DNA of 64,000 bases, taken from assembly GCA_016795485.1 (NCBI GenBank), contig JAEUHM010000041.1, forward strand, positions 248,001 to 312,000. The letters run 5' to 3'. Under the pieces are notes generated by a model, which had not been told where the DNA came from, searched no databases, and saw only the letters and a program-made list of their open reading frames with translations. Of the stretch, positions 1 to 64,000 are shown piece after piece (position 1 is the first letter of the stretch; each line of letters opens with the position of its first letter). The position numbers and the translations under genes are program-made. The DNA is from Verrucomicrobiaceae bacterium (GTDB lineage Bacteria; Verrucomicrobiota; Verrucomicrobiia; Verrucomicrobiales; Verrucomicrobiaceae).

Positions 1-3000
1 ACCTGCCACGGAAGCAGCGGAGCAGAGGCTGGCTTGAACCTTCAGACTAGCAGCTACACCAACACCGTGAATGTCTCTTCCGGAAAGTATAGCTCCCACC
101 GTGTGCGGCCAAACTTTGCCAATAGCAGCAAAAGTGCGATCTACCATGTTATCGTAGCCCAGGGAAATGGACCAAACCACAAGGGAGGAAGTTGGGTAGC
201 CACCGCAGGGCAAAAAACTAGCTTAACGAACTGGATCAATCAAGGAGCGCTCCAGAACGAGAATCCGCCCACGGTAACATCAGTCGCAGCAAGTACGGGC
301 GGAAGTGCGGGGGGCACGAATGTAACCATTACTGGAACGAGGTTCGGTGGCACAGGCGCTTACGCACCAGTGGTAACTTTTGGAGGGGTGGCTGCGACAA
401 ACGTTGTCGTAACTGAGGGCAGATTTGATCGCATCACTTGCACCACACCCCCACACGCCGAAGGTACCGTGGACGTGATCGTCACCACGACAACCGGAGG
501 TGCGTCTGCACCTCTGGTTGGGGGCTTCAGCTACACAGCGGGTCCACCCAGCAAACTAGCTTTCCTGGGGCAACCGTCAAACGGCGTAGCAGGTGCGGTG
601 TTGCCATCTAGCGTCCAAGTGCAGATCCAGGACGCCGCCAACAATCCCACTTCCAGCACTGCTAACATCACACTCGCCCTGTCAACAAATCCCGGTGCCA
701 GTACTCTGTCAGGAACCCTCACGGTCACCGCCGTTGCGGGGGTTGCAACCTTCTCGAATCTCAGCCTAGATCGTGCGGGCACTGGGTATCGGCTTTTGGC
801 GACTTCAGGAGGACTCACTAGCATCACCAGCAACGTCTTTGACATCACTGCCACACAACCGGTAGTAGCACTTGCTCAGACGTCGTCCCTAACGGCCACA
901 AGTGCATCTTTCAACTCATCTGTTGAGAGCGATGGTGGTGGCACGGTCACCACAAGGGGATTTGTGTATTCACTCAGCACCCTGAATCCAAGTCCGACTA
1001 TTGGGGCAGGCGGAGTCATTCAGATGGCATCTGGTTCTGGACTAGGCGCATATACGGCTTCGGTCAGCGGCCTGAAACCCGGCGCGTCGTATGCGATTTC
1101 TGCATATGCAACAAACCTCGCCGGAACAGCATACTCCACTCCATCTGTATTCTTCACATTGTCGAATGACACAAATCTGTCTTCCTTGTCACTGAGCGCA
1201 GGCACACTTACACCTGCTTTCGGCAGTGCGATCACCAACTACTCAGTGACAGTGCCATACAGTTCTAGCTCCATCGCATTTTCTGTTACCACGTCTTCAA
1301 CGTATGCATCCGTAACGGTGAATGGTTCATCCCCAGCCGTCCCCGTTGGGCTGCTGGTCGGGAACAATGACATTACTATGCGGGTCACTGCACAAGATGG
1401 CAGCACTCAAGACTACGTTGTTGCGATTACCCGAACAGCCCCAAGCCAAAACTCATTCTTGGCAAATCTTGCCGTCGAGCGTGGCACCCTGAGCCCACAG
1501 TTCGACCAGAATACCCCTAACTACACCCTAACCGTTCCGTATGCACAGAGCACTTTGCTGGTGAGTCCGTTTGCCGAGGACGCATTCGCAACTACCACCG
1601 TGAACGGAGGCATCCCATCGGTTCCGGTCACTCTGTCGCAAGGACCAAATATCATCTTGGTAACAGTGACCGCCGAAGATCTCAGTTCCAGAACTTACAC
1701 AGTCAATGTAACACGCTCTCCAGAGAGTAGTAGTTCATCCCTACAGAGTTTAGCCACCAGTTCGGGCACACTTGATCCGGTATTCCACTTTGCAGAAACG
1801 TCTTACCTGCTGCCCGTGACCTTGGAGACAGAATCCATCGCCTTCACACCTGTTTTGAGTGCATCTGGCGCTTCTCTGTTCATCAACGAAATTGCAGCCA
1901 CAAGCGGAGTGCCCAGCACATCAATCGGTCTTGTGCCGGGAGATACGCACATTACCATCAGAGTCACATCTCAGGACACCACCTCAACCACGAGCTATGA
2001 AGTAGTGGTGAGGCGCATGGCCAGTTCCGATGCAGATCTCTCCAATCTCCTAACCAACATCGGCAATCTTGAGCCTACCTTTCAGGCTAGTGTCACCCAG
2101 TACGATCTGTCGGTGTCAGAGACGACAAGTGCCGTGACATTTAGCCCCACGGCGGCCAACGCATTTGCATCGTTAAAAATAAATGATGTTAGCCTACAAT
2201 CTGGAGGAACAAGCCTACCTATTGCGATCGTTCCAGGCCCAAATGAGGTAAAAATCGTGGTGACTGCTCAGGACGCGACAACAAAAACATATACGGTAAA
2301 CGTAAATCGCACTTTTGGAGGACCTCCACGAATCATTTCTCAGCCTGCATCCCGGATCGCGGCAACTGGAATGATGGTTGGTTTCCAAGTTGGCGCGATT
2401 GGGGCTGGAACAATAACGTATGAATGGCGGAAGAACGGTGTTAAGCGCCAAGGGGCCACTAGCTCAAGTTTGGTAATCAATAACACAACCGCTACTGATG
2501 CGGGCACCTATACAGTGATTGTCTCAAACAGTTTTGGGAGCATTATCAGTGACGCTGCTACGCTAGCGATTTCAAAGCCGGGGACGTCGGGAGCACCGGA
2601 GATTGTCAATCAGCCTCAGTCCATTTTGGCTCCAGTTGGAAGCGCGGTTGCTTTTGGGGCTTCAGCGATTGGAACCCCAACGCCATCGTTAGCCTGGCGA
2701 AAGAAGGGACTGACTTCTGTCCTGTCGACCACCGGCACCTTGGCCATGAATCCAATATCGCTTGGCTCGTCTGGAGTCTACTACATGCAAGCGAAGAACA
2801 CCGGAGGAGCGATTTCGACCGTAGGTGCCCGCCTCGGAGTCGTAGACACTACAGCCACGGTCAAGCAGGCCAAAGTCGGCACTGTAGTCTCACTGACCGT
2901 GAGTGCCGCAGGTGAGGCACTCTTGCATCAGTGGAAAAAAGACGGTGCAGAGATGACTGGAGCCACGAGTTCCAAGTTGCTTATCAAAACAGCAAGTCTT

Positions 3001-4521
3001 TTGGACACAGGGCACTACTCATGTTTGATCAGAATGGGTGACAAAACTCTCGAGAGCGGAGTGATCGACCTACAGGTATACGACAAAGCTCCCATAATAA
3101 TGCTTCCGGTCGATTCGATGCTTCCGCCAGCGATTGTTAGTGGCACATATAGCTTTGTGGTTCCGGCAGATACTTCTTCCGAGCGTGCCGTGGTCGCCTG
3201 GTCAGCAAAGGGCTTGCCCAAAGGCGTGTCGATTCATCCGACATCAGGGATAATCAGCGGTAAACCACTTCTGGCCTCTCCTTCAGGCAGCTTTTTCAGC
3301 GTGAAGATCACCGCAACAAATGGATCAGGGAGTCACACAGTGCCAGTCAGACTGGTGGTTTCCCCTCTGACACCTGGAGCGGCTGGAACTTACAATGGTT
3401 TGGTAGATCGAGATAGCTCGTTGAACCAAAGCTACGGAGGCAGCCTTTCATTGACGGTCGCTTCAGACGGAATGATGACGGGTAAGCTCGGAATGGGTAA
3501 AGTGACTTTGCCATTTACCAAGGTGTGGCTGGACACATTTATTTCGAGCACTCCGACCGGTACGATCGAGTTGGGTGCATACTCTGTCCATTTCGCCATC
3601 AATCCGTCAACCGGAGAGCTTACGGGTAACGTTCGAAGTGCTACTACAGCTCCGATTGGTCTCAGCGGCTGGCGACACACAGCACCACCTGCGATCACTT
3701 TTGGCAGATACAATGCGGTGATCGACCTCACACCTAGCCAACTTCCAAACCCGATTGGTGATCCAGACTATCCACAAGGATCAGGCTTCGGCACGCTCAC
3801 AGTTTCAGCTGCGGGAATTTCCTGGAACGGCCGACTGGCAGATGGTGTTGCCTATACAATCTCTACTACGATTGGTAGCACTTCGAAGATTCCGTTCCAC
3901 TTGATGCTTTATGGAAACACAGGCTCCATCCACGGATGGTTGACACTTTCCGCTCCAGATTTGGATGGCTCTATCGACTGGGGCAAATCTCAACAGGCGC
4001 CAACGTCAACCAGTCACAATTACATAACGGGATTCAGCCTTCACAAACTAACCGTAATGGGTAGTAGATATATTCCGCCCGTAAGCCCTATCCTGGGTTT
4101 GTCTGATGGGGGTCCTGGCACAACTAACGCAAAGCTCACATTCTCCGAAGCAGGAATCAGCACGTCAGCTCAATACGCGCCACTGAATGGCACTACCTTT
4201 CGCGTAACCACAACGAACTCACTCGTTCTGCCAACTGGGGCAGCGAATCCAACGGGCCTTAACGTTAAACTGGACGCGGCAACAGGTGGATTCTTCGGAA
4301 GTTTTGACCTGAAAAATGATCCTGACCCAACCGACACCGTAGCACCCATCAGATTGTTGACACGTAATGCTAAGTTTTACGGGCTCGTCGTGACTCGCAC
4401 TGGAATCGAGCGTGGAGTTGGTCACTTCTTGCTTTCCGAACTCCCACAAATTGGTCCACCAACTACAACTCTGCTCACATCTGACATCCTTTCTGGGCGA
4501 GTGAATCTCGGTCCAAAGTGA
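1..4521 (+). CDS. Giant secreted multi-beta-sandwich protein with N-terminal heme c motif (5' truncated)
   Basis: The frame is open from base 1, so the start lies left of the window. The first visible residues read T-C-H-G-S-S-G-A-E, the tail of a CxxCH heme c site, and about 75 cytochrome-c-like residues follow. Next come an IPT/TIG-like domain (about 259-545), an invasin Big_1-like domain (545-850), an FN3-like domain (853-1167), four cadherin-like beta-sandwich repeats (1168-2315), three Ig-like domains (2320-3080), a He_PIG putative-Ig domain (3080-3360), and a C-terminal beta-rich module of a type common in large verrucomicrobial surface proteins (3370-4521). It probably acts outside the cytoplasm, since heme c is attached in the periplasm. 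The adhesive or carbohydrate-contacting role is inferred from the domains only. It converges on the sulfatase gene. Domain limits are by eye; the secretion signal is not visible. Confidence 0.85.
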   Translation, partial: TCHGSSGAEAGLNLQTSSYTNTVNVSSGKYSSHRVRPNFANSSKSAIYHVIVAQGNGPNHKGGSWVATAGQKTSLTNWINQGALQNENPPTVTSVAASTGGSAGGTNVTITGTRFGGTGAYAPVVTFGGVAATNVVVTEGRFDRITCTTPPHAEGTVDVIVTTTTGGASAPLVGGFSYTAGPPSKLAFLGQPSNGVAGAVLPSSVQVQIQDAANNPTSSTANITLALSTNPGASTLSGTLTVTAVAGVATFSNLSLDRAGTGYRLLATSGGLTSITSNVFDITATQPVVALAQTSSLTATSASFNSSVESDGGGTVTTRGFVYSLSTLNPSPTIGAGGVIQMASGSGLGAYTASVSGLKPGASYAISAYATNLAGTAYSTPSVFFTLSNDTNLSSLSLSAGTLTPAFGSAITNYSVTVPYSSSSIAFSVTTSSTYASVTVNGSSPAVPVGLLVGNNDITMRVTAQDGSTQDYVVAITRTAPSQNSFLANLAVERGTLSPQFDQNTPNYTLTVPYAQSTLLVSPFAEDAFATTTVNGGIPSVPVTLSQGPNIILVTVTAEDLSSRTYTVNVTRSPESSSSSLQSLATSSGTLDPVFHFAETSYLLPVTLETESIAFTPVLSASGASLFINEIAATSGVPSTSIGLVPGDTHITIRVTSQDTTSTTSYEVVVRRMASSDADLSNLLTNIGNLEPTFQASVTQYDLSVSETTSAVTFSPTAANAFASLKINDVSLQSGGTSLPIAIVPGPNEVKIVVTAQDATTKTYTVNVNRTFGGPPRIISQPASRIAATGMMVGFQVGAIGAGTITYEWRKNGVKRQGATSSSLVINNTTATDAGTYTVIVSNSFGSIISDAATLAISKPGTSGAPEIVNQPQSILAPVGSAVAFGASAIGTPTPSLAWRKKGLTSVLSTTGTLAMNPISLGSSGVYYMQAKNTGGAISTVGARLGVVDTTATVKQAKVGTVVSLTVSAAGEALLHQWKKDGAEMTGATSSKLLIKTASLLDTGHYSCLIRMGDKTLESGVIDLQVYDKAPIIMLPVDSMLPPAIVSGTYSFVVPADTSSERAVVAWSAKGLPKGVSIHPTSGIISGKPLLASPSGSFFSVKITATNGSGSHTVPVRLVVSPLTPGAAGTYNGLVDRDSSLNQSYGGSLSLTVASDGMMTGKLGMGKVTLPFTKVWLDTFISSTPTGTIELGAYSVHFAINPSTGELTGNVRSATTAPIGLSGWRHTAPPAITFGRYNAVIDLTPSQLPNPIGDPDYPQGSGFGTLTVSAAGISWNGRLADGVAYTISTTIGSTSKIPFHLMLYGNTGSIHGWLTLSAPDLDGSIDWGKSQQAPTSTSHNYITGFSLHKLTVMGSRYIPPVSPILGLSDGGPGTTNAKLTFSEAGISTSAQYAPLNGTTFRVTTTNSLVLPTGAANPTGLNVKLDAATGGFFGSFDLKNDPDPTDTVAPIRLLTRNAKFYGLVVTRTGIERGVGHFLLSELPQIGPPTTTLLTSDILSGRVNLGPK

Positions 4522-4553
4522 GTGTTATGAAACCTGTCGAACATCCACGCCCA

Positions 4554-5954
4554 CTATCTGTATGGTTTACGTTTCACTTCTTCGACTACAGGCACTTCTT
4601 TATTGAGTAGATCATAAGCCTGCCGCAGTCTTTTAACTTCGTCAGAGTGTTTGGCTGCGACATCTTGTTGTTCTCCTGGGTCATTTTGAAGATCAAACAA
4701 CTGCATAGGTGCCGCAGGTACTCCGGTGGTGAGACCAGGATGAGCGTCAACGTTGTACTGCTCATACGGTGCGAGTATCGTCACGCCATCAGGTGCACGG
4801 GGATCGTCCCAGCGTTCACTTGTGCCTGAAGCGAGCTTCAAGAGCTTCGGTGGCAACACATGGAGTTTCCATCGTGCATCGCGCACCGAGGCTAGCTTCG
4901 GCCCCTGATGACCGAATAAGTACTGATGAGGCGACTTGGCACCCTGTATCAGAACCGGTAGCAGATTCATGCCATCCAGATATCGATCATCTGGCATCTT
5001 GGTGCCTGTGGCCTCCATGACGGTCACAAATAAGTCCATCATGATTGCCAGTTCGTGGTTGGTAGAGCCTGCTGGAATCTTGCCGGGCCAACGAGCGATC
5101 ATCGGAACTCGATAAGCTCCTTCATAGGTTGCTGTTTTCATCCCACGAAGCCCGCCAGTGCTGCCGCCAAACCAAGCTCCGTTGTCGCTGGTGAAAAAGA
5201 TGAGCGTGTTGTTGTCGACACCAGTTTCTTTGAGAGCGTCCAAAACTGCTCCCACACTGTCATCGAGATCGAGGAGAGCATCCCCGTAGAGCCCTGCCCC
5301 GCTTTTTCGATAGTTCTTCTCAGAGGCGGCGAGGGGCTTGTGTGGCATTGCCTCAGCAAAATAGAGGAAAAACGGGTTCGCATGTTTTCTGCGGATAAAA
5401 TCCACTGCGCGCTGGCTGTATCGTTGTGTTAATGTTGCCTGCACAACCGGATACTCCGCCACTGTTTTTCCCTCAAGCACCTGGACAGGGCGCATGTCGT
5501 TGGAGTAGGGGATTCCGTAGTATTCGTCAAAACCCCGGTCAGTGGGCAGCACGCCATCCTTGTGTCCGAGGTGCCATTTTCCCACCATTCCCGTGGCATA
5601 ACCGTTGCTCTTCAGCACTTGGGCCAAGGTGACTTCCGTCTTCGGCATTGCCATCGTGTCTGCGGCTGGTCCGCCGTCAGGGGCAGGATTTTGAGTCATC
5701 CCACAGCGAAACGGATAGCGCCCAGTCATCAGAGAAGCCCTCGTTGGCGCGCAAAAAGGAGCCGGGGTGTTGAACTGCGTCATTCGGACACCCTCAGCTG
5801 CCATCTTGTCGATTCGTGGCGTTTTGAACTTCGGGTGTCCGTAGCAGCCGAGGTCCCCATAGCCGAGATCATCTGCCAAGAAGATGACAATGTTCGGCCC
5901 AGCGGCCATGGCTGAAACTGAAACAAGAAAACACACCGCGAGCAGGAGTCTCAT
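4554..5954 (-). CDS. Secreted arylsulfatase-family enzyme (Cys-type)
   Basis: A 466-residue sulfatase. The chosen ATG at 5954 starts directly with a signal peptide (MRLLLAVCFLVSVSAMAAG). A longer frame to 6080 would run through the rpsA terminator and lacks a sensible N terminus. The metal-binding start VIFLADDLGYGD (Asp28/Asp29) and the C-A-P-T-R motif at Cys68 mark a type I sulfatase whose Cys would be converted to formylglycine. KWHLGHK and a late TSDNGAW segment also fit the family. It should hydrolyse sulfate esters, perhaps of sulfated polysaccharides, in the periplasm or outside; the substrate cannot be read from the sequence. It lies just downstream of rpsA on the same strand but behind a strong terminator, so it probably has its own promoter in 5955-5990. 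Confidence 0.93.
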   Translation of the reverse strand: MRLLLAVCFLVSVSAMAAGPNIVIFLADDLGYGDLGCYGHPKFKTPRIDKMAAEGVRMTQFNTPAPFCAPTRASLMTGRYPFRCGMTQNPAPDGGPAADTMAMPKTEVTLAQVLKSNGYATGMVGKWHLGHKDGVLPTDRGFDEYYGIPYSNDMRPVQVLEGKTVAEYPVVQATLTQRYSQRAVDFIRRKHANPFFLYFAEAMPHKPLAASEKNYRKSGAGLYGDALLDLDDSVGAVLDALKETGVDNNTLIFFTSDNGAWFGGSTGGLRGMKTATYEGAYRVPMIARWPGKIPAGSTNHELAIMMDLFVTVMEATGTKMPDDRYLDGMNLLPVLIQGAKSPHQYLFGHQGPKLASVRDARWKLHVLPPKLLKLASGTSERWDDPRAPDGVTILAPYEQYNVDAHPGLTTGVPAAPMQLFDLQNDPGEQQDVAAKHSDEVKRLRQAYDLLNKEVPVVEEVKRKPYR

Positions 5955-5990
5955 GCGGTGAAAACGCCTAGCGGAACGCAAACTCGCAAC

Positions 5991-6024
5991 CAAAAAGAAA
6001 GAGGGGCCTCTTTCGAGGCCCCTC
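5991..6024 (-). terminator. Rho-independent terminator of rpsA
   Basis: A perfect 10-bp GC-rich stem (6001-6010 with 6015-6024) closes a TTTC loop. Read on the minus strand it is followed by a T-rich tract (5991-6000). It sits 35 bases past the rpsA stop codon. Confidence 0.9.
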
Positions 6025-6058
6025 CGGGTTTGATTGGATCGCTGTAGCGAGATCAGGA

Positions 6059-7735
6059 TTACTCCTGGCCTGGACGCCATTCTTCGGTGGCGAACTTGAA
6101 GGCCTGCTCCAGGCCGACGAGATCGGTGCTGGGGCGGAGGCTTTCGAAGGCTTGGGACTCGCGCTTGAGGTCTGCCTCGCTGTAGTTGACTGCCTTGACG
6201 GACAGTCCGATACGGCGCTCGGCTTTGTCGACCTTGATAACGCGGGCTTCCACGTCGTCTCCCACGTTGAGCACGTCTTTGACGCGTGCCACGTGATCTT
6301 CGGATAGTTGGCTGATGTGCACGAGGCCGTCGATGTCGTCCTCAAGCTCCACAAAGGCTCCAAAGGAGGCAATCTTGGCCACTTTGCCTTTGACGAGATC
6401 GCCCACTTTGAAGCGGTCGTCGATCTTGCTCCAAGGGTCGCTCTCGAGCTGCTTCATTCCAAGGCTGATACGCTGATTGGCCTTGTCGATGCCGAGCACG
6501 GTGGCTTCCACTTCTTGGCCCTTCTTGAGGACTTCGGAAGGATGGTTGATCTTGCGGGTCCAGCTGAGGTCGGACACGTGGATCATGCCGTCGATGCCTT
6601 CTTCCAGCTCCACGAAGGCGCCGTAAGCGGTCAGGTTGCGCACAGGGCGCTTGACCACAGTGCCAACTGGGTAGCGGACGTCGATGTCGTCCCAAGGATT
6701 GGGCTCGAGCTGACGGACGCCGAGGCTGATCTTGCGCTCTTCTTTGTTGATGCCGAGAACCACGGCCTCGATCGTTTGACCGAGGGTGAGAACGTCTGCA
6801 GGGCGAGCGATACGCTTGACCCAGGACAGCTCGGAAACGTGCACAAGGCCTTCCACGCCTTCTTCGACTTCCACGAACGCACCGTAGGCCACCAGTTTGG
6901 TGACTTTGCCGCGGACTTTGTGTCCGACGGGGTAACGGCCTTCGATGTTCTCCCATGGGTTGTTTTGCATCTGTTTGAGGCCGAGGGAGACACGCTCCTT
7001 CTCGCGGTTGACCTCGAGGATCTGCACTTCGATGGACTGACCGATCGAAAGCATCTCGCTGGGGTGATTGAGGCGGCCCCAGGACATGTCGGTGATGTGA
7101 AGCAGGCCGTCCATGCCGTTGAGGTCCACGAACACACCGAAGTCGGTGATGTTCTTGACCACGCCCACGACTTTGTTGCCAGGGATGACGCTCTCCAGGA
7201 ACTTCTGGCGCTGCTCGGCGCGCTCTGCCTCGATAACCTCGCGGCGGCTGAGCACGACGTTTTTGCGGTCGTCGTTGATTTTGACAATCTTGAACTCGTA
7301 GACCTTGCCCACGTATTCGTTGAGATCTTTTGGCGGAATGATGTCGATCTGGCTGCCAGGCAGGAAGGCTTCGACACCGACGTTGACCATGAGGCCGCCT
7401 TTGACGACTCCCTTGACCTTGCCGCGGACGAGACCGCCTTCGTGGAAGACTTTGGCGATCTTCTCCCAGTTCTGCTTGTGGGCGGCTTTCTCCTTGGAGA
7501 GCACGACCATGCCTTCGTCGTTTTCCAGGCGCTCGAGGAGGACCTCGATTTCGTCGCCAATGTTGATTTCTTCATCTTCAAACTCGGAAGAAGGGATGGC
7601 ACCTTCTGACTTGTAGCCGATGTCCACGAGGACAACTTGCGGTTTGATTTCCAGGATGCGCCCCTTAACGATGGAGCCTTCGGTGAATGTGCGGAACGAG
7701 CTAGCGATCAGTTCCGACAGAGCTTGTGCGCTCAT
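6059..7735 (-). CDS. rpsA: 30S ribosomal protein S1
   Basis: This 558-residue protein has six S1 (OB-fold) domains at roughly 18-80, 98-164, 184-253, 269-339, 356-426 and 443-513, the full count of the long bacterial S1. Domains 3 to 6 carry the repeated pattern G-x-F-V-x-[LV]-x(3)-x-[DE]-G-[LM]-[LIV]-H-[IV]-[ST]-[DEQ]-[LM]-S. S1 binds the 30S subunit and unstructured mRNA leaders and helps start translation, which matters most in genomes with weak Shine-Dalgarno signals. The gene stands alone, with a 226-base leader upstream and a strong terminator downstream. The long frame on the opposite strand is a compositional shadow. Confidence 0.98.
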   Translation of the reverse strand: MSAQALSELIASSFRTFTEGSIVKGRILEIKPQVVLVDIGYKSEGAIPSSEFEDEEINIGDEIEVLLERLENDEGMVVLSKEKAAHKQNWEKIAKVFHEGGLVRGKVKGVVKGGLMVNVGVEAFLPGSQIDIIPPKDLNEYVGKVYEFKIVKINDDRKNVVLSRREVIEAERAEQRQKFLESVIPGNKVVGVVKNITDFGVFVDLNGMDGLLHITDMSWGRLNHPSEMLSIGQSIEVQILEVNREKERVSLGLKQMQNNPWENIEGRYPVGHKVRGKVTKLVAYGAFVEVEEGVEGLVHVSELSWVKRIARPADVLTLGQTIEAVVLGINKEERKISLGVRQLEPNPWDDIDVRYPVGTVVKRPVRNLTAYGAFVELEEGIDGMIHVSDLSWTRKINHPSEVLKKGQEVEATVLGIDKANQRISLGMKQLESDPWSKIDDRFKVGDLVKGKVAKIASFGAFVELEDDIDGLVHISQLSEDHVARVKDVLNVGDDVEARVIKVDKAERRIGLSVKAVNYSEADLKRESQAFESLRPSTDLVGLEQAFKFATEEWRPGQE

Positions 7736-7797
7736 GAGTGTGTGTTGTTTTCAGGTTTCGGACGCGTTGTGTCGCCGCAAAAACCCGTCCGAGATCA

Positions 7798-7826
7798 ATG
7801 CTGCGAGCCTCTTAACAACTGGTCAA
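7798..7826 (-). promoter_or_regulatory. rpsA: Possible rpsA promoter
   Basis: On the minus strand a TTGACC hexamer (7826-7821) stands 17 bases before CAGCAT (7803-7798), which matches the -10 consensus at three positions. It would leave a leader of about 55-60 bases before the rpsA ATG. The -10 is weak, so this is only a candidate. Confidence 0.22.
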
Positions 7827-7910
7827 TGAGGCGGTGGCTGGGACCAGAGGGCCGGGAGTGTCTCACATTTCCTTGGGTGTGCAACCGGGGAATATCCCCC
7901 CTTCAAAATG

Positions 7911-7943
7911 AAAAAGGGGTGCCAGGACCGCGCCTGACACCCC
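7911..7943 (-). terminator. Terminator after the YugP-like peptidase gene
   Basis: An 11-bp stem (7916-7926 with 7933-7943, one mismatch) encloses a 6-base loop. Read on the minus strand it is followed by TTTTT. It lies 19 bases past the stop of the 7962-8657 gene and insulates the rpsA leader from read-through. Confidence 0.85.
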
Positions 7944-7961
7944 ACTTTTGGCTGAAAATCG

Positions 7962-8657
7962 TCAATCCCTCCTGTCGCTGTTCAGCAGGTGCATCAGGTG
8001 GTAGAGGAAAGTCAGCAGGGCGGAAAGGAATGCAGCCACGTAGGTGAGAGCGGCGGCGTCCAGGACCTTGTTCATGCCTTGTTGTTCCGCTCCTGGGTAG
8101 ACGAGATTCAGTTCACCGACCAAACGCTTGGCTCTGGCTGTTGCATCGAACTCCACGGGCAGGGTGATGAGTTGGAAGAGCATGATCACGCCAAAACTGA
8201 CGGTGAACAAAAGGAGCGCCAGTTTGGCACCCACGAGGAACATGCCTCCAAATCCAAGGATGGATACAATCCAGCCTGCCTTGGTGGTGATGCCCACCGC
8301 AGCCATGCGGAGATGCAGTGGCGCATAGGCTTTTGCATGCTGAATCGCGTGTCCGGCCTCATGGGCAGCGATTCCCACTGCCGCCACGGATTGGCCGTAA
8401 TAGTTCTCCTCGCAAAGAACCAATCGCTTGTTCATTGGGTCGTAGTGGTCGCTCAAGGTGCCCTGAGTGGGCACGATTTGGACGTCACGAATGCCGCTGG
8501 CTTGCAGGATCCGTGCGGCCGCCTGTGCTCCGGTCAGGCCGGAGGAAGCCCTGACGGTGGAGTAACGCTGAAAGTTGCTCTTCACGCGCCAAGAGGCCCA
8601 GGCGGACAATGCCGTGGTGGCGATAATGATCATCAAATAAGTCGGGTCGATTACCAT
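7962..8657 (-). CDS. YugP-like membrane zinc metallopeptidase
   Basis: A 231-residue protein of the YugP / neutral zinc metallopeptidase family (Zn_peptidase_2). It starts with a membrane segment (about 6-22). The zinc motif HEAGH is at 99-103, in the context GIAAHEAGHAIQHA, with hydrophobic segments near 120-165 and 200-222. Length and order match the family. It probably cleaves membrane or membrane-near proteins, but natural substrates are not known for this group. The ATG at 8657 is supported by the N-terminal membrane anchor. It diverges from the repeat-protein gene on the plus strand. Confidence 0.92.
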   Translation of the reverse strand: MVIDPTYLMIIIATTALSAWASWRVKSNFQRYSTVRASSGLTGAQAAARILQASGIRDVQIVPTQGTLSDHYDPMNKRLVLCEENYYGQSVAAVGIAAHEAGHAIQHAKAYAPLHLRMAAVGITTKAGWIVSILGFGGMFLVGAKLALLLFTVSFGVIMLFQLITLPVEFDATARAKRLVGELNLVYPGAEQQGMNKVLDAAALTYVAAFLSALLTFLYHLMHLLNSDRRD

Positions 8658-8833
8658 AGGAATAGAGGGTTTATGTGATGATACGCGGTCATAGGCAGGA
8701 GGAAGCTACAAAACCAGCGGGGTTTTGCACTCCGCAATCCGGGGCGCTTCCTTCGGAAAAAACTCCACTTTCCAACGCGGACTCATTCGGTAGGAATGCC
8801 GCCCCCCCTGGAAAAACCAAGACGATTTCTGAC

Positions 8834-9904
8834 ATGATCACCACCCCTGACGCCAAGTTTCTCATCCTGATCGCCAACACCGCGCTAAAGATCGACGTCG
8901 TTAGCTTTAAAGATCAAGTGCTGGACGATGCCATTCCGTCCTTGAGGTCAAAAGCTGCCCAGATTTGCGCTGATTTGAGATCATTCCGAGAGGAACTAGC
9001 CACGGCGCTCCAAGCAAAACAGGATGCGGACGAAGCTGATCGTCAGGCTGCAATAGAGGCCAAAGCGCGTGAAAAAGCGGAGCGCGAGGCCACCAAAAAA
9101 GCTGCTGAGGAGGCAAAGGCTGCCGCCAAGGCACAAAAAGAAGCCGAGAAAGCCGCAGCAAAAGCTGCCAAAGAGCAAGCAGCCCGCGAGAAAGCAGAAC
9201 AACAAGCTCGTGAGCGCTCAGAGCGCGAAGAGGCCAAGAAAGCCGCAGCCGAAGCAAAGGCCCTGGCCGCTCAGCAGAAAGCCGAAGAGCAAGCGCGGAT
9301 CGCCGCTGAACGTGAAGCTGCTCGCGTTGCAGCAGCTGAGGCTCGTGCTAAAGCCCTTGCGGAGAAGGAGGCTGCAAAGCAAGCTGCGGCAGAAGAGAAA
9401 GCCAGAATCGCGGCTGAAAAAGAGGCGGCTCGTCAGCTGAAGGAACAACAAGATGCTGAAAAAGCCGAAGCCAAGGCCCGTGAAAAGGCTGAGAAGGAAG
9501 CTGCTAAGCAGGCTGCGGCGGAAGAAAAGGCCCGGATCGCTGCTGAAAAGGAGGCAGAGAAGCAATTGAAGGCACAACAGGCCGCCGAGCGTGCCGAAGC
9601 GCGCGCCAAGGAGAAAGCAGAGAAGGAAGCTGCCAAACAGGCGGCGGCTGCGGAGCGCGCTCGCATCGCCGCAGAGAAGCAAGCAGCCAAAGAAGCTGCT
9701 GAAGCTCAACGCGCTCACGCCTTGGCAGAGCGAGACGCACTGAGACAAGCCGCTGCCCAGCTGAAGGCAAAAAAACTGGCCGAAGAAGCGGAGAAAAAGC
9801 GCCAGAAAGACGCCGCCGCTGCCGCGAATCTAGCTGCCATGGAAGCCGCTGCCGCCCGCTCGACTGCACCAGAAGAAATCGTTTACATTGACCAGGACGA
9901 GTAA
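8834..9904 (+). CDS. Ala/Lys/Glu-rich long-helix repeat protein
   Basis: About 356 residues from the ATG at 8834. The same frame is open back to 8675, but that extension has no family-like or signal features and unlike composition, so the inner start is preferred with moderate confidence. Residues 1-55 form an ordinary globular or helical head (TPDAKFLILIANTALKIDVVSF...). From about 60 to 345 the chain is almost wholly A, K, E, R and Q and should form an uninterrupted charged helix (coiled coil or single alpha-helix). Within it a 43-residue block beginning EKEAAKQAAAEEKARIAAEK repeats in tandem. The tail STAPEEIVYIDQDE is acidic. No signal peptide or membrane segment is visible, so a cytoplasmic role is likely. 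TolA-like or histone-H1-like matches would be compositional. Function unknown. Confidence 0.75.
   Translation: MITTPDAKFLILIANTALKIDVVSFKDQVLDDAIPSLRSKAAQICADLRSFREELATALQAKQDADEADRQAAIEAKAREKAEREATKKAAEEAKAAAKAQKEAEKAAAKAAKEQAAREKAEQQARERSEREEAKKAAAEAKALAAQQKAEEQARIAAEREAARVAAAEARAKALAEKEAAKQAAAEEKARIAAEKEAARQLKEQQDAEKAEAKAREKAEKEAAKQAAAEEKARIAAEKEAEKQLKAQQAAERAEARAKEKAEKEAAKQAAAAERARIAAEKQAAKEAAEAQRAHALAERDALRQAAAQLKAKKLAEEAEKKRQKDAAAAANLAAMEAAAARSTAPEEIVYIDQDE
9362..9748 (+). repeat. 129-bp in-frame tandem repeat, about 2.7 copies
   Basis: Units begin at 9362, 9491 and 9620, exactly 129 bases (43 codons) apart. Copies 1 and 2 are closely similar in protein; copy 3 diverges in its last third. 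They lie within the charged-helix gene and preserve its frame. Confidence 0.85.
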
Positions 9905-9949
9905 CCGCTTGCCGACCTGAATCGTAAAGCTAGCCATCCCCAACTTGTC

Positions 9950-10594
9950 ATGACCACTCCAGAAGAACTGATTTCCTCCCTCAAATGGCGCTATGCGACC
10001 AAATCATTTGATCCAGCCCGCAAGATCCCTGACAAGGAGTGGGCAGCGCTTGAGGAGTCCCTTGTTTTGACGCCCTCAAGCTTTGGTTTGCAGCCTTGGA
10101 AGTTCTTGGTGGTACAGGATCAGGCGATTCGAGAGCAACTCGTTCCTCACAGTTGGGGCCAGCGTCAGGTGGCGGATTGTTCCCACCTTGTCGTCATGAC
10201 CGTAAAACAAAACCTCAGCACGGCAGATGTGGATGCGTTTGTGCAACGGAACGTCGATGTGCGTGGAGGCTCTGTAGAAGCTCTGAAAGGTTATCGCGAC
10301 ATGATGGAAGGCTTCCGGGCCAAGGCCGAGACTGAGGGCTGGCTTCAACAATGGGCGAAACTCCAAGCTTACATCGCGCTCGGCCAGTTGATGGCGGCAG
10401 CGGCTTTATTGCGAATCGATGCATGCCCCATGGAGGGCTTTGTGCCTGCCAAGTTTGACGAAATACTCAACCTCAACGCAGAGGGACTCACTACCGCCGT
10501 TCTTTGTCCGCTCGGATACCGTTCTGACACCGACAAATATGCGGCGCTGCCGAAGGTGCGTTTTGACAGAGAGACGGTAATCGAGTGGCGCTAA
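9950..10594 (+). CDS. Nitroreductase-family NAD(P)H oxidoreductase
   Basis: A 214-residue FMN-dependent nitroreductase-fold protein. The N terminus SLKWRYATKSFD is the family's usual FMN-phosphate-binding start, followed by LTPSSFGLQPWKFLVV. A later CPMEGF...LCPLGYRSD segment matches NfsB/YdgI-type enzymes. It should reduce quinones, nitro compounds or similar acceptors in the cytoplasm with NAD(P)H; the real substrate is not apparent. It follows the repeat-protein gene by 45 bases on the same strand and converges on the 10604-11305 gene with only 9 bases between stops. Confidence 0.92.
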   Translation: MTTPEELISSLKWRYATKSFDPARKIPDKEWAALEESLVLTPSSFGLQPWKFLVVQDQAIREQLVPHSWGQRQVADCSHLVVMTVKQNLSTADVDAFVQRNVDVRGGSVEALKGYRDMMEGFRAKAETEGWLQQWAKLQAYIALGQLMAAAALLRIDACPMEGFVPAKFDEILNLNAEGLTTAVLCPLGYRSDTDKYAALPKVRFDRETVIEWR

Positions 10595-10603
10595 GATGCT
10601 CGG

Positions 10604-11305
10604 CTACTTGGTAGCCACCTGCACCTTTACATCATCCATGTAGATTGGTGTCTCTGAGAAAGGAGTGCCCCACAGGGTTACTTTGCCATTGCCTTTGATC
10701 TTCTCTTTCGGCTGCTCCTCTTTCACCATCGGTGCATCAGGCTCTTGCGTGCCGTCTTTCCACGCTTTCCCGATGATCATCCATTGGCCAGCAGAAGTGA
10801 GTTCAGCAACGAGCTTCAGATGCACCCAAGTATCAGTCTCCCAAGCAAATGGAGCACTTGAGATCACTTCTTCACCGCTCACCAACTCCAATTGCTTCTT
10901 TGCGCAATTGACGAACAGCCGACGACCCGTCAAACCGTGAACACTGAGCCCAAATCTCGGCGTGCTTCGGCCGCGCTTAGTGGCCTTTACCTTCATCTGC
11001 GCTACCGAAGTGCCCGCAGCTGACTCCCCGACCTGAATGCCCACATCAACGATCGGATTGGGCTCGACCATGATCACTTTGCTACCGTCTTTGGTGGCAA
11101 TCTTTACGGTTCCGTCCAAGACGAACAAGTCTTTAGGCGGCACGCCCTCTTCCCATCCCTCGGAGTCGATAACGAACGACTTGAGTTGAGCATCAGCAGA
11201 CGCAGCCGGACCTTTCTCTTCAGGACGAGGTGCGTCTTCTTGAGCAAATGCCGGACCTGCGGCCAGAATGAAGGTCAGTACCAGCGGGCGGAGGTTTGGG
11301 TTCAT
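10604..11305 (-). CDS. Secreted protein of unknown function
   Basis: 233 residues with a clear signal peptide (MNPNLRPLVLTFILAAGPAFAQ) and a following Pro/Glu-rich linker. The mature part alternates short beta-like segments (FVIDSEGWEEG, VDVGIQVGE, KLVAELTSAGQWMIIGKAWKDG) and ends with a strand typical of jelly-roll or laminin-G-like proteins (YMDDVKVQVATK). I recognise no catalytic motif. A carbohydrate- or ligand-binding beta-sandwich is a structural guess. The gene sits 18 bases downstream of the aldolase gene on the same strand, so the two may share a transcript. Confidence 0.8.
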   Translation of the reverse strand: MNPNLRPLVLTFILAAGPAFAQEDAPRPEEKGPAASADAQLKSFVIDSEGWEEGVPPKDLFVLDGTVKIATKDGSKVIMVEPNPIVDVGIQVGESAAGTSVAQMKVKATKRGRSTPRFGLSVHGLTGRRLFVNCAKKQLELVSGEEVISSAPFAWETDTWVHLKLVAELTSAGQWMIIGKAWKDGTQEPDAPMVKEEQPKEKIKGNGKVTLWGTPFSETPIYMDDVKVQVATK

Positions 11306-11323
11306 GGTGGCAGCAAAACAGGT

Positions 11324-12145
11324 TTACTTGACCGGTTCTTTCATAAGCGCCAGCGCCTCCAGGGCATTGGCTTCCTCGTGCACGATCGCATACAAACTCC
11401 GTGCCACCGCCGCAGGATTTGGGTGCTGCCACACGTTACGACCGATCGCAATGCCTGATGCTCCGGCACGAATCGCGTCTTCTACCATCTTGAAGAGGCC
11501 TGCGTCATCGCCCATGGCTGCCCCACCCAGCACGATCACAGGCACATAGCTTTCCGCTACGACTGAGCGGAAGTCGTCCACCGTTCCGTTGGTAGGATAA
11601 ACCGTCTTGACCACATCTGCACCCAACTCAGCCGCCAATCGCACAGCAAAACGCACATTGTCGACTGTGTAGCGATCCTTTTGGCCCAACCCGTAGGGCA
11701 GAGATTCCAAAATCACCGGAATGTCGATCTCAAGACTGTCTGTGATGAGGTCAGCACAGGTTTGGGTGACGTCAGCCTCATTCTCCGAGAACGGGAACAG
11801 CATGTTCATCACGCCATGGGCACCTAGCATCTCCGCAGTTTCAATGCCGTACACTGGAATGCTACCAGCCCCTGGCCCGAGTAGTCGGGTGTTGTAAACA
11901 TCGGTGCGCAAGCACAGGCCCTTGCCTTGAATGAGATCGCCAGAGCGCATAGCAAGACCGAGGTTCATGACATACCCATCCACAAACGGATTCACCTTCT
12001 CGATGAGCTCAAAAGGCTTCTCCAAACCAGGCACCGGGATGGCCACTCCGTGATCAATGGGCAAGATGACCGTGCGGCCATCACGAAAAAACATGTCCAG
12101 GTTCTCTTCTCTTGTCATAATGCGTTTGGGGGGGAGAGTTTCCAT
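11324..12145 (-). CDS. DhnA/LsrF-type class I aldolase
   Basis: 273 residues from the ATG at 12145; an in-frame GTG at 12178 is possible but adds unlike sequence. The TIM-barrel signature is clear: ILPIDHGVAIPVPGL near 28-41, Lys180 in ADVVKTVYPTN as the probable Schiff-base lysine, and the phosphate-binding GGAAMGDDA and GASGIAIGRNVWQ loops. Proteins of this family are class I fructose-bisphosphate aldolases, LsrF-like thiolases or ADH synthases, so the reaction is not fixed by family. With no neighbouring lsr or aromatic genes, a fructose-bisphosphate or related sugar-phosphate aldolase is the most likely role. Confidence 0.88.
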   Translation of the reverse strand: METLPPKRIMTREENLDMFFRDGRTVILPIDHGVAIPVPGLEKPFELIEKVNPFVDGYVMNLGLAMRSGDLIQGKGLCLRTDVYNTRLLGPGAGSIPVYGIETAEMLGAHGVMNMLFPFSENEADVTQTCADLITDSLEIDIPVILESLPYGLGQKDRYTVDNVRFAVRLAAELGADVVKTVYPTNGTVDDFRSVVAESYVPVIVLGGAAMGDDAGLFKMVEDAIRAGASGIAIGRNVWQHPNPAAVARSLYAIVHEEANALEALALMKEPVK

Positions 12146-12195
12146 AAGGCGGCCTGCCCCACTCTGCAACCCTTTCACCCTTTCTGCTTCGTCCG

Positions 12196-12984
12196 ATGAT
12201 CAAAGCCACCATGCCCCTGCTGATTGCGGTCCTAACCGCATGCGCTGTCCCTCCAGCACCGCCAGCCTCCACTTCCGCGCTCTCGCCCGCTCAACTGGAC
12301 CGAGTCGGACGGCGTATCTGGCAAAATGAATGTGCGGGAACCGTAGAAGGACTCACTTCATGGAATCAAGGTGAGCACTTTGCTTCGTTGGGCATTGGTC
12401 ATTTCATCTGGTACCCAGCAGGAGCTTCTGGTCCGTTTGAGGAGAGCTTTCCGCCGCTCATTGCGTACCTTCAACAAACAGGTGCCCAGGTGCCAAACTG
12501 GCTACTACAAACACCTGACTGCCCCTGGCCGGATCGCGCAAGTTTCATTCGCGATTCCCAAAGTGAACGCCAGCGCTCACTGCGGCAACTTCTCGCGGGC
12601 ACTGTTAGGCAACAGACTCAGTTCATCATCGCGCGCCTCAACCGCACCATTCCTCGACTCGCCTCAGAAGGTGGGGCCGTGGCTTTCCAATCCTACCAAG
12701 TGCTGTCACAGACACCCGAAGGGCTCTTTGCCATGATCGACTACATCAACTTCAAGGGCGATGGTCTTAATCCCGCCGAGCGCTACAACGGACAAGGCTG
12801 GGGCCTCGCCCAAGTGCTCGGCAACATGGAGAAGGCGACTCCTCAGGAAGCTCCCGCCGCTTTTGCCAACTCCGCCAAAGTTGTGTTATCCAGCAGAGTC
12901 AAAAACTCACCGCCCTCACGCAATGAAACCAAGTGGCTGAGCGGCTGGCACTCAAGATGTGCTGCTTACGCGAATCCGCTCTGA
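12196..12984 (+). CDS. Lysozyme-like secreted lipoprotein
   Basis: 262 residues with a lipoprotein signal (LIAVLTAC, lipid Cys16) and a short Pro/Ala/Ser linker. The mature start resembles a lysozyme-like active-site stretch: IWQNECAG (Glu45), then EGLTSWNQGEHFASLGIGHF, whose G-I-G-H ends a pattern like the E-x(n)-T-x-G-Y-G-H of GH24 enzymes. Later QGWGLAQVL also fits a muramidase fold. I infer a peptidoglycan-acting hydrolase or a degenerate relative anchored in the outer membrane. I cannot name the family, and catalytic activity is unproven. It diverges from the aldolase gene with a 50-base shared upstream region. Confidence 0.75.
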   Translation: MIKATMPLLIAVLTACAVPPAPPASTSALSPAQLDRVGRRIWQNECAGTVEGLTSWNQGEHFASLGIGHFIWYPAGASGPFEESFPPLIAYLQQTGAQVPNWLLQTPDCPWPDRASFIRDSQSERQRSLRQLLAGTVRQQTQFIIARLNRTIPRLASEGGAVAFQSYQVLSQTPEGLFAMIDYINFKGDGLNPAERYNGQGWGLAQVLGNMEKATPQEAPAAFANSAKVVLSSRVKNSPPSRNETKWLSGWHSRCAAYANPL

Positions 12985-13084
12985 ACCAAATGGGTCACGC
13001 GCGTGGATTGCGGGCAAGAAGCGCTATCATTGATTGGCTGAACATGCATTGAGAGACCTATACTCGATGTGCGTTCCATGGCGG

Positions 13085-14017
13085 ATGCGCTTCATTTTCG
13101 TTGCTCTGCTCCTTTTCTCACTCTGTCCGCTGCTTCACGCTCAAAAAGCGAAGAAGAGGGCCAACCAGACCAACTCCGATGACATGTGGGTGACCTTGCC
13201 CGTGCCGGAGCTGCCGTTGAACGTGACGCATCACACCTTCACCAGCGCATCAATGAAGCGCGAGGTGGGCTACTGCCTCTATTTGCCGCCGGGTTATGCA
13301 AAGGACCAAAAACGCCGTTATCCCGTCATTTACCATCTGCATGGTGCCGGCGGCAATGAGACGCGCAGCGTGTATTCCGCCAGCGTGCTGCACGAGGGCA
13401 TCGTCGCAGGCACACTGCCGGAGATGATCATGGTCTTCCCAAATGGCGGACGCTCCACCATGTATCAGGACAGCGGCGATGGCCGATTCATGGCGGAGAC
13501 GATGATGATACAGGAGCTCATCCCGCACATCGACGCCACTTATCGCACGCTCGCCGATCGCAGGGCTCGCTGCATCGAAGGCTTCAGCATGGGCGGACGC
13601 GGCTCCACGCACCTCGCCATGCGCCATCCGGACCTGTTTGGCTCGCTCTTCAATCAAAGTGGGAATGTTTATCACGTCTCCGATGTCTCGAAGGCACCCA
13701 ACACCTACCTCGGCGACGATCCGGATCGTCTGAAGGCCAACGATCCGTATCTCAACCTCGAGAAGAACCTCGCCTTCATCAAAACAAACCTCCACATCCA
13801 GGTGGCCTGCGGCACCGCGGACCCCGAGCACCTCATCACCGTGCGTGAATACCACGCGGCGCTCACGAAGGCCGGTGTGCCGCACAGCTACTTCGAGGTC
13901 GAAGGTCTCGATCACAACCAGAAGAAGATGATCGACGGCCGCAAAGCCTCCTGGTTCGACTTCCACATCGAATCGCTCAAGCTCAACCAAATCGACCTCC
14001 ACTACCTCAAACCATGA
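13085..14017 (+). CDS. Secreted esterase (esterase-D/feruloyl-esterase-like)
   Basis: 310 residues from the ATG at 13085, chosen because the signal peptide ([20 protein letters not shown]) begins there; the frame continues upstream to 13034. The alpha/beta-hydrolase fold of the PF00756 esterase group is shown by [14 protein letters not shown], the nucleophile elbow G-F-S-M-G-G (Ser168), Asp246 in CGTADPEH and His277 in GLDHNQK. Likely role: removal of acyl or feruloyl groups from polysaccharides outside the cytoplasm. Its stop overlaps the next start (ATGA), so translation of the next gene is probably coupled. Confidence 0.9.
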
Positions 14018-14715
14018 AAAAGCCTCTCTTTGCGTTTTGTGCGATCTTTTGCGGCCATTTGATCGCGGCCGAGCCCACGCTGCTCCTCACCGATGACTTT
14101 GCCCGCGACGAAAAAACACCCGGCAAGGAAGACATCGGCAATGGCTGGACCAGCAACAGCGGCTGGCGGGCCAAAGGGCATCAACAGGTCGATCTCATTG
14201 ACGGCGTCATGCACGTCACCAAGCATGCCGAGGCTGATCACGGCGTGGCCATCTTCCACAACGTCGAGTTTCAAGACGGCATCGTCGAGCTGCGCTTCAA
14301 GCTCGGCGAGGGCGACGACCTCGGCGTCGATTTCGTCGATCGCGAGCTCAAGACCGTCCATGCGGGTCACCTCTGCATGGCCCGCGTGACCAACAAAGCT
14401 CTCACCATCACGGATTCGAAGACCGGCGGCATGGACAACAAGATCCGCGACCGCCGCCAGGCAGGTGACAAGTCCCCCGAGCTTGCCGCATTGCTCAAAA
14501 CCAAGACCAAGGCCTTCAAACTCGACCTCAAACCGACTGACTGGCACACCCTGCACATCACCGTGTCCGGCAACACGATGAGCGTGAAGATCGACGACCA
14601 GCCCGCCGGCACCTTCTCCAGCGAAGGCATCGCCCACCCGACGAAACGCATGATCACCCTCGCCGTGAACAAGCCCGCCCAGGTGGATGATGTGAAGGTG
14701 TGGAGGCTGAAATGA
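14014..14715 (+). CDS. Secreted laminin-G/DUF1080-like protein
   Basis: 233 residues with a signal peptide ([19 protein letters not shown]). The mature chain reads as a concanavalin-type beta-sandwich: [11 protein letters not shown] at the start, [30 protein letters not shown], and [28 protein letters not shown] near the end. This is the pattern of DUF1080 / 3-keto-disaccharide hydrolase-like and LamG-like proteins, frequent in this phylum. Binding or cleavage of a glycan is inferred from fold. It starts within the esterase stop codon and its own stop overlaps the next start (ATGA), so the three genes form one coupled unit. Confidence 0.82.
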
Positions 14716-15686
14716 AGATGCGCATTGCCTGCTTCATCCTTCTTTTTGTCACATCCGCCTTTGCGGAGCAGCAGCATGAGGTGGTGCCTGATTGGCCTCG
14801 CCTGCCGGAGGGGCATGTGCTCGGGGTTTGTGCCGGAGTCGGGGTGGATGCGCAGAACCGCGTGTTTGTGTTTCATCGCAGCGGGCGGGCGTGGTCAAAT
14901 CCGTTTCCCAAGGAGCCCATCGAGGCACCGACAGTCAGCGTGATCGACGGCGCGACAGGAGAGTTGCTCGCAACCTGGGGCGAAAAGCGTTTCATCATGC
15001 CACACGGCCTCAGCATCGACGCGGAGGGCAACGTGTGGCTCACGGATGTCGGCCTGCATCAGGTCTTCAAATGCTCGCCGGAAGGCAAAACGCTGCTCAC
15101 GCTCGGTGAGGCCAGCGTGCCGGGCACGGACGCGCAGCACTTCAACCTGCCCACCGATGTCGCCGTGATGAACGATGGCTCGTTTTATGTGAGCGATGGT
15201 TACAAAAACACCCGCGTGATGAAATTCAGCGCCAACGGCCGCTTCCAGCACGAATGGGGGACCAAGGGCACCGGCGACGGCCAGTTTCACCTGCCGCACG
15301 GCCTTGCTCTCGATGCGAAAGGTCGTGTGATCGTCTGCGATCGTGAAAACGAACGCGTGCAGCTCTTCGATGCCCGTGGCGGGTTTCTGGCGGCGTGGAA
15401 GGGCCCGCACCTCGGCAAGCCCTATGGCATCGCCACCGCGCCGGACGGGCATGTCTTCCTCATCGACGGCGGATCGCCCTCCGTGCGACGAGAGCAGCGC
15501 GGCAAGGCGGTGGAGCTCGATGCGGCTGGCACGGTGCTGGACACCTTTGGCTCGTTTGGCAAGGCAACGGGCCAGTTCCAGCTCGGTCACGACATCACCA
15601 TCGGTCCGAATGGAGCTGTGTATGTCGCGGAGGCCACCGGAGCCCGGGTGCAGAAGTTTGTGAGCAAGAAGCCGGCCCGGAACTAG
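14712..15686 (+). CDS. Secreted NHL-repeat beta-propeller protein
   Basis: 324 residues from the ATG at 14712, which overlaps the preceding TGA and begins a signal peptide ([18 protein letters not shown]). At least five NHL-type blades are visible, for example [66 protein letters not shown] and [22 protein letters not shown]. The nearest named relatives are peptidyl-glycine alpha-amidating lyase-like six-blade propellers, but NHL propellers are also plain binding scaffolds. It is the last gene of the coupled esterase/LamG-like/NHL module; it ends 7 bases before the convergent ribokinase stop. Confidence 0.88.
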
Positions 15687-15693
15687 CTTTTGC

Positions 15694-16557
15694 TCACCGC
15701 GAAATAAATGCGTTGATCTCACGCCGTGTGGGGATCGAAGGCTGCGCGCCTGCTTTAAGCGTAGCGAGGGCTCCAGCAGCATTCGCGAAGGCAATGTCGT
15801 TCGAGACGGCAAACGCGCCCGCAAAGGTGTCTCCCGCACCGACGGTGTCCAACGGCGTGACTTTCGGCGGAGCAAACTCACTCACACCGGCCTCGCTGAG
15901 GCTCAGCGTGCTCTCCGCGCCGCGGGTGATAATGAGCTGACGGCACTTCGCCTGCTTCAAATCGCGATCTGGGGTGATCTTCGCCGCCTCGCCTTCGTTT
16001 ACGATGAGCACATCGACGTCGAAGCGATCGGCAAGAAATGCCTCGCTGAGGGGTGACGGGTTCAAAATGACCTTCACACCGGCTTCACGGGCGATTTCCG
16101 CTGCACGACGCACGACGGGCAGCGGGCATTCGAGCTGCAAAAGCAGCGCATCGGCGGCGCGGATGGGTTGGGCTTGTTTTTCGACGTCGGCGGGTGAGAT
16201 CGCGTGATTCGCGCCCGGATTGACGATGATCGAGTTTTCGCCCGCATCATCCACCGCGATGAAAGCGCTGCCGGTGGGTGTTTCGGAGCGTGAGATGCCG
16301 CTGGTGTCGATTCCCTCGGCTTTGAGTGCCTCAATGTAGCGCGTGCCGAAGTCATCCACGCCCACGCAGCCGATCATCGTCACGCGTCCGCCGGATCGGG
16401 CGGCGGCAACGGCCTGATTCGCTCCTTTGCCGCCAAAACACGTCAGCATGCTGCTCGACGTGAGCGTTTCGCCAGGTGCAGGAATGCGCGGCACACGCAG
16501 CGTGTGATCCACGTTCAACGATCCGACGACGACGATGCTGGGACTCTTCGTTTCCAT
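15694..16557 (-). CDS. rbsK: Ribokinase
   Basis: 287 residues of PfkB/ribokinase type: N-terminal VVGSLNVDHTLRVPRIPAPGETL, the substrate loop FGGKGANQAVAAAR, and the ATP-site D-T-V-G-A-G-D-T-F with catalytic Asp243. It phosphorylates ribose at O5 so that it can enter the pentose phosphate pathway. The ATG at 16557 shares a base with the TGA of the preceding nucleoside hydrolase (TGATG), so the pair is translationally coupled. Nucleoside hydrolase would release ribose and ribokinase would use it. A related sugar kinase specificity cannot be excluded, but the context favours ribose. Confidence 0.9.
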   Translation of the reverse strand: METKSPSIVVVGSLNVDHTLRVPRIPAPGETLTSSSMLTCFGGKGANQAVAAARSGGRVTMIGCVGVDDFGTRYIEALKAEGIDTSGISRSETPTGSAFIAVDDAGENSIIVNPGANHAISPADVEKQAQPIRAADALLLQLECPLPVVRRAAEIAREAGVKVILNPSPLSEAFLADRFDVDVLIVNEGEAAKITPDRDLKQAKCRQLIITRGAESTLSLSEAGVSEFAPPKVTPLDTVGAGDTFAGAFAVSNDIAFANAAGALATLKAGAQPSIPTRREINAFISR

Positions 16558-17528
16558 CACTTCTTCGCCTGCGGAGGTTCGACACTGAGCTGCACGATGG
16601 CTTCGCGGACGCGGGAGGCCTGCTCGGGGCTCATGATGAGGAAGCGGTGCTTGCCGGTTCCTTTTTTCACGGGGCGGAAGAGCGTGGCGGAGTCATTCTC
16701 GACAATGATGTTGCCGGGAGGCGAGAGGTCGAAGTATCCGCGATCCGGGTAGATGGCGTACAGCACTGCAGTCGGGTCCCAGGTGGGGCGATCGTGCGGC
16801 GGCGGGTTGTAGAGGTAGTAGCCCTCCTTGAGTGGATGGTTCGGTATGTAGTTGAGATCCTCCTCTATGGAAATGTGAGGAAATGCCGCCGCTACTCCAA
16901 TCTCAAAGCCGCTCCAGATCATCGGTGTAGGCCACTGGGTGGCCAGTTTCTGCGCGGCGGGCACGTCGAGCTTCACATTGTATTCGAGGTGCCGCGTGTC
17001 GAAGTTCACCGTCTGAAATGCGCCTGCCATGAGGCAGAGAAACTTTACTTTCTTTGTGATCAAGGCATTGGCAGAAGCGTCATCCGTCAAGCGCGCGAGA
17101 TTGGTGAAGAAACCCACCTGGACGATGACCACACTTGCGTCTGGCTGCTTGGCAAGGACGTCCTTGATCAACGCGCAAGCCTCAGGCGCGTCCGTGCCAC
17201 TCTTGAGGTCGTGCGGATGCTTGTCAGCGAGCAAATTGAACTTCCCCGGCTCTTTGGCCGCGCCATTGCGCACCACTCCGATGGGTGTGTCTGGATAACC
17301 GTAGAGCGTGTTTACCGCATCGACGAAGGCAGCGGCCTGCGGATGATCTTTCGTGACGGTGACGGCAAGCAACTCACACGCGCCGCGCTTTTGCAGATTG
17401 TGGATCATGCACAGCGCCATGAGGTCATCGATGTCATTGCCCATGTCAGTATCGAAAATGAGCTTCACAGGCGCCGCTGGAAGTAAGGAGGGCACGACGA
17501 CAAAAAGAAAGACCAGTATCAGTTTCAT
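16557..17528 (-). CDS. Secreted nucleoside hydrolase-like protein, copy 1
   Basis: 323 residues from the ATG at 17528, which opens a signal peptide (MKLILVFLFVVVPSLLPAA). The calcium/ribose-binding Asp cluster is LIFDTDMGNDIDDLMAL (Asp26, Asp28, Asp34, Asp35), a variant of the DTDPGxDDA of inosine/uridine-preferring nucleoside hydrolases. Downstream MIWSGFEIG and HDRPTWDPTAVLYA supply the other pocket residues, including the late Asp of W-D-x-T. A signal peptide is unusual for the classical family but common in this subfamily. It would split nucleosides to ribose and base in the periplasm. It is paralogous to the 24430-25413 gene and coupled to rbsK. Confidence 0.88.
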   Translation of the reverse strand: MKLILVFLFVVVPSLLPAAPVKLIFDTDMGNDIDDLMALCMIHNLQKRGACELLAVTVTKDHPQAAAFVDAVNTLYGYPDTPIGVVRNGAAKEPGKFNLLADKHPHDLKSGTDAPEACALIKDVLAKQPDASVVIVQVGFFTNLARLTDDASANALITKKVKFLCLMAGAFQTVNFDTRHLEYNVKLDVPAAQKLATQWPTPMIWSGFEIGVAAAFPHISIEEDLNYIPNHPLKEGYYLYNPPPHDRPTWDPTAVLYAIYPDRGYFDLSPPGNIIVENDSATLFRPVKKGTGKHRFLIMSPEQASRVREAIVQLSVEPPQAKK

Positions 17529-17647
17529 GAAGCTGAGACCAACGAAGCACAAGCCCAAGCGCTATCGTGTGCTAGTTACCAAAAAGCTCGTACGGCAGTG
17601 GAATCACTTTGAAAAACCTCACAGTGCACGGTTCAGTTTGAAATCAC

Positions 17648-20600
17648 ATGAGTCTAATTAAGCTCGCCCACACCTTTGCATTAGCATCCTGCCTTTACGT
17701 TGCCTTCCCAAGCACCACCGGCGCACTGACAGTCACTGTTCCTGGCTCTGCCAACCCCTGGCTCGCAGGTGCAGCGAATGGAACAACGGCAAGCAGCGGG
17801 GACGAAGCTCCTGCACAGTCGCCCGTGCTGGTGCAACTGGTGGAAGTGGATGCTGGGGACCTGCTGCGGTTCTACGTCTCCGGGATGGCTGGTTATGCGC
17901 CCGGTTCAGAGACGACCTCGGATGGTGTTGGCGGATCGTCCTTTTGGGAAATGACTCACTCGATGGAGAACGGCATCGGCGGCATCAACAATGCACCGGC
18001 GAATGCATTGATCGGCGTCTTCTTGGATGACTCCACGCCTGCGGCAGGTTCAGAACCCACCTCACTGGACTTTTCAGTATCATCGGGCATTCGCGATGCA
18101 GGCAGCCAAAGTCCGGGGTTGAAGCAGCCCTTCTTCATCGGCAACGGCGTTGGTGCTGGCAGCGTGCGTCAGACTTTTGCGGTTCCAACTGGAGCCACGC
18201 GATTGTATCTCGGCACGCTTGATGGCAGCGGTTGGTTCAACAACCCGGGCCAGTTCACGGTGAACATCACCATCAATGGCGAGGGCGGCACGAACACGGT
18301 GTCTTGGGGAACACCCACGTTGATCAGCCAGCCGTCCGACGTGATTACTGGCGGTTCGTTGGTACTGGCGAAGACGCTGCTTAATGCGGGGGTGCTGGCG
18401 GGCAACAACCAAGATGTGACCGTCAATGGAGTTCCATTCACGGAGGCGCGCGACATCAGCTATGGCGGTGTGGGCAATGCCTTGTTCGAACTCAGCAGCG
18501 GCTATCCCTGGGACGGTGACTTCGGCTCAGCCAGCACGCCGTTCTCGAACCTCGACAGCAGCTACCAGACACTGCTGAAAACTGGCATTCTGCGTCTCGG
18601 TGCGAATGCCTCGCTGCGCTCGTTTCAACTCACGCTGAATGGTCTCACCATTGGCGACACGTACGATGTGCAGTTCTGGGTAAACGGCTCCTATACCGGA
18701 GCTTCGACCGCAAACCATAACACGGTCATCACCACATCTTCCGGCAGCGTGACGCTCGATCCCAATACCACAGGGACCGACGGCGGCATTGGCCAATGGG
18801 TTACTGCGTCCTTCGTTGCGAACGAGCCAGGCATTACCTTTGAGTTCACCTCCGACAATGCCAGCGGCTTCGGCACGTTGAATGCCTTCCAGGTTCGCAG
18901 CAGCTCAGCCACCCCAGAGATCACCGACACCGAACTGCCCGCACCGGGCAACAGCTTCACCGTCACTGGCGGCACAGCGCCATACACTTTTGAAGTTATC
19001 AGTGGCAGTATGCCTCAGGGACTTCTTTTGAGCAGTGATGGAATGATTTCGGGCTCTCCGACGGCGAGCAGTTCAGGAGCAGTCATGATCCGTGTTACAG
19101 ACAGCGCTAGTGCAGTTGGCGGCAAGATCTTCAACTACACTTTCGATATTGGCAGACCTGAAATCGCATTGAGACGCGTGGTCATTCAGGATGTGGGTGG
19201 AACGAATCGCATGGGCATCTTTGAAGTCACTGCGAATGATGATGTAGCGCTGGCCCCTTACGAATCAGATACGCTGATCACCAACGCCAGCCATGCGTTT
19301 GAATACCGATTCAAGTCTGGTGCAGGGACCTTCTTCACATGGGAAACCGCCCTCTATTTCCCGTTCAACTATCCACCGGCGATTCCGTTCGACACCGTGG
19401 AAGATCTTCGCGTCGAGTTTCGCAGCATCGATGCAGCGGGAAACCGTTCACGCACGCTGGCCTATGACATCAAAAAGGGAGCACTGCCAACTGCTGACCA
19501 GAGCTTCGGCGTCAGCGTGGCTGCCGCCACCACTACATTGATTCCCAATGCAGGCGCTTCGATCATCAAGATGTTTGTTGAAGAGTCGGGCTCCGGCTCT
19601 TCCAGTGTGAAGGTCACGACGGTGGATCGGGACACCGGCAAAATCTCAGCTGTTTACAACAGCAACCGCAGCAACCCCGCCAACAGTCCCAAGAACAGCA
19701 TCACGCTCGGAACGGCCGTCATCGATGCCGCAGCAGGCCGCCTGATGCCGCCAACAACTGGAAAAAACGATGGCATCATGGACTTCGTTGTGGCCACGGC
19801 AAGCGGATTGAAGATCGTCGTTAACAAATCAGGTGCCGCACCATCCCTTGCCGAACACAGCGTCTCACTGCCAGTCGATGGCGCAGTGAAAAAGGTAGCC
19901 GTTGGAGATGTGAACGGTGATGGTGCAGATGACATTGTCGCGATCGTGTTAAAGACGACAGGTCCTCAACTCGGCCACTTCCTAGCGGTTTATCTCAGTC
20001 AGGCCACCGCCAACTCCACAAATGGAGCCTTCACCACATCCGGCTTCTCCTCACCGACTTATGACATGATCCCTTTGGTGCTCGATGCGCGCGCCCTGAC
20101 GGCAGGCGACCTCAATGGCGATGGGGCGGCTGATGTTGTTTTTGCCTACAGGGATGTTGTGTCGTCCACGGAGAAGGTGCTCGTTTACAAAGGGACTCCG
20201 GGCGGCGCTCTGGTCTCGCCCGCTGCTCCCTTGTTCGTTACCAATCCGGATAACGACGAAGAAATCGTGGATCTCAAGATCGCCGATTACTCAGGCCATG
20301 TAGCAGGCCAGAAGGACATTATCGTAGGCATCATTGGTGACCCCGACACCCTTTACCCGTCGGTCACTCATGTGGTCAAACACCGTGTGCTAGTTGGGCA
20401 GATTGGCGGAGCGTTCAAGATGGCCCCGACACGTCGTCTGGCGACGATTTCGCAGACGCTAACCGACAAGAATGTCTTCAACATCGCGGTCGGTCACCTG
20501 AGTGACAGGGTGATGCCGGACATTGTCAGTTGTCAGTTTGATGGCGTTAGTCCAGCTGGAGCTATTGACAGTGGTTTTCTGCCTCCGGCAAACGCCACTG

Positions 20601-23600
20601 GTGAACTCAACTGGATGCTCGGCAACGACAATGGAGTGCAAACCTTTGGCACGATCTCTGGCAAGCCACGTCGAATCGAACTCGCAGACCTGACCGGCAA
20701 TGCGCTGCCCGACGTGATCCTGGCCAACTCAGACAATGGAAACATTGAACTGCTGGCCAATCAGAAGCCGCTTCTCGTGGCACTTCCGCCCAAAGTTCTC
20801 GCCGCTCCCGCACTGACGGTTCCAGTGCTGACGGCTCTCACGCCGGGTGGAGCCTCACCCTTTGCCACACGCGGCATTGCAGGCCGGCCATGGACGTTCA
20901 GCTACGCGATTGGCAAGCCACCTGCGGACATAATAGCAAGAGTGGAGTATCAGTTGAACTATGGGCCATGGACAACACTTCCCGGCGGCACTCTTGGACG
21001 GTCAGGCACCAACTTCACTGCCACGGTGCCATCAGTCCCTGTCGGGCTCCTCCGTTTCCGCTGCTGGGCCACCTCTGCCAGTCAAAGTGCTGCGGGCGTG
21101 TATGATTCGTATTCCCTGCCCTCACAAGCTGTCCGCAGCATCGGGGCACCCCATCTCGCCGCTTCGATAGAGAGTTTTCCGGACAGCGATCCACAGTTCA
21201 ACAAGTTCACGCATGATGACGAGTTCATCACCTTCTACATCAACTACCGCAATGATGGGGTGACTGATGCTCAGAACGTGGTCGTGGCAGCGGCCATTCC
21301 CCTGCAAACCGTCTTCACTGATCGGCCCAGCGGCACCAGTCACAGCCCTGGTTTTCTTTTGGACAATACCGACCCAGCCAAGGCCACCGTTGTCTCCTGG
21401 AACATCGGCACCCTAGCTCCCGGGACTAACACCAACCGCTTCTTCTCGGTGAAGGTCAAACCCACGGCCATGGCCGCACTCAAAGGCAAGCCAATCGTCA
21501 TCAATCAGGTCGCGGACGCCACAAAAAGCAATCCTCCCACGACGGCTGACCTCTTTAAGAAACACCTGTCCTCAACCAAGTCCTTCGGAGTCTACAGCAG
21601 CGCGCCCGGAGCCAGCTTCAAACCCATACTTGCGAGCGCGGGCAACGCCCAAGTGTATGTGCTCCCACCACTTACCGTGAAGCAAACACTGAGTGGAGAT
21701 CGGGTGGGCCCTGGACAATTGGTGACAGTATCCATGGAGGTGAAAAACTATGGCCCCACGACCATCAACAACATCACGGTCTCAGACACGCTGGAGGACT
21801 TCTTCTCGCTTGAGGGAGTGCGACCGCGCGCTCCGGCAAATGCACCAAGTGGAAACTTCATTGGCACGCTAGACCCTAACCCAGACGCTAGCACCAACCC
21901 GAAGTATGAAATAGGTGCATCAGGGCGCGTCTTGACTTGGAACATTGGCTCGCTGGCACCAGGAGATGCCTGCACCATGGAGTATCAGTTGCGCCTCCGC
22001 TACGATGTGGACTCGGAGTCCATTCGGAACGGTGTACTAGCCGAGAACGATGTGGAGTTCTCCAGTTTCAATGCCGTGGGGGTTACTTCCACCAACAAGC
22101 CGATCACTGCTCAAACCAAGCTCTACCCGAAGTTGCTCGCTGGCGTGGACGCCGTGGCGAGTTCCGCGCGGCCACAACTAAGCTTCCAGATGGACTGCGT
22201 GCCGCTTTCTGGCACCGACCCCAACACAGCCTCCGAGCCCAGCTACAGACAAACTATCCGCGTGGGCAACGAAGACATGGCCGTGCTTGCCGAGGGCGGC
22301 ATCTTTCGCACCAAGCTCAACTACCGTAACACCAGCCCCACCCCCGCCAGACACTGTTCCATCAGCTATGAAGTGCCAGATAACGCGGAGATGCTTGGCT
22401 TCTTCCGCCGCAACAGCATCGCTGACTCACTAGCGTCAAACTACACCTTCTTCGGCCCATCTGGCATCATCCCTGTAGCCAATCTCGGCACCGAGATGAA
22501 GAAGGTCCGCCGGATGATCATCCGCCTCGGCGATGTAGCTGGGAACTCAAGCGGCAGCGTGGATTTCATCCTCGCCGCTTACTCACCTCCCATCCCAAAG
22601 GCTACCAACGAGAAGCCCACACCCGCCAAGAGCTTCATCGCTAGCAAGACGATGTTTATCGAGTCAGACAGCCTAAAGAACCCCGCACAAGGCACACCAT
22701 GGCAGGTGCCCGTTTACATCATGCGTCCCGTCTCGTTCGAGATCGAGACCCGACCTGACAAACCCAACCTCATCGCCAACGGAGCCGATCAGGACGTGAC
22801 ATTTACCATCACCTTCCGCAACACCGGCTCAAACACCGCGCAAGGCACCAAAATGCGCGCCACCGTCCCTGTGGGCACCACACTCGTCAGCAGTGACTTC
22901 GACGGCAGCCCAGGTACCGTCTTGAGCAATGGCCAAGTCGAGTTCGACATCGGCACCATGACAGGAGCTGCTCTAGCCTCAGCGGCTCCCGAAGAAACAG
23001 CGCAGATGGTCGTGCGCATCCCCGCAGTCCGCCCAGCCAACTTCCCCAAAGATGGCCGTCTCCGTCAGCGCGTGGAGATCATCGGACGGGACTCCGTGAC
23101 GAACAAGAGCTCGATCGGCACCTACCGCCTCTTCTCCGCGATCGCAGCAGACAAGACCACTGTTCAAACCGCTGCGAGTGAGGGCCTAGTCAACGTCACC
23201 GTGCCTCTGCTGAATCTCAGTTACGCCCGTCTCGTCACCAGTAAGCATTTGCCCACCATCGTGCGGCCCGGTCAAGTTTATCCCATCAAGCTAACGGCCG
23301 GAAACACTGGCAGCGCGGCTCTGACAAACGTCACAGTGGCCATGCAGATACCCTTCGGCACAGACTTGGTCACAGCCGGGACTACCCCGTGGTCCAAGAA
23401 GGAAGCCAACAATATCTACCGCTGGAACCTGGGCAATCTGAATGCCCACAGCGCTCAAATCGTGGTCATCATGCTCCGAGTGCGCAACGTGCCAGCGCAT
23501 GAAGGCAAGTTCATCAGTGAAAACTCTGCTGTAGCCGAAGGCACGTTTAACGGAGTGAAGCAAACCAATGCCCCCGGCCGTGCCGTACAGCTTGTGCTTT

Positions 23601-24385
23601 CCACCAATCCCTTTGCCTCAGCGTGGCAGTGGTGGGGAGCCTCCCAATCCGCGATAGGAAGCACCGTCTCAGGCTCAGTCGTCATTCTTGACACCGCTGT
23701 GAGCAATCTATCCTCCGAGACCACTCTTCACTGCGTCAATGGTGCAGATTGCATCGTGCTGCCCAACGGAGCGCTCATCATGCAACTCGGGGGTGGCAAC
23801 ATCGTCGCTGCCGGAGGCGGAAACATCGTGGCGGCTGGCGGCGGCAATATCGTGGCCGCAGGTGGAGGTAATATCGTGGCCGCGGGAGCCGGAAACGCCA
23901 TCAACGTGGCGACCGTCGGCGCGCTCAGCACCGCCAATCTACAATCCGTGGCAGCGGGCATCGTATCAGGTGGCGCGGGCAACATCATAGCCGCAGGCGC
24001 GGGCAACCTATTGGCCAACGATGGCGGTGGACTCCTCGCCAACGACGGCGGCAGCTTCACTCCCGGCTCTCTCGCTCAGGCTGGGGTCGTGGCAGGAGGT
24101 GCGGGCAACTTTACCGTCACTGGCAGTGGCATCGTTGCGGCTGGAGCAGGCAACTTCACCGGCAACTCCCTCAAAAGCAGCCGCAATGGCGCCGTGATGG
24201 TGCCCACAAGCGCCGGATTCATCCGAGTTAGCAGTCTCTTAGCTAATGACGGCGGTGGCCTGTTAGGAAACGATGGCGGCGGACTCATCGCCAATGATGG
24301 CGCTGGCCTGTTAGGAAACGATGGCGGCGGACTTGTGATCCGTGTCAATGGTGCTGAAATCGTAGCCGGAGGCGCGGGGAACTGA
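17648..24385 (+). CDS. Giant secreted protein: lectin-like, VCBS/FG-GAP, DUF11 and octapeptide repeats
   Basis: 2245 residues with a signal peptide ending near ...STTGALT. Order by nucleotide: a PA-IL/PPC-like beta-sandwich (17726-18290), a second carbohydrate-binding-like jelly roll (18300-18910), a He_PIG domain (18910-19150), a VCBS/FG-GAP propeller (about 19600-20780) with calcium-loop motifs such as GDVNGDGADD and GDLNGDGAADV, then four DUF11-type domains (about 21150-21480, 21650-21990, 22700-23010, 23200-23500). The C-terminal 200 residues are Gly/Asn repeats. It is surely extracellular, and I infer a surface adhesin or matrix protein. No LPxTG, PEP-CTERM or T9SS tail is visible; the chain ends ...EIVAGGAGN. 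It lies inside a nucleoside/ribose gene set, which suggests later insertion. Confidence 0.9.
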   Translation: MSLIKLAHTFALASCLYVAFPSTTGALTVTVPGSANPWLAGAANGTTASSGDEAPAQSPVLVQLVEVDAGDLLRFYVSGMAGYAPGSETTSDGVGGSSFWEMTHSMENGIGGINNAPANALIGVFLDDSTPAAGSEPTSLDFSVSSGIRDAGSQSPGLKQPFFIGNGVGAGSVRQTFAVPTGATRLYLGTLDGSGWFNNPGQFTVNITINGEGGTNTVSWGTPTLISQPSDVITGGSLVLAKTLLNAGVLAGNNQDVTVNGVPFTEARDISYGGVGNALFELSSGYPWDGDFGSASTPFSNLDSSYQTLLKTGILRLGANASLRSFQLTLNGLTIGDTYDVQFWVNGSYTGASTANHNTVITTSSGSVTLDPNTTGTDGGIGQWVTASFVANEPGITFEFTSDNASGFGTLNAFQVRSSSATPEITDTELPAPGNSFTVTGGTAPYTFEVISGSMPQGLLLSSDGMISGSPTASSSGAVMIRVTDSASAVGGKIFNYTFDIGRPEIALRRVVIQDVGGTNRMGIFEVTANDDVALAPYESDTLITNASHAFEYRFKSGAGTFFTWETALYFPFNYPPAIPFDTVEDLRVEFRSIDAAGNRSRTLAYDIKKGALPTADQSFGVSVAAATTTLIPNAGASIIKMFVEESGSGSSSVKVTTVDRDTGKISAVYNSNRSNPANSPKNSITLGTAVIDAAAGRLMPPTTGKNDGIMDFVVATASGLKIVVNKSGAAPSLAEHSVSLPVDGAVKKVAVGDVNGDGADDIVAIVLKTTGPQLGHFLAVYLSQATANSTNGAFTTSGFSSPTYDMIPLVLDARALTAGDLNGDGAADVVFAYRDVVSSTEKVLVYKGTPGGALVSPAAPLFVTNPDNDEEIVDLKIADYSGHVAGQKDIIVGIIGDPDTLYPSVTHVVKHRVLVGQIGGAFKMAPTRRLATISQTLTDKNVFNIAVGHLSDRVMPDIVSCQFDGVSPAGAIDSGFLPPANATGELNWMLGNDNGVQTFGTISGKPRRIELADLTGNALPDVILANSDNGNIELLANQKPLLVALPPKVLAAPALTVPVLTALTPGGASPFATRGIAGRPWTFSYAIGKPPADIIARVEYQLNYGPWTTLPGGTLGRSGTNFTATVPSVPVGLLRFRCWATSASQSAAGVYDSYSLPSQAVRSIGAPHLAASIESFPDSDPQFNKFTHDDEFITFYINYRNDGVTDAQNVVVAAAIPLQTVFTDRPSGTSHSPGFLLDNTDPAKATVVSWNIGTLAPGTNTNRFFSVKVKPTAMAALKGKPIVINQVADATKSNPPTTADLFKKHLSSTKSFGVYSSAPGASFKPILASAGNAQVYVLPPLTVKQTLSGDRVGPGQLVTVSMEVKNYGPTTINNITVSDTLEDFFSLEGVRPRAPANAPSGNFIGTLDPNPDASTNPKYEIGASGRVLTWNIGSLAPGDACTMEYQLRLRYDVDSESIRNGVLAENDVEFSSFNAVGVTSTNKPITAQTKLYPKLLAGVDAVASSARPQLSFQMDCVPLSGTDPNTASEPSYRQTIRVGNEDMAVLAEGGIFRTKLNYRNTSPTPARHCSISYEVPDNAEMLGFFRRNSIADSLASNYTFFGPSGIIPVANLGTEMKKVRRMIIRLGDVAGNSSGSVDFILAAYSPPIPKATNEKPTPAKSFIASKTMFIESDSLKNPAQGTPWQVPVYIMRPVSFEIETRPDKPNLIANGADQDVTFTITFRNTGSNTAQGTKMRATVPVGTTLVSSDFDGSPGTVLSNGQVEFDIGTMTGAALASAAPEETAQMVVRIPAVRPANFPKDGRLRQRVEIIGRDSVTNKSSIGTYRLFSAIAADKTTVQTAASEGLVNVTVPLLNLSYARLVTSKHLPTIVRPGQVYPIKLTAGNTGSAALTNVTVAMQIPFGTDLVTAGTTPWSKKEANNIYRWNLGNLNAHSAQIVVIMLRVRNVPAHEGKFISENSAVAEGTFNGVKQTNAPGRAVQLVLSTNPFASAWQWWGASQSAIGSTVSGSVVILDTAVSNLSSETTLHCVNGADCIVLPNGALIMQLGGGNIVAAGGGNIVAAGGGNIVAAGGGNIVAAGAGNAINVATVGALSTANLQSVAAGIVSGGAGNIIAAGAGNLLANDGGGLLANDGGSFTPGSLAQAGVVAGGAGNFTVTGSGIVAAGAGNFTGNSLKSSRNGAVMVPTSAGFIRVSSLLANDGGGLLGNDGGGLIANDGAGLLGNDGGGLVIRVNGAEIVAGGAGN
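23789..24331 (+). repeat. In-frame 24-bp octapeptide repeats (GGGNIVAA and LLxNDGGG)
   Basis: Four GGGNIVAA units run consecutively at 23789-23884 with identical residues but different wobble bases. Two LLANDGGG-type units lie at 24008-24055 and four at 24236-24331. The units at 24260-24283 and 24308-24331 are identical in nucleotide sequence. Single GAGN-containing relatives fill the spaces between the blocks. Confidence 0.9.
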
Positions 24386-24429
24386 TCTTCATCACCGCTC
24401 GCGGCCACGTTGATAGGCAGACAGCCGTT

Positions 24430-25413
24430 TCAGCGCCTCGGCGGTTGGATGGTGAGATGGACGATGGCCTCCAGCGCACGGCTTTGCTGGACAGAGTTCA
24501 TCGTGAGGAAACGATCACGCCGGCTGGTTTGGCCTTTGCCTTGCGGCAAGAAACGTGTGAAGCCATCATCAAGCACTTTCACGCGTCCAGGCTGCGACAG
24601 GCCGAAGAACTCGCGCTCGGAATACACGGCCCACAGCACGCTGCTCTCGTCCCAGCAGGGGCGGTCGTGCTCGGGGCCGCTGTGGAGCAGATAGGCTTCT
24701 TTGACGATGTGATGCGGGAGGTAGTCGAGATCGCGCTGGATGACGATGCGCGGAAACGGCAGCGCCTCGCCAATCTCATAGCCGCTCCACACGATGGGCA
24801 CCTCTTCGGGCCACTGGTCGGCCACGGTCTGCATGTAGCCGATGCCGTTGATGACGTTTGCTTCGAGGTGGTAGTTTGTGCGGTTACAGAACGCGAACGC
24901 ACCCGCCATAATCGACAGCGCTTTGACCTTCTTCTTCACCAAATCGACTCCGCCGGGCGATTTGAGGAGATTGGCCATGTTCGACGCGATGCCCACGCTG
25001 ATGATCGTGATACTGTGATCAGGTTGTGCGGCTAAAAGCTCGCGGATGAGTTCCACGGCATCTTTGGCGTCCTCGTTGCGCTTCAAATCATGCGGGTAGT
25101 CGGGAGAATCGGCCAGCTTGAGGTATTTGCTCTCGCGCTGCTGAGCCTCCTTATCCCGCGTGACCCCCACCGGAAGGTCCGGGCGACCGTGAAAGGTGTT
25201 CTGCGCATCGACAAAGCTCGCGGTGAGTTGGTTGTTTTTTGAAACCGTCACGCCGAGCAACTCGCAAGCCTCACGATCCGCCAGCGTGTGGCACATGGCT
25301 AGCGCCAGCACGTCATCGACATCGCCAGTGATGTCGGTGTCGAAAATGATCTTTGGTTTCTCAGCAATAAGCGGAGAAGTGAGAGAAAAGAGAAAGAGGA
25401 TGAGGCGTTTCAT
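24430..25413 (-). CDS. Secreted nucleoside hydrolase-like protein, copy 2
   Basis: 327 residues with a signal peptide (MKRLILFLFSLTSPLIA). The Asp cluster is IIFDTDITGDVDDVLAL (Asp25, Asp27, Asp31, Asp33, Asp34), and VWSGYEIGEALPFPR and HDRPCWDESSVLWAV match the corresponding parts of the 16557-17528 protein, so the two are paralogues. It would hydrolyse nucleosides in the periplasm. It follows the RbsC-like permease gene by 3 bases on the same strand, which places it in the ribose/nucleoside operon. Base specificity cannot be told. Confidence 0.88.
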   Translation of the reverse strand: MKRLILFLFSLTSPLIAEKPKIIFDTDITGDVDDVLALAMCHTLADREACELLGVTVSKNNQLTASFVDAQNTFHGRPDLPVGVTRDKEAQQRESKYLKLADSPDYPHDLKRNEDAKDAVELIRELLAAQPDHSITIISVGIASNMANLLKSPGGVDLVKKKVKALSIMAGAFAFCNRTNYHLEANVINGIGYMQTVADQWPEEVPIVWSGYEIGEALPFPRIVIQRDLDYLPHHIVKEAYLLHSGPEHDRPCWDESSVLWAVYSEREFFGLSQPGRVKVLDDGFTRFLPQGKGQTSRRDRFLTMNSVQQSRALEAIVHLTIQPPRR

Positions 25414-25416
25414 GAC

Positions 25417-26340
25417 TTACTTGCGTCTCCAGGTGTCGGCGAGCACGGCTATGACGATGACAGTTCCCGTAACAACGCGTTTCACAGGCTCACTAGCACC
25501 GATTTGCACAAGTCCGGCTTCCAAGGTTGCGATGATCAGCACGCCCATGAAGCTCTTCACCACCGAGCCACGTCCACCCATCAAACTTGTGCCTCCAACA
25601 ACAACTGCAGCGATCGCGCTCAACTCAAAGCCAACACCCGCATTTGGATCTGCAGAGCCAAGCCGAGAACAATTGAAGACAGCCGCAAGTCCAGTCAACG
25701 CACCGAGCAGTGCATGCGCGAGAATGCGTGGACGATCCACTGGCACGCCGGAGATGAGTGCAGCTTCATGATTGGCACCAACAGCAATCCAGTGACGACC
25801 AATAGCGGTGTGAGAGAGCAACACCTGACCCGCCACTACGAATAATACGCTAATCACAAATGCAGACGAGATCACAAGTCCGCCAATCGGCGCACCGAGC
25901 GACTCAATGTCCGCACCAATGTACTTGGTCTGTGAGTCCGTTGTGAGAAAAGCCAGGCCACGCGATATCTCCAACATTCCAAGCGAGACGATGAACGAAG
26001 GAAGCCCCAGTTTCACACTCACCGCGCCTGTAGTCGAACCAATCAGCCCACCAACAAAAACGCTACCGACTAAAGCAAGCATCAGCCCCCAATGCCAGTC
26101 TGCCATCATCACACCGACGGCCGCACCACACAGCCCAAGCAGTGATCCAACAGAAAGATCAATCCCGCCAGTGACCATGACTAGCGTCATGCCTGTGGCC
26201 ACGAGTGCCAAAGCCGGAATGCGGTTCGCCACACTGCCAAGCGTTGCCGCGCTAAAGAAGCTTTCTCGCAACACACCAAAGAAAAGGATCATCGCGGTGA
26301 GGACGGCGATGAGAACAAAGAAGTCAGTCCAGCGGCGCAT
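25417..26340 (-). CDS. RbsC-like sugar/nucleoside ABC permease
   Basis: 307 residues from ATG 26340 (a start at 26358 is possible). Eight to ten hydrophobic segments and the family signature near VATGMTLVMVTGGIDLSVGSLLGL, then GLPSFIVSLGMLEISRGLAFL, AVGANHEAALISGVPV and a C-terminal GTSLMGGRGSVVKSFMGVLII, place it in the branched-chain/ribose permease group (BPD_transp_2). It should form the inner-membrane channel of a ribose or nucleoside importer. The start overlaps the grpB end by 17 bases. No cognate RbsA-type ATPase gene is in the window; the binding protein lies beyond two unrelated genes. Confidence 0.9.
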   Translation of the reverse strand: MRRWTDFFVLIAVLTAMILFFGVLRESFFSAATLGSVANRIPALALVATGMTLVMVTGGIDLSVGSLLGLCGAAVGVMMADWHWGLMLALVGSVFVGGLIGSTTGAVSVKLGLPSFIVSLGMLEISRGLAFLTTDSQTKYIGADIESLGAPIGGLVISSAFVISVLFVVAGQVLLSHTAIGRHWIAVGANHEAALISGVPVDRPRILAHALLGALTGLAAVFNCSRLGSADPNAGVGFELSAIAAVVVGGTSLMGGRGSVVKSFMGVLIIATLEAGLVQIGASEPVKRVVTGTVIVIAVLADTWRRK

Positions 26341-26881
26341 GGGAAGAGGTGTGTACATGCCACCACGAAAGGGCAGCGGCTTCTATTTCAGCAATCCACG
26401 CACTCTTGCAATCGCCATAAGCGTGAGAGTCGTCTGGGTGCAACGTGTGGCAGCGGCACTTCTCTTGATCGTATGCCAAGGCAATCTCACAGTGCTGCTG
26501 GAGATAGTCGCGGAAGGCAAGATGGCGGGTGATGTGTGGCGAGCCTTCGACAAAACAGTGAAGCTGCACCAATCGTCGACCAGTCACCGCATCCGTCTTC
26601 GTGCAGTAGCGGCGGCCTTCGATCCCCAGTTCACCCCACCATTCGTAGCCCAGTGCTTCGAGCGCATGGCGATGCTCATCAAGTTCAGTCAGGGAAGTGA
26701 CAATCGGCATCAAATCAATGATGGGCTTGGCAACGATGCCTGGGATTGATGTTGACCCAATGTGATGAACAACAGTAAGTGATGGTCCAACAGCGCTACG
26801 GAGCCCTTCGGCTTCAAGCGCCGCGAAACGGGCCCAAGACGGATCATGGGGCATCAGTTCGACTTGAATTGGAGGCGGCAT
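26324..26881 (-). CDS. GrpB/UPF0157 nucleotidyltransferase-fold protein
   Basis: 185 residues from ATG 26881. It shows the GrpB pattern VELMPHDPSWARF at the start, HHIGSTSIPGIVAKPIIDLMPIV (the G-S-T-[SA]-[IV]-P-G-[LI]-x-[AG]-K-P-x-[IL]-D box) and a Trp-rich C-terminal helix. The fold is that of a nucleotidyltransferase; the cellular job is not established. An alternative ATG at 26893 lies inside the palindrome at 26888-26918, so 26881 is preferred. The gene overlaps the permease start and sits between the ATPase gene and rbsC, splitting the transporter locus. Confidence 0.9.
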   Translation of the reverse strand: MPPPIQVELMPHDPSWARFAALEAEGLRSAVGPSLTVVHHIGSTSIPGIVAKPIIDLMPIVTSLTELDEHRHALEALGYEWWGELGIEGRRYCTKTDAVTGRRLVQLHCFVEGSPHITRHLAFRDYLQQHCEIALAYDQEKCRCHTLHPDDSHAYGDCKSAWIAEIEAAALSWWHVHTSSHAPLD

Positions 26882-26887
26882 AGAAAT

Positions 26888-26918
26888 GAGCATTTTAAAC
26901 TGGCAGTTTAAAATGCTC
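26888..26918. repeat. Palindrome, copy A (between ATPase gene and grpB)
   Basis: Arms GAGCATTTTAAACT (26888-26901) and AGTTTAAAATGCTC (26905-26918) are perfectly complementary across a 3-base centre. It lies 22 bases past the ATPase stop and 6 bases before the grpB ATG. It is AT-rich with no T tract beyond, so it does not look like a terminator. Confidence 0.92.
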
Positions 26919-26940
26919 AAAATAGGCGAGTGGTTTTTGA

Positions 26941-28122
26941 TCAGTCTATAACGTGGTTGGCAAGTTCCTTCCAGGAACAAACTTCAACATCCTCCGTGAT
27001 CGCTTTGGACGAAATCGAGGCTCTTGCGGGGCGATGAACTAGTATGCTCTTGACCGCACGCCTGTCGCCGAAGTGCTTCTTCCATGCATCCGAAAGTCGG
27101 CGCATGGGGCCTGCCATGTCCGGCTTTACGGTCCGACTGGCCTTTGCCTCGATCAACTTCATGGATCCGTTCTTCCCTGGGATGACAAAATCCACTTCCA
27201 GCCCCTGCTGGTCTCTGAAGTAGTAAAGCTCACGCCGTAGTCCGTCATTGACCTGGGCTTTGATGATCTCAGCTGCCACAAAACCTTCAAAGATTGCTCC
27301 GAGAAATGGAGACTTTTCCAACTCGGCTTCCGTATCAATGCCCAGCAGATGACAGGCTAGGCCAGGGTCTGCGATGTAGATGCGGGGCGACCGTATGATG
27401 CGCTTGCCCATGTTTTCAAAGAACGGCTGCACCACAAAGATCTGTGCTGTGGTCTCAAGAATGTCCAGCCACTTGCCTACTCCCGGCACACTCATGCCGA
27501 GCGGACCTGCGAGATCTGTCTTGTTGAGGATGGAGCCATGGCGAGCAGCCAAGAGCGACATGAAGCGGCGGAAGGTGCCGAGATCTTGTACGGCGGTGAC
27601 AGCGCGGACATCCCGCTCCAGATAAGTTTGCAAATAGGAACTGAACCACAGGCGTGCGGCCTTCGGACGTGCGAGTACCTCAGGGTGACCGCCGTGCAAT
27701 AGGGAGACCTTGGGTGTCTCACTCAGGCTCATCGGTAGCAGTTGCAACACGGCAGCACGGCCCGCCATGGATTCTGTGACGTTCCTCATGAGTCCGGCCT
27801 CCTGGGAACCGGTGAGGAACCATTGTCCCATCTTGCGTGGATTGGCGTCGATGCGGCTGCGGACGTAGTTGAAGACCTCTGGCAGGTTTTGGATTTCATC
27901 CAAGATGACCGGTGGCTTCACCCCATCTAGGAAGCCCTGCGGGTCCTGGCGAAAGCGGGAAATGATGTCCGGATCCTCAAAGAGGTAGTATTCAGCTTTG
28001 GGGAAGAGGTGCCTCAGCAAGTAGGTCTTTCCTGATCGGCGCGGCCCTGTAATGACCGTGCACGGGAAGTGTTTAGCCGCCGTAAGCAGGTGCGGAGTGA
28101 TGTCGCGGTCGATGGATTTCAT
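26941..28122 (-). CDS. AAA_14/DUF4143 ATPase with nuclease-like C terminus
   Basis: 393 residues. The P-loop is G-P-R-R-S-G-K-T (26-33), Walker B is VILDEIQNLPE (Asp75, Glu76), and a sensor-like FLTGSQE follows at 103-109. The C-terminal DUF4143 part carries a restriction-endonuclease-like pattern, E309-V-D311-F-V ... E325-A-K327 (the E/D-x(n)-E-x-K arrangement). Such genes are widespread and patchy, often in many copies per genome, and their function is not settled. It is bracketed by two near-identical palindromes and stands between rbsB-like and grpB/rbsC genes of the same strand, as if inserted into that operon. The ATG at 28122 is 3 bases from palindrome B. Confidence 0.93.
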   Translation of the reverse strand: MKSIDRDITPHLLTAAKHFPCTVITGPRRSGKTYLLRHLFPKAEYYLFEDPDIISRFRQDPQGFLDGVKPPVILDEIQNLPEVFNYVRSRIDANPRKMGQWFLTGSQEAGLMRNVTESMAGRAAVLQLLPMSLSETPKVSLLHGGHPEVLARPKAARLWFSSYLQTYLERDVRAVTAVQDLGTFRRFMSLLAARHGSILNKTDLAGPLGMSVPGVGKWLDILETTAQIFVVQPFFENMGKRIIRSPRIYIADPGLACHLLGIDTEAELEKSPFLGAIFEGFVAAEIIKAQVNDGLRRELYYFRDQQGLEVDFVIPGKNGSMKLIEAKASRTVKPDMAGPMRRLSDAWKKHFGDRRAVKSILVHRPARASISSKAITEDVEVCSWKELANHVID

Positions 28123-28125
28123 TTT

Positions 28126-28156
28126 GAGTAATTTAAACTGCTAGTTTAAATTGCTC
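28126..28156. repeat. Palindrome, copy B (in front of the ATPase start codon)
   Basis: Arms GAGTAATTTAAACT (28126-28139) and AGTTTAAATTGCTC (28143-28156) pair with one T-G wobble around a 3-base centre. It is the same 14-3-14 architecture as copy A. One arm difference (T to A) is matched by the complementary change in the other arm (A to T), so pairing is preserved. It ends 14 bases before the rbsB-like stop. Confidence 0.92.
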
Positions 28157-28170
28157 AAACAGTGATTTTA

Positions 28171-29121
28171 TCACTTTGTCACCACGTCCACCGGTGTTTG
28201 CTGATCCGCGGGCGTAGTTTTATCCTTGAGAATCTTCAAAGCTGCCTCGATTCCGAAGACAGCTAGCTGGTCGCCATGTTGATCCGCAGTGGCCAGGATG
28301 CGGCCGTCTGCGAGCATGGGCTTGATGGCTGCAATGTTGTCAAAGCCGACGATCTGTACTTGTCCGGACTTGCCTGCGGCTTGCACCGCAGCAGCGGCAC
28401 CCAGAGCCATGTTATCATTGGCGCAAAGCAGCGCTTTCACGTTAGGATTGGCGGCGAGGATACCGCTAGCTACTGTGTTGGCCTTGTCCATCTCCCATTG
28501 TCCGCTTTGCGTGGTGACGATCTTCATTCCGGCGGCATTCATCGCGTCCTCGAATCCCGCACGGCGTTGCTGTCCGTTGAAAGCGGTGGTGACACCTTCA
28601 ATGATGGCCACTTCATCGCCGGCTTTGAGCTTCTTTGCGAGCGCTTCGGCGACTGCTTTAGCTCCGGCTCGATTATCTGGTCCGACAAAGGGAATCGTGA
28701 GTCCGGCTTGCTTGAGCGTGTCCGCATCGAGTTTGTTATCGATATTGATGACTAGCACCCCCGCATCTTTAGCGCGCTTGAGCACGGTGATGAGCGCCTT
28801 CGAATCGGCGGGTGCAACAACAATGGCCTGCACACCCTGGGAGACCATCTGTTCGACGAGACCGACCTGTTCTGACAGATCAGTCTCGTTTTTGATGCCG
28901 TTCACGATGAGATCGTAGTCGGCAGAATGTTCAGCTTGATGCTTCTTCGCACCCTCGGCCATGGTTTGGAAGAACTCATTGGCGAGAGACTTCATGATGA
29001 GCGCAATCTTGGGTCTGCCAGTCGTTGAACTGGGTGCAGAGGACTTGCCGCAAGCGCTTAGAAATACGGCAACAACAGCGACAATAGCAAAACGAAGAAA
29101 TCTCGGCATGGTTGGATGCAT
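28171..29121 (-). CDS. RbsB-like periplasmic sugar-binding lipoprotein
   Basis: 316 residues (or 312 from the ATG at 29109). A lipoprotein signal with lipobox F-L-S-A-C (Cys24) is followed by the type 1 periplasmic-binding-protein fold: IALIMKSLANEFFQTMAEGAKKH, VQAIVVAPADSKALITVLKRAKDAGV, VINIDNKLDAD, FVGPDNRAGAKAVAEAL and a late GFDNIAAIKPML. It should bind ribose or a similar sugar and deliver it to the RbsC-like permease. In a Gram-negative host the lipid anchor is less usual for this class. It is upstream of the permease on the same strand, separated by the ATPase and grpB genes. Confidence 0.92.
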   Translation of the reverse strand: MHPTMPRFLRFAIVAVVAVFLSACGKSSAPSSTTGRPKIALIMKSLANEFFQTMAEGAKKHQAEHSADYDLIVNGIKNETDLSEQVGLVEQMVSQGVQAIVVAPADSKALITVLKRAKDAGVLVINIDNKLDADTLKQAGLTIPFVGPDNRAGAKAVAEALAKKLKAGDEVAIIEGVTTAFNGQQRRAGFEDAMNAAGMKIVTTQSGQWEMDKANTVASGILAANPNVKALLCANDNMALGAAAAVQAAGKSGQVQIVGFDNIAAIKPMLADGRILATADQHGDQLAVFGIEAALKILKDKTTPADQQTPVDVVTK

Positions 29122-29258
29122 TGCGAGCGCTCAAGCCAAGTCAAGGATGCTACACTTCTCGGCTCGCCGCTCGGGGACGTGCTTTTCGCTTCAGCAATGG
29201 ATGTCCTCAGGGCGACAAACGATAGGCAAGACAATCTACATGCGGTGAAATCAGCTCT

Positions 29259-30083
29259 TCAAAACAGCGACTTGCCAAAGATTGCTTCTTCAAGTTCTCG
29301 GTCAGTGAGTGGCTCTGGACGACCCTGCCCTGCGGGCGGAGATGCCCGGCCAGCACCATCGCGATTCTGGTTTGCACCACCTGCAGGCGGCATTGAACGT
29401 CTCCTTTGCTCTGGTTCCTCGGGAGTGCTTCCGATCACGATGTCCCAAGTAGCCAACAGGTCTGCACTTCCCGTTTCCTTTGGCTTAAACTCCCTAATGA
29501 CCGAGAGTCTCTGTTCCTCTGTGCCCATACTGCGGAGAATGCCATCGCGATCATTCTGCGGTACGCCTGCGATGAAGAGTTGAGTGGTCAGCATACGCTT
29601 GTCCGCCCTCTTGACGGCGATATGCCAATGAAGGGTCCTCCCCGTATACAGGCCGGGCTTGATGGTGCGGAAGCGATACTCTCCCTTTGCGTTGGTTTCG
29701 ATCTTCCCATATCCCTGAAAGTGTGGGTCCCGCTCTTTTCCGCGTTGTACCCCACGGCTATGAATGTAGCAGCCGTTGGTGTCTGCTTGCCACATTTCGA
29801 TCACGTGATTGGCCAGCGGTTTGCCATCGGGGTTGAGTAATCTGCCGCCAAACTCCGCAATAACTCCTCCGGCGGGAGCTTTCCCATCAATGATTTTGGT
29901 TAGGTCGTTATCTTGATCCAGCGGCAAATGGTCCGGGTAGTATGGGCCTTCTGTTGCGCGAGGCGTCAGAGTGAGCGCCTCAGCGTAGATCTCGCCAGTG
30001 ATCGCACCACCCGTGACGACAAGGAAGTTTTGCAACAAACGACGACGATCAAGGCGGATGTGAAAAAACGAAGATGCACTCAT
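29259..30083 (-). CDS. Exported intradiol ring-cleavage dioxygenase-like protein
   Basis: 274 residues. A twin-arginine-like signal (LDRRRLLQNFLVVTGGAITG) is followed by TEGPYYPD, typical of intradiol dioxygenases, and by all four expected non-heme iron ligands: Tyr106 (NGCYIHS), Tyr146 (GLYTGR), His152 and His154 (LHWHI). Catechol or protocatechuate-like cleavage is possible; secreted members in this phylum lack assigned substrates. The C-terminal 50 residues are Pro/Gly/Arg-rich and look disordered. It lies 53 bases downstream of the 30137-30838 gene and upstream of rbsB-like, on the same strand as both. Confidence 0.88.
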   Translation of the reverse strand: MSASSFFHIRLDRRRLLQNFLVVTGGAITGEIYAEALTLTPRATEGPYYPDHLPLDQDNDLTKIIDGKAPAGGVIAEFGGRLLNPDGKPLANHVIEMWQADTNGCYIHSRGVQRGKERDPHFQGYGKIETNAKGEYRFRTIKPGLYTGRTLHWHIAVKRADKRMLTTQLFIAGVPQNDRDGILRSMGTEEQRLSVIREFKPKETGSADLLATWDIVIGSTPEEPEQRRRSMPPAGGANQNRDGAGRASPPAGQGRPEPLTDRELEEAIFGKSLF

Positions 30084-30136
30084 GACAGAACTGAAACTCC
30101 GCCGAAGTGCAGAGGTTGTGCCCCGGGATGTCGAAG

Positions 30137-30838
30137 TCAGTTTTTCTCAGGCTTGTCAAAGGTCATGTAAGTTCGACCAACGATCTTCTTGCCGTTCTGC
30201 TCAAACGTCTCGATGCGCATCTCTTTGGGGATGTGAGCATCACCTACCTTTTGTACGGAGCGTATTTGAAAACGCTTGATCAGGTTGCCCTGCTTGTCCC
30301 AGCCTTCCATCTTTGCCATGCCACCTGAGCCTTGGTGCACCCACATGTCTACCGTGCCATATGGGCCCTTGCCATCCGGGGTAACCACGCGAACCTTCCA
30401 TGCTTTCTGGCCACCACCGATGCCTTCTTCACCAAGGATCTTAGGATTGGGCCACTCGATGAACCTCAAAGACAAGTCTTCGTAGTTGAGCTGGAATCCG
30501 CGCACGTTCTCCCCATATCGCTCAAGCGGGACGTTAGCAGCGGCCCCCGGCTTGGTTTCACGCAACGTTGGAGGTGAGGTGGTGAGATCCAGATGCACAA
30601 TCTGAGCTGGATTCTCAAAGCGGAAGCGAATGACCTGCTGCGTCATGGCGAGGGCGAAGGGTTCCTCCTTACCGCTGTCACTGTCACGGAGCGCCCCTGA
30701 AAGCTTGTGATCTTGAAGTGCATAACTCAGTCGCACCAGACGCATGACCTCCTCAGCAGTTGGGGGTGACTCCTGGGCAAACACCAACCTGCAAAGGGTG
30801 GTAGATAAAATGGCAAACAGGGCGAGGGTTTTCTTCAT
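30137..30838 (-). CDS. Secreted protein, outer-membrane lipoprotein-sorting-like
   Basis: 233 residues from ATG 30838, where a signal peptide begins (MKKTLALFAILSTTLCRLVFA); the frame extends upstream to 31015 but that part overlaps the divergent gene. The mature chain resembles the LolA/LolB-like half-barrel group used in outer-membrane lipoprotein-sorting proteins: EEVMRLVRLSYALQDHKLSGALRD, QVIRFRFENPAQIVHLDL, WKVRVVTPDGKGPYGTVDMWVHQGSGGMAKMEGWDKQGNLIKRF and IETFEQNGKKIVGRTYMTFDKPEKN. The fold assignment is moderately secure; the cargo is unknown. It diverges from the GT-C/TPR gene with an 83-base intergenic region. Confidence 0.8.
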   Translation of the reverse strand: MKKTLALFAILSTTLCRLVFAQESPPTAEEVMRLVRLSYALQDHKLSGALRDSDSGKEEPFALAMTQQVIRFRFENPAQIVHLDLTTSPPTLRETKPGAAANVPLERYGENVRGFQLNYEDLSLRFIEWPNPKILGEEGIGGGQKAWKVRVVTPDGKGPYGTVDMWVHQGSGGMAKMEGWDKQGNLIKRFQIRSVQKVGDAHIPKEMRIETFEQNGKKIVGRTYMTFDKPEKN

Positions 30839-30921
30839 GACACTTGTGGGACGGGCGAGAACGCTGGTTATTCGGGAAAGGTTGCCCACCAGCCCGGAAT
30901 GTCCAAGAAATACCCTCGTCC

Positions 30922-32979
30922 ATGACAGATCGCATCCACACGCTTTCATTTTTACCCACCTGGGTGCGGGGCTTGGTGTTGTTGTTGTTGTTTCCGCTTC
31001 TCGTCTACTGGCCATGCATTAACGGTCCTTTCCTATGGGATGACCGAAACTGGAGTCATGGCATCGACTGGTTACTCAAAGACCCGCATGGACTGTCACG
31101 CATCTGGACTCAGCTCCGCTTGTTGGAGCAATACTATCCTGTCACGGCAAGCTCTGTGTGGCTGGACTATCAATTGTTCGGTTGGGAGACATTTCCGCGC
31201 CATCTCGAGAACATTCTGATGCATGGAGCGAGTTGCGTGTTGTTCTGGTGCGTGCTTCGGCAGCTTGCTGTGCCTGGAGCTTGGCTCGCTGCGGCGATTC
31301 TCGCCGTTCATCCTGTGGCAGTTGAGTCCGTGGCATGGATTACTGAGAGGAAAAACACACTGTGTCTTATGTTTGCCCTCGGTTCCGTGCTCGCATGGAT
31401 CAAGTCGGCTGTAGATTGGACCGAGCCAAAGCAGTTTCGTGTGAGCTGGTATCTGCTCTCTCTGATTTTGTTCCTTTTGGCACTAGGAGCAAAAATCTCT
31501 GCCTTCGTTGTTCCCCCTGTGGTCGTACTGCTCGCCTGGTGGAAGCGCGGTCGTCTGAGTTGGCGATATGACCTACTCCCCGCACTTCCGATGTTCCTCA
31601 CAGCTTTTGGGCTTGGGCTGATTGTTGCGTGGCTGGAGAAGCATCAAGCGGGAGCTTTGGGCCCAATTTTTGATGATCTTACTTGGCCCAAGCGGATCGT
31701 CCTTTCTGCTCAGGCGCTGTGGTTCTATGTGATCAAACTCTTGGCACCGCATCCGGTTTGCGTAGTTTACTACCGGTGGAAGCTCGATCCAACTCAGTGG
31801 TGGCAGTGGCTTCCGCTTCTGGCTCTGCTCGGTGCACTATGGGCTCTTTGGAAAAGCAAATCTCGTCGTGCGTGGATCCTGGTTTTGGTGTTCGCTATAC
31901 CACTGCTGCCCACACTTGGTTTCTTGAACGTGAATGGCATGCGTTTTGCGTGGGTAGCGGATCGTTGGGCATACTTTTCTCTACCACTGGCGTGCTTGTT
32001 CTTCAGCGCACTCTTCACGAAGTATTGTCCGCGAGCTTTGCTTACACCGTGTGCCGCCACTCTGCTCGCCCTGCTAGGTTCTCTTGCTGGATTGCAGGCC
32101 AGCAAGTACAGGGATGTCGACGTTTTTTGGAATCATGCCATTCAGGGCAATCCATATCCAGTAGTGGCTCACAGCGCGTATGGCGACTCGCTGATGCGTG
32201 CTGGTCGGCTAAAAGAAGCTCAAGATCAGTTTCAGCGTGCGCTTGCTCTCGATCCTGACAACGGCGGTTTTCACAACAATCTCGGCTCACTTTACAACTC
32301 GATGGGCAAATCCGAGTTGGCAAAGAGCTCTTTTGAGACCGCCATCACCAAAGACCCTTCTGATCCTCTTTTTCATTACAATCTTGGGTTCACGCTCATC
32401 CGTCTTGGGCAAATACAACCTGCCGAAGCGAGTTTGCGCAAAGCGTTGGAACTCCGACCAGACTTTTTGGCCGCTCTCAACGACCTCGGGAGCATTCAAT
32501 CCTCTATCGGCCAATTTGACGAGGCTGAGAAGTATCTACAGACGGCACTGAATGTGCGTCCGGGCGATCAACTCGCTCTAAACTCGCTCGCTACTCTACG
32601 ATATCGGCAGGGTCGCAAGGCGGAGGCGTTGTATTACTACGAGGAAGTGTTGAAGAGCCTTCCAGACATGGTACCCACGCTCACCAATGCAGCACGGATC
32701 ATGGCTACAAGTGTCGACAGTAGTCTCCGCGATGGTAAGCGTGCTGTTGAACTGGCCGAAAGAGCAGCGGCTCTGACAAATCACCAAGATGGCAGTGTGC
32801 TCAACACCCTCGCTGCAGCTTATGGCGAGTGTGGTCGTTTCTCAGAAGCCGTGGCTGCTGCTAGAAGAGCGCTGGAACTCTTTGAGTCGCAAGGTCAGCC
32901 AAGTGCAAGCATACGAGCGACCTTGCAGGTACTCGAGTCTGGCCAGCCCGTTAGGGTAGCGGACCGATCTTCCAACTAA
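30922..32979 (+). CDS. TMTC-like membrane glycosyltransferase (GT-C) with TPR domain
   Basis: 685 residues from ATG 30922 (a longer frame to 30844 overlaps the divergent gene's leader). The N-terminal half has about ten to eleven hydrophobic segments. The first extracytoplasmic loop carries an acidic pair in NGPFLWDDRNW, as in GT-C enzymes using polyprenyl-phosphate sugars. After about residue 420 there are six or more TPR units (for example AHSAYGDSLMRAGRLKEAQDQFQRALALDPDN). The architecture is that of TMTC-type O-mannosyltransferases and bacterial relatives. I infer transfer of a sugar to protein or glycan outside the membrane. It is first in a four-gene run on the plus strand ending with GT2. 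Confidence 0.88.
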   Translation: MTDRIHTLSFLPTWVRGLVLLLLFPLLVYWPCINGPFLWDDRNWSHGIDWLLKDPHGLSRIWTQLRLLEQYYPVTASSVWLDYQLFGWETFPRHLENILMHGASCVLFWCVLRQLAVPGAWLAAAILAVHPVAVESVAWITERKNTLCLMFALGSVLAWIKSAVDWTEPKQFRVSWYLLSLILFLLALGAKISAFVVPPVVVLLAWWKRGRLSWRYDLLPALPMFLTAFGLGLIVAWLEKHQAGALGPIFDDLTWPKRIVLSAQALWFYVIKLLAPHPVCVVYYRWKLDPTQWWQWLPLLALLGALWALWKSKSRRAWILVLVFAIPLLPTLGFLNVNGMRFAWVADRWAYFSLPLACLFFSALFTKYCPRALLTPCAATLLALLGSLAGLQASKYRDVDVFWNHAIQGNPYPVVAHSAYGDSLMRAGRLKEAQDQFQRALALDPDNGGFHNNLGSLYNSMGKSELAKSSFETAITKDPSDPLFHYNLGFTLIRLGQIQPAEASLRKALELRPDFLAALNDLGSIQSSIGQFDEAEKYLQTALNVRPGDQLALNSLATLRYRQGRKAEALYYYEEVLKSLPDMVPTLTNAARIMATSVDSSLRDGKRAVELAERAAALTNHQDGSVLNTLAAAYGECGRFSEAVAAARRALELFESQGQPSASIRATLQVLESGQPVRVADRSSN

Positions 32980-33050
32980 AGACTGTGCAAAGTGCAGGTT
33001 GTTCGGTAGACAGATAGAATCGCCAGCGTTGTGTGGCGGCCCAGTAACCC

Positions 33051-34661
33051 ATGTCATTGACTGAGCGACCTATCTTCAGCCGAGCCGCCGTATTTCTTGC
33101 CGTGGTTATTGTAGCGCTCGCCTACACACTAGCCACGGACCACACTTGGGAAGATTACTGGATAACCTTTCGGTCGTCGAAGAACCTCGCTACTGGAAAT
33201 GGCTTAGTGCATCAACCTGGAGAACGGCTTCACACTTTTACATCTCCGTTGGGAGTGCTGTTGCCCGCTTTGTGCAGTTTCGTCACGGGAAATCAGTCCG
33301 ACATCGCAGCTCTTTGGCTGTTTCGTCTTCTTTGCATCGCTTCTCTTGGCGGTGCTGCGGTGTTAGGTTACCTGACAGCGATTGGATCAGGAATCCACAA
33401 AGCAGCCGTTGGCTTTTTTGTGGCGTGGTGGATAGCAGACAACAAGACGCAGGACTTCTCTGCCAATGGGATGGAGACCTCGTTACTGCTTCTTTTCATC
33501 ACTTGGTCGGCATGGGCACTTTTTGCGTGTACTTCTCCGCGCCCTTGGCTTCATCTCGGGCTCGCTTGGGCAGGGCTCATGTGGACGCGACCTGATAGCT
33601 TCATCACTATTGCGGCCATGGGCGCAGGTGTGCTCATCTTTGGTAGCGAGGCAAATAGCCGGCTCTCGCGAAAGAAGTGGCTGAAGCTGTTCTTACAAGC
33701 TGCGGGCATTTGTGCGCTCGCCTATCTGCCGTGGTTCTTGGGTGCGTGGCTTTACTATGGCAGTCCTGTGCCGCACACAGTGACTGCCAAAGCCAGCATT
33801 GCAGGGGCAAAGCCTCTCCTTGGTTTCGTTTGGACCTTCATTGAGATTCCGCTCACTGGACTCTTTAAGCCTGGGGTCCTTGAGGCAGCCTTTGCGCCAT
33901 CCAACATCCGCTTCGGGGGCTGGCCTGATGTTGTAGAAGCTGGCTGCCGTATTTTTGGGCTTATCTGCTACGTTGTTTGGTTATTACCATGGGTGAGGTG
34001 GCAGGCTCGTGTCTGCTCTTTTGTGTTCGCTATCTTTCTGGCTTATCTCGACTACTTTCCCGCCTACCCAGCCAGTTGGTATTTGCCAGGCCCGGTCTGG
34101 TTTGGCCTCATTGGGCTTGCTGGGTTGTTTGAACTTGGTTTCAGACATGGTTCGCTTCTCAAAAAGGCCTGTTGGAGTGCATCCGCAGCATTCCTGTTGC
34201 TCGCCATCTGGATGTCTCTGCAATCCGCGCGCACCTTTGCCGCTCAACAGAAAATCGTAGATGGTGGGAATCGCAAAAACATCGGTCTGTGGCTCAAGCA
34301 AAACGCTCGGCCAACAGACACCGTATTCATGGAATGCCTGGGCTACATTGGCTACTACTCCGAGTTGCGCACGCATGATTGGCCGGGGCTTTCTTCACCA
34401 ACAGTCGTCGCTCTAACGCGTGAATGCGGTCTTGACTGGTCTTGTTTGCTTCAGCGCCTGAAGCCGGATTGGGTGGTGGTCAGACCACAGGAGCTAGTCA
34501 AGCACTTCTCTTCGGGTCTTGGCTCTCCAGGGCTGCCTTATGAACTTGTTAGAGTTTTTGACGTCACTCAGGAACTGGAAGAACTCGATCTTTACGGTCA
34601 AGGACTCCTCTCTTTCGACTGTTGCTTCCTAGCGTTCAAGAGAAAGGAGCCCGTGCAATGA
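33051..34661 (+). CDS. Integral membrane GT-C-type glycosyltransferase
   Basis: 536 residues with about eleven hydrophobic segments. The first loop, DHTWEDYWITFRSSKNLATGNGLVHQPGE, resembles the D-D-[AT]-[FY]-I-[ST]-x-R-Y-x-x-N-L...G-x-G-L-V-x-N-P-G-E pattern of AftB-like GT-C enzymes, with an E-D pair in place of D-D. LHTFTSPLGVLLPAL is the usual continuation. It should transfer a sugar from a lipid carrier on the outer face of the inner membrane; donor and acceptor are unknown. The stop overlaps the start of the next TPR gene (ATGA). Confidence 0.85.
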   Translation: MSLTERPIFSRAAVFLAVVIVALAYTLATDHTWEDYWITFRSSKNLATGNGLVHQPGERLHTFTSPLGVLLPALCSFVTGNQSDIAALWLFRLLCIASLGGAAVLGYLTAIGSGIHKAAVGFFVAWWIADNKTQDFSANGMETSLLLLFITWSAWALFACTSPRPWLHLGLAWAGLMWTRPDSFITIAAMGAGVLIFGSEANSRLSRKKWLKLFLQAAGICALAYLPWFLGAWLYYGSPVPHTVTAKASIAGAKPLLGFVWTFIEIPLTGLFKPGVLEAAFAPSNIRFGGWPDVVEAGCRIFGLICYVVWLLPWVRWQARVCSFVFAIFLAYLDYFPAYPASWYLPGPVWFGLIGLAGLFELGFRHGSLLKKACWSASAAFLLLAIWMSLQSARTFAAQQKIVDGGNRKNIGLWLKQNARPTDTVFMECLGYIGYYSELRTHDWPGLSSPTVVALTRECGLDWSCLLQRLKPDWVVVRPQELVKHFSSGLGSPGLPYELVRVFDVTQELEELDLYGQGLLSFDCCFLAFKRKEPVQ

Positions 34662-35620
34662 AGCAAACGAAGTCTCACGGCCCCTCGGCACCGATCATCG
34701 CCACCTCGGCTGTCGTTTTGACGTCATTGGCTTTTGGCATCGTCCTCATAGCGTATGTTCGGATGCCGTGGCCAAAGACCACTGGTGCGTCACCCTTCTA
34801 CGCTCGTGTTCACGCGGCGATTGGTCTCAGTCTGGCCACACACAGCACACTGGAAGGTGCCCTTGCGGAGTTCCGCCACGCGTTAAAGCTCGATCCGTCT
34901 TACATCGATGCATCCAATCATTTGGCCAATACGCTTTTCCAAAATGGCCGCACTGAGGATGCGATCCAAAGCTACCGTGCCACTCTTGCGATTGATCCCG
35001 CCCACCCAGATGCAAACAACAATCTCGGGCTTGCTCTTCTCCTCTCGGGCAGAGTGGAAGAAAGTATCGCCTACTTCAAAAAGTCACTCGATCACCGTCC
35101 AAACTCACCCGATGTGCGGAGCAACCTGGGAGCCGCGTTCATGCATTTGGGTAAGTTGGCCGATGCTGAGCGAGAACTCCGAGCCGCACTAGATGCAAAA
35201 GCTGGCATTAATGCCCATCATAACCTCGCCCTCTGCCTTTTTCGACAAGGCCGTCTCACAGATTCTGTGCGAGCTTACGAGGGGGCACTGAAACTCAGCC
35301 CTGATCACGTCAACAGCCTCTCGGAGCTTGCTTGGGTGTTGTCGACCGCAGCCGATGATAGCATCCGTGACGGAAATAGAGCTTTGACCCTTGCTCAAAG
35401 AGCAGCCGCAATCACCCAATACACCGAGCCGCGAGTTTTGCGCTCACTCGCAGCTTCCTTTGCAGAGATAGGCGATTTCTCACAAGCACAGACTTATGCC
35501 AACAAAGCCCATCAACTGGCCAACGGTGTGGGCGATCAGTCTTATGCTGAGCAATTGGCAGAACAGATCGCGAAGTATCGCAATCAGAAGCCTTGGCGGG
35601 AAACCAACCCGAATCCGTAA
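34658..35620 (+). CDS. Membrane-anchored TPR protein
   Basis: 320 residues from ATG 34658, overlapping the previous TGA. One N-terminal membrane segment (about 18-35) is followed by six or seven TPR units from about residue 65. The C-terminal block (DDSIRDGNRALTLAQRAAAI and what follows) parallels the end of the 30922-32979 protein (DSSLRDGKRAVELAERAAAL), so it looks like a detached TPR domain of a TMTC-like enzyme. It may scaffold the neighbouring glycosyltransferases. No catalytic motif is visible. Confidence 0.88.
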   Translation: MKQTKSHGPSAPIIATSAVVLTSLAFGIVLIAYVRMPWPKTTGASPFYARVHAAIGLSLATHSTLEGALAEFRHALKLDPSYIDASNHLANTLFQNGRTEDAIQSYRATLAIDPAHPDANNNLGLALLLSGRVEESIAYFKKSLDHRPNSPDVRSNLGAAFMHLGKLADAERELRAALDAKAGINAHHNLALCLFRQGRLTDSVRAYEGALKLSPDHVNSLSELAWVLSTAADDSIRDGNRALTLAQRAAAITQYTEPRVLRSLAASFAEIGDFSQAQTYANKAHQLANGVGDQSYAEQLAEQIAKYRNQKPWRETNPNP

Positions 35621-35656
35621 CTTCATAGAGAAGGTTGCCGCAGGCTATGGCTGAGT

Positions 35657-37225
35657 ATGATGGGGCCACCGATGGATCGCCAGCGATTTCTGATCTCCGC
35701 CCTCACCTTTATCATGGTGTGTCGGATGGCGCTGCTCCCGACCACAGAACTGAGCCCGGATGAGGCTCTGGCTGTCATGAACGCGGCCCGTCCAGATTTG
35801 TGGCATGCCGAGATGGGACCGTTAGTGCCTTGGCTGGTGAAGATCAGCACCTCACTGCTTGGGATGAACGAGTTTGCCGTTCGCGTCTGGGCGCCGCTGT
35901 TGGCTTTCGTTGCGTCAGGTCTGCTGTGGCGCTTGGGACGCGGCATTGCCAACCCAAATGTTGCATCCTGGGCCGTCGTTGGCCTTCAGGTGGTGCCAGG
36001 ATTCAATGTTGCCGCGACGACCATGACGACTTCCATCGTGAGCCTCACTGCAGCGCTTGGCGTTGTCGTATCTATTCGTGTAGCGCTCCTTCACGCAAGC
36101 CCCAGACATTATTCATGGTTCATTGGGGCCTTATGCACTGCCTTAGCGATCCTAACCGACTGGCGAAACGGCATCACCTACCTGTGCGCGCTCACGGCAT
36201 TGGGCATTCCGCTCCGTCGGAGACATCATTTGTTCAAAATTGGCTTTCTCAGTATCACTGGTGCCGCAGCTGTGTCGTTCGGTGCATTTGTTTTCTGGAA
36301 TCAGATGCACGACTGGCCTCTAGGCGAGATCGGGTCAGCCGCGCCAGAGTGGATTGCGGTATCCAATCTGCTGCGGTGGATGGTATTGCTCTCACCTCTG
36401 ATGTTCTGCGGTGTCACATGGGCATTGCGTCAGTCGCTTGAGCGTTGGCGGGTTGGCGCGGGCCACGGTCAGCTTCTCGTCTTCGCGTTGCCATACACTC
36501 TTCTGGACTTTTTTTGGGGTCCGCTTGAGCGATGGCCGAGCATGGGCTGGTTGATCTGGGTGGCACTTGCGCTGGTCATGCTTGCAGACCATACGACAGG
36601 AGTTTCTCCCTCTGAACTCAGCCGAAAAGTGCTACTTCGCACTGGCACCTTTGCACTAGCCATGCTGCTCAGTCTTGTTTTGCTCCGTAGTGACTTTGTT
36701 CGCAGCCTTGGCTTGCCGTGGAAGTTCTCACAGGATTTCACTGAGAAAAATACATGGAGAGGTTTTCTTTTCCGCGATCCGTCCGGTGGCATGATGGGTT
36801 GGCGTCAGCAGGCGAACACCCTTGCAGCCGTGCTCCAAAAAAACAGTGGCCCTCAAGCACCTTGGTTCGTGATCGCTGAGAACTGGCAGATGGCCGCAGC
36901 AACTGAGTTTTATTTGCCGGAGGGGCTCCATTTGATTCGTCCTACTGTCAGACATCCTCGGATCCACGCGCCACAAACGATTGCGCTAACGAGTCCTCAC
37001 TCTCTTTGGCCGCGCTACGACTCAGTGACGGACGGGCATGATCCTTTTGCAGGTGCCAGCGCTCTTTTTGTAACTTCAGCCGATGCTAAATCTCCTCCCG
37101 CCGAGATCCAGAAGCGGTTTGACCATACAGAAGTGCTAAGCGTGGCCCGTGTGATGCACGCGGGCATGGAGCTGCGAACACTCAAAATCTTTGCTTGCCA
37201 CCGCTACCAGCCACCGGAGTTTTGA
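35657..37225 (+). CDS. ArnT/PMT-like membrane glycosyltransferase
   Basis: 522 residues (or 517 from ATG 35672) with about ten to eleven hydrophobic segments. ELSPDEALAVMNAARPD near 31-47 holds the D-E pair of the first loop, and WHAEMGPLVPWLVKISTSLLGMNEFAVRVWAPLLAF is the typical next stretch of GT83/PMT_2 enzymes. A soluble beta-rich domain forms the C terminus. It should use a polyprenyl-phosphate sugar donor. It lies 36 bases after the TPR gene and 16 bases before GT2, which could make such a donor, so the genes probably act in one pathway. Confidence 0.88.
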   Translation: MMGPPMDRQRFLISALTFIMVCRMALLPTTELSPDEALAVMNAARPDLWHAEMGPLVPWLVKISTSLLGMNEFAVRVWAPLLAFVASGLLWRLGRGIANPNVASWAVVGLQVVPGFNVAATTMTTSIVSLTAALGVVVSIRVALLHASPRHYSWFIGALCTALAILTDWRNGITYLCALTALGIPLRRRHHLFKIGFLSITGAAAVSFGAFVFWNQMHDWPLGEIGSAAPEWIAVSNLLRWMVLLSPLMFCGVTWALRQSLERWRVGAGHGQLLVFALPYTLLDFFWGPLERWPSMGWLIWVALALVMLADHTTGVSPSELSRKVLLRTGTFALAMLLSLVLLRSDFVRSLGLPWKFSQDFTEKNTWRGFLFRDPSGGMMGWRQQANTLAAVLQKNSGPQAPWFVIAENWQMAAATEFYLPEGLHLIRPTVRHPRIHAPQTIALTSPHSLWPRYDSVTDGHDPFAGASALFVTSADAKSPPAEIQKRFDHTEVLSVARVMHAGMELRTLKIFACHRYQPPEF

Positions 37226-37241
37226 CCCCGCCCTTATTCCC

Positions 37242-37937
37242 ATGCCAGAAGCACCCACCCTTTCCGTCGTCGTTCCTCTCTACAATGAAGAAGAGAACGT
37301 TGCGGATTTGCAACGTGAGGTTGACGAAGCATTGGCTGGCATCGACTACGAACTCGTTTTGGTGGATGATGGCTCCAAAGACGCAACTGTGAGTCGAGTA
37401 GTGACCGGCCCCAACGTGAGGCTGCTTTGCTTTGAAAAGAACGCTGGTCAAAGTGCTGCCATGCACGCGGGTATTCATGCCGCACGTGGCTCTGTCATCG
37501 TCACCATGGATGGAGATCTACAGAATGATCCAAAGGACATCCCCGCGCTTTTGGCCAAGTTAAAGGAGGGCTTCGATCTCGTCTGCGGCTATCGCGCCAA
37601 GCGGAAAGATACGACGTTCAAGCGCATCCAGAGCCGCATCGCCAACAACGTGCGCCGTGCGTTCATCGGAGATGGGGTGCGTGACACTGGTTGCACGTTG
37701 AAAGCAATGAAAGCGGAATGTCGTGAGGCGCTGCTGCCATTCAATGGAATGCACCGCTTCATTCCAGCCCTCATCGCGAGCTTAGGCTACAAAGTAACCG
37801 AGGTGCCCGTCAACCATAGGCCACGCACAAGAGGCGTGAGTAAGTACGGCTTTGGCAACAGAGCGCTGCGAGCCACGATGGACATGTTCGGCGTTCGTTG
37901 GCTAAACAGCCGTCGGGTGCGCTACCGCGTGAAGTAA
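37242..37937 (+). CDS. GT2 polyprenyl-phosphate glycosyltransferase (DPM1-like)
   Basis: 231 residues from ATG 37242. GT-A fold motifs are plain: LSVVVPLYNEEENV, LVDDGSKD, FEKNAGQSAAMHAGI, VTMDGDLQNDP with the DxD-type acidic residues, and the DPMS-family DTGCTLKAMK and HRPRTRGVSKYGF segments. It probably charges a polyprenyl phosphate with mannose or glucose at the cytoplasmic face. There are no C-terminal membrane segments, unlike the GtrB/ArnC form. It is the most likely donor enzyme for the preceding GT-C proteins. Its last 16 bases overlap the convergent HAD gene. Confidence 0.92.
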   Translation: MPEAPTLSVVVPLYNEEENVADLQREVDEALAGIDYELVLVDDGSKDATVSRVVTGPNVRLLCFEKNAGQSAAMHAGIHAARGSVIVTMDGDLQNDPKDIPALLAKLKEGFDLVCGYRAKRKDTTFKRIQSRIANNVRRAFIGDGVRDTGCTLKAMKAECREALLPFNGMHRFIPALIASLGYKVTEVPVNHRPRTRGVSKYGFGNRALRATMDMFGVRWLNSRRVRYRVK

Positions 37938-38707
37938 TGCGTGAGCGCTTGCATCATGCCGATGCTGGCTTCACCTGCTGCTACGAATCCACCCTGACGC
38001 TGCACATGGGATTTGATGGGATCAAGCGCATTACCAGGACACGCAATCATCCTCGCAAAACGAGTGTCCAGCATGCTGATATCGTTGTGATTGTCCCCAG
38101 CAGCAAAGCAACGTGTGGCATCCAAGCCTAGTAAGCGCGCCAGTTCGCCCAAGGCGCTGCCCTTGTTGTAATCAATGTGCGAGAAGCGCAGATAAATGCT
38201 GTTTCGCTGGTAGCCAAGTGAAGGAAAACGGTCCCGCTCTCGCTCAATCAACTCACACATTCGATCCATCTCTTCAGTCGTGCGCGTAACGATCCCGACT
38301 TGACCAAAATCACCTTCCAAGAACTCCCCTTTTGTTTCCGTCTCCACCACGGTCTTCATGTGTTTAAGGAATGGCCCGGTCTCTTTCATGAAATGGGCAT
38401 GTGCTTTGCGCGCCTGTTTGTTCCAAGAGCCAAAGTCCGTCCAACGATTGAAAAAGCCGGGCCGATGAATATCGCACTCCTGAGAGATGATGTAGTCCGG
38501 CTCCATGAGGATCCCATACTGAGCCAGCCCCACGAGCGTCTGATCCAAGGTGCGTCCAGTATTAATCACCCAAGCTGCTCCTTGAGAACGAAGACCTCGG
38601 ATCATGTCACCAAGAGAAGGGTGAAACTTCATTTCCGCCTCGTGGTGTACGAGCGTGCCATCAAAATCAAAACAGAGAATAAAGCTATGCTTGGGTGCTG
38701 CGGCCAT
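37922..38707 (-). CDS. HAD-family phosphatase (Cof-type)
   Basis: 261 residues from ATG 38707. Motif I is ILCFDFDGTLV, motif II is INTGRT, the motif III lysine is in DYNKGSALGELARLLGL, and motif IV is AAGDNHNDISMLD. A large C2-type cap lies between motifs II and III. Members hydrolyse sugar phosphates, phosphoglycerate derivatives or flavin phosphates; no specificity can be read here, although the glycan-gene surroundings make a sugar phosphate plausible. It is 56 bases downstream of the TolC gene on the same strand, perhaps the last gene of that operon. Confidence 0.9.
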   Translation of the reverse strand: MAAAPKHSFILCFDFDGTLVHHEAEMKFHPSLGDMIRGLRSQGAAWVINTGRTLDQTLVGLAQYGILMEPDYIISQECDIHRPGFFNRWTDFGSWNKQARKAHAHFMKETGPFLKHMKTVVETETKGEFLEGDFGQVGIVTRTTEEMDRMCELIERERDRFPSLGYQRNSIYLRFSHIDYNKGSALGELARLLGLDATRCFAAGDNHNDISMLDTRFARMIACPGNALDPIKSHVQRQGGFVAAGEASIGMMQALTHYFTR

Positions 38708-38763
38708 GCCGTGTGAGATGATGGATAAAGCGCCGGATGCCGCCCACTGCAAGCCCGGTGTGA

Positions 38764-40152
38764 TCAGGGCTCGGCAAGAATGCCGGTGGCGGCCTGATAG
38801 TCGGCAAAAGCGCGGAAAAAATCAGCCCTCGCATCGACTTCCAGCAGTCGCGCGTCAGCTGTGGCCTGCTCCCTGATCTGGAGTGCGAACAAATCCGCCG
38901 CACCCTGCTGAAAACGCTTGTTCTCAGCCTCTTCGAGTTGCCAGGCAAGCTCTACGTTCCGGCTGGTTTGCCCGATCTGTTCTGCAGCAGCCTTTTGGGC
39001 CGACCACGCATCGCGAACTTCTGCGACAATACGTTCACGGGCAAACTGCGCATCAGCGGCAAGTCGCTCGAGTTCAGCATTTGTCGCCTGGAGCCGACCT
39101 TTGGCCTCATTTCGCTGCAATGGAATGCGGAGTTCAATCCCGACACTTGCTTCGGTTTCGTCTCGGTCCTTATATGGTCCGCTGCTAAGGTTTTCTGCGA
39201 CACTCGCTGTGAGATCAAGGTGCGGCATGAGTGCGTTCTGAGCCAATCGTTTGTCGATGCCCAGCTTGTCCATCACTAGCGCAATACGACGGAGTTCTGG
39301 GCGGCGGGCAAAAGCGCTGACAATATCCGCACCAAGTTGCTTTTCAGCCATCAAGAGTGACTGCGGCAGGTTCTTGGGCAGTTCATTGCGTGCTGGGATG
39401 CGTGGTTCATCTTTGGCATCACGGTGAAAGAGCGAAAGCTCAATCCCAGCAGCTTCAAATCGGCGCCTAGCCTGAACAACAGCGATGTTCCTGCTGATCA
39501 CCAGGCGCTCATTGTCCACTTTGATGATGGGAGCCACTTGTCCCCGTTCAACAAGCTCCGCAATCCCCTTATCACGATCTCTGGCAATGCCTTGAAGCTC
39601 TTCTGTAACACCTAGGCGCAGACCCATAGCCACCCAATTGTAATAGGCCCGAATGGCCGCTCGCAAAATGTCGATGCGTTGACGCTGGATGAATGGATCT
39701 GCCAACTCCTGGTCAAGTCGTGCTTTCCAGAGCGTCGCACGTCGGGAGTCGATGACACCATCCCGCAAAAGATTGAGCCGGATGCCCGCACGCACCTCAC
39801 CGTCGATCTGCGTGCGGCTTTTATCATAATCAGCAAGCGGCCCGCTGCTCACACGGTAACCCGCAAACACATTTCCACCCCAAAAGGGCAGAGGCTGTTC
39901 AAAAACAAAGTCTCCACTGCGCCCGTCGTAGTAACCCGATGGCGTGAGCGAGCCACGAGCAAGAAAATTGAGGTCAAACGCTCCTTGAGCCTGCCTCAAT
40001 CGGCCCGCCGCAACATCCCGCTCAATCAGTGCCATCAAATAGGGAGGGTACTTGCCCTTAACGCAGTCCAGAACCGTCTGGAGCTTCAACTCCGCACTCT
40101 TCAGCCATGAAGGCACAGCGAGGCACAGCAAGAAAAGTACACGAATGCTCAT
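38764..40152 (-). CDS. TolC-family outer-membrane efflux/secretion channel
   Basis: 462 residues with a signal peptide (MSIRVLFLLCLAVPSWLKS). The two long helical hairpins expected of TolC are visible (about 150-235 and 345-455: ...RGQVAPIIKVDNERLVISRNIAVVQARRRFEAAGIELSLF... and ...RLQATNAELERLAADAQFARERIVAEVRDAWSAQKAAAEQIGQTSRNVELA...). It would be the outer-membrane exit duct for the adjoining HlyD and ABC proteins. The stop of the HlyD gene (40154) lies 1 base from this start, so the two are translationally close. Confidence 0.92.
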   Translation of the reverse strand: MSIRVLFLLCLAVPSWLKSAELKLQTVLDCVKGKYPPYLMALIERDVAAGRLRQAQGAFDLNFLARGSLTPSGYYDGRSGDFVFEQPLPFWGGNVFAGYRVSSGPLADYDKSRTQIDGEVRAGIRLNLLRDGVIDSRRATLWKARLDQELADPFIQRQRIDILRAAIRAYYNWVAMGLRLGVTEELQGIARDRDKGIAELVERGQVAPIIKVDNERLVISRNIAVVQARRRFEAAGIELSLFHRDAKDEPRIPARNELPKNLPQSLLMAEKQLGADIVSAFARRPELRRIALVMDKLGIDKRLAQNALMPHLDLTASVAENLSSGPYKDRDETEASVGIELRIPLQRNEAKGRLQATNAELERLAADAQFARERIVAEVRDAWSAQKAAAEQIGQTSRNVELAWQLEEAENKRFQQGAADLFALQIREQATADARLLEVDARADFFRAFADYQAATGILAEP

Positions 40153-40153
40153 G

Positions 40154-41419
40154 TTATTTCTTCGCCTCCGGCTCTTTGTCAGCCACTACAGGCGGGAATC
40201 CGTTCAGTTGCCGCCAGATTTCTTTCCAGAGTGGCACCTGCTGTAGCAACACCCAGCCATTGGCACGGACACCCTGCCTGAGCCAACGGTTCCCTGGCCA
40301 ATTGACGGGTTCCACCCTCCCATCCCGCTCCACGACATCTGGCTTTGGTGCTACAACCACCCTAAAGCGCCCATTGCCATCGTCGGCGGCATCTACAAAT
40401 ACCACCTCTCCGCCAAACGTTCCCACGGCGACACTGGGCCAACCTACGAACTGGATGGCTGGCCAGCCTTCAAATTGAACACGCACCTCACTGCCAGGAA
40501 CATCACCTTGACGTGGCCTGACGAGGGGAACGTCATTGCCGTCCAGATACATTTCCACGAATCGGCTCTCCGTCTCTGGGATGATGACGCAGATCAGTGA
40601 ACCAGGGCGCAAATAAGTGCCGTCTGTTGCCGCAACACTCAAAACGATGCCATCTCGCGGGGATTCAACGACTTGGCGCTGGTTCTGACTGATTTGGATG
40701 TCGATACTCGAGATGTCACGAGTGGCATTCTGCAAGTCGGCCTCTGCGGTCCCTTTTTGAGCGCGAATACCAGCAATGGTCGCATCAAACTCATTCTCCG
40801 TACGTTTGAGGTTGGCCTCGGCGGCATTGTAGTTGGCATCCGCACTCTCTTTGATCTGCTTGGCAAGCTCATAGTCGCGCTCAGAAACTAGTCCTGGCTG
40901 TTTCAACTCGCGGGTTCGGTTATAGTTGAGCTGGGCGGTCTCAGCGGTGATGCGCTCAGCAGCTACACGCTGTCGGGCTGCATCAATCGCTTGGCCTTTC
41001 GCTTGTTCCTGTTGCCGCGCCTGGAGTTCAAGGTCATCCACACGTTGGGCAGCAGCAGCACGTCGTGCAATGAGGGCATCTCGCTGCGTTCGGAGATTGT
41101 TCAGCAAATTGGGGTCGTTGTCCTGAATCTCGACAATCACATCACCCTTTTTTACTGTGGCTCCCTCAACAACATGCAACTTCTTCACCTGACCGGCAAC
41201 CGGTGCTTCCACGTTGAGCCGTCGTTCTAACGGATCAAAGGCAATGACTTTGCCGCTGCCGCGCACGGACTGTTGCCAAGGGAGAAACCAGATTCCCAAA
41301 AGAAAAAACACGAACGCCACAGCGAGCAGTCTGGCCATGATCCGAGGTGTCCCCGTGCCGCCGGCAAGACAGATCGTTGGCAATTGGCCTTTGAGGTTGA
41401 AAGCAGAGCGAGTCTTCAT
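40154..41419 (-). CDS. HlyD-type periplasmic adaptor (membrane fusion protein)
   Basis: 421 residues. One membrane segment near 28-45 (LLAVAFVFFLLGIWFLPWQQSV) is followed by a biotinyl-lipoyl half-motif VEAPVAGQVKKLHVVEGATVKKGDVIVEI, then a long coiled-coil hairpin (about 105-245) and the second lipoyl half VVESPRDGIVLSVAATDGTYLRPGSLIC. This is the standard adaptor of a type I secretion or tripartite export system. It overlaps the ABC gene by 4 bases and abuts the TolC gene, so all three form one unit. Confidence 0.93.
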   Translation of the reverse strand: MKTRSAFNLKGQLPTICLAGGTGTPRIMARLLAVAFVFFLLGIWFLPWQQSVRGSGKVIAFDPLERRLNVEAPVAGQVKKLHVVEGATVKKGDVIVEIQDNDPNLLNNLRTQRDALIARRAAAAQRVDDLELQARQQEQAKGQAIDAARQRVAAERITAETAQLNYNRTRELKQPGLVSERDYELAKQIKESADANYNAAEANLKRTENEFDATIAGIRAQKGTAEADLQNATRDISSIDIQISQNQRQVVESPRDGIVLSVAATDGTYLRPGSLICVIIPETESRFVEMYLDGNDVPLVRPRQGDVPGSEVRVQFEGWPAIQFVGWPSVAVGTFGGEVVFVDAADDGNGRFRVVVAPKPDVVERDGRVEPVNWPGNRWLRQGVRANGWVLLQQVPLWKEIWRQLNGFPPVVADKEPEAKK

Positions 41420-43608
41420 TTACTTACCTCCCCAAGCACCACTCGCTTATCACATTTGGCCGCTACAAGTGGGTCTCTGGTAGCAATGATTACTGTCCAG
41501 CCCCGCTCCGGCAGCAGAAGCATTCGAGTCAGCTCTTCCATGCTAGATTCATCCATGCCATCAAAGATGTCATCAAGCAGCAGCAGGCGTGGTTGCAGCA
41601 CAAGCGCCCGAGCGATAAGTAACCTGATGCGCTGACGAGAAGACAGTGGAAGTCCGCCAGTGACCAACGGCGTATGCATGCCAGAGGGAAAGGCAAGAAC
41701 GTCTTCCAGAAGGCCCGCCAGCTTTAATGCATGAGTTACCTGCTCTAATCCAACATCGGGGCGGCCCAGGCGGATATTCTCAAGGATAGTGCCGTGCACG
41801 ATGTCCGTGCTGCGGATGAGCATCACGCAAGAACGCAGCTTCTCCAAATACCAGGAGCGCAGATCAAAGCCATCAATGCTCACATGTCCGGCAGTCGGGT
41901 ACCGCAAACCTAACAGAACGTCGAGAAGCGTGCTGCAACCACTCCCCTGAGCGCCCATCAAGGCAGCGCTGGAACCTGGTGCGAGCTCAAAACTCACATC
42001 GCTGAACACATGACATCCGTTAGGGTAGCTGAAAGTGAGCCCTGAGGCTGAGACATGGGCTCCGCCCGAAGCTGAAGTGGGGTGATCGCCGTCTTCACTT
42101 TCGATTTCGATGTCCACAAGATGTCCAAGCTTGTCCACGGCAGCCAATGCATCATACCAAGCTTCAAATTGCTTCCCGAGTTTTGATACCGAAGCGAGCA
42201 CCGCGCTCACGATGAGTTCCGCAGCCACTAACTGGCCCAGAGTGAGTTGTTGATTAAGCACCAGCCATCCGCCCACAATGAGCAAAATCGCACTGGCCAG
42301 CACTTCCAGGAGCAGCAAGCCTCCGATCTGCCTCATCCAGATCCGGAAATGTTTTGTCCTTGCCAGCAGGTAGTTGCGCACCAACTGATCCGCCCGCTCT
42401 GCCGCAAGGGCATAACCACCCGGCCCTTTGAACAGGCGGGGATAGCGTGCGAGTTCTTCAAGCCAGTTGACCACATCGTATTTGCAGATGGACTCCTGGA
42501 TGCTGGTGCGCACAGCGCCACGGCCGAGCACAAACACGATGCCAAGCAGAACCGACAAGAGAACCGATGCGTAAGCGAGCAGGAATGGGTGATAAAAACC
42601 GAGCACAACCAAACCAATAATGGCTCCGAGAACGATGTTGATACCATTCAACAGTAGCAAGGAAGTGCTCTTCTGCACTGTCACCACATCCAGGAAACGA
42701 TTGACCATTTCGGGAGCGTGGATGCCATCCAATGAGTCCGCTTTCACGCGCGGCAGTCTGTAGGCCATGTCAGCGGCAACACGAACGAAAATCCGGCGCT
42801 GGATGACTTCGGCCACGTGAAACTGCAATCCTCGAATAACAGCGGATAGCAGCAAGAATGCAAAAAGCGCTAGCGCGATAAACACAAGTGCCTGAAGAAA
42901 CGCCGCAGTTTGACCCCCGAACGAAAGATTGCTAACCAAGGCATTAACAGCCAACGGCAATGCTAAATAAAGCAAGCCTGTTATGATGCTGAAAACGAAA
43001 ATGGTCCAAACATCCTTCATCTCGGGCTGCAAGAGCCCAAAGAAGCGCTTGATCGGCGTGACGTGTTCTTCGTGATGACCATCCGCAGGATTGATGTGAA
43101 ACGATGGCATTAACGCAGCCGACTGCTCCACATCCCGACCACGCAAGCCTTCTGCGGGCCGCTCTGGAGTGACGACTCCTAAGTCTACCGTTTCATTGAT
43201 GCTTTTGAGACCAAGAGTCTGCGCCAGTTGACTACGGCTGATCGTGAAAATCTGCCCTGGATTGTTAGCTGTGCAGGCGCGCACGCTGAAAAAGCCGTGC
43301 CTCCTCAAAATCAGCCACTCTCCAGGATCCGGGCGCCATAGAATGATCGGCTGATGGTTGCGGGCCATCCACACTGCGTCAGCGAGCGATAACCGAAACG
43401 GTTCTATTTTGATCCCCGCGATTTCAGCTGCGTTAACCAGCAACTCCAAACGCTCTCCTTTCTCACGCTGAGCCTGAGAAACTGCCTCCCGGATGCGCGA
43501 CTCATCGTGGCCAGACCTTAGAACCTGGGATAAAAACGCGAGGGTGTCCGCATCGTGTCGATCGGCGGCAGCAGGAGACGCGGGGATTGCAGCATTTGAG
43601 GCAGGCAT
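41416..43608 (-). CDS. Type I secretion ABC protein with degenerate nucleotide-binding domain
   Basis: 730 residues: an N-terminal C39-peptidase-like domain without a recognisable catalytic Cys/His pair (about 20-160, as in LapB/HlyB), six membrane segments (about 200-480) and an ABC domain (about 515-730). The ABC domain keeps the shape but not the chemistry. The Walker A Lys is Cys558 (GAQGSGCS), the Q-loop Gln is Arg599, the signature LSGGQ is LSSRQ (655-659), the catalytic Glu after Walker B is Asp680 (LLLLDD), and the H-loop His is Arg711 (IIATRDP). I read these codons directly from the DNA. It is coupled to HlyD and TolC. Either the family is non-hydrolysing or it pairs with an active partner elsewhere. 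The frame is intact, so it is not a pseudogene. Confidence 0.9.
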   Translation of the reverse strand: MPASNAAIPASPAAADRHDADTLAFLSQVLRSGHDESRIREAVSQAQREKGERLELLVNAAEIAGIKIEPFRLSLADAVWMARNHQPIILWRPDPGEWLILRRHGFFSVRACTANNPGQIFTISRSQLAQTLGLKSINETVDLGVVTPERPAEGLRGRDVEQSAALMPSFHINPADGHHEEHVTPIKRFFGLLQPEMKDVWTIFVFSIITGLLYLALPLAVNALVSNLSFGGQTAAFLQALVFIALALFAFLLLSAVIRGLQFHVAEVIQRRIFVRVAADMAYRLPRVKADSLDGIHAPEMVNRFLDVVTVQKSTSLLLLNGINIVLGAIIGLVVLGFYHPFLLAYASVLLSVLLGIVFVLGRGAVRTSIQESICKYDVVNWLEELARYPRLFKGPGGYALAAERADQLVRNYLLARTKHFRIWMRQIGGLLLLEVLASAILLIVGGWLVLNQQLTLGQLVAAELIVSAVLASVSKLGKQFEAWYDALAAVDKLGHLVDIEIESEDGDHPTSASGGAHVSASGLTFSYPNGCHVFSDVSFELAPGSSAALMGAQGSGCSTLLDVLLGLRYPTAGHVSIDGFDLRSWYLEKLRSCVMLIRSTDIVHGTILENIRLGRPDVGLEQVTHALKLAGLLEDVLAFPSGMHTPLVTGGLPLSSRQRIRLLIARALVLQPRLLLLDDIFDGMDESSMEELTRMLLLPERGWTVIIATRDPLVAAKCDKRVVLGEVSK

Positions 43609-43671
43609 CCGTAAAACCGAAAAGTTAAACGACTAGGCAGGAAAAAGGATGCTCGATTTTGCTCATTCCGC

Positions 43672-45201
43672 TCAATCATTCAAAAAAACCGGATGCCGGA
43701 CGATTTCGATCAACCTCCACACGATCGCTGCGGCCAAAAGGGTATGCGCGGCATTGTAAGCAGTTCCAATCCATTCTGGTGCCTTCCTCCGGCGGATGCG
43801 GCGGAGAAGGCTCTCGGACGCCCAGATCAGGCTGATCACAAGAGGAGCGTAGAGCGACATCATGAAGCGATCACCGCGGCCAATGGGCGTGTAAAAGCCG
43901 TATGCCAAACTATAAACAACAAACGAACCGACCACGAGTAGTGCTTTGGACGCCGCCTCCGGGTGGAGCCTTTGAGCTGCATTGGCGGGCTTTGGTGCAG
44001 CGAACTTCAAAATGACAATCAGGCCGCAAAAAATGAGAGCAACCGTCGCTAAATACCAGCCCCGCCACTCAAGGACGCCCTTCCAAGGCTTAGGCTCCTT
44101 GGTGCCACGTAGGGTCGTCCTGGCAAAAAAGAACTCGCTGAGTTTTGCGGCGGTTCCGTCCATCAATCGAGTCAAAACCTGCTCTGTGCTGTGTTCTCGC
44201 AAATACTTGCCCATGGAAGGCTTTTCACTTTTGGGAAGAGAATCCAGGGCTTCTTTATTATTGTATTTGGCCATCCAAGCATAGCCATCTTCAAAGCTGT
44301 CAAACCACATCCAGTAGCCAGGAAAGGAGTGAAACGGATCACCGAAAGCCCTGGCAGAGTAGGCCATGCGGGGGCCGGCGGTCATCAGGAAGCAAAAACC
44401 GAGCATCATCATCCCAAGCCAGTGATTGCGCCTTAACCAAACGCTAGTCGGGTTCGAGAGACTCCACTTGTGTTCAATCCATCCCCATGCCCACCGGCAG
44501 GTGCTTATGCCCACGTATGCAGCGAGCAAAATCTGCACTGAGCCTTTCGCCAAGAACGCAAGTCCTCCAAACACTCCTATGATTGCGTTGATCCACAGTG
44601 TATTGCGGTCCAGAGCTAGGAGACAAGCCACCCACGTCGCCAAAAAGAGCGCGTAAAACAACGGTTCTGGCTGAAAAAAGGCTGTCCGCGGAAGAAAGGC
44701 ACCGAATGCCACCAGCAGCACCACATTGACCGCCGCAGGAGGGGAGACTGATCGAGCCGCCGCAATCCCGATAATCAACACCAGTCCCAGGGTCCAGCCC
44801 AAGTGAAAGCGCCGGCCTTTCTCGAACAGCTTTCGATCCGCATCCGTTATGGGATCACCTGCTTTCCTTACATGGCCGGGATCCACCATCCAGGCGGCAA
44901 CCCACGGCCAGAGGGGATTCACGACACCATCGGTCCGATGAGGAAACAGCCCTTTAATTGGCTCCGACACCCCTTGGCTGAAGTCTGGGCTCAAATCCTT
45001 GGCCGTCGCTAAAGCTAGGCGAATGTTGTTTTCCTGATCACCACCGAGCATGTCCTGGTCCGTGTAGTTCGTCTGCCGAAGCAGCAGATCGCCAATGTAG
45101 AGATAAGTCACCGAGGTAAGAATCAGCGCTACCCCCATCACGAGCCAACGAAGGGTGGCTTTACGACTTTGAGGAACTTGAGGCGGCGTCTCGTCGGGCA
45201 T
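43672..45201 (-). CDS. Polytopic membrane protein, GT-C-like
   Basis: 509 residues from ATG 45201. A longer frame to 45264 would overlap the OmpA-domain gene. About ten to eleven hydrophobic segments are present. The first periplasmic loop contains TNYTDQDMLGGDQENNIRLA, an acidic D-Q-D stretch where GT-C enzymes carry their catalytic Asp, and LPRTAFFQPEPLFYALF resembles the second loop. I infer a GT-C-type glycosyltransferase of unknown donor, but no family signature is decisive. It lies between the OmpA-domain gene (31 bases away) and the secretion ABC gene (63 bases). Confidence 0.75.
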   Translation of the reverse strand: MPDETPPQVPQSRKATLRWLVMGVALILTSVTYLYIGDLLLRQTNYTDQDMLGGDQENNIRLALATAKDLSPDFSQGVSEPIKGLFPHRTDGVVNPLWPWVAAWMVDPGHVRKAGDPITDADRKLFEKGRRFHLGWTLGLVLIIGIAAARSVSPPAAVNVVLLVAFGAFLPRTAFFQPEPLFYALFLATWVACLLALDRNTLWINAIIGVFGGLAFLAKGSVQILLAAYVGISTCRWAWGWIEHKWSLSNPTSVWLRRNHWLGMMMLGFCFLMTAGPRMAYSARAFGDPFHSFPGYWMWFDSFEDGYAWMAKYNNKEALDSLPKSEKPSMGKYLREHSTEQVLTRLMDGTAAKLSEFFFARTTLRGTKEPKPWKGVLEWRGWYLATVALIFCGLIVILKFAAPKPANAAQRLHPEAASKALLVVGSFVVYSLAYGFYTPIGRGDRFMMSLYAPLVISLIWASESLLRRIRRRKAPEWIGTAYNAAHTLLAAAIVWRLIEIVRHPVFLND

Positions 45202-45232
45202 CGGGCGGTTGGCGGGGCGCGGACAGTTTCGG

Positions 45233-46333
45233 CTACTGGCGCGGACGCACCTTGATCTCCACACGACGATTCATCGCTTGTTCATCTTTGTCTCCGTCGG
45301 GATCGACTCCTCGCAAAGGATAGCGCTCCCCCATGCCAATCGCCTGCACCCTATCCGTTCCGAGTTGAAGCGAGTTGATCAACCAACCGACCACGGCATT
45401 AGCCCGCCGCTGGCTCAAATCAATGTTGGACTGCTCAGAGCCGATGGTGTCGGTGTGTCCTTCGATGATAAAGAGGGACGTGGGGTTCTTTTGGATCAAA
45501 AACCCGAGCTTCATGAGGCTGAGGCGGGCCTTCTCGGCTAATTGATCGCTACCGAACTCAAACAAGAGGTCCGTCGGCATCAAAATCGGTGCTGTGCTGC
45601 CGCCAACCTGACCACCGGAAGCTAGCAGATCGTCGAGGCTGGAAAAACCAGGCACCTTGGTGGATGCGGCTGTCTTGCCCTTGCCATCTCCCAAAGAATC
45701 GAGGATCGCCATCCCGATATTCGCATCGCCCTTGCCCTTGGGCGCGGCTTCCAGCACAAGTTGCTTACTGGATAATGGCTTGGAGAGGACGGTGCTCTTC
45801 ACGGCAGCCATAGCACTAGCGATGTCCTCTTGAGAAGGACCTTCCATGGGTGCTGCCGCCAGCATGTCGGCAAGACGACCCGCCGTTTGGGCAGTGCCCT
45901 GTTTTTGCTCAGGACTAGTCGCCCTTACAAGGTTTTGTATCTCTTTTACATTGGGTGAAAGGTCGATCTCCTGATTCTCGGGGATCATGCTGGCCTTTTC
46001 GTAATCATCCAACTTGGGCTGAAACGCCTCAATGTCCGGTTTGTCTGCTGGTGCCAGGGTCTTGGGAATGTCACGAATCGCCTCTTGCTGCTGGAGCAAC
46101 CGTGGATCGATCTTCAGGCGCTCGGTAAACACACGTTCAGGCGCTGCGGAAGTGCTTGGCAGGAGATCAAAGTTTTCAAATGTCCAAATCAGCACTCCAT
46201 GGAAGACAAAGGAGAGGATAATGGCAAACATGAACCACCACTTCAGCGTGGAATCTCGACGCACCCGGAAGCCAGAACCCTGGCTGGTTCTCCAAGAAGG
46301 TGTTTGAGTTGCTGTGGCCATGAATGGCTGCAT
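45233..46333 (-). CDS. Inner-membrane-anchored OmpA-domain protein
   Basis: 366 residues from ATG 46333; ATG 46321 is an equal alternative. One N-terminal membrane helix (WWFMFAIILSFVFHGVLIW) replaces a cleavable signal. A long, probably extended periplasmic region follows, then the OmpA/MotB peptidoglycan-binding domain: LLFEFGSDQLAEKARLSL, IEGHTDTIGSEQSNIDLSQRRANAVVGWLI and ERYPLRGVDPDGDKDEQAMNRRVEIKV. It should bridge inner membrane and cell wall. It may be the first gene of the minus-strand run that leads into the secretion genes, although this link rests on spacing alone. Confidence 0.9.
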   Translation of the reverse strand: MQPFMATATQTPSWRTSQGSGFRVRRDSTLKWWFMFAIILSFVFHGVLIWTFENFDLLPSTSAAPERVFTERLKIDPRLLQQQEAIRDIPKTLAPADKPDIEAFQPKLDDYEKASMIPENQEIDLSPNVKEIQNLVRATSPEQKQGTAQTAGRLADMLAAAPMEGPSQEDIASAMAAVKSTVLSKPLSSKQLVLEAAPKGKGDANIGMAILDSLGDGKGKTAASTKVPGFSSLDDLLASGGQVGGSTAPILMPTDLLFEFGSDQLAEKARLSLMKLGFLIQKNPTSLFIIEGHTDTIGSEQSNIDLSQRRANAVVGWLINSLQLGTDRVQAIGMGERYPLRGVDPDGDKDEQAMNRRVEIKVRPRQ

Positions 46334-46614
46334 CGTACCACCATTCCCGCCCAGCACAACCAATCCCTGTAGATTGCTTGGCACGGATACTACGTCTCGT
46401 TCATCAGAGGAGACAGGGACTTTATTTCGAGAGATGTGCCCGATACATTATCATGATGGACGCCGTGGTCTGGAAAAGAGCCCCTCTGTGTGACAACCCT
46501 CGATTGGCGTTATTTTTGCTCAGGAAGTCTTGCCAATGGAGCGTAGTCTGTGCTGAAATGCCGCGCCTTTTGGCATTTTCGTTAGTCCAACCCCAAGCTC
46601 ATAACCCTACCCTC
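46334..46614. other. Divergent intergenic region without a gene
   Basis: This 281-base stretch separates the OmpA-domain gene (minus) from the cytochrome gene (plus), so it should hold both promoters. I see a weak inverted repeat (AAATGCC / GGCATTT, about 46557-46580) and no convincing small gene. A frame continuing upstream of the cytochrome start has no signal or family features. Confidence 0.6.
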
Positions 46615-46971
46615 ATGAAATTAAATCGTATTGTAGCCCTGCTCGCCGCTGTCGCATTCTCACCCGCTTTGTTTGCCGGTGAAGGAGTCATCGCTGATGC
46701 CATGAAGAAGTTTCACAAAGGAGAAACTGCTCCATGTAAGAAAGTGGCCTCCGGTGAGGCTTCTGCTTCAGAACTGAGCGCTATTCTGAAGAGTTATCAA
46801 GACATGGCCAAGGAAACCCCAGCCAAGGGCACTTCATCCAGCTGGAAGGAAAAGTGTGACGCGCTCATCGCGGCTGTGACCGCCCTCAAAAGTGGGAACA
46901 AGGCCGCCACGAGTGACTACAAGAAGGCTGTAAACTGCAAGGCGTGCCACGATGTGCACAAGGGCAAATAA
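46615..46971 (+). CDS. Small periplasmic monoheme c-type cytochrome-like protein
   Basis: 118 residues with a signal peptide (MKLNRIVALLAAVAFSPALFA) and one C-x-x-C-H site, Cys108-Lys-Ala-Cys111-His112, at the extreme C terminus. The preceding part is helical (ADAMKKFHKGETAPCKKVASGEASASELSAILKSYQDMAKE), which recalls cytochrome c'-like four-helix bundles with the heme site in the last helix. Cys41 and Cys81 may form a disulfide. It could carry electrons in the periplasm. The start is the first ATG with a signal peptide; upstream in-frame sequence is not protein-like. Confidence 0.85.
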   Translation: MKLNRIVALLAAVAFSPALFAGEGVIADAMKKFHKGETAPCKKVASGEASASELSAILKSYQDMAKETPAKGTSSSWKEKCDALIAAVTALKSGNKAATSDYKKAVNCKACHDVHKGK

Positions 46972-46997
46972 TCGACTGATCCGATAATCTGCGAATG

Positions 46998-47034
46998 ACG
47001 GCAGGTGGTCTCTGACTACCTGCCGTTTTCATTT
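46998..47034 (+). terminator. Terminator after the cytochrome gene
   Basis: A 12-bp stem with one G-T pair (46998-47009 with 47015-47026) is followed by TTTTCATTTTC on the plus strand, 26 bases past the cytochrome stop. Confidence 0.88.
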
Positions 47035-47898
47035 TCAGACTTCATCTCCGATCTCAACAAAACTTTCAGCAGGTTTCACGGCTAGCAGTGCCAGGAACAG
47101 CGGAAACTCCTCTGCCGCCCGATGCTCTCCACGGCTTTTGGGGCCGGCCTGAGAACGTCTGTGGCTGTAAAGCTCTTCACAACCAACTACGCCCAACCCA
47201 ACAGCACCCAGTTCGTTGAGATAACCCGCCAGCGGACGATGATAAAACTGCGTGTGCAGTGTGGAGGCCAGTCCAGGGTGAGTTTGAATAGGAATCGCCA
47301 TAGGCTGGCCGTAGCGATCAAGCCGACGGTATTGGATTTTGCGTTCTTCGTCCCATCCCCAGTGGGATTGGCGAGGGATGCGGAAGCAAGGGTGCATGAA
47401 GATAAGCAGCGCGCGACCACCTGGAGAGAGCGAATCGGCAAGATTCAGGAACATGGGCTCCAAGTTCTCAACGTCATGCACTGCCATGAGGCAAGCTGCG
47501 GCATCGAAACTGCCGTCTGCCCATTTGGCCGGTTTGGTGACGTCACTTATCAGGAAACGTGCCTTTGGATGTTTGATCCGCTCGCGGGCAGACTCAATGA
47601 GTTTCGGACTCGCATCGACCCCCACGTACTCAGCGCCCGCAGTTGTGACGAGCGGTGCCAGGACACCCTGCCCACAACACATGTCGAGCACGCGCTCACT
47701 TGGTTGAAGTTGAAGAAGGCGAACCGCAGCAGGCAAGATAACGTGTTGATGGTAATCGGAACCATTGTCGCCCACGAGTTTGTCGTACCAACTCGCGACA
47801 TTGTCCCAGCCTTTGCCTGGAACCGGAGGCCTAGCCTGAGCAGGTGTGGATTCACGGCGGCGTCCGTGGGCTGGCTTACGGTAAGGAGGTTGAGGCAT
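47035..47898 (-). CDS. Class I SAM-dependent methyltransferase
   Basis: 287 residues. The Rossmann SAM site is VLDMCCGQGVLAPLVTTAGAEYVGVDAS, followed by SPKLIESARERI, FLISDVTKP, FDAAACLMAVHDVENLEPMF and SPGGRALLIFMHPCF, in the usual motif I-to-IV order (Methyltransf_11/25 type). The N-terminal 30 residues are basic and Pro-rich, and the true start may lie further in. The acceptor is not apparent; similar proteins methylate small molecules, quinone precursors or tRNA. It is downstream of the CPYT lipoprotein gene, with a terminator between. Confidence 0.88.
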   Translation of the reverse strand: MPQPPYRKPAHGRRRESTPAQARPPVPGKGWDNVASWYDKLVGDNGSDYHQHVILPAAVRLLQLQPSERVLDMCCGQGVLAPLVTTAGAEYVGVDASPKLIESARERIKHPKARFLISDVTKPAKWADGSFDAAACLMAVHDVENLEPMFLNLADSLSPGGRALLIFMHPCFRIPRQSHWGWDEERKIQYRRLDRYGQPMAIPIQTHPGLASTLHTQFYHRPLAGYLNELGAVGLGVVGCEELYSHRRSQAGPKSRGEHRAAEEFPLFLALLAVKPAESFVEIGDEV

Positions 47899-47908
47899 GA
47901 GAAAGGCG

Positions 47909-47941
47909 GAAAATAAAGAAGCCGCCCTAACGAGCGGCTTC
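47909..47941 (-). terminator. Terminator after the CPYT lipoprotein gene
   Basis: A perfect 8-bp stem (47918-47925 with 47934-47941) with an 8-base loop is followed on the minus strand by TTTATTTTCC. It lies 31 bases past the stop of the 47973-48920 gene. Confidence 0.8.
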
Positions 47942-47972
47942 CAAGATGAGCGAGAATATGCGTCAACTCAAG

Positions 47973-48920
47973 TTACTGAGCTTTGTTGGCCTGGGGCGGC
48001 ACACGGAAGAGCTTTCCGGTGTACGGGCACTTCACTTCCATACCCGTGGGCAGTCCCGTGACGTCAACAAGTTGGTGCTTGGCTGCGAACGGACTATTCA
48101 CGAATCCTGGACGGCCTGCAACGGCGGTGCCGAATGGGATCTCATTAGCTGCAGGAGGTGCACTTGGTGCTGGAGCAGGCTGAGTCGGAGGAGTGGGGGC
48201 TGGCTTGGTAGCAGCTTCAGGCGCGGGATTGGGCTTGCTGACTGGGGCCGGAGTGCTGCGAGCGGTGTTGGCAGCGACTTGGGTAGGTGCCGAAGGAGGC
48301 TGCTGCATGACTTTGGGTGCTGGCGCTGGTGCCGGTGTCGTGACTGGGGCAGGTGCTGGGGTCGGAGTAGCCACTGGAGTTGGCTTTGTATTGGCAGCGA
48401 TATTTGCCTCAGGTGCCGACTGGGCTCCGGCTGGAACCAAGAATGGCTTGCGGGTATATGGGCACACCACTTTGGAGCCTGCGGTCATCCCGCGCACATC
48501 GACAAGGCGAGGCGGGTTGGTGAACGGGGACCGCACATAACCGGAGAGACCCTCGACCGGCTTTGCGACCGGCAAGGTTGCTGCGGACAGTTGCGACGGA
48601 GGTGGAACCGAAGGACCAGAAATCACCGGGGCTGTAGGGCGCTCAGGGCCAATTTGAGACTGGCTTGAAGCGGGAGCCGGGGCTGCCTGCGTGTTAGCTG
48701 CGATTGCTGTGTTGCTTTTCTGTTCAGCGACCGGTGCCGCGCTTGGGCGGTTCTGACCGTTGTTATAGTTTCCACGAACCTCAGCGGCAACGTAGGGGAT
48801 CAAGCCGCGAGTTTGAATCTCCCGCCAAGCTTCCCCAGGAGGAAGGCTGCAGGATGCCAGAGAACCTAGGGCTAGTGCGCCCAAGGGGAGAATGAGTGAA
48901 CGGCGGTTGGAGGAGGCCAT
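47973..48920 (-). CDS. Lipoprotein with duplicated CPYT module
   Basis: 315 residues from ATG 48920. It starts with a lipoprotein signal (SLILPLGALALGSLASC, lipid Cys24). Two copies of a roughly 40-residue module share the pattern G-[YF]-V-x-S-P-F ... L-V-D-V-x-G-[ML]-x-x-G-x-x-V-x-C-P-Y-T-x-K-x-F-x-V-P. They lie at about 48430-48545 and 47990-48110 and are separated by a Pro/Ala/Thr-rich linker of about 105 residues. One Cys per module could bind a metal or form a disulfide. It is probably an outer-membrane lipoprotein reaching across the periplasm. The module is not one I can name. Confidence 0.85.
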   Translation of the reverse strand: MASSNRRSLILPLGALALGSLASCSLPPGEAWREIQTRGLIPYVAAEVRGNYNNGQNRPSAAPVAEQKSNTAIAANTQAAPAPASSQSQIGPERPTAPVISGPSVPPPSQLSAATLPVAKPVEGLSGYVRSPFTNPPRLVDVRGMTAGSKVVCPYTRKPFLVPAGAQSAPEANIAANTKPTPVATPTPAPAPVTTPAPAPAPKVMQQPPSAPTQVAANTARSTPAPVSKPNPAPEAATKPAPTPPTQPAPAPSAPPAANEIPFGTAVAGRPGFVNSPFAAKHQLVDVTGLPTGMEVKCPYTGKLFRVPPQANKAQ

Positions 48921-49056
48921 AATGCTGGAGACGTTTCGGTTAGACAGGTTTTTTTGAATAACGAGTCTCATTCTAGAGATTTTTTTAGAATATGCAACAA
49001 CCTTTTTTGTATGAGAACACAAAAAGGCTCCGGAATGAGTCTTTAATTATAGTAGT

Positions 49057-49062
49057 TATAAT
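49057..49062 (+). promoter_or_regulatory. rlmH: Candidate -10 element for rlmH
   Basis: A perfect TATAAT sits 35 bases before the rlmH ATG in an AT-rich 177-base divergent region. No good -35 is found at 16-18 bases upstream, so an extended or activator-dependent promoter would be needed. Confidence 0.4.
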
Positions 49063-49097
49063 CTGGACTTCTGTTTTGTCACGTAGAATGATGGTTG

Positions 49098-49535
49098 ATG
49101 CAGTGGAGAATCATCGCGGTGGGCAAGCCTGCTCTGCCCTGGGCAAAGCAAGGAATCGAAGATTATCAGCGGCGATTGGGCCGTGTGGCATCTGTGGACA
49201 CCATCTACGTGAAGGACGGAACTCCAGATCAAGTCGCAGAGCGTATGTGGAGTGCATCGTCAGGCCACAAAGTGTTACTGGATGAGCACGGCAAGAGCTT
49301 CCGAAGCTTGGAACTAGCCTCGTGGGTGGAAAAACGGCAATTGGAGGGTTGTAAATGTGTGTCCTTGCTCATCGGAGGAGCCGATGGTCACGGAAACGCC
49401 ATTCGCGCTGCTGTTAAGGAGTCATGGTCCCTTTCAAGCTTTACCCTTCAGCATGAGCTGGCTGCTCTCGTGCTAATGGAACAGATTTACCGTGCCCACA
49501 CCATTTTGAGGAAGGAACCGTATCATCGAGAATAG
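49098..49535 (+). CDS. rlmH: 23S rRNA pseudouridine-1915 N3-methyltransferase
   Basis: 145 residues from ATG 49098, about ten shorter than the E. coli enzyme. The SPOUT-fold features are clear: MQWRIIAVGKPALPWAKQGIEDYQRRL at the start, HKVLLDEHGKSFRSLELASWV, the knot loop SLLIGGADGHG, and the C-terminal LQHELAALVLMEQIYRAHTILRKEPYHRE. It methylates pseudouridine 1915 in helix 69 of the assembled ribosome. An in-frame TTG one codon upstream is less likely. Confidence 0.95.
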   Translation: MQWRIIAVGKPALPWAKQGIEDYQRRLGRVASVDTIYVKDGTPDQVAERMWSASSGHKVLLDEHGKSFRSLELASWVEKRQLEGCKCVSLLIGGADGHGNAIRAAVKESWSLSSFTLQHELAALVLMEQIYRAHTILRKEPYHRE

Positions 49536-49640
49536 CGATTCCTCCAGTGAGACAGCATTCAGCCGATTGAGACTCAAAGGCGCAAATGTTCTCTGAACTT
49601 GGAGTGGCTTTTCCGCAAATACAGACTTCTATAGCTAGCA

Positions 49641-52460
49641 ATGTCCCGTAGCAGCTCTGTGCTCTCCAGTGTTATCCATGCCCGCCCGCCGGCTCTGCCG
49701 AAGGTGCCGCGCAATATGAAGCCAAAGGAGAGCATAAGCGACCTGGAGGACATGGAGTTGATCACTACCGCGCTGGTGGAGAATGCGCCAGTGGCCATGG
49801 CAATGTTCGACCGCCAAATGCGGTATGTCTTGGCCAATCGGCAGTGGATTTCGGACTTCAATCTCAGGGAGTCGCTGCCGCTCGTCGGGAGGAGCCAGTT
49901 TGAGGTGTTCCCCAATTTGAGCGATGCGTGGAAAAACGTCTACGAGCGTGCTTTGCAAGGTCATGTGGTCCGCAGTGAGCACGATGTGCTTCAGGGACCA
50001 GGCGCATCTCCAATGGTCTTTCGGTGGGAAGTAAGGCCTTGGCGCAAAACTCAGGATGCCAGCGTGATGGGGATCATGGTCACATGCGAAAAGTTCTTGG
50101 CGGTGCTGCCAGCGCGTCGTGACGGCCATCACTCGCCGAGCGCTGATACGGCTGCTGTCACCGACTATGCGCTGCCCGTCCTAACGCTCGACGCGACAGG
50201 ACGGGTGTTGAATGCCAATCAGGCCTTTACTGATCTGATAGGCATAGCGGGACCAGAAGTTTCTCTAGCGGAACGCCTTTTTCCCTCCATCAGCATCCCT
50301 GACAAGTATGTGGTGGATAACCATGTGACAGAGGCTCTGGCTCGCGTTTTGTCTGGAGGTCCGGCAGAAGTTCTGTTTGCTGAAAGAACTACTGGAGCGG
50401 GAGAGCAGTTTGCGTGGACACTTTCAGCATGTGCATCGCGTGACTCCAGCGCGGCAGCAGTGCTGATCGGCACGCCCGTAGCACCACTTTCGGCTGCCCA
50501 TGCTGCCATGCCCGAGCCGGTCTCGTCAGCTAGCAACTCTGGGGCGCTAGATCAAGCTGGTGAAAAGGTCCAGCTACTTGAGGCGCAAATGGCGCAGATC
50601 ACCCAGGAACTCACTGCACTGCGGGAACTGGAAAAGGCCTACCGCAGACGGGAAGAGCGACACCGAGAGTTGTTTGACACCATGCCGGGCGGAGTCGTGG
50701 TGCTGGACGAACGTGGCAGACCCATCTTCCAAAACGCTCATGTGAAAAAACTTGTAGGGCGTGAGTTGAGCACTGGCGCCTCCGTTGAACATTGGCTTGC
50801 CGAGTGTTGTGAGGACTTATCAGTTAGGGATGAAGTAACACGCGTCTGGCGTGAAGACGTCTGGCGCAGACAGCTTACACGCATCATCAGCCTCAATACT
50901 GCAGATGGCTTTATCAAGGACTTGGAGTTTCGACCCACTCCGCTTCCTCAGGGTGGGCTCCTCCTCACGATTCATGACGTATCGGAGTCCTGCCACCTTG
51001 AGGAACAACTACACGCTGTAGAAGCCAAGTTCAGGAGTCTTTTGCGCGACTGTCCCCTGCCGCTGTTCCTTACCGATGCGGCCGGATCTATCATTGATGC
51101 CAATCCACAGGCTGAAACGATTACTGGGAAGTCCCGAAATGAGCTTCGTCGCTGTAGCATTGAGTCGTTCCTCACAGAAGAGAGCAATCAAGCGCGCCGG
51201 ACTGCACTGCAAAAAGCCGTGTCATCGGGGCTCACGCAAACTCGGATCGATGCGGAGGTTCCAACCGCACTTGAGGGCATCGTGTCTTCCACCATCACCA
51301 TCGGAATCATACCAGGGGCCAACGGGCGGCCTCATGCACTGGTTCACTTCGTTGCCAGAAACCATCTGGACGATCAGCGGTCCCCTGCGGGAACCATCGA
51401 GGCTTCAACGACGGCACCGGCGGGTGAAACGTCCACGGCGTTGCTGTTGAAAACCGATAGCTTGGGCAGAATCAGCTATTGGAATGAAGAAGTGGGTCAA
51501 GCGCTCATGGGCTATGCAAGCGCAGACATCGTGGAGCACTGGCTTCACCAACTTTTTCGGCCATCTGATGCGACTGGCTTTTATGCTGAACTCCAGGGTC
51601 TCATTGAGTCGGGGAACGGAGAAGACATCTCGTTAAAGTGGGCGTGGTATGGCGCGGGAGGTCGCCGCGGAGAAGCTGATTTTGTGATCGAGCCTCTGTC
51701 CGATGGACCGTGTGCCGTTTCACTCAAAGTTCGCCATCATCACCTCTCAAATGGAACCGATGAAAAGCCGCGAGGCCGAGCTGCATCCTACATCATTGCT
51801 CCCGGGCCAGCGCACCTCTGGCAATCCGTCGGTGACCTTGATCGCGAAAAGTTGCTTCTCTCGGAGACTCATCATCGGGTGAAGAACCATTTCCAGATAC
51901 TGTCCAGCCTTTTGAATCTACAAAGCAACGAGGTAGAAGAGGAAACTCGCCAGATTCTGCGGTCCACCCAAAACCGCATCCGCGCTGTGGCCGCGCTGCA
52001 GCAACATTTGTTCGATTTGCAAATGGGCCAATCGGCAGGCCTGCAGGAGTTCGCTGTGGAACTCACTCAGCGACTTAGGGAGTGCTACGAGGTCTCTGAT
52101 GACCGAGTGGTGGTAGAAGTCGATCTCACTGGCGTCAAAATCCGCCCGGAATGGTTTGTCCCATTGGCCCTGATCCTCAATGAAGCGGTCTCCAATGTTT
52201 TCAAACATGCCTATCCCGATTCAAGGTCCGGTAGGGTCAAGATGAGTCTCTGCTGTGAGGAAGACGGTGCACATTTGCGAGTCAGGGACAATGGGGTGGG
52301 CTTGCCAGCTCATTTTGGCTCCCCTGGGTCGACAGGCATGGGATTGAAGGTTTTGGGGATTTTTGCCGATCAACTGCACGGAAAAGTGAGTCTAAAAAAT
52401 ATAGAAGATGGAGGTGTCCTTTTTGATTTGCTTTTTCCTATGAGATGTGTTGATATTTAG
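49641..52460 (+). CDS. Multi-PAS sensor histidine kinase (HisKA_2/HWE-like)
   Basis: 939 residues without evident membrane segments. About four PAS-like domains are visible: near 40-165 (NAPVAMAMFDRQMRYVLANRQW), 175-275, 340-465 (MPGGVVVLDERGRPIFQNAHV) and 468-590 (CPLPLFLTDAAGSIIDANPQAETI), plus a fifth degraded one near 600-705. The dimerisation box ETHHRVKNHFQILSSLLNLQ (His744/His745) is of HisKA_2 type. The ATPase domain shows NEAVSNVFKHAYPD, RDNGVGLP and GMGLKVLG. It is likely a cytoplasmic sensor. The next gene starts 18 bases on with a receiver domain, so this kinase probably signals to it. Confidence 0.92.
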   Translation: MSRSSSVLSSVIHARPPALPKVPRNMKPKESISDLEDMELITTALVENAPVAMAMFDRQMRYVLANRQWISDFNLRESLPLVGRSQFEVFPNLSDAWKNVYERALQGHVVRSEHDVLQGPGASPMVFRWEVRPWRKTQDASVMGIMVTCEKFLAVLPARRDGHHSPSADTAAVTDYALPVLTLDATGRVLNANQAFTDLIGIAGPEVSLAERLFPSISIPDKYVVDNHVTEALARVLSGGPAEVLFAERTTGAGEQFAWTLSACASRDSSAAAVLIGTPVAPLSAAHAAMPEPVSSASNSGALDQAGEKVQLLEAQMAQITQELTALRELEKAYRRREERHRELFDTMPGGVVVLDERGRPIFQNAHVKKLVGRELSTGASVEHWLAECCEDLSVRDEVTRVWREDVWRRQLTRIISLNTADGFIKDLEFRPTPLPQGGLLLTIHDVSESCHLEEQLHAVEAKFRSLLRDCPLPLFLTDAAGSIIDANPQAETITGKSRNELRRCSIESFLTEESNQARRTALQKAVSSGLTQTRIDAEVPTALEGIVSSTITIGIIPGANGRPHALVHFVARNHLDDQRSPAGTIEASTTAPAGETSTALLLKTDSLGRISYWNEEVGQALMGYASADIVEHWLHQLFRPSDATGFYAELQGLIESGNGEDISLKWAWYGAGGRRGEADFVIEPLSDGPCAVSLKVRHHHLSNGTDEKPRGRAASYIIAPGPAHLWQSVGDLDREKLLLSETHHRVKNHFQILSSLLNLQSNEVEEETRQILRSTQNRIRAVAALQQHLFDLQMGQSAGLQEFAVELTQRLRECYEVSDDRVVVEVDLTGVKIRPEWFVPLALILNEAVSNVFKHAYPDSRSGRVKMSLCCEEDGAHLRVRDNGVGLPAHFGSPGSTGMGLKVLGIFADQLHGKVSLKNIEDGGVLFDLLFPMRCVDI

Positions 52461-52478
52461 AGCATTACTGAAAAATTA

Positions 52479-54974
52479 ATGAACCCTCTCGACCGCCTCC
52501 GCATTTTGATCGTCGAGAACGAAGGCTTGGTGGGCTGTGATATGGCCACACAACTAGCCAATCTCGGCTACTCTGTCGTCGCTACCGTGACGTCGGGGGA
52601 AGATGCCATCCGTGCGGTCGAAGAGCTCCGTCCAGACTTGGTGCTGATGGACGTTCACCTCAACGGAGAGCTTGACGGCATCCAGACGGCTATCGTCATC
52701 AAGAAGGGCAGCCCAGCAGCAATCGTTTACGTCACGGCCTGTGCTGACTTGGATACTGTGGCGAGAGCCCGGGAGACCCAACCTCACGGATATCTACTGA
52801 AGCCCTTTAGCGAGGATGAACTACGATTAACCGTGGAACTCGCCGCCACACGCTATTTGGAAGAGTCTGAGCGCCGCCGCCGCGAGCAAAGCTATCTGGA
52901 GGCCTTCCAGAGTTTAGCAGATGGCGTCATCGCCACTGATCTGGCCGGTTCTGTCATTTTCATGAACCCGGCAGGAGCACGCATCACTGGTTGGTCGTGT
53001 GAAGAGGTGGCGGGCAGGTCACTCAACGAGGTGTTTCGACTCTTCAATCAAAACGGGGACCCTGCTGAGGTCCAGGTGGTGGATGAGTCCGGTATGGGGC
53101 CACAACGCACCGTCTGGCTGACAGCAAAATCGGGTGATCGAGTGCCGATTCACGACCGCACAACCGCGATCCGCGACCAACACAACAGCCTGACAGGCCT
53201 CGTCATCCTCTTCCGCCGCACTGAGAGAGCGACCGCGCCCATCGTGGCCGCACATCCTGCTACTGCTCCTGTCGCACCCTCGGTGCCCATCTCATCTCAA
53301 CAGGAAGTCTTCGCACCTGCAGCAGCACCCGTTCCGTCTGCGCCCATGGTGGCATCCACCACTCCTGCACCGCCTCCCATCGTGGCCCAACAGCCTGTGG
53401 ACGAGCCCATGGAGCAACAGCGACCGCAAAACCCACCACCATCAGCATCGCAAGCACCACTGGTGGATGTTGTGGAGAGCATTTCCGACCCATTGATCGC
53501 CCTGGATGGCATGTGGCGGCTGACCTACGCCAATGCGGCGGCGGCGAAACTCTTCGATAGAGAAAAATTGGCGATCCTCGGCACTGGGTTCTGGGATTTG
53601 ATGCCAGCAGTCATCAAAGAGGCCCACCACGAGACTTTGGCTCATGCCATGCTCCATCGAGAAGCAATCAGCCGCGATCTCTACCTCGAGGCCCTGCAAA
53701 TCTGGCTGGAGCTTCGAGCTTATCCTTTTGGGGAAGGCTTGTTGTTGCTACTCAAGGACACGACGGCACGCCACGAAGAAGCGGAGCGCCGCAATCGCAT
53801 GGACCGACTCGAGTCGCTTGGGCTTCTTGCACGCGGATTCGCACACGATTTCAATAACTTGCTCACGGTACTGCTCGGAAACTTATCGCTGGCTGAAATG
53901 CGTTTGCGCGGCCAGACCGATCGCATTCCTGAGTTAGGCACGGCGAAACAAGCCACGCTTCAGGCACAAAGTTTGGTGCAGCAACTTCTCACGTTCGCCA
54001 GGGGTGGAGCACCCATCAAACGGCAGATGAAGCCCGCTGAACTCATTGAGACGTTCATGCAGCACCATCCTCGTGCAACGGGAGTTCACTACCGGATCGA
54101 GATTCAGCAGGACTTGCCAAGCATTGCGGTTGATCCCAACCAAGTGCGGCGACTGATTAGCAACTTGGTGCGCAATGCTGAGCAGTCAATGCCACGAGGC
54201 GGCGAACTCATCATTCGCTGCACGGCACCGAACGCTGAGGAACTCTACGGCAAAGAAATGGTGCCTGAGTTTGGTGAGTCACCTCAGGGCATTATCATCG
54301 AAGTGAAGGACAACGGTGAGGGCATCTCGCCAGATAACCTTCCTCATATTTTTGAGCCGTATTTCAGCACACGAAAAGCACAGAATGCCACGGGACTGGG
54401 CTTGACGGTGTGTGAGTCGATTGCCAAAGCCCACGGAGGCTCATTGTCAGTCAGGAGTGATTTCGGATATGGCACAACCGTCCGGTTTTACCTGCCCGTG
54501 GATGCTGACGAAGACGCCTCAGACTCACTGGGTATCGCCAATGGCAGCATGGACTCGACCACAGGCGACTCACCACGCATACTGATCCTCGAAGATGATC
54601 CGCTTGTTCGCAGCCTAATCGTTCGCAACTTGGTCACTCAAGGATTTGAAGTCGTTGAAACCTGTGACGGCAATGACACGATCAAGCGTTATCAGGAAGC
54701 ATTCGATGAAGGCCGCCCTCATGATCTGGTAGTGCTGGATCTCACGATTCCAAATGGACTCGGCGGCGTAAGAACAATGGAGCGTCTTCGCCAAATCGAT
54801 CCCAATGTTCTGGCAATCGTGTCTTCAGGCTACTCCGATGATCCAGTGATGGCGAAACCATCTGCTTACGGCTTTAGCGCGGTGCTTCCCAAGCCTTACG
54901 AGCCAAGTGATTTGCTCAGACTGGTGAAGAGCGTGCTTACTGCGCGCGGTATGCGGAGAGACACAAAAGCTTAA
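52479..54974 (+). CDS. Hybrid kinase: receiver-PAS-PAS-HisKA-HATPase-receiver
   Basis: 831 residues. The N-terminal receiver has its acceptor at Asp58 (LVLMDVHL) and the Lys of LLKPF near 107. A PAS domain follows at about 143-255, a Pro/Ala-rich linker at about 255-325 and a second PAS at 325-430. The HisKA box is RGFAHDFNNLLTVLLGNL with His456, and the HATPase has NLVRNAEQSM, VKDNGEGISPDNLPHIFEPYFST and TGLGLTVCESIAKAHGG. The C-terminal receiver has Asp754 (LVVLDLTIP). It lacks a DNA-binding output. With the preceding kinase it forms a two-protein relay whose final target is not in the window. Confidence 0.94.
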   Translation: MNPLDRLRILIVENEGLVGCDMATQLANLGYSVVATVTSGEDAIRAVEELRPDLVLMDVHLNGELDGIQTAIVIKKGSPAAIVYVTACADLDTVARARETQPHGYLLKPFSEDELRLTVELAATRYLEESERRRREQSYLEAFQSLADGVIATDLAGSVIFMNPAGARITGWSCEEVAGRSLNEVFRLFNQNGDPAEVQVVDESGMGPQRTVWLTAKSGDRVPIHDRTTAIRDQHNSLTGLVILFRRTERATAPIVAAHPATAPVAPSVPISSQQEVFAPAAAPVPSAPMVASTTPAPPPIVAQQPVDEPMEQQRPQNPPPSASQAPLVDVVESISDPLIALDGMWRLTYANAAAAKLFDREKLAILGTGFWDLMPAVIKEAHHETLAHAMLHREAISRDLYLEALQIWLELRAYPFGEGLLLLLKDTTARHEEAERRNRMDRLESLGLLARGFAHDFNNLLTVLLGNLSLAEMRLRGQTDRIPELGTAKQATLQAQSLVQQLLTFARGGAPIKRQMKPAELIETFMQHHPRATGVHYRIEIQQDLPSIAVDPNQVRRLISNLVRNAEQSMPRGGELIIRCTAPNAEELYGKEMVPEFGESPQGIIIEVKDNGEGISPDNLPHIFEPYFSTRKAQNATGLGLTVCESIAKAHGGSLSVRSDFGYGTTVRFYLPVDADEDASDSLGIANGSMDSTTGDSPRILILEDDPLVRSLIVRNLVTQGFEVVETCDGNDTIKRYQEAFDEGRPHDLVVLDLTIPNGLGGVRTMERLRQIDPNVLAIVSSGYSDDPVMAKPSAYGFSAVLPKPYEPSDLLRLVKSVLTARGMRRDTKA

Positions 54975-55000
54975 GCTGCTAGGCGGACGACTTTTGCCAT

Positions 55001-56374
55001 CTACTTAGATTTCTTCTTTGTTTTGGGCTTGCCCTGTTTCGCTCCATCAAAAACAGGCGGAACAGTGCCTTTTTCCCACTCTGCTACTGCATCCTGAAGC
55101 TTTTTGAGCACGTCAGGCTTCTCAGAAGCAAGGTTTTTGGTCTCACCGATGTCACTCGCCAAATCATAGAGTTCCGGTGCTTTGCCTGCGGCGGCAACAT
55201 ACTTCCAGTCACCCATGCGGGCACCATGTAGACCGTTCAGACCGCCACTGCGCCAAAACAGAATCTTGTGAGGTGCCTCATTTTTCTCTCCCGCAAGATA
55301 GGGAATCAAGTTCACACCATCCATGGCGCGGTCTGTAGGCATCTCACCACTGGCGACCGAAACGGAGGTGGCGAAGAAGTCCAACGCTATCACTGGTTGG
55401 GAATACACACTCGGCTTGAGCTTGGCAGGCCAGCTTACAAGGAACGGAACCCGGATTCCGCCATCGTAAACGTCACCTTTACATCCTCGAAGAGGGCTGT
55501 TGTCAGCAAAGTCGGTCATGCCATTGCCTTTCCGAGCGAGGTGCGGCCCTCCGTTGTCACTAACAAAGGTGACGAGAGTGTTCTCGCTCTGCTTCGTTGT
55601 TTCCAAAGCACTCAACACCTTCCCGATGTTGTCATCCATGCAGGCAACCATAGCCGCGTATGTTCGGCGATTCTTGTCTGTGATGTCGGCGAACTTGGCA
55701 AGCCAGTTCTCAGGTGCTTGTAGCGGAGTGTGCGGCGCGTTGAATGCTAGGTAGAGCATCCAGGGCTTTCCATCAGCATGACGTTGAACATACGCTGCCG
55801 CTTCGTCACCGAACTGATCCGTGAGGTAGCCGCGCTGAGGCTCGTCGACACCATTTCGATTGAGCGGTATTTTGTATTCTTCACCACCTTTGCCATCGGC
55901 AAAATAGAGGTGACCTCCCCCAAGAGCAGCAAAACTTTCATCGAACCCACGCTTCATGGGATGAAACTGCGGATGCGCGCCCAAATGCCACTTTCCGACG
56001 TGTCCGGTGGCGTAACCAGCTCGCTTTAGCAGTTGGGGGAGAGTGATCTGATCTATTGGGAGCCCATCCTTTGTGCTTTGCGGAAGCCATGCAGGATTGT
56101 TTTCATGTCCGAAGCGATGCTGATAGCGTCCTGTCAGCAACCCTGCCCGCGTTGGACTGCAGAAAGGATGCGAGACATAGCCATTCGTGCAGCGAACTGA
56201 TCTTGCAGCGAGCTTATCGAGGTGGGGGGTCGCTATGTCCTTGCCACCATTGAAGCCGACATCATTGTAACCAAGATCATCCGCAACGATGATGAGGACG
56301 TTGGGGCGCTCGGCCGCAGTCAACGAAACGGCGACGAAACTCAAGAGAATGGGAAGGAGGAGACAGTGCATCAC
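55001..56374 (-). CDS. Secreted arylsulfatase-family enzyme (Cys-type), second copy
   Basis: 457 residues with a signal peptide (MMHCLLLPILLSFVAVSLTAA). Metal-binding NVLIIVADDLGYNDVGFNGG (Asp32/Asp33) and the C-S-P-T-R motif with Cys72 (FCSPTRAGLLTGRYQHRFG) give the canonical formylglycine site. GYATGHVGKWHLGAHPQFHPMKRGFDESF and VTFVSDNGGPHLARKGNG complete the family features. The C terminus is Lys-rich. It would remove sulfate from extracellular glycans. It converges on the hybrid kinase gene and diverges from the small 56458 frame; no anaerobic sulfatase-maturase or other activator gene is in the window. Confidence 0.94.
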   Translation of the reverse strand: MMHCLLLPILLSFVAVSLTAAERPNVLIIVADDLGYNDVGFNGGKDIATPHLDKLAARSVRCTNGYVSHPFCSPTRAGLLTGRYQHRFGHENNPAWLPQSTKDGLPIDQITLPQLLKRAGYATGHVGKWHLGAHPQFHPMKRGFDESFAALGGGHLYFADGKGGEEYKIPLNRNGVDEPQRGYLTDQFGDEAAAYVQRHADGKPWMLYLAFNAPHTPLQAPENWLAKFADITDKNRRTYAAMVACMDDNIGKVLSALETTKQSENTLVTFVSDNGGPHLARKGNGMTDFADNSPLRGCKGDVYDGGIRVPFLVSWPAKLKPSVYSQPVIALDFFATSVSVASGEMPTDRAMDGVNLIPYLAGEKNEAPHKILFWRSGGLNGLHGARMGDWKYVAAAGKAPELYDLASDIGETKNLASEKPDVLKKLQDAVAEWEKGTVPPVFDGAKQGKPKTKKKSK

Positions 56375-56457
56375 GCGCCGTCAACGCCCTGACATCACAC
56401 TCCTTTCATCTGGAGTGAGAAGACTGTTTTCTCTGCGATAGATGCTACCTTGCAGCA

Positions 56458-56640
56458 ATGACCCGTCTCCCTTCTGCCATCACCGGATGCGTTTGCCTGT
56501 TGAGCGCAACTTTGTTGCCAACTGCCACCGGTGAGATCGAAACCGGATTCCCATCTGCCAACCCAAATCAACTCACCAAAGGAGTCGTCCCTCAACCTGA
56601 TGGCAAGCTCAGCGGTGGCGCGCAACTTGCCGCATCGTAA
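56458..56640 (+). pseudogene. Small frame with signal peptide and a delta-60-repeat-like tail
   Basis: 60 residues. The first 26 look like a signal peptide (TRLPSAITGCVCLLSATLLPTATG). The rest, ETGFPSANPNQL... then V-x-P-Q-P-D-G-K-L-x-G-G, resembles a single degenerate delta-60 repeat (the F-N...V...Q-P-D-G-K-[IL]-x-x-G-G pattern of large secreted proteins). It may be the remnant of a longer gene, a genuine small secreted peptide, or chance. There is no family support for expression. Confidence 0.35.
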
Positions 56641-56702
56641 CTCGCGAATGCAGAAAGTGATGTTGTTTTTTCTCACCGAGGGGCAACGGTCGCTCCTTTA
56701 GC

Positions 56703-57509
56703 ATGATTCACAGCACAGCACTCATCGACCCACGGGCACAGATTGACTCCACAGCGGAAATTGGAGCTTATGTGATCGTTGAGGGTCCAGTGAAGATCGG
56801 GGCAGGCGTGAAGATTCTTCCGCATGCTCAGATCATGGGCGACACGACCATCGGAACGGGGACACAGATTGGTCGTGCCGCCTTGATCGGCGGTGAACCG
56901 CAGGATCTCTCGTTCGATCCTGCCACCGAAAGTGCGGTCGTGATTGGGGAGAAAAACATCATCCGTGAGCAAGTGACCATTCATCGCGGCTCAAAGGCCG
57001 GCTATGTGACCCGAATCGGGAACAACAACTTCATCATGGGAGCAGTTCACTTTGCTCATGATGTGCAACTCGGTGACCGCAATGTGGTGGCGAACGCAGC
57101 GCTTCTGGCAGGACACGTGCAAGTGGGCAACAATAGCTTCATCGGCGGCTCTGCAGTGTTTCATCAGTTCGTCCGCATTGGAGACTACTGCATCATTCAG
57201 GGAAACGGATCGTTCGGCAAAGATATCCCCCACTATTGCTGTGCCCAACGTGTGAATCGCATTACAGGACTTAACGTCATCGGACTGCGGCGTGCTGGAT
57301 TTGGCAAAGACGACCGCGCTGCCATGAAAAAGGCCTTTGATCTGCTATTCCGCTCGGGTTTGAACCTTTCCCAAGCGATCGCTGAGGCTGAAAAGCTAGA
57401 GTGGCCAGACGCTGGGCAACGTTTGATCGAGTTCGTGAAAGCTCCCAGCCGAAAAGGCATCTGCCCTGTGAGACGCAGTGCCCTCGCTGAGGATGACGAA
57501 GACAGCTGA
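56703..57509 (+). CDS. lpxA: UDP-N-acetylglucosamine acyltransferase
   Basis: 268 residues. Left-handed beta-helix hexapeptides run from STALIDPRAQIDSTAEIGAYVIVEG through HVQVGNNSFIGGSAVFHQFVRIGDYCIIQG. The catalytic stretch MGAVHFAHDVQLGD places His119 at the position of E. coli His125. GLNVIGLRRAGF and a helical C terminus complete LpxA. It makes UDP-3-O-acyl-GlcNAc, the first step of lipid A, which tells that the host has an LPS-type outer membrane. The other lpx genes are not beside it; speA follows. Confidence 0.96.
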   Translation: MIHSTALIDPRAQIDSTAEIGAYVIVEGPVKIGAGVKILPHAQIMGDTTIGTGTQIGRAALIGGEPQDLSFDPATESAVVIGEKNIIREQVTIHRGSKAGYVTRIGNNNFIMGAVHFAHDVQLGDRNVVANAALLAGHVQVGNNSFIGGSAVFHQFVRIGDYCIIQGNGSFGKDIPHYCCAQRVNRITGLNVIGLRRAGFGKDDRAAMKKAFDLLFRSGLNLSQAIAEAEKLEWPDAGQRLIEFVKAPSRKGICPVRRSALAEDDEDS

Positions 57510-57583
57510 AAAGTGTGCTTTCACTTTGGGCGCAATGCCCGATAATCCGCCTCCCAAAATCCAGCCACCATCGAACGAAAGAA

Positions 57584-59530
57584 ATGGAGAAACGCCCTTC
57601 CGCCAAAACCCCCGTGTGGAGTATCGAAGACAGCGCGAGCCTTTATGGCATCCGCGAATGGGGGCACGAATACTTCAACGTCTCGGCCAGAGGAGAGGTG
57701 GTCGTGAACCTCAAGGACGGCAGCAAGACCAAACCCGTTTCCCTTGCTCAGATCATCAGCGGCTTGAAAGATCGCGGCACACAGTTGCCAGTGCTCATCC
57801 GTTTCGGCGACTTGTTGCGCTGGCGTATTGACGAACTCAACGAAGGATTTGCCACCGCCATCCGAGAAGCCAAATACCAAGGAGTGTATCGCGGCGTTTA
57901 CCCGATCAAGGTCAACCAACAGCAGGAAGTGATCGAGGAGATCACTCGCTATGGGCGCAAATATCATTACGGTCTTGAGGCCGGAAGCAAACCGGAGCTC
58001 ATCGCTGCTCTGGCTTACATGCATGACCCGCAGGCTTACATCGTCTGCAATGGATACAAGGACGAGGAGTTCATCGACTTGGCGCTTTATGCTCAGAAAA
58101 TGGGCATTCAGGTCATTTTGGTCTTGGAGATGCCGAGTGAGCTGAAGCTGATTCTTGAACGCAGCAAAAAGATGGGCGTGCGACCAACGCTTGGCGTGCG
58201 TTTCAGACTCTCAACCGAGAGTGCTGGTCACTGGGCAGGCAGCGGTGGTGATGCGAGCGTCTTCGGGCTGAATATTTCTCAAGTGATGCGCGTGGTCGAT
58301 CACCTTCGTGAAGAGGGGATGCTGGATTGCCTGCGGATGCTGCACTACCACCAAGGTTCTCAGATTCCCAACATCCGCGCAATCCGAAGTGCGGCCACTG
58401 AAGCAGCGCGTGTGTATGTGGGGCTTGTGCAAGAGGGCGCGCGGATGGGCATCCTCGATCTGGGCGGTGGCTTGGCCATCTCTTACGATGGTCTCAAAGG
58501 CAACTCGACGGCTTCCAGCGACTACGGGACAAAAGAATACTGTGCGGACGTCATCGAAGCGATCGCTGAGGTGACCGATGAGGCCGAGATTCCTCACCCC
58601 GACATTATTACTGAATCGGGCAGAGCCATCGTCGCTTATTGCTCCGTCTTGGTGATCAACGTGCTTGATATCAACCGCTTTGAAGGCAACGGCATCATCA
58701 AGGTCACAGACGACTCTCCTGCTTTGCTAAAGAATCTGCACGATCTGTGGGTAGAGGTCACAGAGAGCGGCAAAAAGATCACTCGCGAAAGGATTCAAGA
58801 GACTTACAACGACGCGCTATACTACCGCGATAAGTTGAGGAGCGAGTTTAGTTACGGCAAGGTACGCCTGCGTGAGCGCGCTCAGGGCGAAGAACTCTAC
58901 TGGAAGCTTTTGTCCTGGGTGAGCGAGCACATGGAGCAAGCTGGAGCCGATGGCGGGCAGATGAGCCGCGTCGAACACGTGCTGACAGACTACTACTACG
59001 CCAACTTCAGCGTGTTTCAGAGTCTGCCCGACCTCTGGGCCATTGACCAAATCTTCCCGGTGATGCCCATCCAGCGTCTCAAGGAGAAGCCGACTCGCAA
59101 GGTGGTGCTGTCTGACATCACTTGCGACAGCGATGGCAAAATTGACCACTTTGCCCACGGCTGCGAGTTGCATCAGAGCTTGCCTTTGCATGACATCGAC
59201 ATCGAGGGTGGCGAGGATTACATGCTCGGCGTCTTCCTCGTTGGAGCCTATCAAGAAACCCTCGGTGATCTTCACAACCTGCTCGGTGATACCAATGTTG
59301 TCAGTGTCTCGCTGGACAACGGCAAGCTCCGTTATCGACGCGAACAGGAGGGCGATACCGTGAGTGAGGTGCTGAGCTACGTGGAGTACGATCCGAAGGT
59401 GCTCGTCACCAAGTTCCGCGAGCTTGCCGAGAGCGCAGTGACGCAAAAGCGCATCACTGCAACCGAGCGCAAAGAGATCATGGCCGCATTTGAGGAAGGT
59501 CTTCGTGGATACACGTATTTCGAGACCTAA
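57584..59530 (+). CDS. speA: Biosynthetic arginine decarboxylase
   Basis: 648 residues from ATG 57584; the frame is open to 57515 but that part is unlike SpeA. The PLP lysine is Lys109 in GVYPIKVNQQQEV, followed by YGLEAGSKPEL, LHYHQGSQIPNIRAI, LDLGGGLAISYDG and the catalytic DITCDSDGKIDHF segment from the other subunit. Length matches the roughly 630-660 residues of SpeA. It forms agmatine from arginine, the entry to putrescine and longer polyamines. It is 74 bases after lpxA and is followed by a PotD-like gene and carboxynorspermidine synthase. Confidence 0.97.
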   Translation: MEKRPSAKTPVWSIEDSASLYGIREWGHEYFNVSARGEVVVNLKDGSKTKPVSLAQIISGLKDRGTQLPVLIRFGDLLRWRIDELNEGFATAIREAKYQGVYRGVYPIKVNQQQEVIEEITRYGRKYHYGLEAGSKPELIAALAYMHDPQAYIVCNGYKDEEFIDLALYAQKMGIQVILVLEMPSELKLILERSKKMGVRPTLGVRFRLSTESAGHWAGSGGDASVFGLNISQVMRVVDHLREEGMLDCLRMLHYHQGSQIPNIRAIRSAATEAARVYVGLVQEGARMGILDLGGGLAISYDGLKGNSTASSDYGTKEYCADVIEAIAEVTDEAEIPHPDIITESGRAIVAYCSVLVINVLDINRFEGNGIIKVTDDSPALLKNLHDLWVEVTESGKKITRERIQETYNDALYYRDKLRSEFSYGKVRLRERAQGEELYWKLLSWVSEHMEQAGADGGQMSRVEHVLTDYYYANFSVFQSLPDLWAIDQIFPVMPIQRLKEKPTRKVVLSDITCDSDGKIDHFAHGCELHQSLPLHDIDIEGGEDYMLGVFLVGAYQETLGDLHNLLGDTNVVSVSLDNGKLRYRREQEGDTVSEVLSYVEYDPKVLVTKFRELAESAVTQKRITATERKEIMAAFEEGLRGYTYFET

Positions 59531-59557
59531 TAGCAACGCTCCAGCACTCGAACCCGC

Positions 59558-60646
59558 ATGAGAAATAGAGTCTGTCACTTACTCGCCGGAGTGGTGGCCC
59601 TCTTTTTGGTAACGTCTTGCTCAAAAAAGCAACTCAGAGTCTACACTTGGGTGGACTACATAAAGCCTGAACTGATTGCGAGATTTGAGAAAGAAAGTGG
59701 CTGTGAGGTCATCGTGGATACGTTTCTTTCTAACGAAGAACTTCGGGATACTCTGAAAAGTGGCGCAAGCACTTACGATATCGTCATGCCAAGCTCCTAC
59801 ATGGCCGAAGTGCTGTCACGCGAGGGTCTGCTGGAGCCCCTCAATCAGAAGGCGCTTCTTAATCTTGGCCAAGTAGATGACAATCTGCGCGAAAAACTGC
59901 CAGACTCAGGTCTGACGCACACGGTGCCATACGCCGTGAGTTTCGGCGTGATCGGGTATCGTAAAGACAAGATCAAGGAAGCTCAGCACTCCTGGGCAGT
60001 ATTTAATCAGCCCTCTATCCGCGCCAAGTTTAGCCTATTGCATGACGTGCGAGACACACTGGGCTCAGCACTGAAGCTCCTGGGCTTCAGCGTCAACACC
60101 ATCAATGAAGATGAGATCCAGCAAGCGGCAGCATTGGTCAAAAAATGGCGCCAAAATGCTCTCCGCTTCGACAATGACGCCTACCGCTCCGCGTTGGTCA
60201 GTGGTGAGTTGCACCTAGCACATGGTTACAGCGGTGATCTCCACCGGCTCGCTACACAGCACAAAAACATCGGTGTGCTGATACCAATCGAAGGTGTCGT
60301 ACTGGCCTGTGACATGATGGGCATCACATCAAAAGCGAGAGAGAAAAACCTCGCGCACAGATTTATCGACTTCTTTTTGCAGCCCGATGTCGCAGCCGAG
60401 AACATGCAGTGGACGGGATACATTTGTCCAAACAAAGGCGGCTTGCAAAAAGTGCCCTACAGCTTCTTCACCGGGCCGGCGATCAGCCTTTCCAAGCCAG
60501 TGATGGACTCCAGCGAGATCATTCGGGACTTGGGTGAGCACACGAGCAAGTACGAGAAGGCCTGGGAGTCGATCCTGGCTGACTTTTCCACAGACGAATC
60601 AGGAGTTGGCGTCCGCAAACGCTCTCTTGCAGGAAAAGCTCCTTAG
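59558..60646 (+). CDS. PotD-like spermidine/putrescine-binding lipoprotein
   Basis: 362 residues with a lipoprotein signal (GVVALFLVTSCSKK; lipid Cys near 21). The start LRVYTWVDYIKPELIARFEKESGCEVIVDTF and YDIVMPSSYMAEVLSREGLLEPL are characteristic of PotD/PotF-type proteins. Later VPYAVSFGVIGYRKDKI, GSALKLLGFSVNT and IPIEGVVLACDMMGI continue the family. It should bind a polyamine in the periplasm. No PotABC permease or ATPase gene is adjacent, so it either serves a transporter encoded elsewhere or senses polyamines. It lies 27 bases behind speA. Confidence 0.92.
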   Translation: MRNRVCHLLAGVVALFLVTSCSKKQLRVYTWVDYIKPELIARFEKESGCEVIVDTFLSNEELRDTLKSGASTYDIVMPSSYMAEVLSREGLLEPLNQKALLNLGQVDDNLREKLPDSGLTHTVPYAVSFGVIGYRKDKIKEAQHSWAVFNQPSIRAKFSLLHDVRDTLGSALKLLGFSVNTINEDEIQQAAALVKKWRQNALRFDNDAYRSALVSGELHLAHGYSGDLHRLATQHKNIGVLIPIEGVVLACDMMGITSKAREKNLAHRFIDFFLQPDVAAENMQWTGYICPNKGGLQKVPYSFFTGPAISLSKPVMDSSEIIRDLGEHTSKYEKAWESILADFSTDESGVGVRKRSLAGKAP

Positions 60647-60699
60647 CGAGCCAACCATTTGCACCGGAGTGGAACTGCGCTAACGAAGATGTCTTCACC

Positions 60700-61908
60700 A
60701 TGTCTCACAGAGTCCTCATCATTGGCGCGGGCGGCGTTGGCCGCGTAGTCGTTCATAAGTGTGCCCAGCTGCCGGATGTTTTCGGTGAGATCATGCTGGC
60801 GTCACGTACCAAGTCCAAGTGCGATCAGATCGCCTCTGAGTTGAATAGGCCCATCCAAACAGCCGCTGTCGATGCAGACAACGTGCCCGAGCTAGTCAGT
60901 CTGCTCGAAAGTTTCAAACCGGAGGTCGTCATCAACGTAGCACTCCCTTACCAGGATCTCACCATCATGGACGCCTGCCTTGAAGCCGGGGTTCACTATA
61001 TAGACACTGCTAACTACGAACCTCGGGACGTTGCAAAGTTTGAATACCATTGGCAGTGGGCTTACCAGGAGAAGTTTAAGAACGCGGGCCTCACTGCACT
61101 GCTCGGATGTGGCTTTGACCCAGGTGTGACCAATGTCTACACGGCCTACGCTCTGAAACATCACTTCAGCAAGATCGACACGCTCGATATCATCGACTGC
61201 AACGCAGGTGACCACGGCAAGGCGTTTGCAACCAACTTCAATCCCGAGATCAACCTCCGTGAAGTCACCGCAAATGGACACTACTGGGAGAACGGCCACT
61301 GGGTGGAGACCAAGCCACTCGAGATCAAGCGCTCGTTTGACTTCCCCGCCGGCATTGGACCCAAGAACATCTATTGCCTTTATCACGAGGAGCTTGAGAG
61401 CCTCACCAAGCACTTCGACATCCGCCGCGCACGCTTCTGGATGACCTTTGGCGATCAGTACATCAAACACATGGAAGTGCTCGTCAATGTCGGCATGACC
61501 CGGATTGATCCAGTGATGCACAAAGGAGTGCCCATCATACCGATCGAGTTCCTCAAGACGCTTCTGCCAGAGCCAGGCACACTTGGCCCTGACACCAAAG
61601 GGAAAACGTGCATCGGCAACTGGATTGAGGGCACAGTAAAAGACGGCAGCTTTAAACGCTACTACGTCTACAACGTGAAGGACCACCAAGATTGCTTCCA
61701 GGAGACTAACAGCCAGGGAGTTAGCTACACTACCGGCGTGCCAGCAATGATCGCCGCCAAACAACTCCTAACTAACCCGGGAGAATACCGCCAACCAGGT
61801 GTTTGGAACGTGGAACAGCTCAACCCCGATCCCTTCATGGCTGACCTGAACGCCCACGGGTTGCCATGGATTGAGACGTGGCCAGATAAACCTCTACCAG
61901 GTGAGTAA
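60700..61908 (+). CDS. Carboxynorspermidine synthase (saccharopine dehydrogenase family)
   Basis: 402 residues. The Rossmann start VLIIGAGGVGRVVVHKCAQ and the family segments VDADNVPELVSLLESFKPEVVINVALPYQDLTIMDACLEAGVHYIDTANYE and LLGCGFDPGVTNVYTAYA are those of carboxynorspermidine/carboxyspermidine dehydrogenase. It joins aspartate semialdehyde to putrescine or diaminopropane with NADPH, giving carboxyspermidine or carboxynorspermidine. Its place after speA and a PotD-like gene supports a polyamine role over a lysine-metabolism role. The next enzyme, the decarboxylase NspC, is not in the window. Confidence 0.94.
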   Translation: MSHRVLIIGAGGVGRVVVHKCAQLPDVFGEIMLASRTKSKCDQIASELNRPIQTAAVDADNVPELVSLLESFKPEVVINVALPYQDLTIMDACLEAGVHYIDTANYEPRDVAKFEYHWQWAYQEKFKNAGLTALLGCGFDPGVTNVYTAYALKHHFSKIDTLDIIDCNAGDHGKAFATNFNPEINLREVTANGHYWENGHWVETKPLEIKRSFDFPAGIGPKNIYCLYHEELESLTKHFDIRRARFWMTFGDQYIKHMEVLVNVGMTRIDPVMHKGVPIIPIEFLKTLLPEPGTLGPDTKGKTCIGNWIEGTVKDGSFKRYYVYNVKDHQDCFQETNSQGVSYTTGVPAMIAAKQLLTNPGEYRQPGVWNVEQLNPDPFMADLNAHGLPWIETWPDKPLPGE

Positions 61909-61928
61909 GGAGCGATCTTGGACGGTAG

Positions 61929-62507
61929 ATGAAGTACCTCACCATCATCCGACACGCCAAATCGTCGTGGGACACCCCCGGCTTGTCAGACCATGACCGC
62001 TCGCTAAACAAGCGTGGCAACCTCGCGGCACCCGCAGTGGGCCGCTTTCTCGCCACCACCTACTTTGGCAAGGGCGGCGGTGCCCAAATCGTCGTCCCTC
62101 CAGATCAAATCATAGCCAGTACCGCTACCAGAGCCACCTCCACTGCCGAACATCTAAGAGCAGCCTTTGGATTGGAGCGTGAGCGCGTCTTGCTAGCATC
62201 CAGACTCTACCTTGCCGAGAAGCAGGTGATTCTGGATGTCGTGCGTGGACTTGATGAAAACCTCGTTCATGGCGTCATCGTGGGTCACAATCCAGGCATG
62301 CATGACTTTTGCGATTCCATCCTCTCCCGTGCTTCCATCCCCAAAATGCCCACGTGCGCGGCAGTCATGATAAGCCTCCCCCACGCTTACTGGGGTCTTG
62401 CAGATTGGGGTGAAGCACAACTCCTCGCTTACGTCACACCGAAAGCACTCGAACGCAGATTCCCCTCAGATTATGCCGGCATTTCAAGCCTGGGCGACGA
62501 TGATTGA
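61929..62507 (+). CDS. SixA-like histidine phosphatase
   Basis: 192 residues. The N-terminal R-H box is LTIIRHAKSSWDTPGLSDHDRSLNKRG; ASTATRATSTAEHL and VIVGHNPGMHDFCDSI provide the remaining phosphoglycerate-mutase-like active-site residues. SixA in E. coli removes phosphate from phosphohistidine in a phosphotransfer protein, but many small RHG proteins have other substrates. It follows the carboxynorspermidine synthase gene by 20 bases, so it may share the transcript. Nothing else ties it to polyamines. Confidence 0.92.
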   Translation: MKYLTIIRHAKSSWDTPGLSDHDRSLNKRGNLAAPAVGRFLATTYFGKGGGAQIVVPPDQIIASTATRATSTAEHLRAAFGLERERVLLASRLYLAEKQVILDVVRGLDENLVHGVIVGHNPGMHDFCDSILSRASIPKMPTCAAVMISLPHAYWGLADWGEAQLLAYVTPKALERRFPSDYAGISSLGDDD

Positions 62508-62526
62508 ATAACCTGGAGAGGTCTTC

Positions 62527-62562
62527 GTCTGTGCAGAAGAGACTCAATCGTCTCACACAGAC
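62527..62562 (+). promoter_or_regulatory. Leader hairpin abutting the start of the secreted-protein gene
   Basis: GTCTGTG (62527-62533) pairs with CACAGAC (62556-62562), and inside it GAGAC (62539-62543) pairs with GTCTC (62550-62554). The hairpin ends at the base before the ATG and leaves no free Shine-Dalgarno site. No T tract follows, so it is not a terminator. Confidence 0.45.
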
Positions 62563-63117
62563 ATGAAAAACATCATTCGCTCATTGGCGCTCGCTGTCAT
62601 CAGCAGCATCTCTCTCACCCCAGTCGCTGCAGACGCGGCATGCCGCAGCGATATGATCCGGCAGGCAGCCGTTCTCGACTACAAGAGTGATGCGGTCAGG
62701 AGAGAGTTTCAGCAAGAATACGGTGGCCGCAGACTCTGTGGTATCGAAGCCGATTTAAGCCGGGCAATCTGCTCGCTCGAACGCCTAGCTGACGATCTCC
62801 GGAGCAGCATTGAAAGCGGCGAGAGCTGTTCATGTCAGGAGCGCATCTTCCGCTCCCTGAAGAGCGCCCACTGCACCGTCGTCCATCTTGCCGACCGCGC
62901 TCGGGTGTGCAGGCATTTGCGAGAGACCATGCGGGACTTTGGCCATGCGGTGAATCTAATGGAAGCCATCGGCTTCGCTCATGACATTGCCCCAACTAGG
63001 CCTCACTTTGAGCCGCACAGACCCGTCTCGCGCCCTAGCCACTACGATAGGCCACGCACCATGCGCCCAGAAGACCTTATCATCGGAGGCATCATCGGCC
63101 TACTGGGCTCCAGGTAG
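62563..63117 (+). CDS. Small secreted Cys/His/Arg-rich protein of unknown function
   Basis: 184 residues with a signal peptide (MKNIIRSLALAVISSISLTPVAADA). The mature protein begins ACRSDMIRQAAVLDYKSDAVRREFQ and holds seven or so cysteines, including a C-S-C pair, in a helical region (about 27-140). A Pro/His/Arg-rich tail with PHFEPHRPVSRPSHYDRPR follows, then a short hydrophobic end, IIGGIIGLLG. This could be a small periplasmic helical-bundle protein held by disulfides. I do not recognise the family. It converges on nth, and the terminator at 63151 lies 33 bases past its stop. Confidence 0.75.
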   Translation: MKNIIRSLALAVISSISLTPVAADAACRSDMIRQAAVLDYKSDAVRREFQQEYGGRRLCGIEADLSRAICSLERLADDLRSSIESGESCSCQERIFRSLKSAHCTVVHLADRARVCRHLRETMRDFGHAVNLMEAIGFAHDIAPTRPHFEPHRPVSRPSHYDRPRTMRPEDLIIGGIIGLLGSR

Positions 63118-63148
63118 TCCCCTTTTGCCCTATCAGCTCATCGCCTGA

Positions 63149-63802
63149 CTACGCCCTGCGAGTTTTCGCAGGGCGTTTTCGTTCTGGGAAACAGGTAGTG
63201 CAGATCTCGCAGACGGTGCCGTCACAACCACGAGCGGTGCAGTACTCACGCCCGTAAAAAATGATCTGCAGGTGCAGCTTATTCCAGGCGGACTGGGGAA
63301 AGAGTCTCTTCAGATCACGCTCAGTCTGCACGACGTTTTTTCCACTGCTGAGGCCCCAGCGTTGTGCTAGCCGATGGATATGCGTATCGACTGGAAACGA
63401 CGGCACACCAAAGGCCTGGGCCATCACCACTTGAGCGGTTTTATGCCCCACCCCTGGAAGCTTTTCCAACTCCTCCAATGACTTGGGAACTTGCCCCCCG
63501 TGATGTTCTACCAGCAGTCGAGAGAGCTCTTTGATCGCCTTAGACTTCTGCGGTCCTAGTCCACAGGGTTTCACAATCGCTTCTATCTCCTCAACTGACC
63601 GTCCAGCGAGCTCAGCGGGTGTTTTTCCAAGATTCCAGAGCTTGGGAGTGATCTGATTCACGCGAACATCAGTGCACTGGGCAGAAAGAAGAACTGCAAC
63701 CAGCAGCGTGTAGGGATCCGTGTGGTCAAGTGGGACAGGAGTCTCTGGGTAGAGTACCTCCAGATGCCGTTGGATAAACTTGACGCGCTCCGCCTTTGTC
63801 AA
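63149..63802 (-). CDS. nth: Endonuclease III
   Basis: 217 residues. The helix-hairpin-helix LPGVGHKTAQVV holds the catalytic Lys121, and FPVDTHIHRLAQRWG holds Asp139, matching E. coli Lys120 and Asp138. It removes oxidised pyrimidines and nicks the abasic site. The C-terminal cysteines are Cys188, 193, 198, 201 and 204, and do not follow the usual C-x6-C-x2-C-x5-C spacing of the 4Fe-4S cluster. It appears to be transcribed after the partial frame at 63820. Its last codons are part of the terminator stem of the opposite gene. Confidence 0.95.
   Translation of the reverse strand: MTKAERVKFIQRHLEVLYPETPVPLDHTDPYTLLVAVLLSAQCTDVRVNQITPKLWNLGKTPAELAGRSVEEIEAIVKPCGLGPQKSKAIKELSRLLVEHHGGQVPKSLEELEKLPGVGHKTAQVVMAQAFGVPSFPVDTHIHRLAQRWGLSSGKNVVQTERDLKRLFPQSAWNKLHLQIIFYGREYCTARGCDGTVCEICTTCFPERKRPAKTRRA
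63151..63180 (+). terminator. Terminator of the 62563-63117 gene, inside the end of nth
   Basis: A perfect 11-bp stem (63151-63161 with 63166-63176), loop GTTT, is followed by TTTTCGTT on the plus strand. The stem is encoded within the last codons and stop of nth on the other strand. Confidence 0.85.
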
Positions 63803-63819
63803 ATGCGAAGACCTCCCTC

Positions 63820-64000
63820 TCAGATCGAGCGGCGGATACGCTGAACCATCCGACGGATGTGATTGTTGTCCTGCCGGGGTTGCATGATGCTAAGGCTCTT
63901 GCGGAACGAACCCCACTTGAGCACTTGGATGTTCACTTTGCGGCTTCCCCATTGATTCATGGAACCTTTTGAGGGGCGATAGAGATCAATCGTGTTGGTC
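63820..64000 (-). CDS. Partial reading frame at the right edge, basic product
   Basis: The minus-strand frame is open from the window edge for 59 codons to a TGA at 63822-63820. Its product ends ...QDNNHIRRMVQRIRRSI and is rich in Arg, Asn and Gln. It could be the end of a larger gene beyond the window or a 46-residue protein from ATG 63960, which has AAAAGG four bases before it. The stop is 17 bases from the nth start, on the same strand. I do not recognise the product. Confidence 0.45.
   Translation of the reverse strand, partial: TNTIDLYRPSKGSMNQWGSRKVNIQVLKWGSFRKSLSIMQPRQDNNHIRRMVQRIRRSI

What the first reader, a model, noticed from the sequence alone, without database searches (positions are those of the whole stretch)
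23789..24385. Two interleaved families of 8-residue Gly/Asn repeats at the C terminus of a giant secreted protein
GGGNIVAA (four in a row) and LLxNDGGG (two plus four) share a 24-base period. The GGGNIVAA units differ only at silent positions, so the protein sequence is kept by selection. The 24260-24283 and 24308-24331 units are identical in DNA, a sign of recent duplication. An 8-residue period with N-D-G-G-G turns suggests a narrow beta-solenoid, analogous to but distinct from RTX nonapeptides. It may be a secretion or folding signal.
Basis: partly seen in the sequence, partly recalled or inferred. Interest (0 to 1): 0.6.

Follow-up and report, generated by a model that had tools for sequence, protein, structure and literature searches.

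The report
Octapeptide-repeat tail on giant secreted proteins
The end of this giant exported protein is built from one family of 8-residue building blocks that comes in two flavours and recurs at the ends of unrelated exported proteins in several bacterial phyla, probably as a stackable beta-sheet rod rather than a secretion signal; neither the fold nor the function has been shown experimentally.

Summary
In detail: the C-terminal ~200 residues of the 2245-aa ORF 17648-24385(+) have a strong 8-residue period, with 34 silent and 0 replacement differences among the four GGGNIVAA units. The "two families" are one octapeptide in two discrete unit types: A (IVAAGGGN) and B (LIGNDGAS). Among 514 units from 57 loci, 393 are type A, 109 type B, and only about 9 hybrid at the two coupled positions. 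The window's genome has at least four such proteins. Relatives occur in Verrucomicrobiota, Planctomycetota, Acidobacteriota, Bacteroidota, Alphaproteobacteria, Actinobacteriota and one Cyanobacteria MAG, on unrelated N-terminal parts (DUF11/FG-GAP, Ricin lectin, DUF4214, RTX, lipoproteins). 46 of 54 arrays end within 60 aa of the stop, and 21 stop exactly on the Asn of a type A unit. No Pfam, NCBIfam or PDB sequence match was found. AlphaFold gave low confidence for the window tail; for an 11-unit paralogous array it gave strands every 8 residues (pLDDT 65, pTM 0.54; the other four models were poorer). Most likely this is an extracytoplasmic beta-solenoid or assembly module. A dedicated secretion signal or calcium-binding RTX domain is not supported. 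Function is inferred, not shown.

The parts
17648..24385 (+). Giant exported protein gene, 2245 aa: Sec-type signal sequence, He_PIG, FG-GAP_3, four DUF11 stretches, C-terminal octapeptide tail
17648..17725 (+). N-terminal Sec-type signal sequence MSLIKLAHTFALASCLYVAFPSTTGA (end approximate)
   Evidence: read by eye
21218..22975 (+). DUF11 repeats, surface-protein Ig-like modules, three of them located
   Evidence: contig coordinates minus 248000
23723..23812 (+). Pre-tail beta-hairpins leading in phase into the first unit; a similar GAD-x-LQL-x-NG-x-IPL segment is present in other Verrucomicrobiota members
   Evidence: (pLDDT about 65-81 by 10-residue block)
23789..23896 (+). Type A array: GGGNIVAA x4 plus GAGN
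23966..24013 (+). Type A units SGGAGNII AAGAGNLL
24014..24061 (+). Type B units ANDGGGLL ANDGGSFT
24092..24160 (+). Two spaced type A units AGGAGNFT and AAGAGNFT
24236..24331 (+). Type B array LLANDGGG LLGNDGGG LIANDGAG LLGNDGGG; the 2nd and 4th units are identical in DNA
24359..24382 (+). Last unit IVAGGAGN: the protein stops exactly on the Asn of a type A unit, as in 21 of 54 proteins

Best explanation
The tail is a module of octapeptide repeats on a Sec-exported surface or matrix protein. Each octapeptide is a short beta-strand (I/L-V-A) followed by a tight turn. The turn carries exactly one Asn/Asp-type side chain: at position 8 in type A (G-G-G-N) or at position 5 in type B (D-G-A-S). Successive units stack into a narrow beta-solenoid, probably two octapeptides per coil. 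A and B units occupy equivalent positions and can replace each other. Because many arrays stop on a bare type A unit with no cap, the open edge probably lets tails join to each other or to other tails, tying large DUF11 proteins or small lectins into an extracellular layer or matrix. Shown: the period, purifying selection, the two coupled unit types, A-to-B replacement at fixed unit number in relatives, terminal position and exact end. Weakly supported: the beta-solenoid (prediction). Inferred: Sec export (signal sequences read by eye), two units per coil, self-association, matrix function.
For: Lag-8 period z 8.5, and 34 silent against 0 replacement differences. 514 units in 57 loci split into A (393) and B (109) with about 9 hybrids. 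Relatives of the own-genome C40 protein and a G009 protein keep seven units between the same landmarks, with three A units replaced by B units, while only 80 of 234 identical residues keep the codon. The order A-A-A-B ... A-B is kept in three related tails. AF2 on the C47 array from the same genome: ten strands at a spacing of about 8, pLDDT 64.6, pTM 0.54; its loose structural neighbours are beta-solenoids and beta-rolls. 46 of 54 arrays lie within 60 aa of the stop (8.6 expected if uniform), and 21 of the 26 arrays followed by fewer than 8 residues stop exactly on the unit. N-terminal parts are extracellular types such as DUF11/FG-GAP, Ricin lectin, DUF4214 and NHL. For ice-nucleation protein, a cap is described as essential and uncapped solenoids as tending to unravel or form fibrils (PMC9418140).
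Against: AF2 gave no fold for the window's own tail (pLDDT 52), and four of five models of the paralogous array were at 41-48. Foldseek has no significant match. No excess similarity at lag 2 units supports a 16-residue coil; similarity simply decays with distance, as tandem duplication predicts. Some arrays are followed by 38-40 residues that could be a cap, or are internal. The coupling of positions 5 and 8 could partly reflect copying of whole units rather than structure. The exact-end statistic treats proteins as independent, although some are related.
Confidence: 0.5

Rival explanations
1. A trimeric, intertwined triple-stranded beta-helix made of octapeptides, as in the T4 gp5/VgrG needle (VxGxxxxx): three chains wind together and the tail is a trimerisation stalk.
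For: Same 8-residue period; type B units (L-V-G-N-D-G-A-S) fit VxGxxxxx; a monomer prediction would be poor, as seen; one of 26 arrays gives a weak PF22178 Gp5_trimer_C match, E 0.2.
Against: Type A units, the majority, have V-x-x-G and not V-x-G; the Pfam match is at chance level; the gp5 pattern is recalled from memory, not tested here.
Confidence: 0.15
2. A flexible, largely disordered Gly-rich spacer kept by composition and spread by replication slippage.
For: Gly-rich; AF2 low confidence; adjacent units are most alike; identical 24-mers.
Against: Hydrophobic I/V/L pairs every 8 residues; two discrete unit types with few hybrids; unit number and type order kept at deep codon divergence; exact terminal phase.
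Confidence: 0.15
3. A C-terminal sorting or secretion signal read by one secretion system.
For: Mostly C-terminal; 21 proteins end exactly ...G-x-G-N or GGLN.
Against: Occurs in phyla with very different envelopes, including monoderms; arrays internal in several proteins, and near the lipobox in lipoproteins; Sec signal sequences present; no secretion genes beside the window gene.
Confidence: 0.1
4. An ice-binding or water-ordering surface, like ice nucleation protein or the ryegrass ice-binding protein.
For: 8-residue half-coils resemble AGYGSTQT/AGEESSLT (PMC9418140); loose structural neighbours include ice-binding proteins.
Against: No T-x-T motif in type A units (N-I-V instead); PF00818 does not match; the fold resemblance is weak.
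Confidence: 0.07

Closest known systems
Bacterial ice nucleation protein repeats (PF00818)
   Same: Long arrays whose 16-residue coil is two octapeptides (AGYGSTQT AGEESSLT); modelled as a flat beta-solenoid (PMC9418140)
   Different: No PF00818 match; no TxT/SLT/Y motifs in type A; often no C-terminal cap; carried by unrelated N-terminal domains
RTX nonapeptide beta-roll (PF00353)
   Same: Gly/Asp-rich turn plus short strand, tandem, C-terminal, extracellular
   Different: Period 8 not 9, no GGxGxDxUx, no acidic ligand in type A, Sec-type signal sequence; where RTX repeats do occur (L089) they are a separate stretch of the same protein
Ryegrass (Lolium perenne) ice-binding protein beta-roll (3ult)
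   Same: Short Asn- and Val-containing repeats in a flat beta-roll (repeat recalled); top row by Z (7.7) among the Foldseek candidates
   Different: rmsd 7.8 over 80 residues, so a shared arrangement at most; plant protein with shorter repeats (recalled)
T4 gp5 / VgrG triple-stranded beta-helix (PF22178)
   Same: Octapeptide period, Val/Gly positions in type B
   Different: Type A does not fit VxGxxxxx; trimerisation untested
Curli CsgA-type repeats (PF07012)
   Same: Asn/Gly-containing repeats in an uncapped, secreted, assembling protein
   Different: Curli repeats are longer, about 19-23 residues (recalled); no Pfam match here

Membership tests
RTX (HemolysinCabind) | Nonapeptide GGxGxDxUx | tested here: not met
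   Period is 8; PF00353 absent from the window protein, from seven tails and from 26 arrays
RTX (HemolysinCabind) | Type I secretion without an N-terminal signal peptide | tested here: not met
   Sec-type signal sequence read by eye in the window protein and in small members
RTX (HemolysinCabind) | Calcium-dependent folding | not testable with these tools
   Needs purified protein; type A units have no acidic residue
Ice nucleation protein (PF00818) | Profile match | tested here: not met
   No match among 26 arrays at E up to 10; own-genome matches below the cut-off and not at the tails
Ice nucleation protein (PF00818) | 16-residue coil as two octapeptides | tested here: inconclusive
   8-residue period met; no preference for lag 2 units; predicted strands every 8 residues
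Ice nucleation protein (PF00818) | Outward TxT water-organising motif | tested here: not met
   Type A consensus is N-I-V at those positions
Beta-solenoid fold | Regular stacked strands, one or more per repeat | tested here: inconclusive
   Ten strands at a spacing of about 8, but pLDDT 65 and only one of five models; no significant PDB match
T4 gp5/VgrG octapeptide beta-helix (PF22178) | VxGxxxxx repeats in a homotrimer | tested here: inconclusive
   One of 26 arrays, E 0.2; oligomeric state not testable here
Curli (PF07012) | Curlin repeat profile | tested here: not met
   Not among Pfam matches of the tails

The most novel reading that the evidence does not exclude
An undescribed, transferable extracellular assembly module found in at least six bacterial phyla: octapeptide solenoids written in a two-letter code (A and B units) that end in an open edge and polymerise or cross-join unrelated surface proteins, with one genome carrying many lipoproteins built on it.
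Probability: 0.3. Interest if true: 0.75.

Novelty: new variant of a known kind. Interest (0 to 1): 0.55.

Why it matters
No Pfam, NCBIfam or PDB sequence match covers these tails, and searches of a large open-access paper library for motif strings found no paper describing them. Yet they end proteins with unrelated front halves in several phyla, and one genome has over a hundred matches. A two-type repeat grammar with a fixed end point makes a clean test case for how uncapped beta-solenoids assemble outside cells, and gives annotators a handle on giant proteins that now read only as 'DUF11 domain-containing'.

Tried and rejected
AF2 on the window tail with whole-tail alignment A1 folded only the pre-tail hairpins. 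A lag analysis for a 2-unit or 3-unit coil found no preference beyond decay with distance. Profile hits of A2 in other Verrucomicrobiota at E 1e-4 to 1e-7 were inspected and rejected: they look like non-coding-frame readings, a compositional array or an unrelated repeat protein. The consensus-peptide search at E 1e-6 found only the own genome among 387, so prevalence in the phylum is not established. My first genome contigs pattern had a 7-residue register error and found nothing; the corrected pattern gave 49 stretches, and because it demands type A units, type B-only arrays are under-sampled. Shared neighbours were few: no gene family is common to most loci. PDB searches: nothing below E 0.1. 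NCBIfam: no tail match. A weak RtxA_C match (PF21735, E 0.017 in one of 26 arrays) was taken as chance. Low-complexity slippage alone was considered and kept only as a rival, because unit number and type order are kept between diverged relatives.

Full report
Observation. The tail is real and at the stated place. ORF 17648-24385(+) encodes 2245 aa. The last ~200 residues repeat every 8 residues: lag-8 identity 69 against 27.6 in shuffles, z 8.5. The four GGGNIVAA units show 34 synonymous and no non-synonymous pairwise differences, so the peptide is kept by selection. The two 24-base units at 24260 and 24308 are identical. TRF finds the same two arrays.

One family, two unit types. AAGGGNIV and ANDGGGLL share one register. 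I collected 514 units from 57 loci. 393 are type A (G at position 5, N at position 8). 109 are type B (D/N/H at 5; G/S/T/A at 8). Seven plus two are hybrids. Positions 3 and 4 follow suit: A-A in type A, G/S-N/Q in type B. The unit pattern allowed either residue at each of these positions, so the split is not imposed by the search, although copying of whole units adds to it. Both types occur in 35 of the loci.

Distribution. The window's own genome has at least four such proteins, on contigs C14, C40, C47 and C50; these are giant exported proteins. DUF11 stretches are found on C14, C47, C50 and on a C7 giant, and the C7 giant lacks the tail. Relatives in the same family have them too. Exact contig-length matches identify some of these genomes, for example G024 as Brevifollis gellanilyticus, so the window very probably belongs to the Verrucomicrobiaceae (inference). 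A degenerate DNA pattern in 84,980 species genomes gave 49 stretches. Records named Prosthecobacter, Planctomycetota, Acidobacteriaceae/Bryobacteraceae, Hymenobacter, Pedobacter, Sediminibacterium, Caulobacteraceae, Asticcacaulis, Sphingomonas, Thermoleophilia and a Cyanobacteria MAG are among them. Several are MAGs, so single placements may be wrong; the two records labelled Bordetella parapertussis come from one MAG and are probably misnamed. No chance estimate was computed by tool for this pattern; the translated arrays show that the hits are genuine repeats.

Architecture. The N-terminal parts are unrelated: DUF11/FG-GAP in Verrucomicrobiota and Planctomycetota, Ricin-type lectin in Alphaproteobacteria and an Acidobacteriota member, DUF4214 in a Pedobacter MAG, an RTX stretch in a Thermoleophilia protein, and NHL in a Cyanobacteria MAG protein. 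Signal sequences are visible by eye in most complete small members. Of 54 ORFs with a known stop, 46 have the last unit within 60 aa of it, against 8.6 if uniform, and 21 stop exactly on the Asn of a type A unit; among the 26 with fewer than 8 residues after the last unit that is far from the 1/8 expected. Relatedness lowers the effective number, but the 21 span several architectures. Exceptions are instructive. In the Cyanobacteria MAG RYN_339 (G459), with 111 matches, lipobox-like signal sequences precede arrays that begin roughly 80-140 residues into most of a run of about ten adjacent genes. So the module is not simply a C-terminal signal.

Evolution. Between the own-genome C40 protein and a G009 protein, the same seven units lie between the same landmarks, yet three A units in one are B units in the other (IVGEHGAG), while only 80 of 234 identical residues keep their codon. 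In C47 and two relatives the order A-A-A-B, spacer, A-B is kept. The window protein and its G013 relative both start with a run of A units and end in GGAGN. Across arrays, neighbouring units are most alike, the mark of tandem duplication. So arrays change by duplication, but position and length are constrained.

Structure. AF2 folded only the pre-tail hairpins of the window tail (pLDDT 52 overall). With an in-register alignment of 26 arrays, the 11-unit array of C47 was predicted as ten short strands at a spacing of about 8 residues (pLDDT 64.6, pTM 0.54), but only in the best of five models. Foldseek gave nothing significant; VIA-align rows are mostly beta-solenoids and beta-rolls at Z below 8, which may mean only a common arrangement.

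Mechanism. The most economical reading is a narrow beta-solenoid whose turn needs one Asn/Asp-type side chain, supplied at position 8 (type A) or 5 (type B). The nearest described architecture is the ice nucleation protein, whose 16-residue coil is two octapeptides with inward Ser ladders; there a C-terminal cap is essential, and uncapped solenoids are said to unravel or form fibrils (PMC9418140). Many tails here end on a bare unit, so I infer an open edge used for self-association in an extracellular layer. That step is inference. A gp5-like trimer, a flexible spacer, a sorting signal and an ice-active surface remain as rivals, in that order of likelihood with the first two about equal.

Membership. 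RTX is rejected (period, consensus, signal sequence). Ice nucleation protein membership is rejected by profile and motif, though it may work like one structurally. Curli is not matched. The fold itself is inconclusive.

Verdict. A real, previously unmodelled repeat module, ordinary in kind (a beta-solenoid-like surface repeat) but unusual in its two-type grammar, its exact end point and its spread.

Noticed in passing
L161 1-19501 and other contigs of G459 (Cyanobacteria MAG RYN_339): Over a hundred octapeptide-array matches in one 7.0 Mb genome, including a run of about ten adjacent genes whose products have lipobox-like signal sequences and the array roughly 80-140 residues in; a striking lineage-specific expansion, in a MAG.
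   Followed up: partly
L032 9579-10196(-), L040 4368-5027(+), L041 989-1687(-), L043 9412-10086(-): A small, apparently membrane-anchored protein family lies directly after the C terminus of the tail protein in four loci, convergent in three; no Pfam match for the one tested (L041). Not seen next to the window gene.
   Followed up: partly
L056 2297-2989(+), L070 4053-4715(+), L091 1959-2645(-): A lipoprotein-like family sits beside the tail gene in three Bacteroidota loci.
   Followed up: no
window 16557-17558(-) and 24430-25413(-): The giant gene is flanked on both sides by paralogous IU_nuc_hydro nucleoside hydrolases (PF01156), as if inserted in a nucleoside-use cluster (PfkB kinase and sugar permease nearby).
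   Followed up: partly
window 23723-23812 and the same place in L033, L042, L084: A conserved pre-tail segment (GAD-x-LQL-x-NG ... RVLAVGP ... RVAVGPG) precedes the repeats in Verrucomicrobiota members; no Pfam match.
   Followed up: partly
window 9362-9648: A 129-bp tandem repeat, 2.2 copies, coding for a Lys/Glu/Ala-rich stretch in ORF 8675-9904(+).
   Followed up: no
window 1-4521(+): Another giant surface-type protein, with Cadherin-like, Ig, TIG and He_PIG domains, cut by the window edge.
   Followed up: no
L066, L079: Records titled Bordetella parapertussis (one MAG) carry these tails; probably a misnamed bin.
   Followed up: no
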